Positions 1-64,000 of a stretch of DNA of 64,000 nt are shown here, one piece after another; position 1 is the first letter of the stretch, and each line of letters opens with the position of its first letter. Source of the stretch: Liolophura sinensis (taxonomy: Eukaryota > Mollusca > Polyplacophora > Chitonida > Chitonidae); NCBI RefSeq assembly GCF_032854445.1, contig NC_088300.1:4154001-4218000 (forward strand), written 5' to 3'. The notes under the pieces were generated by a model. The model did no database searches, was not told the origin of the DNA, and saw nothing but the letters and a program-made list of their open reading frames with translations. Both the position numbers and the translations under genes were made by a program.

Positions 1-929
1 CTGTCATGACCACTATAGCCAAAACATGTGACAAGGTATTGGGTTTCTTCCGTCATCGTGTGTAAAGTCTGTTTTTATGTACCGCCATGTATATTCACTA
101 ACAGTGTAGGCCTACGTGTGTAGTGTTTTCGTGTGGTAGAAATGGGTATAAGTGTCACTTTCAACCATTTGGTAAAGTTAAAAACAGCTTCTAATGAGAT
201 GAACATTCATTCGTTATACTGCGTTGTGTACCGGTACAGAAGATTATCAAAATCTCTTCACATTATTTTGCTCCCAAACGCATCCATTAATTTATATACA
301 GATGATTTCACCAATGTGGTTGCTTTGAATTCAAGTTCAGCTCATGTTGGCTTCCTCTTCGGTCGACGTGGGAAGGTCTATCAGCAACCTGCGGATTGCT
401 GTGGGCTTCCCTCAGGCTATATATCCCTGGTTTTTTTCCACAATAATGCTGGCCGTCGTCGTATATATATTAGCGAAATATTCTTGTGTACGGCGTAAAA
501 CACCTATCAGATAAATAAATAAATAAATACGACATGTATATAGAGATTGCCGTTTTACGATCGGCAACATTTTAAGCGGGGGTGGTACTTGCTTTGTCGA
601 GAGTCTAAATGGCTAAACAAATATATACATAGTGTACGACGAACGCATAGTAAAGTACTTTTGTATACCTCCATGATAAATTTCACGTGAAAAGTGAATT
701 ACTCAGCTGTAAAGTTACAAACATTCGAAAGTTTAGTGCAGTTTGATTAAAACAGATTGTATAAGATTTTAATAAAAAGTATATATTAGTACCTGTAGTT
801 GTTTACAGTCCAGTGAGAGAAAAATGAGTGAATTCTAGATAATCCGACTGATGTAGATGTTTCAGCATATATCACGTTTGTTGTACGGAGATAGCTCTGT
901 ACAATATCCCTTAATCACTACACACGTAC
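1..929. other. Downstream intron or flank of the countin-like gene; SINE only
   Basis: The donor of the 930-1042 exon is at 925-929, so the next exon should lie to the left. I found no convincing continuation in these 929 bases. The only recognisable content is a SINE copy at 308-530; the open frame across it is the repeat itself. Confidence 0.6.
308..530 (+). repeat. tRNA-derived SINE copy 1 (diverged)
   Basis: Starts near a degenerate B-box-like GAATTCAAG, runs through GGGAAGGTCT, CAACCTGCGGAT, a CACAATAATGCTGGC block and CGGCGTAAAACACC, and ends in (ATAA)n. The same ordered blocks occur at 14893-15060 and 22503-22636 (plus) and at 43706-43883, 51017-51191 and 51475-51740 (minus). The 51475-51740 copy keeps the full tRNA-like head. 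Confidence 0.8.
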
Positions 930-3289
930 CTTGTGGTCCTCTGCTTGGAGTAACAGACAACATCGTGATCTTCGCATCGCCGTTATCAAAGATGGGACAG
1001 ACCTTCAGAAGCTCACAGAAATAAATTGGGTCGAGATCCGCCCTTGAAAGTTAAACACAGGGCTTGTTTATTGTCGGGCTGATTGAGGTTATCTATATAT
1101 CTAGGAAGACAGGCACAGCATCTAACCATACATATACGCATCCAGTGACATACCTAGTGGTATACACAAGTAGGCCTATGTCCCACTGCACCATTCGATA
1201 AACTTAAATGCTCAAATACTTATGATACACCCCACATGTCATGATTATTTTCTGATATATTCACATTTGGTTGCATGCTAAGTTTGCATAAACCCAGCAC
1301 GATCATCCATATAACTTTGTTAAGATGTGCACATTGACAAACAACTGGGAAGTAAATGCCGAATTAAAATATTGAAAAGAAGGCTGGAAATTCTAAACAT
1401 GAATCAGACTACTCGCTGTTATCCAGACACAACAGTATAGTGATTTGTTTGACCGCCTTATATACCTAATATATGTCAACATTATATAGGTTTGTAATTT
1501 CATTTTGATTCAGAAGTATAACAAGCAATGCATAGTAACTTGACACACGGAAAGGAGTATGCAACAAAACAGAAGTACCATCTTTGGTATAACTCGGAAC
1601 TTTAGGCCAAGACTTACTTTTCAATCAGCTTGATGAACTCTTCAATACCGACTACGTCACATAGAATATCACAAACGGCTCCCAAGGCCTGACTTCCGGT
1701 TTTCTGTTCCAGCAGCTGGCACAATTCTCCACACGTACCCACAACGCCGGCGTCTGGGGGCAGAGAGAACAAGAGAGAGAGAGACAAATGGAATCATACT
1801 ATCTGGCTCAGACAGAGAAGACACAAATTTGTGCGTGTGTATACAATTAAGAAAGTCTTTCTTTGGAAATGATGCCGCGCACTTCATGAAAAACGTACTT
1901 ATCCAAATGCCTTTTAGAATCTTTTACTCGATGAAGATAAAAATCATTCTGCTGTTCGTCGAAAAATATTCGGCATATATGCTGGTAAAAAGCTAATATC
2001 TTCAGTTTGTGGACTTGGTTTTGTGATCTGAAATTATGTCAGAAACTCGTTATTTCCGCATGCAGCTATATGCAGATTAGGCCTATATATTTGATGGTTA
2101 ATACACTGTTCTGCATAATTACTTTTAGCAATGGTGAAGATTGACGACATGGCCTGGTTAACTCTCCTATTACAAACTGAAGGCAGTTTAGACCACACCA
2201 GTCCTGGGATCTCAGTTATGCCTTTCAGTGGTATACATTTAAACAAGCATCATCGACTAGACGTAATCCATGGATTACATACGAAGTTTTACAGTTCAGT
2301 GCATCCAAAATCTCATTACAAATAACAACAATAATACATACTGAGAATGATGTTAAGAAGAGTATTGATGGCTTGACCAGTGAAGTCAATACATGTTGGG
2401 CACAGGTCTAGTCCCACCCTAGCGGCCCGAGAGGGTATCGTGGTCACTTGCCGAATGTGGGCTGTACGACGCTCAGCCCGAGGCTGCTGGAAGTACACAG
2501 GTTTTAGCGCCAAGGCCTCGACGGCCAGCAGAAAGCCAACAGACGTGACGACAAACAGCTGAAGATAAAACGTGACAATACCTGCGTCATTTGATACTAG
2601 ATTGAAATTATATGAATTAGAGACCCTATCCGAACGGTTGCTCAGGCTCGAATCCAGCTTTGGCTGGTTTAACTGTTGCACTAAGTCGAAGAGTATTGTC
2701 AAGAACCTGGAGAATGGCCCTCCGCTTTTCCCCAGTCATAAAAACTACACGTATTCATGAGCGCGTTGAACGCCTATCACTGGATCCTTCTGCTTGCTTA
2801 CCTGCACAACTAAAATGCGACCAGAGCATAATTAACAGCAGCATTTAATGCAGCCAGTATAATGAATAGATCAAGGTGATAGTATACATACACAGTTAAC
2901 TCCACAGAACTATACAACCAACACCGCGAGACAACGTCAAGGATTAAAAGAATGGTTCTCTGATACCGACCTAAAATTCTATAATTCCGTTTTCCAATAA
3001 GCTTACTCCAATTCGGAAAGAACGCAGAAAAGAAAAAGCTTCAGAGAGAAAAATTGTGTGTTACATCTTTGTCGTGGATAAGCCTGGTTCCGCATACAAA
3101 TGCCGAAACGTATCTGCAAACATTTGTCTATACAGTGGACAATAACGGCACAAGTCGCCACACAGTAGGGTGCAATGTGCAATTAAGGATATATGTCAGG
3201 TAACTAAAAAGCTTTTGGAAATAAACCACTTTGAAAAATGTCATATATATATATATATAGATAGATAGACCAGATAGACCAACCTTCAT
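930..3289 (-). CDS. Saposin-B domain secreted protein, countin-like (partial, 3' end off window)
   Basis: Minus-strand exons, 5' to 3': 3284-3289 (tentative ATG AAG), 2342-2558, 1618-1753, 930-1042. The last three join in phase across GT/AG introns and give about 157 residues before the left edge. A signal peptide is clear at residues 1-19 (LFVVTSVGFLLAVEALA after Met-Lys). A saposin-B type domain follows at residues 52-136 with Cys at 55, 58, 82, 86, 102, 106, 129 and 135; CPTC opens it and CELLKVCP closes it. The two outer pairs fit the saposin pattern, and two inner Cys are extra. I recognise the sequence as like invertebrate countin-type proteins, which continue into a C-terminal region that is missing here because it lies left of the window. 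The role is unknown; saposin folds bind or perturb lipids. The first exon is the weakest call: it contributes only two codons, before an AAG|GTTGGT donor. Confidence 0.82.
3243..3270. repeat. (TA)n(GATA)n microsatellite
   Basis: An alternating TA run passes into three GATA units. It lies about 15 bases downstream, in the sense direction, of the tentative start exon of the countin-like gene. Confidence 0.9.
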
Positions 3290-6200
3290 GATGTTCGATC
3301 TAGCGGAGAAAGAGATGGATTTTGATAACAGGATCAGATATTAGTCGTACGTGTGGACTTTGGTTCGGAAGAACCACGTGATTGCTCATGTCGTTCGAAA
3401 TACGATCAGATAACTGATGTCGACATATGTATGTCGGGTCAAATAGGTTCCCTCTCCTGGAACTGCTGGATTAAAAACAAAGGCCAACAAACGACCCATC
3501 ATCACATTTCCCTCCATGAAGTTTTTTGAGTACGCCCTCTCACAGACATAATGATTTCAACTTGAAGGTTGTTTGGATTTTTTCTGCTGGGTAGTCTGGA
3601 AAATCTGCAACTTTCTCAACTTGTTTTGTCTAAGATTAAAACCTTGGTCTGTCACTGATTTCGTTTACAGGTTGTACCACGCAATTCCCTGGTGATGTAA
3701 ATTATCAAACACCAATCGAACTCGTGTTTGGCTGATGGCGTTGGTACGTGCTATCTAATTTCATCCCTCTTTCCATAATGATTAAATGTATAACGTTTCC
3801 CAATACAGCATATATAGTCTATATAAGTTTGCTTTTTAACAAAGAACAAATCTATTTCCAAAGCCTTCAAAGCCATCGTCACGTTGGACAAAAGAACAGT
3901 TTCAATCAAAGCACAACGAGATACATGTTTTGATTACCGACAACTAGATGTACTAGCATGGCACATGTACACAATTTGAATACTCATTTCATTCATTCGC
4001 CTAGAACATGCCTTGCATCTTTCCAACGTCATTGAAAACTGTTAACTGCTTCTCCTTGCATGATTCTGTCCTAATGTCGTACTTTATATACTGTCTTACT
4101 TCTTTGGTGTTTGTGTTAAACGCCTTGGGAATCGGCCTTACATTTATTGCAACGAAACGTGCATTTTTGTTGGCGGCTGGTATACTGTGTCCGTGTCGAT
4201 GCATTGATCCGAGTACAAAATGTTTAAATGACAAGGATCAGTACAATGTGTGTTACTTTCCCAAATTATGACCAATGAACACAATATTTTCACGGTTTTC
4301 GGATATCGTAATAACCATGTCTAACATAATTACCGCCTATTTACGTCAGCCTGATTGAAAGATGTTCCAGTTGTAATGCCAGCAATAAAAGGTCACGTCG
4401 CGTCAGGAATATTTCCAGGTCACATCGGATGAGATTTCCACGGTGAGATTCCTTGATCATACAGTTCGAAATATTCTGTCTCTGAGAAGTGGCTTATCTG
4501 TTGTCTGAAAGTATTCTCTCCCGCTACTGAAAACCAACCGACCACGCGAGACCGCGGCACCTAGGTAAAAATACCAGATAGACCCTCCTACATGTGGCAG
4601 TGGACGGAACTAACAACTGTGTTAAATCCGAAGACCCCCAATTGATCGATCGCCTATGACAGGAAAACGCATTACGCTCAACTTATTATTCCCCCGGTTG
4701 GATTGAAACTGATTGATGGTTTCGTGTGTTTAATCTGCGGTGCATAGGTGAATACTCCGACATCTAACATAAGGCAGGCAGTCTACTGGGCAGTACTGAA
4801 AACAGCCACATGCCGCACATATTTATCATATGATATTTAGACATATGGAATGTGATACAGACGATTGCACATCCCTTTGTTTGGTATGTCTATGTATGTA
4901 TATATGCTTGAGGTTTTATGCTGTACTTAACAATTTTTAGTCATATGACTTTCAGTCCTAAGGTGGATGTACATGTTTACTGTGTCTCCCTGTGGCAGGG
5001 AGACTCCATGCATGCCGCCAAAGTCCTACCCCCGCCGAAGCATCATTCCGAAGAAACCAGAAGAACTGGTCAGCCAGTCATGTTTCCTGGCTTTAACCTA
5101 TAAGTGCAGAGCGCCAACCGAGGCAGCAGCAAGTACCATTTGTAAAGAATTTGGTATGACCCCGACACCGGTTTGTTTCCGGGTCTCCCCATTTCGAGGC
5201 GGACACTTCAACCTTACGCCACCGAACCTGTCCCCTTGGTTTGGTACACGTTAAACAAATTCACTTATATAATATATAGTATTGGTGAACTATCGGCAGC
5301 AATGAATCCCCATTGGCTATTCAGTATATCTTGGTGCTTGAGACTGTTTCAATCATTTCTGCCGTTGACTTATCCTACTGACACGCTGACTGATACAATG
5401 AAAAGTCTCACCAATCTGCAAAAGGCCTGCCTCTCTATTATATGTCTCCGGGCAACAAATGTACAACAACTTGCACCAGAAACAATTCAGTATACATATA
5501 TTCTTTCTTATAAGGTCTGGCTCGTTATACATATATACATTAATATATATATTAACAGACAATAATGAAGCAGGTAATAAAATAATTAAGTCTGTACCAC
5601 ACCACAGTATTGTCAATACCTGGCTGTGCATTTAACATGACATGTATATCACATCTCAGAGAGTTTCCCAGGAATGAAGACGTACACATATACACTTAAC
5701 AAGTCAACCTTTGCTGGTGCTATTAAATCGCTATGTCCACCAGGGTAAAAACATTGATATCAGCCAATTACATCAGTCCATGGTCAGTACAGACAGGTAA
5801 AATAACATTCATACCGACCAAAAACAACAGAGTACATGGCTTATTTTATACCACGTCCATTGCAGCTACATTCATCATTTATTCGCTGTAATCTAAGACC
5901 ATGTAATCTAAGACCATACAAACAATACTGCACTGAACTCTGTTTTGGCATAAGGTTCTGAAGGTATGCAATAAAGAAATACGGTCCTACAATCTCAAAC
6001 ACACGCCATTATCTTTCAAAGACATGCCCTAAAGTCTCAAATACATGCAATAAATTGTCGAAGTCATGATTTGAATGTGGTCCTGAGGACATGTCTTTGA
6101 GTCTTAAGGTACTGTGTGTTCGAGATACACACAATTATGCTTGATTAACATTTCTCTCTAAAGATCTTTACAGGAACTTCTTTTACCATACTTATTGGTG

Positions 6201-6959
6201 GCAGAGTATATATCTGCCACTAAAAGTGATCACTAAGGCTTATAATACAGATTTTATTCTTACCTATAACTATGTGAAGCATATAAATAAGCTTCTTTTT
6301 TGTTCCAGGTGTAAAATCCTGAAAGTAACAAAATATAAAATGCTTCAAAGCATGTTAGAACCATAATTGTGATAAAAAAAGTTACAATCTAATAATTTTT
6401 CTTTGTCATTAAATCTCATTTGCATCTACATTGACTAGCAAAGATTACACAGGATAAATTTTCTGTTTGTAGAGATCAGTCTGTACTTTGAAAAGCACTA
6501 GGCAAAGCTGCATGAAACTTACATAAAGATTTCTGCTATCAATGAATATAAACAAAATGTATAAAAACACTGATCTACCTGCTACTAAAGCAGCTTCGTA
6601 TAGTGAATATACAAAGTGCTTGGCAAACTGCAGAGGCTTTTTGGAATAAACATCTGACCTATCAAAATTAATGAGGATTAACATCAGCCACAAAGCACAA
6701 CCCACTCGCATGCTGTTTCCTACACAAATGTTTACAAATATACAAATAATCTATGGCAAGGCAGGGATGAGAACATAAACCTCCATTTAAGTAAACAATT
6801 ACAATTTTAAAAATCACTTATTTCCATTTACACGGTTATATCAAGGCACTGATGGAATAATTATGAAGTGTCAAATATACTTATTTTCTAGCTACTACGA
6901 AAATCTTCCTAGTCCAAAAAAGTTTAAATGGCTGTAATCAATCCCTTAGAACTAAATGG
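3290..6959. other. Intergenic interval between countin-like gene and SAV1
   Basis: Short open frames here (for example 4008-4271 plus and 6445-6711 minus) show no recognisable domain or splice logic, and I do not call them. The left part should hold the promoter of the countin-like gene. The right part (about 6250-6959) is the likely SAV1 3' UTR; a minus-strand AATAAA is at 6253-6258. A repeat remnant lies at 4934-5235. Confidence 0.5.
4934..5235 (+). repeat. Interspersed repeat remnant, SINE-like
   Basis: The block beginning AGTCATATGAC and followed by a pyrimidine-rich ACTGTGTCTCCCT stretch resembles the body at 37655-37890 (CAGTCATATGAC, then ATGTGCCTCCTTG). The open frames at 4918-5565 fall in or next to it and look like repeat sequence rather than a gene. 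I could not find a tRNA-like head here. Confidence 0.4.
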
Positions 6960-8582
6960 TTAAACCTTTGTCTCTACATTTTGAGTAATAACTGTCTGCG
7001 CTTGCTCTGTTCGTCCTGGCACAATCTTGTTTTGAGACAGTTGGCTAACTGGAGACTGTACTTGACGTCCAGCCAGCAGCTGTTGTTGATGTTGAATAAG
7101 CTGGACATTTTGGCGAAGTGCAGGTGGTTGTGAAGACTGCTGACTGAAGTTAGACAGGCTGACGTTAGAAACAAGCTGTTGTTGTTGTCCATACTGAGCC
7201 TGTGGTTGCTGTTGTCCATACTGGCTCTGCAGTTGTTGTCCAAACTGGTGTTGTTGTCCAAACTGGCTTTGCAGCTGTTGTTGCCCATACTGGTTTTGGG
7301 CTTGTTGTTGCCCATACTGGTTTTGGGCTTGTTGCCCATACTGGTTTTGAACTTGCTGTCCATACTGAGCCTCAATATGCTGTTGTGCATATTGGTTTTG
7401 CAGTTGTTGTTGGCCATACTGGCTCAGACGTTGAGTCTGTCCATAAAGGTTCTGTGGACCTGGTTGTTGCTGTTGTCCATATTGGCTCTGCTGCTGTTGC
7501 CCATACTGGTTCTGAAGGTACAACTGAGCTTCCGCATCCCCATACTGATTCATGACTGGCTGTGGAAGTCTTGACTGTGGTAACTGCTGTCTCAAAAGTG
7601 ACACCTGATGTAATGGCTGAGATGTAACCAGTTGATTGACAGATTGTTGGGAAGCTGTTGTATGCATAACTTGCTGTGATGAGGGAATCTGACCTACTTG
7701 CAGCTGGTGCTGTTGCCCTTGCAAATGCACTAGTGGTGTTGAAGTCACCACATGCTGCACAGCTTGCTGAGAGATGGTCATCTTGTGTACAGGCTGTGAG
7801 TGTACCTGCTGTAATTGTGGCTGTGTACCAATCATCTGGTGAACCTGTGACTGCACACTAGTTTGAGATGTCACAGGTTGTTTTCCTAGTTCTTGCTGCT
7901 GAGGCAATGGTGTCTTGGCTTGTTGAACTGCTTGTAGCTGATGCTGGCTTTGATACTGTTGTACTGCTGCAGATTGGTGGATTTGCTGAGGATGTGCAGT
8001 CATGGATTGGTGCAAGTGTTGTTGCTGAGTCACAGTGAGATGGTGCACTTGTGATCCTGGTAAATGCCTCATTCCTGACTGGTGAATCTGTTGTTGTTGT
8101 AGTTGTTGAGAGGTTGGCATCTGGTTGACTTGGGTTGATGAGGGCAGATTGTGTCCTGCTTGCTGTTGATGTAAATGTTGATGTCCTCCAGTTTCCTGCT
8201 GCAGCTGGTGGATCAGGGCCTGTTGATGAGCTTGTTGCTGATGTACCAACTGCTGGTTTGCAGACTGTTGTAGAATTGTTTGCTGTTGTTGTTGGTAGAA
8301 CGGTTGGGGCATGTCAGCGGCTTTAATAGACTGTGTAGATGTAGTGGGTTGCTGTCCCTGTGTTTGAGAGAATGGATGTTGTATCTGCAGTTGCTGAGGA
8401 TCCTGACCAGCTTGTTGTTGCAAGTGAACCGCATGCATCTGCTGTTGGCGTCTCTCTATTTCTCTATACAAAGCCATCCTGTATGCTTCATACGACATCA
8501 CTATTTTCTCCAACTCCAACTTTTCCAAGCGAATAAGCATGGCACTAAAATGTTCCAACTCATTCAGTCGAAAAAGGTCCCA
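6960..8582 (-). CDS. SAV1: SAV1 last coding exon: SARAH plus prion-like Gln-rich tail
   Basis: This is one uninterrupted exon from the acceptor at 8583-8585 (TTTTCAG before TGGGACCTT) to the stop at 6960-6962. It encodes residues 410-949. The first 45 or so complete SARAH. Residues from about 456 to 750 are rich in Gln and His with Ser, Thr, Val and Leu (LHQQQAGH and VHQMIG type runs). Residues from about 752 to 882 carry some 13 units of the form (N/S/A)QYGQQ or QFGQQ with few charged residues. The tail ends in a less repetitive segment, [17 protein letters not shown]. Because the frame is fixed by SARAH and stays open for 1.6 kb, the tail is coding by design and not read-through of an intron. 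Confidence 0.93.
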   Translation of the reverse strand, partial: WDLFRLNELEHFSAMLIRLEKLELEKIVMSYEAYRMALYREIERRQQQMHAVHLQQQAGQDPQQLQIQHPFSQTQGQQPTTSTQSIKAADMPQPFYQQQQQTILQQSANQQLVHQQQAHQQALIHQLQQETGGHQHLHQQQAGHNLPSSTQVNQMPTSQQLQQQQIHQSGMRHLPGSQVHHLTVTQQQHLHQSMTAHPQQIHQSAAVQQYQSQHQLQAVQQAKTPLPQQQELGKQPVTSQTSVQSQVHQMIGTQPQLQQVHSQPVHKMTISQQAVQHVVTSTPLVHLQGQQHQLQVGQIPSSQQVMHTTASQQSVNQLVTSQPLHQVSLLRQQLPQSRLPQPVMNQYGDAEAQLYLQNQYGQQQQSQYGQQQQPGPQNLYGQTQRLSQYGQQQLQNQYAQQHIEAQYGQQVQNQYGQQAQNQYGQQQAQNQYGQQQLQSQFGQQHQFGQQLQSQYGQQQPQAQYGQQQQLVSNVSLSNFSQQSSQPPALRQNVQLIQHQQQLLAGRQVQSPVSQLSQNKIVPGRTEQAQTVITQNVETKV

Positions 8583-11500
8583 CTGAAAAGTACAAATTGT
8601 GAGCACAGAAGTTATGATGATGGTTCTAGACTACAGATCAGAAGATAAAATAATTACACCCATATATGTGAAAATATAAAACAAGAATAAACACTGTTCA
8701 TCTCTGCACATGTTAACAGCTTGCTCCAACTGAAACATCCTTTATGAAGTCTCACCTTAAGTTTGTGGTCATGTTCCTGTGGGGCTTTGGAGTACACGAA
8801 CAGCCATTCTGGAATTTCTGACAAACACAACAAACCAACATAACTGTCTGAATTAAAATGTCGACTATGTACAAGTATAAATCATTTTCTTAAGGATGTT
8901 TTGCATTAGGCCTATTCTTTATTTCATAAATAAAACCAATCAATTAATGATGAATTTCAGCCATTGCACGCTGAATGACTTACGATTCGCATTATCTCCT
9001 AAAAGTGAACTAATACAATAATCTAAAAGTGAATTTTCAATATTTTTCAAAATTGTTATAACAAATGTGATAATATATCAAATAATATCTGATATTTTAG
9101 TTTATAAATAGGCAAATATCATTCTGGGGATACGGAAGCTACAAACCTGTGTTAAGGTAAGGGTTAGCTGGCACCAGACTTTGTCTGCTCTCAATTTGAC
9201 AAGGCAACAACTGCTGGTATTGGACATGCTGCAGATGTTGCTGTTTGTAACCAAAGAACATGTTCAGTTGAGGAATTGCCAAGGCACATGGATGTTGGTA
9301 CTGAGCTGTACGAATTATATGACTGAAAATAGAAAGAGAGTACATATTCCAGTCATTGTATTCTGCACAATTCCACTGAAGTAAAATGAAGCACAACAAT
9401 GAATTCAAAGATCTTTTCTTGTTAATGTAACAACTGATCATGTGGGATGTCAAGATGTTTGTATATTAAAATACGCCATCCATTAAACAAGGCATTCAAT
9501 GGCTTTGTATTTTATGGAGTTGTCACTCACTGTGGTGGTAAAAGATACTATGGGGAGTTTGCGAACAAATTTACTGCAGAGGTAACTGCATTTGGCAATC
9601 CCTATACTATGGGTGGCAACTGCAACCCTGTGAATGGCTGAGGAAATGTGGAGGTAGGAGGTAAAAAACCTTCCTAGGTCTTTGATATGCAAATCGCTCT
9701 GAACGATTGTCTATCTCTGTTCTATGAATGGCCACTGGAGAAAAAATCACCAGAATGCCATCAAACTTAAACATGCAAAAGTTCAGAGAATGGGCAAGAT
9801 GTATGGTAAGTATCATCAAAATTTGTGCAGTAGTTTGGGAGGAGATGCATGGATAAAATCTGAGTATGGGAAAAGCACTGTTATGCAAAGTCCTAGAAGA
9901 AGAAGTCCTGTAGGTCTCCTCACAATTGCCTCGTAGTTTGGAGGAGATACAAAATCATGTTTACAGACAGGCAGATGGACAGGGCAGACAGACAGACAGA
10001 CAGACAGGGCAGACAGACAGGGCAGACAGACAGGGCAGACAGACAGGCAGACGGACAGGGCAGACAGACAGGCAGACGGACAGGGCAGACAGACAGGCAG
10101 ACGGACAGGGCAGACAGACAGGCAGACAGACAGGGCAGACAGGCTGAATCCTGTATACCACTCTCCCTCTCCCCTTAACTGTGTTGAGGGGGAGATAATT
10201 ACAATCACATCGACCTGATGTAAATGTTTACAATTCCCTCAAAAGCAACATTAAGTACAAATACTTGCCTAAGGGGCAGACAATTAGTTTGTAATTTTCA
10301 TCTTCATTTGCAAATATGAGTAATTTTATGAGCAAAAAATATGTCAAAAAACTTTTTTCACATGTTGTTATCTGAATGCATCTTTATTCTAATGCAGAAT
10401 TATTATGCCGTAAAACTCGGTGAAAATGAAGGCAAGAAAAAGTTACTGACTGGTAATTTTCCATTTACACAAACCACCATAATGTAATTTGTCAAATTCG
10501 GCGTACGATCGCAATCGTAACTTTGTAAAGTTGAAATCACATTACAATCCCTTTGAGGAAACAACTGTAAACTCAGCTGTAGGTCTTACAATCACTTGTC
10601 ACTATGATCTCTTTGAGCAAGTGGGCCCAGGACTGTAATACATGTTATAACATGAAGAATTTTCAAGGGTGGGGCATGTTCATAATAAAGCATGGTTAAC
10701 ACTGTTCAGTTAAAAACAAGCACAATGCATAAAGTATGATGTTAAAACCAGAGATAAATTCATGCTGAAATCTGACTTACTTTACATAATAAACCCCATA
10801 TTCTTTGGATTCAATACGTTCCCATCCAGCAGGAAGGTTTTCCTTCTCCAGAGGGTGCGACCAGTGAGTGGTCTGAGTGTTGTGGTCAATGTAATATTTC
10901 TTCCCTCTAACTGTCCAGTCTACTGACCATCCAGGAGGTAAGACCATCTCATCTGAGGGGCCACCTAACCATACAACAGTCGATGCACGATAAACAAGCG
11001 TTATGAAAAATCTGGCTACCCGGTAGTTCATCAGTTATAGTTGTCAAAAAATGACAATTTGCTAAACACAGAAGTCTAACCAGCCTGTTAAGAGTTTGAT
11101 GAAGAAAAAAGTGTAATAAAGCCCTTAAAATACTGAACTTACCAAACAAACTCAACTTTTTTCATCACGCTGGCGATGAAGTTTATCGGGGGAGAAACAG
11201 GAATCCCCTACGCATCAAGATATATGTACACTGATGATAATACAAAATGAACCTAGGCTTAACAAAAAAGTGTAACTGGACACCAACACTTTCCCACATC
11301 GATCACAATCCCCTCCTTTATACTTATTAATATTTGGCGATCTAAAGTTTTACTGACAATAAACATTCAAAAAGCAAGCATGTAATTTTCAATAATAAAG
11401 CTGAGAAATACCACCTGGTTCATGTTTACCACTGGACTTATTATCATATCATAGAGCTTTCCTTACACATGCCATTTTATTATAGAGGGAGAACCCAGTA

Positions 11501-13876
11501 ACACATGCAGAACTGGGCAGAACTTCCACATCTGTCATCTGCACAAGTTTTTCACCCTATCACCACCCAGAATCAGCTCAGGGCATGTGCCATACTGATG
11601 GCAGGCCAATCATTCTGAACAAATATCAGTTGCATTGTAAGATCACCTGAACATCTGTACCAGTGTTACAAGAACAGCAGAGGCAAGGTATCTCAACAAT
11701 ATCCTACCCAATGCTGAAAATGAACTATTGTGCATTACAGCAACAAAAGGCAAGCAACTCTCTGCAACAGTGTGACCATAATCCATCCAAGTGACAGAAA
11801 TAAGGGTTAATGGTAGCACTTCATGTATATTAAGCAAATTAAACCAATTTTGGTAGGTGCTGTGACTGACCTATAGCCTGCAGTTCTGTGAGCTGTGTGT
11901 CTGGCTGGGCACAGGGCTGGGTGAGGTGAGGGTTGGGATCCTGAGACGCAGCAACTCTCCCAGTCTGTTTGGTGGACTGCTGAGCATACTGGTTTCTAAT
12001 TTGCTGATGGTACTGCTGGATTTGGACGTTTTCATCAAACTGATTATAATACTCAGCTGAAAAATTGCCCTGACTTTGGTGCTTCTCACTCAGCTCTGAA
12101 AAAAAAAACAAAAAAAAAACACGATACCAAAGACGTTGATGTTAGGCCACTTGAAACTTACACTAATGTTCAAAGTGATACATGTGTATACAAAATCGTA
12201 AACGCAAACACAAAGAATGTATTTTTGGATTCAATTTGATGGTTTGAAGGTTTTCTGAACTTAAAAGCTCTGACATTACTAGGCTGTCAGGAACAGTGAT
12301 CTCAAACTAGAGGGAAGTGCTACATGTGTATCAGACAGATTGAAAGACCAGCATTTCAAATGGGACATACAGCCAGGATAAAGATGAGGGATCACTATTG
12401 TTAATCTTGTGTTTTCATTACCGCTGAGAACAGGACACTAAACACCAAGTGACTGAACCTACCTTCTGTATTGCCACAACTGTGGTCCAGTCTTTTGGCC
12501 GTGGTCTGACTTTCAGAATCCGGTGTTTTATGTTTGTTCACAAGTCGGCTGTGTTGTTGTATGGTACTAAGGTTTTGGTAGTGGCCACTGGAGCTTCGTG
12601 TTACCCCTGGGGAGGGTGTGTCTCTCCCTGAGCCGTATGGCTCTGAGTGGTGACTACCATCTGAGCCGACCGACAGGCGGTCAAAGGTATCAGGGGCAGA
12701 CAACCCATGAGTGAGAGGTGCTCCTGTCTGGTACTGAGAAATTTCCTCGTCACCTTCCCCTGTGAGAGGAGATCGCACATGACGGCCAGATATGGGTGTT
12801 ATGGGTCGAAGAGCTGGGCTTAGCCCATAGTGTAGAGGTGATTTGTAGCCTCGGGGAAACACAGTTTGGACCCCACTGGGTTGCGGAATGTAGGAACCTG
12901 GAGATTTAGCACTACGTCTTTGAAAACTTGTAACTTGTCTCACTGGTGTGTGGTAGTCTAAAACATGATAAAAACTCAAGATGACAAAAACCTTCAACTC
13001 ACAGCTTAAATGTCAAATGACATTATGTAATCCATTGTCTTGCACAGAGGATGTCTGACACAAAGAAAAAGTGTTCTGCAATCTATTTGACAAGCTGCTA
13101 AGAATGTCCATGACAACCGTCATCTTAACTGTAAGCCCTTGAAATACTTAGTTTACAGTACAGTAACTGTAAAAGCTGTTGTGAGACATCTGACTTGTTG
13201 TTATTTACTCAAATCAACCATGCCCATATTTAGTTACATCTGCAACAAATCTATGATTCTATCCACTCCTAGGTCCCACTTCTTTGTTACCTTAACAATA
13301 CTATACAACTTTTCTTTGTATCACATAAACTGTTTTCTACATTTTCATTGATCCAAATCAGAGCAAAAGACCATAATGGTACATACGTTGAAAGAGGAAA
13401 TAACTAATAACAGATAAAATAACAACAAATCAATCTAACCTCATTTGCAGGGAAAATAATGGACCAGCCTACTGGTCTCCTATCTTTGAAAACAGAATCT
13501 GGAGTTCCCTTGATCTGATTTATTTGTGACTTTTCAACATACCTGTTGCATAGTGAGAGGATATATTGGCTACACCATAATTACCCAGAACAGAGTCTCA
13601 GCAAACATGCAAATCAACATTTACAGGAGAAATTTCATGTGAATGAATGGATGAGCGTTTACGACAATTCTTGCACTACTTTTATAGAAATTCCTTCTTC
13701 AATACAGGTGAATTTGTGTCGATAGGCAATATGTGGATAATTTCTAGCTTAGCCATGCTTTGGAATATGATTTAAATCAAATTATACTTACTTCTCAAAA
13801 TAGGTGGTGTGTCTCTTTTGACATATTTTCCAACAACACCTTCATTTAGACCTGAGTCCTTCTTTTTTGACAACAT
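6960..13876 (-). CDS. SAV1: Salvador homologue, Hippo pathway WW-SARAH scaffold with long Q-rich tail
   Basis: Seven coding exons, 5' to 3': 13792-13876, 12463-12957, 11871-12095, 10781-10964 (a start at 10952 is also in phase), 9147-9322, 8756-8817, 6960-8582. They total 2850 nt, or 949 codons plus TAA, and every junction closes in phase. The start, MLSKKKDSG...[14 protein letters not shown], matches the vertebrate SAV1 N-terminus. WW1 lies near residues 277-306 (W281, W303, P306). WW2 lies near 312-341 and has Tyr338 in place of the second Trp, as in human SAV1. [11 protein letters not shown] and [13 protein letters not shown] match the conserved linker. SARAH spans about 408-455, with [17 protein letters not shown]. 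Salvador binds Hippo/MST kinases by SARAH-SARAH pairing and helps them activate Warts/LATS. Human SAV1 has 383 residues and stops just after SARAH; this protein continues for about 490 more. Confidence 0.95.
9963..10143. repeat. (CAGA/CAGG)n imperfect tandem repeat
   Basis: Tetranucleotide-based array of CAGACAGACAGG and CAGACGGACAGG units, about 180 bp, in the SAV1 intron between 9322 and 10781. Open frames on both strands here come only from the repeat. Confidence 0.93.
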
Positions 13877-14462
13877 TGTCAGACAATAATTAACCTCCTA
13901 CCCACAGCCATGTTCTCTGGAGCTTCCCCTTTCTTTCTGTCTTTCCGATATTTTTTCTTTTTAACCTGCTTTTTTAGATCTGCAGACTGTCAACAAGTAC
14001 ATCACAACCAGATCTTACGATACTACAGAGTACTAAAATGCACAATGGTATATCCTTCACAGCAAATATCACTGTGTTAGAAATAAACTGGAAAGGTTAA
14101 GTTTTAGATCAGCTCGGCCATCTTAAATTGCTTTCAAAATACTGCAAATACAAGGTAAATCCGCTATATTTATGTCCAGTGATACTAAGACAGTAAATAG
14201 GCTACAGTTAAAACAGGAAAACCACTGATGCCCAACTTCAGATAACCACGAAAATGGACACTCCTATTCAAACCATTTCTCTCTCTCCCTATTACTTGGC
14301 TCTGTATGTATTCCTGAGATCATCTAGACTTTGTCCAAAGTTCATCTGTATTGAAACTATGACTCTGGAGACATATTATCAAACAGATTTCATGTCTAAT
14401 GTGTGTACATCCGATTCTCTTGTGCAGAACGTCAGAGATATCGAGGTTTACACATAAAATGG

Positions 14463-14470
14463 TGACGTCA
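14463..14470. promoter_or_regulatory. CRE palindrome TGACGTCA
   Basis: Perfect 8-bp CREB/ATF consensus about 200 bp upstream of the RSPH4A ATG and about 590 bp upstream of SAV1. CREs are usual in animal core promoters; use here is inferred. Confidence 0.6.
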
Positions 14471-14518
14471 TCAGGTATGTCGCTCTAAAATGAGTGACGA
14501 CCCGTAGCGATTGTGTTA

Positions 14519-14532
14519 TGTACCATAGCAAC
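14519..14532 (+). promoter_or_regulatory. Candidate RFX X-box
   Basis: TGTACCATAGCAAC matches the right half (AT RGCAAC) of the RFX consensus exactly and most of the left half (YNCC). It lies 134 bp upstream of the ATG of an axonemal gene. RFX factors drive ciliary genes across animals through such sites, usually within a few hundred bases of the start. Binding is inferred. Confidence 0.6.
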
Positions 14533-14665
14533 AAGACTGGGGAACTCGTCTCATCTTGCAATCAAAACGTTAGCAACAAGATTTGATATAACTGCTTTGC
14601 CCTGGAATGCCCAGTGAATATTGTTGGATTGGGTGTTAAGCGTAAGGCAGATTTTAACACTGAAG

Positions 14666-17600
14666 ATGTCAGACGCGCAACAAAATATCAGCCTGTCAAA
14701 TAGCCAGTCGGTCATCCAGTCGGACCTCAAAATCAACCCGAAGGAAACAGACTACATCAATGCAAAGTCCTATCTCTTATCGGCGAGTAGTGCCACGGGA
14801 CTGAATTTGTGAGTACTTGTTTCCTAAGAATGTTGTCAAAGAATGACTTACATAACTTACTGATATGTGGGGACAGCTGGCCACCTGTTCACTACCAGTT
14901 CATGCTGGCTTCCTCCCCGGTTGTACCGGTACGTGGGAAGGTCTGTGTGCGACCTGCGGATGGTTTTGGTTCCTCCCACCATAATGCTGGCAGCCGACAT
15001 ATAAGTCAAATGTTCCTTAGTACAGGGTAAAACACCAATTACTGAAATAAATTAAATACCTTACATAGTAAAGTTCAGCAGTATTCTATACCTGGATGGT
15101 TACATTCTATGTTTGCTTTTTTATATTTTGACTGGCACTAACATGCAGTCCAAATAAAAGAGCAAGCGTAGTCATTCAGGCCTATTACACATGCACATGT
15201 TTCAGTCCATGCATGCTGTATGTGGTTTTATTTTGCAAACTCATCGATTTGTGTTTTTGTCTTTTCCCAGGTTTGACCATCTTAGTCAAGTGTTAGCAAA
15301 AGTGTTAAGCGAGAGACCAGAAAATGTAGTTGATGTGTTTGAGGATGTGAGCAAGGAAACAAAACGAGCCAAATTTACCTCACAAGTTGACACAGTTCAA
15401 GATAAACTTGACCAAAGCACAGAAGTTGCCTTAGCAACAATACAGAAGAAATTGTTTTCGGTAAGAAGAATTAATATATGGTGCCCTTATAATAAGGGTC
15501 ATTGAGTTTACTGTTTCCAGCTTTATGCTTTAAATTGCACATTTTTTAAAGTTATTGTCTAAATAAGTCTTAAAGAGAAAATGAAGTGAAGATAAAACGA
15601 CCTTGATCAGAATTTGTTTGCACAGATTGCCATACTGACCTAAAACTCACTTAACTCTTACATTTCTTGTCACTGTGGCGTTGTTGTTTACCAGAAAGGT
15701 GAAGGTGAAGATGAAGCCCCAGAACAAGATGAGGAAGTGGAAACCCCCTTACCTAACCTCATGGAGCTATGCTTCTACTTTGAACAAGCTGCTATTGGTC
15801 TGAACAGGGAGGAAATGATACGTATTTGGCTGGCTTTGAAGACATTAGTTGACAGTCACCCACTTCAGCATGTCCGATTTTGGGGCAAACTTCTAGGCAC
15901 AGAACAGAACTACATTGTGGCTGAGGTGGAATACAGGGAAGGTGATGAAGAAGAGGAGGAGGAAGAAGAGGTGAGAAAGAATATCTTACTACTCTTGCTA
16001 ATTAACAGTAACAAGCATGTTTTCAGTCTAGACCTCTTTGGTTTGGCTATGGCCTTACTTCAGCATATTTGTCAGCTACATGTACCTGGTGAAGGACAGT
16101 GGTTTCCACTGCATTCCTCCATAAACATGATGCTGTCTAATGTACAAGATCTGCTGAAAAAAGCATTTAACTCAATGAAACACCAGCTAGCTGAAAATAT
16201 TGCTAACAGCCTGCCAGTCTATAGGCTGAGCACTAGATATGTTTGGAGCTCTCTTTTTTTGTAAAGATGATAGGTAAAATTAAAGAAACTGCAATTTCTT
16301 GTCTGATTTCAGCCTGAAGTAGACCAAGAAGATGAAGGTCTTAAAGACGATGATGAAGATGGAGAGGATGGTAAGCACTGACATTTCGAATGTTCACAAA
16401 GTAGCTTATTGACATGATTGCTGCTGTACATAGGCATACTGATCATTTAGCTCATACAGTCGGGCTTAGATGTGAATTAGCTGAGAGGCAGAGAGATTAA
16501 AGGCATACCCAGCACCATTTATGAACTCCTTTTGGTTTTGTGCATGTAGTTTTTCTTTGATCACTATCTCATTAACAAAACTAATTGCCAGTGCATAAGT
16601 TTCAGCTTAAAAACAAACTTTATTTTGCCCCATTGTTTCACTGATAGAAGATCAAGAGGAAGATGACACCCCCAAGCCAGACTACAAACCCCCACCTGTG
16701 GTTCCCAAGGAAGACAACAGATCAGGAGCTAACAAGAAAACATACTTTGTTTGTAACGAACGTAAGTGTGTTTAGACTCAACAAAAATATTCCTTCAGAA
16801 ATTTTGCCTGTGTTGTTTACATAAAAATGAAATTCTTTTATATCGAGATTCCTCCTTGTCTTTTCAATTGTTGTTATGTTGAGACCATTCAAAGAAAGAT
16901 GCAATAAGCTGGTAAATATGCAGTGAAGACATAAAATAAAGTGTGTGTGTGTTTCTGATTGACAGCTGGCAAACCATGGATCAAACTTCCACAAGTCACA
17001 CCTTCACAAATTTCCTCAGCTAGACAGATCAAAAAATACTTCACAGGGAGACTCGATGCACCTGTAAGTTGATTTCAGTTTAAAACTGTTATTGTAAGAA
17101 TTTCAAGGTCGCAGAATTTTATGGAATGACTTGATGGAATGATGGGATTTGTAGCATTTCTTGTAACAAAATTATTCAACACAAGCCAAGAGAAGGTTGT
17201 TTGAACGGGTAGCTTTTATGTAAGTTTTTTCTCTAGTATAATTATGACAAAGAATGAAAAAAATATCATTGCCTGACATACATTTTTTAAAATAAATACA
17301 AATTTTAAACTAGAACATATGAATCGTCTCAGAGAGCATGGGTTATTAAAAGGATGACTGTAAAATCTCAGTTCATTAAGTTTCATGTATTTAATGTTTC
17401 AGGTGGTGAGCTATCCCCCTTTTCCTGGTAATGAAGCCAACTATTTGCGTGCTCAGATTGCCCGTATCTCCGCAGGGACTCATGTCTCCCCGCTGGGATT
17501 TTACCAGTTTGATGAGGAAGAAGAGGAAGAAGAAGAGGGCGAAGGTTAGGGATAAATTTGTACCATTGGAATGTGTCTCATGTTATCTTCATACAGAAAC

Positions 17601-18975
17601 GATTTTTTGTAATTTGTTTTTATAACAGTCCGAACAAAAGTTGTCTCCCTTCCTACAAGGGATGGTAGTTCTTCCAACACCGTAGTGGTTTTAACAGCTT
17701 TATTCTTCAACACAGTACATATCTTTCATTTAAATGTATGTTATTTTCCAGTTTAAAGGGAATAATATGTAATGCTGATTTGTGGTTATTTCAGCTCGTG
17801 ACAACTTTGTGGAGAACCTGGATTTTGAAGGCATCCCAGTGCGTGACTTGATAGACCCCACACTGTCAAACTGGGTACATCATGTACAGCACATTCTTCC
17901 CCAGGTTTGTAACTATTTCCTCTCTATAAGTCTATTGTGTCAGCCTAATACATTGGTGACAGTGCTTAACATCTGTCTCTGTAGGAGGCCACTACATTCC
18001 GTCTGAGGAAAAACAGCAATAATATTCACTGGTCATCAGTATTCAAATTTAATAAAATATTATAAACTCACAATTGGTTTCAAGATTTGTGTCTATCTGA
18101 TGTCTGTAGGGTCGGTGTTCATGGTGGAACCCAGTACAGAAAACTGAGGAGGAATTTGAGGATGAAGATGAGGAGGAAGAGCGCGAAGAGCCTGATGAGC
18201 CAGAACCTGAGGTTGGCCCACCACTCCTCACCCCATTGTCTGAGGATGCTGAGATCTCCAACATGCCCCCCTGGACAGCCAAGCTCTCCTCAAGCCTCAT
18301 CTCTCAGTATGCCATTGCTGTGCTCCACTCTAATCTGTGGCCAGGAGCACATGCCTTTGCTTTTGATAAGTAAGTTACATTTCTTGATGTAAAATATGGG
18401 TAAATATTGTGGAGAGTTCCCTTATTATATGTGTACAAAGACTGAGACCAATAAATACTGTAACTTTTATTGTGGCAGCTTCATCTCGAAACAGGAAGTA
18501 GAGGTGGCAGGGTTCCTAAGTCATTTTGTAAAATCATTTTGTTTGGTAAATCAGTTTGTGACATCAGATATATTGAAGTGCCAATGTCAAAGAAGATATC
18601 ATAATCCATTCATAGCTTTGTACTGGATTTTATAGGCAGGCATTGTTTCCCTTCCCTTACTTGATAATTTCTCGGTTTTAAGAATACCAGGAAAGATTGG
18701 TTTGTTGTTTCTATCTTTTTTCTAAATTTGAAATTCATCTTCACAGGAAATTTGAGAACATCTACATTGGCTGGGGTCACAAATACTCAACTGACAACTA
18801 CAGCCCGCCTGCTGCCCCAGCCATACAGGAAGAGTTTCCAAGTGGCCCCGAGATCACTGAGGTGGAGGATCCCACCCCCGAGGAGGAGGCCGCCTTACGG
18901 GCAGCACAGCAAGAGGCAGCCGAGGCAGCTGAGGAGATGGAAGAGGCTGAGGATGAGGAAGAAGATGAGGATTAA
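14666..18975 (+). CDS. RSPH4A: Radial spoke head protein 4/6 homologue
   Basis: Ten exons: 14666-14808, 15271-15460, 15695-15970, 16313-16370, 16648-16761, 16966-17063, 17403-17544, 17795-17904, 18110-18369, 18747-18975. They total 1620 nt, or 539 codons plus TAA, and all GT/AG junctions keep phase. The ATG is the first in frame after an upstream stop. Family landmarks in order: [165 protein letters not shown]. Acidic Glu/Asp stretches separate the blocks, as in other animals. The protein forms the radial spoke head of motile 9+2 axonemes and transmits signals between central pair and dynein arms. Human RSPH4A is longer mainly at its N-terminus. Vertebrate RSPH4A and RSPH6A are paralogues, so this single copy is best read as their common orthologue. 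Confidence 0.96.
14893..15060 (+). repeat. SINE copy 2, in RSPH4A intron 1
   Basis: Blocks CATGCTGGCTTCCTC, GTGGGAAGGTCTG, GACCTGCGGATGG, CACCATAATGCTGGC and GGGTAAAACACC are in the same order as the other copies. The tRNA-like head is missing and the tail is degenerate. Confidence 0.8.
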
Positions 18976-19519
18976 GCATGATTGGCTAAGCATGGGAGGG
19001 GGGTGGGGGATAACAGAGGGTGGGGAAGTGTGGGAAATGACAAATGGCAGGGATGCCATTTAAGAAGAGTGCGAAAATCAGAATTTAGGTTGCTAAAAAC
19101 TTCCAGACAACACTGGAAGGTGGGGGAGATTTAACATATTCTTTGATATACATAAAATCTTCATTATGTTTGATGGAGAGTAAAGCACATAGGATAGTAT
19201 GTCTTGCCAGCTTTTTGGATAGATGACTGCAAATTTTAAACTGTTGATCTGCAACTTCCTCTTCATACCCTTTTTCATGTGCTTCGTAGTTCATAGAAGG
19301 GACATTGAGGCCAACGGATGTCTGAATATTCATGAAAACGTGGAGTTAACTTCATTAGTGCCTCCATGTACATATCTTGAAGGATTATTGTGTTATATGC
19401 ATGTACTGTTTGTCAAGTATTAACATTATTTATTTTGTTATTTGTAAAAGGGACATGAAAAACAATAACAAAGGAACATTTCCCCAGCACCTGTGATACC
19501 AGACATTCATTCTTTTGTA

Positions 19520-19525
19520 AATAAA
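19520..19525 (+). other. Likely RSPH4A polyadenylation signal
   Basis: AATAAA about 545 bases after the RSPH4A stop, followed by a T-rich stretch. It is the first canonical signal in the plus-strand 3' flank. Confidence 0.55.
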
Positions 19526-20268
19526 ACTGTCATGTTTACAAATATTCGAAAGTTCTTTATTACTTTATCTGTATAAAAAGTAAAATGGTTCTAGTGAATG
19601 GTCATTGATATGGGCTTTATGCGATTATCACAAAGCATCCTACAGTCCAGATGTTGACAGTATTCAATCTCCAGCTGAAAACTTGCTTATCTGTTTTGCC
19701 TTTGGTCTGTCAAATAAGCCATCAGTGGGATTAAAAAAAAAACAAACAAAAAAAAAAAACAACCAAACACATAAGGTCATCCCTGCCTACAACCCCCAAT
19801 TCACCCTACCCCCACTTTCCTGCCCCCTGGTCCTCCCCTCAAACCCTCCGACACCCCTCCTATTTTCACACCAGATGAAATAAAAAGTCCTCACAGCATT
19901 GTTTAGAAACCTTACCAGTCTTCTTGAGATTGAATAAGAAGCGGACACGCTACAGAAGGGAAATGTGAAGACATCTAACCACAGCCCAGGTGGTGGAGTT
20001 GAGACATTATCGTTAGGAAATTTCTGAGAATGGAATTTCGGTGGACGTTCTATTATAGCCCAGTCGTACAGCCGTAACACATATTTGTCTTCAGCAAATT
20101 GGAAAGGTCTGGGCTGTTAGTGATCAAGGCAGCCTGATTATAAAAGCCTACATCAGATAGTGGTAGAGCACAGTACTTTATCATCGCTCAATTTGTTTTA
20201 GCTCTGGACGGAGGCGACGGTTTGACGGAGACAGGTGAATTCGCTTGACGGCGCTATAAATTCCAGCT

Positions 20269-22928
20269 ATGGCCGCCAAAATGGCCCGCTACGCTGGCAA
20301 GACATTTACACTGCTCTCAGTATCTTCTTCAAAGACAGGAGCAAGTGAAGAAAAATCTCCTGCTGTCTAACGGTTTCATCCGAAACACAGCAGTTCCCAG
20401 CTGTTGGGTGTTAAACAGTTGCCGGTCGTGAGGAGAGGCACGGAAACTGGTGGGACTAACCGCGCGTAGATATGTGTAAAATCTGTCCCGACACACGTCA
20501 ATATGGCACATAGCCCACTCGGACAGCCCTGGAAGCCTGCAAGCAATTAGATACACGCGACTAGAGATAAGTGACTTTGAATGTGACCCTGCAGTCTTTC
20601 GAGTTGATCTGTATTGAAACATTCAATTTGAATTCCACTGCAAGAAGTGCTGAGTAAAATTTTCTTGAAGACAACAGTGGAATTTTACTATGCACAAAGT
20701 CTTGATTACCCAAGTACCAGATTCCTGTGTAGCACCCCAGCATGCGGTTGACACAACGGATTATGTGATTATTAGGGAAGAAAAATCTGTAGTATTACAA
20801 ACAATGCAGTTGTTCATGATTCATAATGTTTAATAGTTTAATCTTAAACATGCACTGTGCCGCACACATTTTAATCGAGAAGATCTATTTCTAAAGTATA
20901 GTATTATCATTGACGAACAGTTCACGAATAATGATCAAATACTTCAATTTATTACCATATTAGTTTTATTCAGGTGGCTATAGGTACTGGGAAAGCTATT
21001 GTTATTTGAGCAGTAGATGAAACTGCTCACCCTGACCGCGTCATTTATTCCAATTTCAGCAAGACGACCTTTCATGTACAGGCTACATGTGTAAATAATT
21101 TCGCGTTAAATCGGTCCAGTTAATGAGGCTTGATCGTCATGGGGTTGTCTTCCGAGGTCGGCTAGAGTTTTCTTTTGCCCCAGTTACATACATGATTCCA
21201 GCATGAGAATATTTCCAGAGATCCATAGCCATCTTATGGATGACTAACTACAGTAAAGTGTCCATGGTCTTTTGAATGTGGAAAAACGAAGAAGAAAATT
21301 CACTCCATTTCACCGAGAAAAGTAATGCGAACAGAGTGCATTGGTGAAGGCCATTACATGTACATAGGCTTATAGGCCTTGCATGTATATGCAAGCCCGT
21401 TTCCTTGGCGATGCCTAGCTTTTGTTCGTAGCACCAGAGTATCCTGTGATTCAGCGTGTCTTTAAATTGGCAGGAATGGCATACTATACTCTGGTGAAAT
21501 ACAAGTGAAAAAATGCTCTTTACAATGTTTCTGTTACTTCTGCGTAAATGCAGTCTACCTATATAACTCTTTAAACAAGCCCACCAGTCGGATGCCGTGT
21601 ACCTTTTGCGTGGCCAACGTAACCTATACGTGATTGTATATATCTGGCTGTGGAGCGCATTGACTGCGTGAATGACGTATTAACACGGTTCTTTTTTAAC
21701 TGATATGAGTTTTAACACTAATTTACGGTGTACGAGGTAGGCTACTAGAATGGTTCACTCTTCAGTATAAGTCAGTCTGCCATTGCCAATGGCCAAAGAA
21801 TGTCTGTCCGCCTTCATGATGACTTCATCGAAATACTCCCATCAGGGTGTCAAGGTCAATTGCTGTTAATTTGTTTTTAATGTGTGTTCAAGTTTCCCTT
21901 ATGGCCCAGCACTAAGGGCCGCTAGGGAAGATTCTCGGTTAACTTAACTTTTAACCACTTTGGCACTTGGCGCACGCTTCACGTGCAAAATAGCAACGTA
22001 TAATCAGGGATAATTTACATATACAAGATATACATTTATGGACGAGATAATACAGTGGTTTAATTTACAAACACAGCTACGCATGCGTATTGTCTAATAG
22101 GTCTCAGTAGCTCTTATTATTATAAGAACAGACATTCGTGACGAACAAACATGAACGCTTCGGGTAAAAAATTTAAAGAACAATTTCCAAAACGACCTCC
22201 AACATAAACCACCAAAGAACTAAAATGTACATGTATATAAAGTAAGAAATTAGGACGGATTAATGGAAAGAGAAGCAGTCAGTTATTCAATTTGAATTTC
22301 CGGTATTTATTTATCTTTTTTTTCATTCCTTGTTTTGGCCCACTGAAGAACATTCTATTGTATAAAGGTGGTGAGGTTTACGAAAGCAGGAAACTGTATG
22401 GGAAGAGTCAGAAAGGAATGGCTGTACCTCAGCAGGCAGCCAAGGAGCCTCATGAGGTGAAGGTAAATGTGCAATCATGGAGGGAGGATTTGGAATGCAA
22501 CCGCAGCAACCTGCGGATGGTCTTGTGTTTCCTGCGGGCTACGCCCAGTTTCCCTCCATCATCCTGTTACTGCCATTGTATAAGTGAAACATTCTCGTGC
22601 ACGGTTTAAAACTCCAAATAAATAAATAAATAAATACATCACTGGTTATGGGCTTATGGTCTCCATCTAGGCTAACTCTTCAACTGATCAAGTTATAAGG
22701 ATCCTCATTCATGGAATATTAAAGTAAGTTTGATGCACTGAATAATTAATCAGCCTACATCGCATTCAGATGGACATGTGGCAACAGTGACAAGCCAAGC
22801 CATCAGAATATAGGCCATCACACCCGGTTGCTTGCTTCCCCGTCATCAGCTCGCGCATCATTTTACCCACCACAACTCATTATTTCCTTTTTTGCCAGAA
22901 ATTGTCACAGAAGGTGACATTATCATAA
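20269..22928 (+). CDS. Possible small three-exon gene, 64 codons, unknown function
   Basis: Candidate exons 20269-20319, 22349-22462 and 22899-22928 (ending TAA), total 195 nt. All junctions are phase 0: CTCTCA|GTATCT, pyrimidine tract then CTGAAG|AAC, GTGAAG|GTAAAT, and TTTTTTGCCAG|AAA. Two in-frame ATGs start it, the second in a CCAAAATGGCC context. The middle exon is the most gene-like, with balanced codons: YKGGEVYESRKLYGKSQK, then PQQAAKEPHEVK. The product would be a short basic protein with a weakly hydrophobic N-terminus. I recognise no family. The 2-kb first intron and its weak donor are the main doubts; the middle exon may belong to a different transcript. Confidence 0.33.
22503..22636 (+). 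repeat. SINE copy 3 (3' part)
   Basis: CAACCTGCGGATGG, a diverged centre, TGCACGGTTTAAAACTCC and an (ATAA)n tail match the 3' half of the SINE family. It lies just after the candidate exon that ends at 22462. Confidence 0.7.
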
Positions 22929-25008
22929 AAATGATCATTATAAACCAATTTATCCAAATATTCTGATGGGGAAAAAAATCAAGTGTCATGAGCCTTAAGC
23001 CATGAGGAAAATACCTGGTCTGTTCGCTTTAGCCACTATACATGTAGTTGCAGCAGGAATATTTAGTTTCTTTTTTCTCACATGGTTGGATTATCTGATA
23101 AACAACATACTTATCTTTTCTTTTCCAAAAAGCTGGGAAATGTAATATTCTTCTTTCAGCGCTACTAATATCTGTCCCAAAAATTAGAAGAATTAGGGTA
23201 CGTTCAGTGAAATAAACCTGATGTTCACCTTTTCAGACAATCAGCACTCCTCTGACAGTCTTAAAACTAAAAAGTCTGGCTAAATTCATACCTGCATCGA
23301 TGCAAACCAAAACAAAGTTTATGAACTGTTAAACTTCTTTATTTGTTTAAATATACAAATTTGTACACACAGATTACTTTGGCAGACTGTTCTGAGAGAA
23401 AAAAAACTGAGTGATTTCCTTTGTGACAAGGTGAATATCATTATTCTGGCGGAATCTAATGTACTGTACTCAATTAATAAAGTTACCATGATCCAAGTAT
23501 GTCAGCATTCACAGATGTCACAGATGTCAGCATTCTTTTGTAATTTAGCACATTGTTTTATCTTCATGGTTTCGCAAATACATTGATTTATTGAGCGTTT
23601 ATGGTGTATGTGCTTGTCATTACTCATAGATGAAAATATCTGATATCAGAAAAGAAACATCCATCTTATCCCTGTACAAGTCCCAATCCATAGTCCCTAA
23701 CTTCTATTGTACCAGTTCAAACTATCAATGCAGGCCCAAAAACCTGGCCCTTGGACTAAAAAGCATTGGCACTCCTAACAAAGTTTCACTGATCTTGATC
23801 TCTTGTGATACAAAGCAGCTTCTAAAAAAACCCAACAAAACAGATTGCTTATACACACTCAATAAACTTCAAATGAGTATTTTCAATTAAGCAGTGATAT
23901 ATGTAAATGAGTGAAAATTTTCAATCGCTACAATTACTAAATGTGCATGAACTGATATTCAAAACTTGGAAAGCCAAAAAGCTCATGGAATATCAGTTCA
24001 CCATGCAGCACGGGCAGAAACCAGATATCTCCACAAAGCCTGGACAAAGTATACAGACCCTGGAAATGACATATATGTTCAGTACTATCTGATGGTTTTC
24101 CAGATCTAACATCTTCAAATACCTGTTCAAAATGTCAATACAACTAGCGCTGAACTAAGAGTGAGGCATATATCAATGGGATGTCACAGAATACCAACAC
24201 TGACAACAGCCACTCAACTTTTTAATGATTTCGATAACAACGTCCCTTTCAGCAACTTAAATATAATGTTTTACGAGAAGAAGATTGCACGAGCTGTCAT
24301 GATGTGACTTCTTGGGGTTGTGACACACAATAATTACAGTCCACAAATTCGATGAAAAATTCAATAAATAACTAAAATAACATGAGAAGTATGTTTCTAT
24401 GCATAATACACATTGCTGTTATATACACTTTACAACATAGAAATACATGTTCACTTTCATATACATAAGGCAACATATCATAATTGCACAGGCCTTATTA
24501 ATGGCTGCATTGTACGAGACAGTCCTTTATGTAAGAGTAACATGAACGTACACTACAGGCAGACAGTATCAATAGCCTAGATCACCAATCTGTCATACAA
24601 TATAATGGGATTTGCGTCTTTTTTGAACAACAAATGTCACCTAACAGAACCAATCATTCACTGATTAGCCTCAAAGTGAATGTATTGTTTCACATTTGCA
24701 CCAGCATCAAATAAAATAAAAACATTGTAAAAATAAAAGCTGCACGTGTATGTGTTGTACAAGCATTCTATTTCAGCTAAAGACAAAAATACTTCAATGA
24801 TCTAACATGGCTGAATTTAAAATATACAGTTAGCTGTTGTGTGCATTGTGGATAATGTAATATGATGGTTTATAGAGATGACATTATCAAAGGGTCGTAT
24901 CTAATGCTGACTATCCCCATTCAATAATCCCCAATTTAGTGTCAAGAGCTACCATAATACAATACATCATGTTTTGTATACCTCATCGGTTTAACTAATA
25001 ATAGCAAT

Positions 25009-26780
25009 GGGACGTATATGTGCATGATAACAGTGCTAGACTTGTACAAGTTATCGCACAGTCGTTCCGCACAGTGCTGGGATGTACGTGTGCATAACAG
25101 TGCTAGACTTGTACAAGTTATCACACAGTCATTCCGAGCAGTGCTGGGATGTACGTGTGCATAACAGTGCTAGACTTGTACAAGTTATCACACAGTCATT
25201 CCGAGCAGTGCTGGGATGTACGTGTGCACGACAACAGTGCTAGACTTGTACAAGTTATCACACAGTCGTTCCGCGCAGTGCTGGGATGTACGTGTGCATA
25301 ACAGTGCTAGACTTGTACAAGTTATCACACAGTCATTCCGAGCAGTGCTGGGATGTACGTGTGCATAACAGTGCTAGACTTGTACAAGTTATCACACAGT
25401 CGTTCCGAGCAGTGCTGGGATGTACGTGTGCATAACAGTGCTAGACTTGTACAAGTTATCACACAGTCATTCCGAGCAGTGCTGGGATGTACGTTTGCAG
25501 GACAACAGTGCTAGACTTGTACAAGTTATCACACAGTCGTTCGGAGCAGTGCTGGGATGTACATGTGCATAACAGTGCTAGACTTGTACAAGTTATCACA
25601 CAGTCGTTCCGAGCAGTGTTGGGATGTACGTGTGCATAACAGTGCTAGACTTGTACAAGTTATCACACAGTCGTTCTGAGCAGTGCTGGGATGTACGTGT
25701 GCATGACAACAGTGCTAGACTTGTACAAGTTATCACACAATCGTTCCGAGCAGTGCTGGGATGTACGTGTGCACGACAACAGTGCTAGACTTGTGCAAGT
25801 TATCACACAGTCGTTCCGAGCAGTGCTGGGATGTACATGTGCATAACAGTGCTAGACTTGTACAAGTTATCACACAGTTGTTCCGAGCAGTGCTGGGATG
25901 TACATGTGCACGACAACAGTGCTAGACTTGTACAAGTTATCACACAGTCATTCCGAGCAGTGCTGGGATGTACGTGTGCATAACAGTGCTAGACTTGTAC
26001 AAGTTATCACACAGTCGTTCCGAGCAGTGCTGGGATGTACGTGTGCATGACAACAGTGCTAGACTTGTACAAGTTATCACACAGTCGTTCCGAGCAGTGC
26101 TGGGATGTACGTGTGCACGACAACAGTGCTAGACTTGTACAAGTTATCACACAGTCGTTCCGAGCAGTGCTGGGATGTACGTGTGCACGACAACAGTGCT
26201 AGACTTGTACAAGTTATCACACAGTCAGTCCGAGCAGTGCTGGGATGTACGTGTGCACGACAACAGTGCTAGACTTGTGCAAGTTATCACACAGTCGTTC
26301 GGAGCAGTGCTGGGATGTACGTGTGCACGACAACAGTGCTAGACTTGTGCAAGTTATCACACAGTCATTCCGAGCAGTGCTGGGATGTACGTGTGCATAA
26401 CAGTGCTAGACTTGTACAAGTTATCACACAGTCATTCTGAGGAGTGCTGGGGTTTACGTGTGCACGACAACAGTGCTAGGCTTGTACAAGTTATCACACA
26501 GTTGTTCCGAGCAGTGCTGGGATGTACGTGTGCACGACAACAGTGCTAGACTTGTACAAGTTATCACACAGTCATTCTGAGGAGTGCTGGGGTGTACGTG
26601 TGCACGACAACAGTGCTAGACTTGTACAAGTTATCACACAGTCATTCCGAGCAGTGCTGGGACGTACCAGTGCACGACAACAGTGCTAGACTTGTACAAG
26701 TTATCACACAGTCGTTCCGAGCAGTGCTGGGGTGTACGTGTGCAGGACAACAGTGCTGATCTTCTGAAGATTATCACACA
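25009..26780. repeat. Minisatellite, 67/70-bp unit, about 25 copies
   Basis: The unit holds ACAGTGCTAGAC, a perfect CTTGTACAAG palindrome, TTATCACACAGTCGTTCC, GAGCAGTGCTGGG and ATGTACGTGTGCA. Two length classes alternate: 67 bp ending GCATAAC and 70 bp ending GCACGACAAC. The last unit (about 26750) is degenerate. It lies 0.85 kb or more beyond the TRIM9 stop. Confidence 0.97.
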
Positions 26781-27110
26781 AACAGCTTGATACAGTTGAC
26801 CTTGGTAATACAGAAGGTCACTGACAAAATTTGGCCCCAGATATTCTGGTCTTATTGTATTTAATATGTGTTATATAACACAAAGTCAAGCATTAAATAC
26901 AATACATGTTAAACCACCCACCAGTTGACACTTGTTTTCTTGTTGCTAACTGCAGTGTATGGATGTCCTCAGCAGAAAGCCTTTGATCATGGACTGTAAA
27001 TTACACCTCATCATTTACTAGTAGCGCAGCCAACACAAGCATCAATACGTGTACTGGTAAACATTGCAATAAACTGGTTACAATCTACAATGTAACGGGA
27101 GACATCAACA

Positions 27111-27185
27111 CCATAAATATACTGGTAAAAACCCCCATAAATATACTGGTAAAAACCACCATAAATATATGTAGGTAAAAAACTT
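27111..27185. repeat. Short 24-bp tandem triplication
   Basis: Three CCATAAATATACTGGTAAAAA-type units, the third diverged, in the presumed TRIM9 3' UTR about 450 bases after the stop in the sense direction. Confidence 0.8.
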
Positions 27186-27628
27186 CCACAAAGATGCTGA
27201 TTGTAAAGAAAAATGGACATAAATATATGTGCTGATGAAAAAAAAAAACATAAATAATGGTTGTCAATTCAAATGCCAGTCTTCACTCAGGTTTAATACT
27301 CAGAAGGATTCAAACAGGTAATGTATACGGTTTAACATAATACACCTGTTAGATGTAACACCTGTGTGCTGAAAAACAGAAATATGTCAGATCCATAAAC
27401 TCCATGTGTGAACTAGATGTGTACTGAAAGTGAAACTAAGAGTGAAGCAATAAACACTGACTTGTTCAAAAAATGTCAACTTTTGATCATGTTTTTAAAA
27501 TTACCATCTGGAATCTTTCTGTTGTTATGATGATTCACAGTAATAATGCTGAGCAGGCACATATATGTGTATGTATGTGTTGTTCTGTAAGCCATTACCC
27601 CATTCACTTCCAATCATCATAGCAACCC

Positions 27629-52874
<25,246 letters not shown>

Positions 52875-53092
52875 CTGAAAACACACAAGAGAACAATTTG
52901 GCTTGAGACAAATTACCACCAAAATAGCACAACATCAGACAGCATGTGTGTATATACATTCCCCAGGGCCACAAAAGACTGGATTTACCTTCCCCAGGTT
53001 CAATTTTGTCTCTTTAACTAATCATTTAACCTTTCACTTTTTCTTTGTCAACAGGATGAGTTTCTTAGAAAGCTATATATATTATATTTATA

Positions 53093-53136
53093 CGATATTG
53101 GATTGCATGGTCCTGTATGGACGAGTCCTGGGCGCC
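53093..53136. repeat. 18-bp perfect palindrome with repeated GGACGAGT
   Basis: GTCCTGGGCGCCCAGGAC is its own reverse complement, and GGACGAGT occurs on both sides of it, a stem-II-like layout. It sits in a short GC-rich island (about 53100-53200) unlike the AT-rich surroundings. Confidence 0.7.
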
Positions 53137-53439
53137 CAGGACGAGTTATATTTGGCTGACGGAAAACTGGGTCAGGCGCACACGGCCGAAGCGGTATTTT
53201 ACCAACAGAAGTGTAAAGAAAAGGAATGCAGACGTTTGTGAAAATTAAAAGTGCAGTTACTGAAAACTGCGCCACCGACCTGTTTAGCGTAATTTACAGG
53301 ATGAGGATGAAAGAGAAGAGAGTTTGCTGACAAAGTTAGCTGATTATCCTTGGGATTCTGTGCGGAAGTTGATGGCATCGGATTCGTGAAAACTTTGTTT
53401 GTGTGCACTTGAACTGACCGGCCAGGGAGTGGAAGTGCA

Positions 53440-54140
53440 GGAGATCGCTGACTGAAGGCGCGATTGCTCTGAAGTAAATTCGACATTTGCTTCTGCGCTA
53501 CGTGATTTAATTTAGAATCATACTTCTGGATGTTAGCAAGGGATTTATGTCCGGTGACCTGCATAATTTTATGTGGAGCGACGCCAGATTTTTTTACAAG
53601 GTTTTTCACCGAGTAAGGAGGCCCATGTATGTTTTTGTTGGAAAGATTATCCAAAACAATTTAATAATATTATTGTGTTCTAAAGGGATGAGGTCAATGT
53701 TTCAGTCATTTTGAAAGGCGGAATAATTTTTTTATTCTTTTCTCTTTTTTTTTTAACGTCTGTTAGTTGAAAGCACCTCTCGATGCTGTTTTTCATGGAC
53801 TCGATTGATGCTGGCTTGTACTCTGACCCATCCTTCTTCCTGATTGAAATGAACATCTCAGCCAGATATTCGTTCAGATGATTTGGAGGAATATCAGTCT
53901 CGGCTCCTGCTTGTTTTGCCACAACCATCTCTGCACATTTATAACATCACGATTTGTGCTCACGACTGTGTTTTTCTTCTTTTGCGAATCAATAAAGGCA
54001 CTCACATCATTTATTACTTCATCTCTACTGGTACTTGGTGTTGCTTCTAAAATGTTGTCCAGTTCTGGGTCATCAAGTAGCAAGCAAATTTCAGCGTCGG
54101 TGAGATCAAAAGGGTCAGAATCTGACTGATCCGCAGCCAT
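53440..54140 (-). pseudogene. Crypton-like tyrosine recombinase (KIAA1958/ZMYM-type) gene, broken
   Basis: Three minus-strand pieces follow the order of this family. Piece 1, from ATG at 54138-54140, has an acidic start (DLTDAEICLLLDDPELDNIL), then AFIDSQKKKNT and DVINVQRWL. Piece 2, in another frame from about 53925, has PPNHLNEYLAEMFISIRKKD, GSEYKPASIESMKNSIERCF. Piece 3, in the first frame from about 53640, has KKSGVAPHKIMQVTGHKSLA and IQKYDSKL, the motif around the last catalytic region. A one-base indel near 53905-53925 separates pieces 1 and 2. Between 2 and 3 most of the catalytic core is missing and replaced by a T-rich stretch. Downstream sequence to 53199 stays open but is low in similarity. 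Family assignment is from memory of these multicopy animal proteins. It lies in a TRIM9 intron on the same strand. Confidence 0.7.
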
Positions 54141-54189
54141 TCTTGTTGTGTCGTCTGCTTGTTGACAAACAAAACGTAGTCCGTACTTG

Positions 54190-54197
54190 TGACGTCA
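54190..54197. promoter_or_regulatory. CRE palindrome upstream of recombinase start
   Basis: TGACGTCA about 50 bp upstream of the recombinase ATG. It may be the relic promoter of the element; chance occurrence is possible. Confidence 0.4.
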
Positions 54198-54202
54198 CGG
54201 TT

Positions 54203-54240
54203 ACAACTGTCCAATATATTAAAAAATATTGGACAGTTGT
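54203..54240. repeat. Perfect 15-bp inverted repeat hairpin
   Basis: ACAACTGTCCAATAT (54203-54217) and its exact reverse complement (54226-54240) flank an 8-bp ATTAAAAA spacer. It sits about 60 bp upstream of the recombinase ATG, next to the CRE. A further imperfect TACTACATAATATAGTA palindrome follows at about 54244. Confidence 0.9.
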
Positions 54241-55304
54241 GTTTACTACATAATATAGTAGGTGCTGGACACTTAGGTGTATAATAACTATTGACATTGT
54301 TACAAAGAAAGAAGATGTGAGAAAGCATGGCTTCCTTTGAACAGTTAAAAATAAATAAATATATAATGTACAGTAATCTTCATCATTCTTTAGGTCATTC
54401 AGTGGTTTGCCACATTTTGGTTTCACATACATTATGAAACTGGTCAATTTCATATCATAGTATGTAATTTAAACTGCACTTGTTTTTCACAGATGCTCTT
54501 AACCAAGCTAATACTTCCATTTCCATAGCACAAATAAGCTTTTGTATCATGGTGATGTTATTACTGGACAGTTTGATGAATAGTTGCAAAGTTGAGCAAT
54601 GCATGGGACCAGATGTACCTTGAAGAACACATAACATTGTAACACATGTTAATATCTGAGTCCTTGTTACCCACTACCTTACTGTGGAATATGAGATCTA
54701 CCCCGACCTCCGCACAGCTATCTTTTTTATGACATGAACACGAAGTGGCTGGCACGTGGTGGCCGTATCCTATCACAGACAGGGGAAGTGCCCAAGGGGG
54801 AACCAAATGTTCAGGTTAGGGCTTGGTGGTATGCCTACAAAGGGCACGCCACTCACCAGGAAGCAAAGCTTCCAGACAAACAAAAGCCAGCATCATGACA
54901 CATCTCGGCAGCATTTGTGTAAATAAAATTCCCTTGTGTGTGGTCCTTAAGAGGTAACTTATCATCATCGACAGGTGTACAGTATGAAGCAATCTATGGG
55001 GAAAAAAATACAGATAAAGCTACTGTAATCAGCCGGGGACAATACGCCGCACATTTACATGATAACTAACAACTGGTTTCCAGCGGTCAGTTTATTAAAT
55101 TACAGGAGAGGTAGACGCAATCAAGTAACTGATATACACATGTACAGATAGACTTCAAGTACATTTACCCAGCATGATTGTAATCAATTCATATCACTTT
55201 GGAAGGGAATAAACAGAAAGATCTGTGTTTAGTGTACAGTCAACAGGATGAAAAAGTAGATTCATTAAACATTATAATGTGGAGTGGATTAACCCGTGGT
55301 AGGC

Positions 55305-55830
55305 CTACTGTAGTACATGTATTATCAGGTACCTGGTCCTTGTGCATAACGGGCGACACGTACATGTATTATCAGGTACCTGGTCCTTGTGCATAACGGG
55401 CGACACGTACATGTATTATCAGGTACCTGGTCCTTGTGCATAACGGGCGACACGTACATGTATTATCAGGTACCTGGTCCTTGTGCATAACGGGCGACAC
55501 ATACATGTATTATCAGGTACCTGGTCCTTGTGCATAATGGGTGACACGTACATGTATTATCAGGTACCTGGTCCTTGTGCATAATGGGTGACACGTACAT
55601 GTATTATCAGGTACCTGGTCCTTGTGCATAACGGGCGACACGTACATGTATCATCAGGTACCTGGTCCTTGTGCATAACGAGCGACATGTACATGTATTA
55701 TCAGGTACCTGGTCCTTGTGCATAACGGGCGACACGTGCATGTATTATCAGGTACCTGGTCCTTGTGCATAACGGGTGACACGTACATGTATTATCAGGT
55801 ACCTGGTCCTTGTGCATAACACGTACATGT
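55305..55830. repeat. Minisatellite, 47-bp unit, about 11 copies
   Basis: The unit is ACGTACATGTATTATCAGGT, then ACCTGGTCCTTGTGCATAAC, then GGGCGAC. Copies differ by single bases. The last unit is truncated at GCATAACACGTACATG. Confidence 0.96.
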
Positions 55831-58800
55831 AATTTCACTCATTAACAAATTTATGTCTTTATTATTAACAGTAACGTAGCCATGAATTTCTGTATGTCCA
55901 TCGGTGATTAACTATCATAACTCATATGGACACATCTATACATAACATTTATGTCAACATATGCTTTTATTTAAACATTTCACAAATCTGACATTAAATA
56001 CAAAAATGTCTAACAAAAACAATTATTAATTAATGAATATTTTTCTCAATAGGTATTTTTGAACAATTCTTTTAACTTATGCTGTAGAAACATTTTAGGT
56101 CTACACATTGTGTTATTCCATGCATACACTTGTCTAGACATGGTGTTACTCCAAGAGTACATATATGAAAATTATTTTACATGACATCTTCAAGACTAAT
56201 GAAATGAGCATGGAATGAAGGTTTGCAGCATTATGTCTGATATAACTTTACTCCTTAATATGGATTACAAGTGCCATTTAATAATGGCACTGCCAATCAA
56301 AGATTTCAAAATAAAAGCTTTCTGTTTAAACGGCTGAGGCTTCTCTAATGTTTGCAGACTGGAAATGATATCCTCTCACAGACAAATATCTGAGATCAAT
56401 AGCCTTGGAGTTTTCTATTGTTTGTTTGCACCAGACAAACTGGCTACCCTTCATTCAGGGAAACAAAGGGGCAGCACTGGGTGTGGCCTACATCTAGACA
56501 TACAGAACCCAACCATAAAGATGCTAACAGCCCTAGGGCTCAACCCACTGACACACACAGGACAGCGAGCGCTTCCTTTGTACATACTTCCATCAATATC
56601 TGTTTTCCTACTGAACTAGATGCTTGTTTTGAGTTGGCCTACCATTAGACTGTGCCTACCATATCTATGTATGATCTCACACTAACGGTCACCTACTCGT
56701 CACAGACAATTTCCTGCGGGGTGACTACAGTCATCCTTAGCTTTACAAAATTCTATGCATCGTTTCCTTGGCACACTCTCTTCTGGTGCTGGAGGCAATA
56801 TTGGACTGCCTAGCGACCTGTCAAAGGCATTGATGTTTTCTAGTGTTTAATAAAGTTAGCCATAAAAGTTGAAGCGTTTCTGATTGCATCAATGGGTTAG
56901 GGTGCCAGAATGTCTGGCGTTGTGACGAAAATGGCTCTTGGACCCTAACAAGTTGACATGGCAACTAAACCACATCAAGGGATTTTGGAGCTTCAAGCTC
57001 CCCAAAAAAGTGGCCGGCTGTGAGTTTTCCATGCCTAGGGTGATACAAATTCAGGACGAAAGCCCATCCTTAACAGATCCCACTGTTTCCCCATCACAAT
57101 AGGAATACATGTATCTGGTTGTCATTGTGTCTATCCCTTAATAGATACGTGCTCTGTGCCTCCATTACACGCAGTCAAACTATCCTGGTTTTTTGCCTAA
57201 ATTTAAATCAAAGCTGTCATCCTAAAAGAAATAATTATTTTTAGTGAGCAGCTATCATGTTTCTTGTTCCTCTTAAACTGAATGTGACATTCTTTTGTTA
57301 TTCCAAACAAACACTCTCTAAAGCCTGGATTAGCACTGGAACAGTGTGGAGATGTACAAGTTTTTAGCTCAAATCCTGAATTCAGGAATGCTTCATTCCG
57401 TCACTTTATGTATAAGGTATCAGTAAGAACAAACACAGTAATTATTAATCCAAACAAGCCAAGAATTCCCACTGTGTATCATAATTCACATGTTTATTTG
57501 TGAAAACCATTTCTCAACATCTGCAATTCCAACCAGCCACAGGAAATGCAATAATTTGGCAGGTGAAAAGAAGATGTGCAGGCTAAAATATTTATGGCAA
57601 AACAAAATTAGGTCTGTACTTTTTCTAAGAAATGCAAAGCAGAAAGCAGAAAACAGTCTTCTTCATAACAGCTTGTGTAAATAGAACCACATTTCCATGT
57701 CTGCAAACCAAAACATGGAAACTCTGGCGTGAAATTAGAGGAATGCAGGTGAATTCTCCCCATAGTCTGCTTGGAAGGGAGAACCAATATCGCCTTAACG
57801 CCATGCTGTCAATTGACTGTTACGCTAACAGATTGCACCATGGGCTTAGAGTTTACAGATCCCCTGGAGGTTGGCGCCAGACCTTGTCAGTCTCCATATG
57901 GGCTGTTGAGGTATAACAAGTCTCACCACCACACACACACACAGCTCTGAGGAGGCAACCTGACTAATGTAGTTACTGTAGTGTTATTATATTGACATCC
58001 TACATGTACACTGTGTCTCTCTTCCCTAAGTTTTAATTCCATTCTTAAAACATCAGATATAGTTAAGGAATGTACCAAATTAGAAAAAGATTTCAATGAA
58101 AAGTGTCCGAGTTCACACAAAATTATCCTCCATGTGAACCACAGTAGCCTATTTAAGGTGAAAATGTTGTGGATATTGATATTTACATGGATTTATACTA
58201 TATTTCAAATTTGAAAAATTTGGTGACTGTACCAATTAGATATTAATAAGAAACCAGAATTGGTAGAGAAAACAAAATCAATGGATCTAGTCTGTATTTG
58301 GGATATTTATGAGATCATATCACTATTCTGACTGTCCTGAAAAATACAAGCACAGCAAAATTGCTGCAGATAATACCAGAATATTTATGTTACATTTATA
58401 AGCCATTTTGTAGAAAACCAGACAAATTATCCAATACTAGTAGATGCACAGTAGTATACAATTCTGTATTTGTTTGCAGGCAGACACCATGCCATATATT
58501 GAAAGTACAACCTCTTCATTGGCATGTGGTAGCTTGTAGCTAGGATTAGAGGGTTACTCTAGACAAGTGGGGAGAATTCCTTGTGGATACCACACTGCAC
58601 CTGTCTAATTAAGTGTCTACCAGAATAGGTCCTATACGTGTACACAGTACACAGGAGTGATGGGTGTTACTATTCGTCTATTCATGTTCATGTGCTGATG
58701 ATGCTACCAACGATAGCTGAAACACCACAACTTTTCCACCAAACAAACCACAAACACTACACAGTCTGGCCTGAGCTGGCAGAGTGGCGCCTTCTGGCAG

Positions 58801-59461
58801 GCTCTACAAGCTATACACGTCCAAACGCATTTAAGACATACACGGAAACTATGTACCCTGTCCAATAAAGCAATCAGCAGCCATTATGGCTAAACACTTT
58901 TTAATTTGTTGTGCACAATGGGAGCTAAATATGTTTTTTATTTTGGCTGTCAGTGTAATTTTGAATGCTCTCCATCTCAGTGTGGGGTAATTGGTGTGGT
59001 ATGGTATGTGTGGACAGGTGGAATGAGAGGCAGCTGGAGGGGTGATGCTGTGAAGACCCCAATCTGTGACACTATACTGGAAATATATTTAATGTCAACC
59101 CTGATAGATATGACACCCTGGGACAATGACCACATCCCACTGACACTGAGCATAGCTAGGGTAGAGACTGACAGTGCTAGTGTAAAATGGAAAGCCTTCT
59201 GTGGGTTACACCACCACCTCTCCCAGACTGCAGAATTTGTCCTCCAGACCCTGAGTCAACACAAAGCCTCTCACATTTGGGTGTCCATTTACCTATCCTT
59301 AATATTTGGAGATACATGTAATTGCATACCCAGAGAAACAAGAGAAGAAGAGTTCCTAAACATGCATGTCCTACACCATTTTTTTTATATTAAACACTTG
59401 TGATCTACATATAGGTAGATACATCATACATGTCAGGGAATCATACACGTCGACTTAAAGC

Positions 59462-60245
59462 CCTGCTATTCCATGGTAAATTCAGTTAAAAACTGTAAAT
59501 TGGGTTAAAAAAAGCTCAATTCTGCGTTGTCTGGTAATTACTCAAATTTTTGGAAAAAAAACTGATTTGCATTCGAAAATATACGCGTAGCGATGAGCAG
59601 TCGAATTCAATCACCCATGGCTGCATCTGTGACAAGCCGAAGTGTTCATGTGTGTATTTGCTGTAATTAACTTAAAATTAGGCTCTATAAAGCTGGATTT
59701 GAACTCACAACGACCGCATTGGTGAGAGACTCTTAGGTCATTACGCTGTGCTAGCGCGCTAACCAACTGAGTAATATTTATTACAACTAACAACTGAACA
59801 TGCAAGGTTTATAACTGTTTCATTATATACCTCTGAGAAGGATAAGCCTTAATTTATCTCTGTATTTTGCACATATTTACTTTTGATATACATGTAATGT
59901 TTATCAGTTATTTTCTTTCCTTTAATATGAAAACCAACAAATGAACATGCATCACCATGGTTTGATAACTGTTTTATTATACATCTCTCTGATCAGGATA
60001 ACATACTTGTAAAAGTGTATGTGTGTACCAACAATAAACCATGATCAGAAATAAACCTCAAATGAAATTAAATTTCCCTCTCATATATATACCAGTATAT
60101 CACACATATTTTCACATTCACAAAATTACTGGTCGCTAAAGCGTAATTACACACAACATCAGGTTATAGTCGGGTGTTTAAAATATAAATAAACTCAATG
60201 TGAACCAGAAAAAAACTAAATTTTGAGTTTCCAGTTGTTAAAATG
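59462..60245. repeat. Interspersed element copy B
   Basis: Second copy of the element at 41960-43165, with the same block order. A SINE head at 59691-59772 lies inside it. It also carries two versions of the GAACATGCA...AACTGTTT(C/T)ATTATA block, as does copy A, so an internal tandem duplication predates both. Confidence 0.65.
59691..59772 (-). repeat. SINE copy 7, tRNA head only
   Basis: Minus strand: CTCAGTTGGTTAGCGCGCTA (A-box side) through GCGTAATGACC to GAGTTCAAATCC (B-box). The body and tail are absent. It is inserted in interspersed element copy B. Confidence 0.75.
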
Positions 60246-62103
60246 TTGGCTTTATGAATCACAGCATGTATGCTGTGGTTCTATGAGGCTGCTAAACAGG
60301 AACGGTTTGCAGAGACTATTGTATGTAATCTGTTTTCATGCTGAACAAAATCAATATTAACCCTAGCCAGCTGAGTTGGCTAAAGGTTTGGTTTTGTCTT
60401 ACTCTGAACAATAAACCACTGACCAATGAGACGACAGGGTCAAATCTGGCCCTCGCTGCTTCTTCCCAGACAAATGGCAGGTTCACTCTGTGCACTCATT
60501 TTCCTGCACACACAAACCATAAGTACCATGAAGAAATGAAAGATTCCACAGTACAGCATTAAACAGACTCAATGAAGTGAAGAATTTTGTTTGTTGAACA
60601 TGTGTTGTTGGACATAACAATATGTTACATGCTACATGACTGACTTTTTTCATGCACAGATATATGTACATGTGTGGACCAACTCTAAAATGTCTTAATT
60701 AAAAATCTGGAGAATATGCATTAATGCCAAAAGGATTTGGAGGTCTTCATTAAGCTTGTGCACTTCACACAATTTGTGCTTTGTCTGGGTTATCCTTGGA
60801 CAAATTGTCTTTGAAACAATAAAGTTGAATTCTGTGGCAGTCCGTTTGAACCCTATCAGCTGTCAGGGAAATTTTGGGCCTCCTCAATAGCTCTCCTCCC
60901 CTCCTTCCTCAACCACACCCAAGTAATCTATGCAGCGAAAATATTGCCTTTATTATCAGCCTTTGAACAGGCTGGTCAGTTCCCTGATGAAAATCACACC
61001 TCATTATCAGGGTCACTGGCAGCTGACCAGGACAAATGGGGACACAGGGGTGGGGTTCACTTGAGGGGTGGGTGGGGTACAGTCAGAGGCTCATCTGGTC
61101 ACTGTAACCAGTCACTTATCATTACTCGGGCCTGAAAAAGTTCTCACATACCCAAACATGACCAATAATAGCAGCCCAAGTAAGCCATACCATTCTTCAT
61201 GTACATGAACTATTATTGCAATACCCTGTATCCAAAAATGTCACTTTTTTGATCCGGAATCATCTTACAAAAAAAACCTCATTACCAGCCAAAGTAACTT
61301 TTGAATTGTAACACTAAATCCTGGTACATGATCAACAAAGAATAATCCCCAGCAAATGATTTGTGCATGATCAACAGATGGTCTTATCCTGTACACATCA
61401 CATGATAAAAATATGTTTATCTTTGCTTTTATCACTAACTAGTGGATAATGGTTTCCACAGAAACTGTATGGATTATGCTATGGGATACTGGGCACAGAC
61501 ATGTACGTTCCTGGGCACTGGGTGGGCTGGGTGGGCTGAATGGACTGGGTGGTGATCTTACGACCAGAGGGGCTCTGGGTATAAACCAGGGGGACGCTGA
61601 ATGGTGGGGTGGGGGTGATCAGGGAATTACATGCATGTTCAGGGTTTCAATTAACAGACCAAAGAATTAACTGCCAGGGAGGAAATTATATTTGTCTTCA
61701 ATTCGCAGCTCGGTTCCAGCCATCTGATATTCTGTCGCCCATTGTCTACCACCGATCAGTATTTAATTATCCACTGTTGTTAATTCCCCAAGCCTTCTTC
61801 GCAATGGGACCTTACAGACGTCAACTTTATCTGGATTTAACAACAAGCACACTAGAATACTGATTTAGCAAGCAGTATTAAATTTCACGCCAAGAGAAGC
61901 ACAATCCAGTTTTAAGACAGTAACAGGCCATTTCGGAACTCTATCTTAAATGGTGCATGCCTTTTAAGAGATTTACAGGAAACAGCGACTAGCTGGGTAA
62001 GAGGGGAAGTGCATTGGTTTCAATAAAGGGAACATCTCTCATGTTTTTCAGCACTTGCAGAAAAACGGTTCACATCAACTGCGGTCTGGCTGAACAACAT
62101 GTG

Positions 62104-62137
62104 ATGGTGGGTGGGTGGGTGGGTTGGGGGGGGGGGG
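62104..62137 (+). repeat. G-rich tract, G-quadruplex candidate
   Basis: Four GGGT units run into a G-run of about 12. It satisfies four runs of three or more G with one-base loops. It is on the strand opposite to TRIM9 transcription, so the C-rich strand is in the pre-mRNA. Confidence 0.8.
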
Positions 62138-62623
62138 AATGGTAATACGTGCAGATTGTGCTAGCAAGACGGTTTGACTGACTGTCACTGATGACCCATG
62201 GAAGCAGGTGAGGGGTGCTTGATCAAGCTTAGCCTGGCAGGTAACAACTCTGTTCTCTCAATTAGCAAACCACACACCTCTAAACTCCTCCATTTTTTCA
62301 CAGGCTATGTTCAGTATGTAATACAGGCAGGAAATTAAGCTGTCAAACAAGGCTGTGTCTAACTTACAGCATGGCTCATCTCAAGTATATGTACAGGTAT
62401 ATTTCTGAAAAGGTTTACAACGGTTCTAAATCAATACAACATTTACACAAATTAGAGTCTGACTATCGCATTTGGGATTAAGGTTTCTTACTAATCTTAA
62501 GAAATGTGAAGAAAACCAATATAGTGAAGGAGAAGAAAAAAAAAACAGTTGAATTCCACACAAAACCCACTGCATGGCACTCTCCATGTGTATGAATATA
62601 CTTGTTAGTCACGGACAAGTGAT

Positions 62624-64000
62624 TAGTACATGTACCAGGAGGGCACAGGAAGGCTACAGTTTGATGCCTGCATACACAACCTACCACAAGTACATGTACC
62701 AGGAGGGCACAGGAAGGCTTCAGTTTGATGCCTGCATACACAACCTACCACAAGTACATGTACCAGGAGGGCACAGGGAGGCTTCAGTTTGATGCCTGCA
62801 TACACAACCTACCACAAGTACATGTACCAGGAGGGCACAGGAAGGCCACAGTTTGATATCTGCATACACAACCTACCACAAGTACATGCACCAGGAGGGC
62901 ACAGGAAGGCCACAGTTTGATGCCTGCATACACAACCTACCACAAGTACATGCACCAGGAGGGCACAGGAAGGCTTCAGTTTGATGCCTGCATACACAAC
63001 CTACCACAAGTACATGTACCAGGAGGGCACGGGAAGGCTTCAGTTTGATGCCTGCATACACAACCTACCACAAGTACATGTACCAGGAGGGCACAGGGAG
63101 GCTTCAGTTTGATGCCTGCATACACAACCTACCACAAGTACATGTACCAGGAGGGCACAGGAAGGCTTCAGTTTGATGCCTGCACACACAACCTACCAAA
63201 AGTACATATACCAGGAGGGCACAGGGAGGCTTCAGTTTGATGCCTGCATACACAGCCTACCACAAGTACATGTACCAGGAGGGCACAGGGAGGCTTCAGT
63301 TTGATGCCTGCATACACAACCTACCACAAGTACATGTACCAGGAGGGCACAGGGAGGCTTCAGTTTGATGCCTGCATACACAACCTACCACAAGTACATG
63401 TACCAGGAGGGCACAGGGAGGCTTCAGTTTGATGCCTGCATACACAACCTACCACAAGTACATGTACCAGGAGGGCACAGGAAGGCTTCAGTTTGATGTC
63501 TGCATACACAACCTACCACAAGTACATGTACCAGGAGGGCACAGGAAGGCTACAGTTTGATGCCTGCATACACAACCTACCACAAGTACATGTACCAGGA
63601 GGGCACAGGAAGGCTACAGTTTGATGCCTGCATACACAACCTACCACAAGTACATGTACCAGGAGGGCACAGGAAGGCTACAGTTTGATGCCTGCATACA
63701 CAACCTACCACAAGTACATGCACCAGGAGGGCACAGAAAGGCTACAGTTTGATGCCTGCATACACAACCTACCACAAGTACATGTACCAGGAGGGCACAG
63801 AGAGGCTTCAGTTTGATGCCTGCATACACAACCTACCACAAGTACATGTACCAGGAGGGCACAGGGAGGCTTCAGTTTGATGCCTGCATACACAACCTAC
63901 CACAAGTACATGTACCAGGAGGGCACAGGAAGGCTTCAGTTTGATGCCTGCATACACAGCCTACCACAAGTACATGTACCAGGGAGGGCACAGGAAGGCT
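62624..64000. repeat. Minisatellite, 64-bp unit, at least 21 copies, truncated by window end
   Basis: The unit is AGTACATGTACCAGGAGGGC, then ACAGGAAGGCTTCAGTTTGA, then TGCCTGCATACACAACCTAC, then CACA. Variants (GGAAGG/GGGAGG, CTTCAG/CTACAG/CCACAG) are shuffled through the array. Both strands stay open in short frames, which are not genes. Confidence 0.97.

Follow-up and report, generated by a model that had tools for sequence, protein, structure and literature searches.

A Salvador orthologue of the chiton Liolophura sinensis with a long Gln-rich tail after SARAH and a C-terminus close to that of an oyster protein

The 64,000-nt stretch of Liolophura sinensis DNA analysed here (the window) carries a Salvador (SAV1) gene whose reading frame continues for 495 codons beyond the SARAH domain. 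Our overall reading, to which we give a probability of roughly 0.6, is that this protein is a Salvador in which a weakly charged, Gln-rich tail with a conserved PDZ-ligand end would tether and cluster Hippo. The parts of this reading that were shown or are well supported are the open frame, the orthology of the gene, the finding of one copy, QYGQQ repeats that have kept the frame as they evolved, and a C-terminus nearly identical to that of an oyster protein. The conserved ETKV terminus is the clearest functional clue, and it was absent from the preliminary description of this DNA.

The gene (window 13876-6960, minus strand) comprises seven coding exons separated by six GT-AG introns, and its product is 949 aa long (Table 1). 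An in-frame TAG lies upstream of the coding part of exon 1, and the terminal exon is bordered by a TTTTCAG acceptor before 8582 and a TAA stop at 6962-6960. The assignment of the gene to Salvador in the preliminary description was confirmed by matches of its WW pair and SARAH to SAV1 structures. The Pfam WW match falls in two stretches, in keeping with two tandem SAV1-type WW domains, and the two best PDB matches of this region were both SAV1 WW pairs (human SAV1 7bqf, 8.5e-38, 79 residues aligned). SARAH of the Salvador kind follows the segment VPANPY...EIP.WL: the first 60 codons of exon 7 matched human SAV1 (6ao5_B) at 2.5e-08, a value that became 3.4e-22 over 80 aligned residues when exons 5-6 were added, and fly Salvador (6bn1_B) matched part of the VPANPY-to-SARAH region at 6.7e-14. 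We identify the gene as the L. sinensis orthologue of Salvador/SAV1. Human SAV1 (WW45) shares both the WW pair and the SARAH region with it, but spans only 383 aa (residues 1-383 in the accessible part of PMC10015380) against 949 aa and a post-SARAH tail in Liolophura.

Table 1. Window positions of the Salvador exons and of features within and beyond the terminal exon.
Feature	Window positions	Strand	Basis or remark
Exon 1, coding part	13792..13876	-	reading and splice site; first 8 residues as in oyster SAV1-F primer
Exon 2	12463..12957	-	gene reading and assembly match
Exon 3, with small Gln-rich stretch	11871..12095	-	gene reading and assembly match
Exon 4, WW1 and start of WW2	10781..10964	-	Pfam WW 1.3e-16, two stretches; PDB 7bqf 8.5e-38
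Exon 5, WW2 end and VPANPY	9147..9322	-	gene reading, PDB match
Exon 6, directly before SARAH, inside 6ao5 match	8756..8817	-	gene reading, PDB match
Exon 7 (last), with SARAH, Gln-rich tail and stop	6960..8582	-	1623 nt
SARAH (aa 410-454) within exon 7	8448..8582	-	PDB 6ao5_B (human SAV1), 6bn1_B (fly Salvador)
Post-SARAH tail, 495 codons, 171 Gln	6963..8447	-	in-frame reading of exon 7
Tandem array in QYGQQ part	7178..7424	-	Tandem Repeats Finder: 27-bp period, 9.8 copies, 69% matching
C-terminal peptide TQNVETKV (fits class I PDZ-ligand pattern)	6963..6986	-	7/8 residues as in oyster SAV1-R
First AATAAA past the stop	6253..6258	-	about 700 nt downstream

When the assembly (609 Mb) was searched with the Salvador protein as far as SARAH, there were seven matches in all, each to a different exon. 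With the terminal exon as query, the assembly returned the exon itself and one weak place on contig C1 (E 5.7e-4, 26% identity) that has six internal TAG and was taken as noise; the searches of the assembly yielded neither another copy of Salvador nor an alternative exon for SARAH. One Hippo/MST SARAH exon, ending KKKRQQNF-stop, was detected in the genome (Mst1_SARAH, 2.9e-22), such that, within the limits of the assembly searches, a single Salvador gene and a Hippo/MST SARAH partner are both present. Salvador has been described as being without paralogues from fly to human and as being recognised by its two WW domains, in the portion of PMC7035326 available, which does not mention a tail. Single scans of prokaryote and of viral collections with the first 60 residues of exon 7 found no relatives.

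The usual description of SAV1 places SARAH at the C-terminus (PMC6131212, in excerpt), in agreement with the layout given in the preliminary description. This layout, which is usual but not defining in vertebrate-type SAV1, was not found in the chiton protein, as 495 residues follow SARAH in the same exon when its end is set at aa 454; the earlier figure of about 490 was thus borne out. The tail is dominated by Gln (34.5%) and also contains Leu (7.9%), Ser (7.7%), Val (6.5%), His (6.1%), Gly (5.5%) and Tyr (3.0%). By eye it divides into a Gln/His-rich zone (about aa 455-630), a Gln/Val/Thr/Ser-rich zone (about 630-745), a zone of Tyr-Gly-Gln repeats (about 745-880) and a final segment of some 70 residues with less repetition. 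The "some 13" QYGQQ/QFGQQ units reported earlier are reached once the variants LYGQT and QYAQQ are included; exact Q[YF]GQQ units number 11 (nine QYGQQ and two QFGQQ). The units occupy aa 768-876 (window 7508-7182). Pfam returned no family for exon 7 at E<=1, and at E<=10 it returned a chance-level match to Nore1-SARAH (9.6) for the exon and none for the tail. A second, short Gln-rich stretch similar to the tail units is present before the WW domains, in exon 3 (11871-12095). When the assembly was scanned for DNA that spells QYGQQ, 145 forward sites and 44 reverse ones were obtained, whereas with the reversed control pattern the numbers were 52 and 31; among the places listed, the largest cluster was a satellite with 52-bp spacing on contig C7 (261455-264898, at least this far), and the Salvador tail, with nine sites, was second.

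Over the length of the tail the three sense frames contain 0, 15 and 7 stops and the three antisense frames 22, 39 and 19. None of 2000 dinucleotide shuffles was free of stops in any sense frame, the best frame averaging 10.9 stops, and frame-free Markov models of the tail produced an open sequence in 1 of 2000 trials at order 2 and in 1 of 2000 at order 3, occasional occurrences that arise because the CAR-rich composition itself lowers the number of stops. This composition is what could be cited for the view that the frame is open by chance in non-coding DNA rich in CAR, an explanation we group with assembly error. However, the stop directly follows a peptide that is conserved in an oyster, seven of the eight base changes there are at third codon positions, an AATAAA is found downstream, and all 30 repeat matches described below keep the frame. 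A non-coding CAR repeat or an assembly error is very unlikely given the shuffles, the frame preservation and the conserved end, and we put the chance of either close to nil.

For the repeats, a table of units picked by motif and frame was set aside in favor of a frame-blind self-comparison of the tail. The offsets of all 30 internal matches were divisible by three, although the matches overlap and hence are not independent, and 29 of them fall within aa 745-885, so that the test informs little on most of the tail; aa 455-744 alone, at a lower threshold, gave two matches, both in frame. Control arrays from the window, run with the same script and presumed to be non-coding, were in phase 0 in 42 of 119, 7 of 24 and 7 of 26 matches (27-35%); the two larger control arrays were compared at a score threshold of 30, the third control and the tail at 14. 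Two long tandem arrays that served as such controls (window 39016-40509 and 49876-50901) contain several overlapping open frames. Mismatches between the tail repeats were distributed over codon positions 1, 2 and 3 as 6, 32 and 54. As position-2 mismatches are frequent (32 of 92), the repeat part evidently evolves fast.

The comparison with an oyster concerns the ends of the protein. Primers SAV1-F and SAV1-R are listed for Crassostrea hongkongensis, from which a ChSAV1 ORF cDNA was cloned (PMC10164948, in part), and we infer that this pair was the one used for the cloning. Translated, SAV1-F reads MLSKKKDS, identical to the start of the window protein in all eight residues, and SAV1-R reads TQNIETKV, matching seven of the last eight residues of the window protein, TQNVETKV-stop; ChSAV1 is therefore like the chiton Salvador at both termini, in a comparison by primer translation that covers the first and the last eight residues. 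SAV1-F differs from the window at 6 of 25 bases, all third codon positions, and SAV1-R at 8 of 25, of which one is a first position (V/I) and the rest third positions; over both primers, 13 of the 14 differences in 50 bases are at third positions. Elsewhere in a six-frame translation of the window, no peptide matched the oyster end better than 5/8, and of the top eight in the list the Salvador end alone is followed by a stop.

At least one reverse primer of the oyster set, MST-R, marks a protein end, since its translation, KKKRQNNF, agrees with the end of the Liolophura MST SARAH exon. MOB1-R includes a stop, and the peptides of YAP-R (GDNSLTWL), LATS-R (SSSAPVYV) and TEAD-R (HIYRLVKD) also look to us like protein ends. 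The oyster SAV1 qPCR reverse primer (EMERRK) fits best at the end of SARAH, at aa 450 (13/20 bases), and therefore oyster SAV1 also extends past SARAH. Because the oyster SAV1 primers encode nearly the same ends, the end of the tail is conserved, and translation of the tail together with this end, which the preliminary description had left as a condition, is very probable as judged from these sequences. ChSAV1 has been described with one WW domain, SARAH and "patatin (PAT)" domains and with no mention of a tail (section 5, in the part of PMC10164948 available), whereas the Liolophura protein has two WW domains and the tail. The "patatin (PAT)" annotation may be a low-complexity match to a differently named model. 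Pfam PAT1, which we take to match Gln-rich sequence, is a possible source of the label; no PAT1 match was found in the window tail (Pfam, E<=10).

Translation of the full tail could be limited if most transcripts spliced out much of it or ended early, leaving the long form as a minor one. A donor-like site, CAA/GTAGGT after 7698, scores 7.2, which falls among the scores of the gene's six true donors (5.7-10.6), and joining it to an acceptor-like site before 7511 would remove 186 nt in frame; pyrimidine-rich acceptor-like sites before 6750 and 6318, past the stop, could give a form without the C-terminal end. However, this is the only one of the 67 GT sites in the tail within the true-donor range (the next scores 5.5), the 186-nt form would still retain 433 tail residues and the same end, and the oyster primer pair terminates at the same peptide. 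We consider predominant skipping or early termination of the tail improbable.

Class I PDZ ligands are characterized by a C-terminal [S/T]-x-hydrophobic pattern, which is found in the chiton protein at the very end of the chain (ETKV-stop) and in the same four residues in the oyster. From this pattern, we consider it an even bet that ETKV is a working PDZ ligand. Human SAV1 is not known to carry such a pattern at its C-terminus. The Hippo-pathway proteins YAP and TAZ likewise end in a PDZ-ligand motif, that of YAP being established, but both the protein and the motif differ from Salvador and its ETKV. The PDZ-ligand motif is reflected in the name TAZ and is mentioned for Yorkie in the accessible part of PMC3620549, which covers 24 animals including two molluscs (Lottia and Aplysia) and in which no description of Salvador domains was found.

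In 60-residue windows over aa 451-930 the protein contains 27-55% Q+N and 2-10% charged residues, the Q/N-rich and low-charge composition of prion-like, condensing low-complexity domains. A PAPA-style score of prion propensity peaked at 0.113 near aa 808, in the repeat zone, and was about -0.08 to -0.01 over aa 451-600, in the Gln/His zone. The FUS-type likeness proposed in the preliminary description held for about aa 745-880, where regularly spaced Tyr-Gly-Gln units and few charges are common to the tail and FUS/EWS-type domains, a likeness of composition. It did not extend to most of the rest, where aromatics are few and the sequence is rich first in Gln/His and then in Gln/Val/Thr/Ser. The Tyr-dense [G/S]Y[G/S] composition of FUS was not found over the tail as a whole and is approached only in aa 745-880; the tail is Gln-dominated and has 15 Tyr in 495 residues, whereas FUS/EWS-type domains are Ser/Gly-dominated, and the FUS-like share is about a quarter of the tail.

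The tail is probably mostly disordered. A single-sequence AlphaFold model of exon 7 had low overall confidence, with a mean pLDDT of 46.1 and 352 of 540 residues below 50. The model contained the SARAH helix, a helix at aa 503-544 in part of the Gln/His zone and a further, unexpected helix (aa 789-864, block pLDDT 51-72) that takes up much of the QYGQQ zone and that we do not trust from a single sequence without an alignment. Alternatively, in a translated tail the Gln-rich and QYGQQ parts could be neutral filler prone to slippage, within disordered sequence of which only the ETKV residues matter. The repeat array is regular enough for detection by Tandem Repeats Finder, position-2 changes are common among the repeat matches, and the oyster comparison covers the two protein ends only, all of which would suit such filler. 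On the other hand, the Gln codons of the tail are mixed (92 CAA and 79 CAG) with no same-codon run longer than three, which does not resemble fresh slippage, and the low count of charged residues (D, E, K, R; 22 of 495) hints at a constraint on composition. We view neutral filler as unlikely on balance, while according it real weight.

The reading that we favor, a Salvador that tethers and clusters Hippo, would operate as follows. SARAH would bind the Hippo/MST kinase as usual, and ETKV would anchor the Hippo-Salvador complex to a PDZ scaffold of cell polarity or junctions. The long Gln-rich tail would serve as a flexible tether with weak self-association, by which the local density of Hippo would rise and, with it, kinase trans-activation. 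We propose this because SAV1:MST2 condenses, KIBRA needs its disordered regions, Hippo/MST activation depends on kinase closeness and ETKV is conserved. In the available part of PMC10015380, human SAV1:MST2 (SAV1 residues 1-383) is reported to condense without such a tail, and to do so less when the N-terminal disordered part of SAV1 is removed, and the disordered regions of KIBRA are required for KIBRA puncta and signalling. Activation of Hippo/MST depends on the closeness of kinase domains (PMC10015380; PMC6131212; both in excerpt). Since human SAV1:MST2 already condenses, the tail would tune condensation and not create it, and it is somewhat doubtful, if plausible, that the Gln-rich part promotes clustering beyond what its length as a tether would provide. 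We offer only tentatively, as a speculation more likely wrong than right, that the lophotrochozoan Salvador is a two-ended scaffold, with the Hippo kinase held at SARAH and with a long, condensing Gln-rich tether whose terminal PDZ anchor would attach the complex directly to junctional polarity scaffolds.

If the two-ended scaffold were correct, there would be a direct link from polarity to Hippo in the core scaffold of molluscs, a link that the human protein is not known to have. These data suggest that animal groups have different Salvador architectures in a region overlooked by domain annotation, Pfam being silent on the tail. The switching of the Hippo kinase by polarity and crowding is still debated, with Hippo-Salvador clustering as one current idea (PMC10015380, in excerpt), and a Salvador with a low-complexity tail and a conserved PDZ-ligand end would be a natural construct for testing docking and clustering. 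A search of titles and abstract starts in the open-access literature revealed no Gln-rich tail or PDZ ligand on Salvador among the matches listed.

No tRNA was found in the 64,000-nt window. Inside Salvador intron 4 there is a microsatellite-like array of GACAGACAGGCA (window 9950-10140). Head to head with Salvador, with start codons less than 1 kb apart, is a radial spoke head gene (RSPH4A/6A-like) on the plus strand at about 14666-18975, whose ends were placed by eye and one exon of which matched Pfam Radial_spoke at 4.3e-33. A dispersed SINE-like repeat is present in three copies, as recognised by eye, at about 330-530, 14890-15050 and 22490-22640, the first and third of which end in AAATAAATAAATA.
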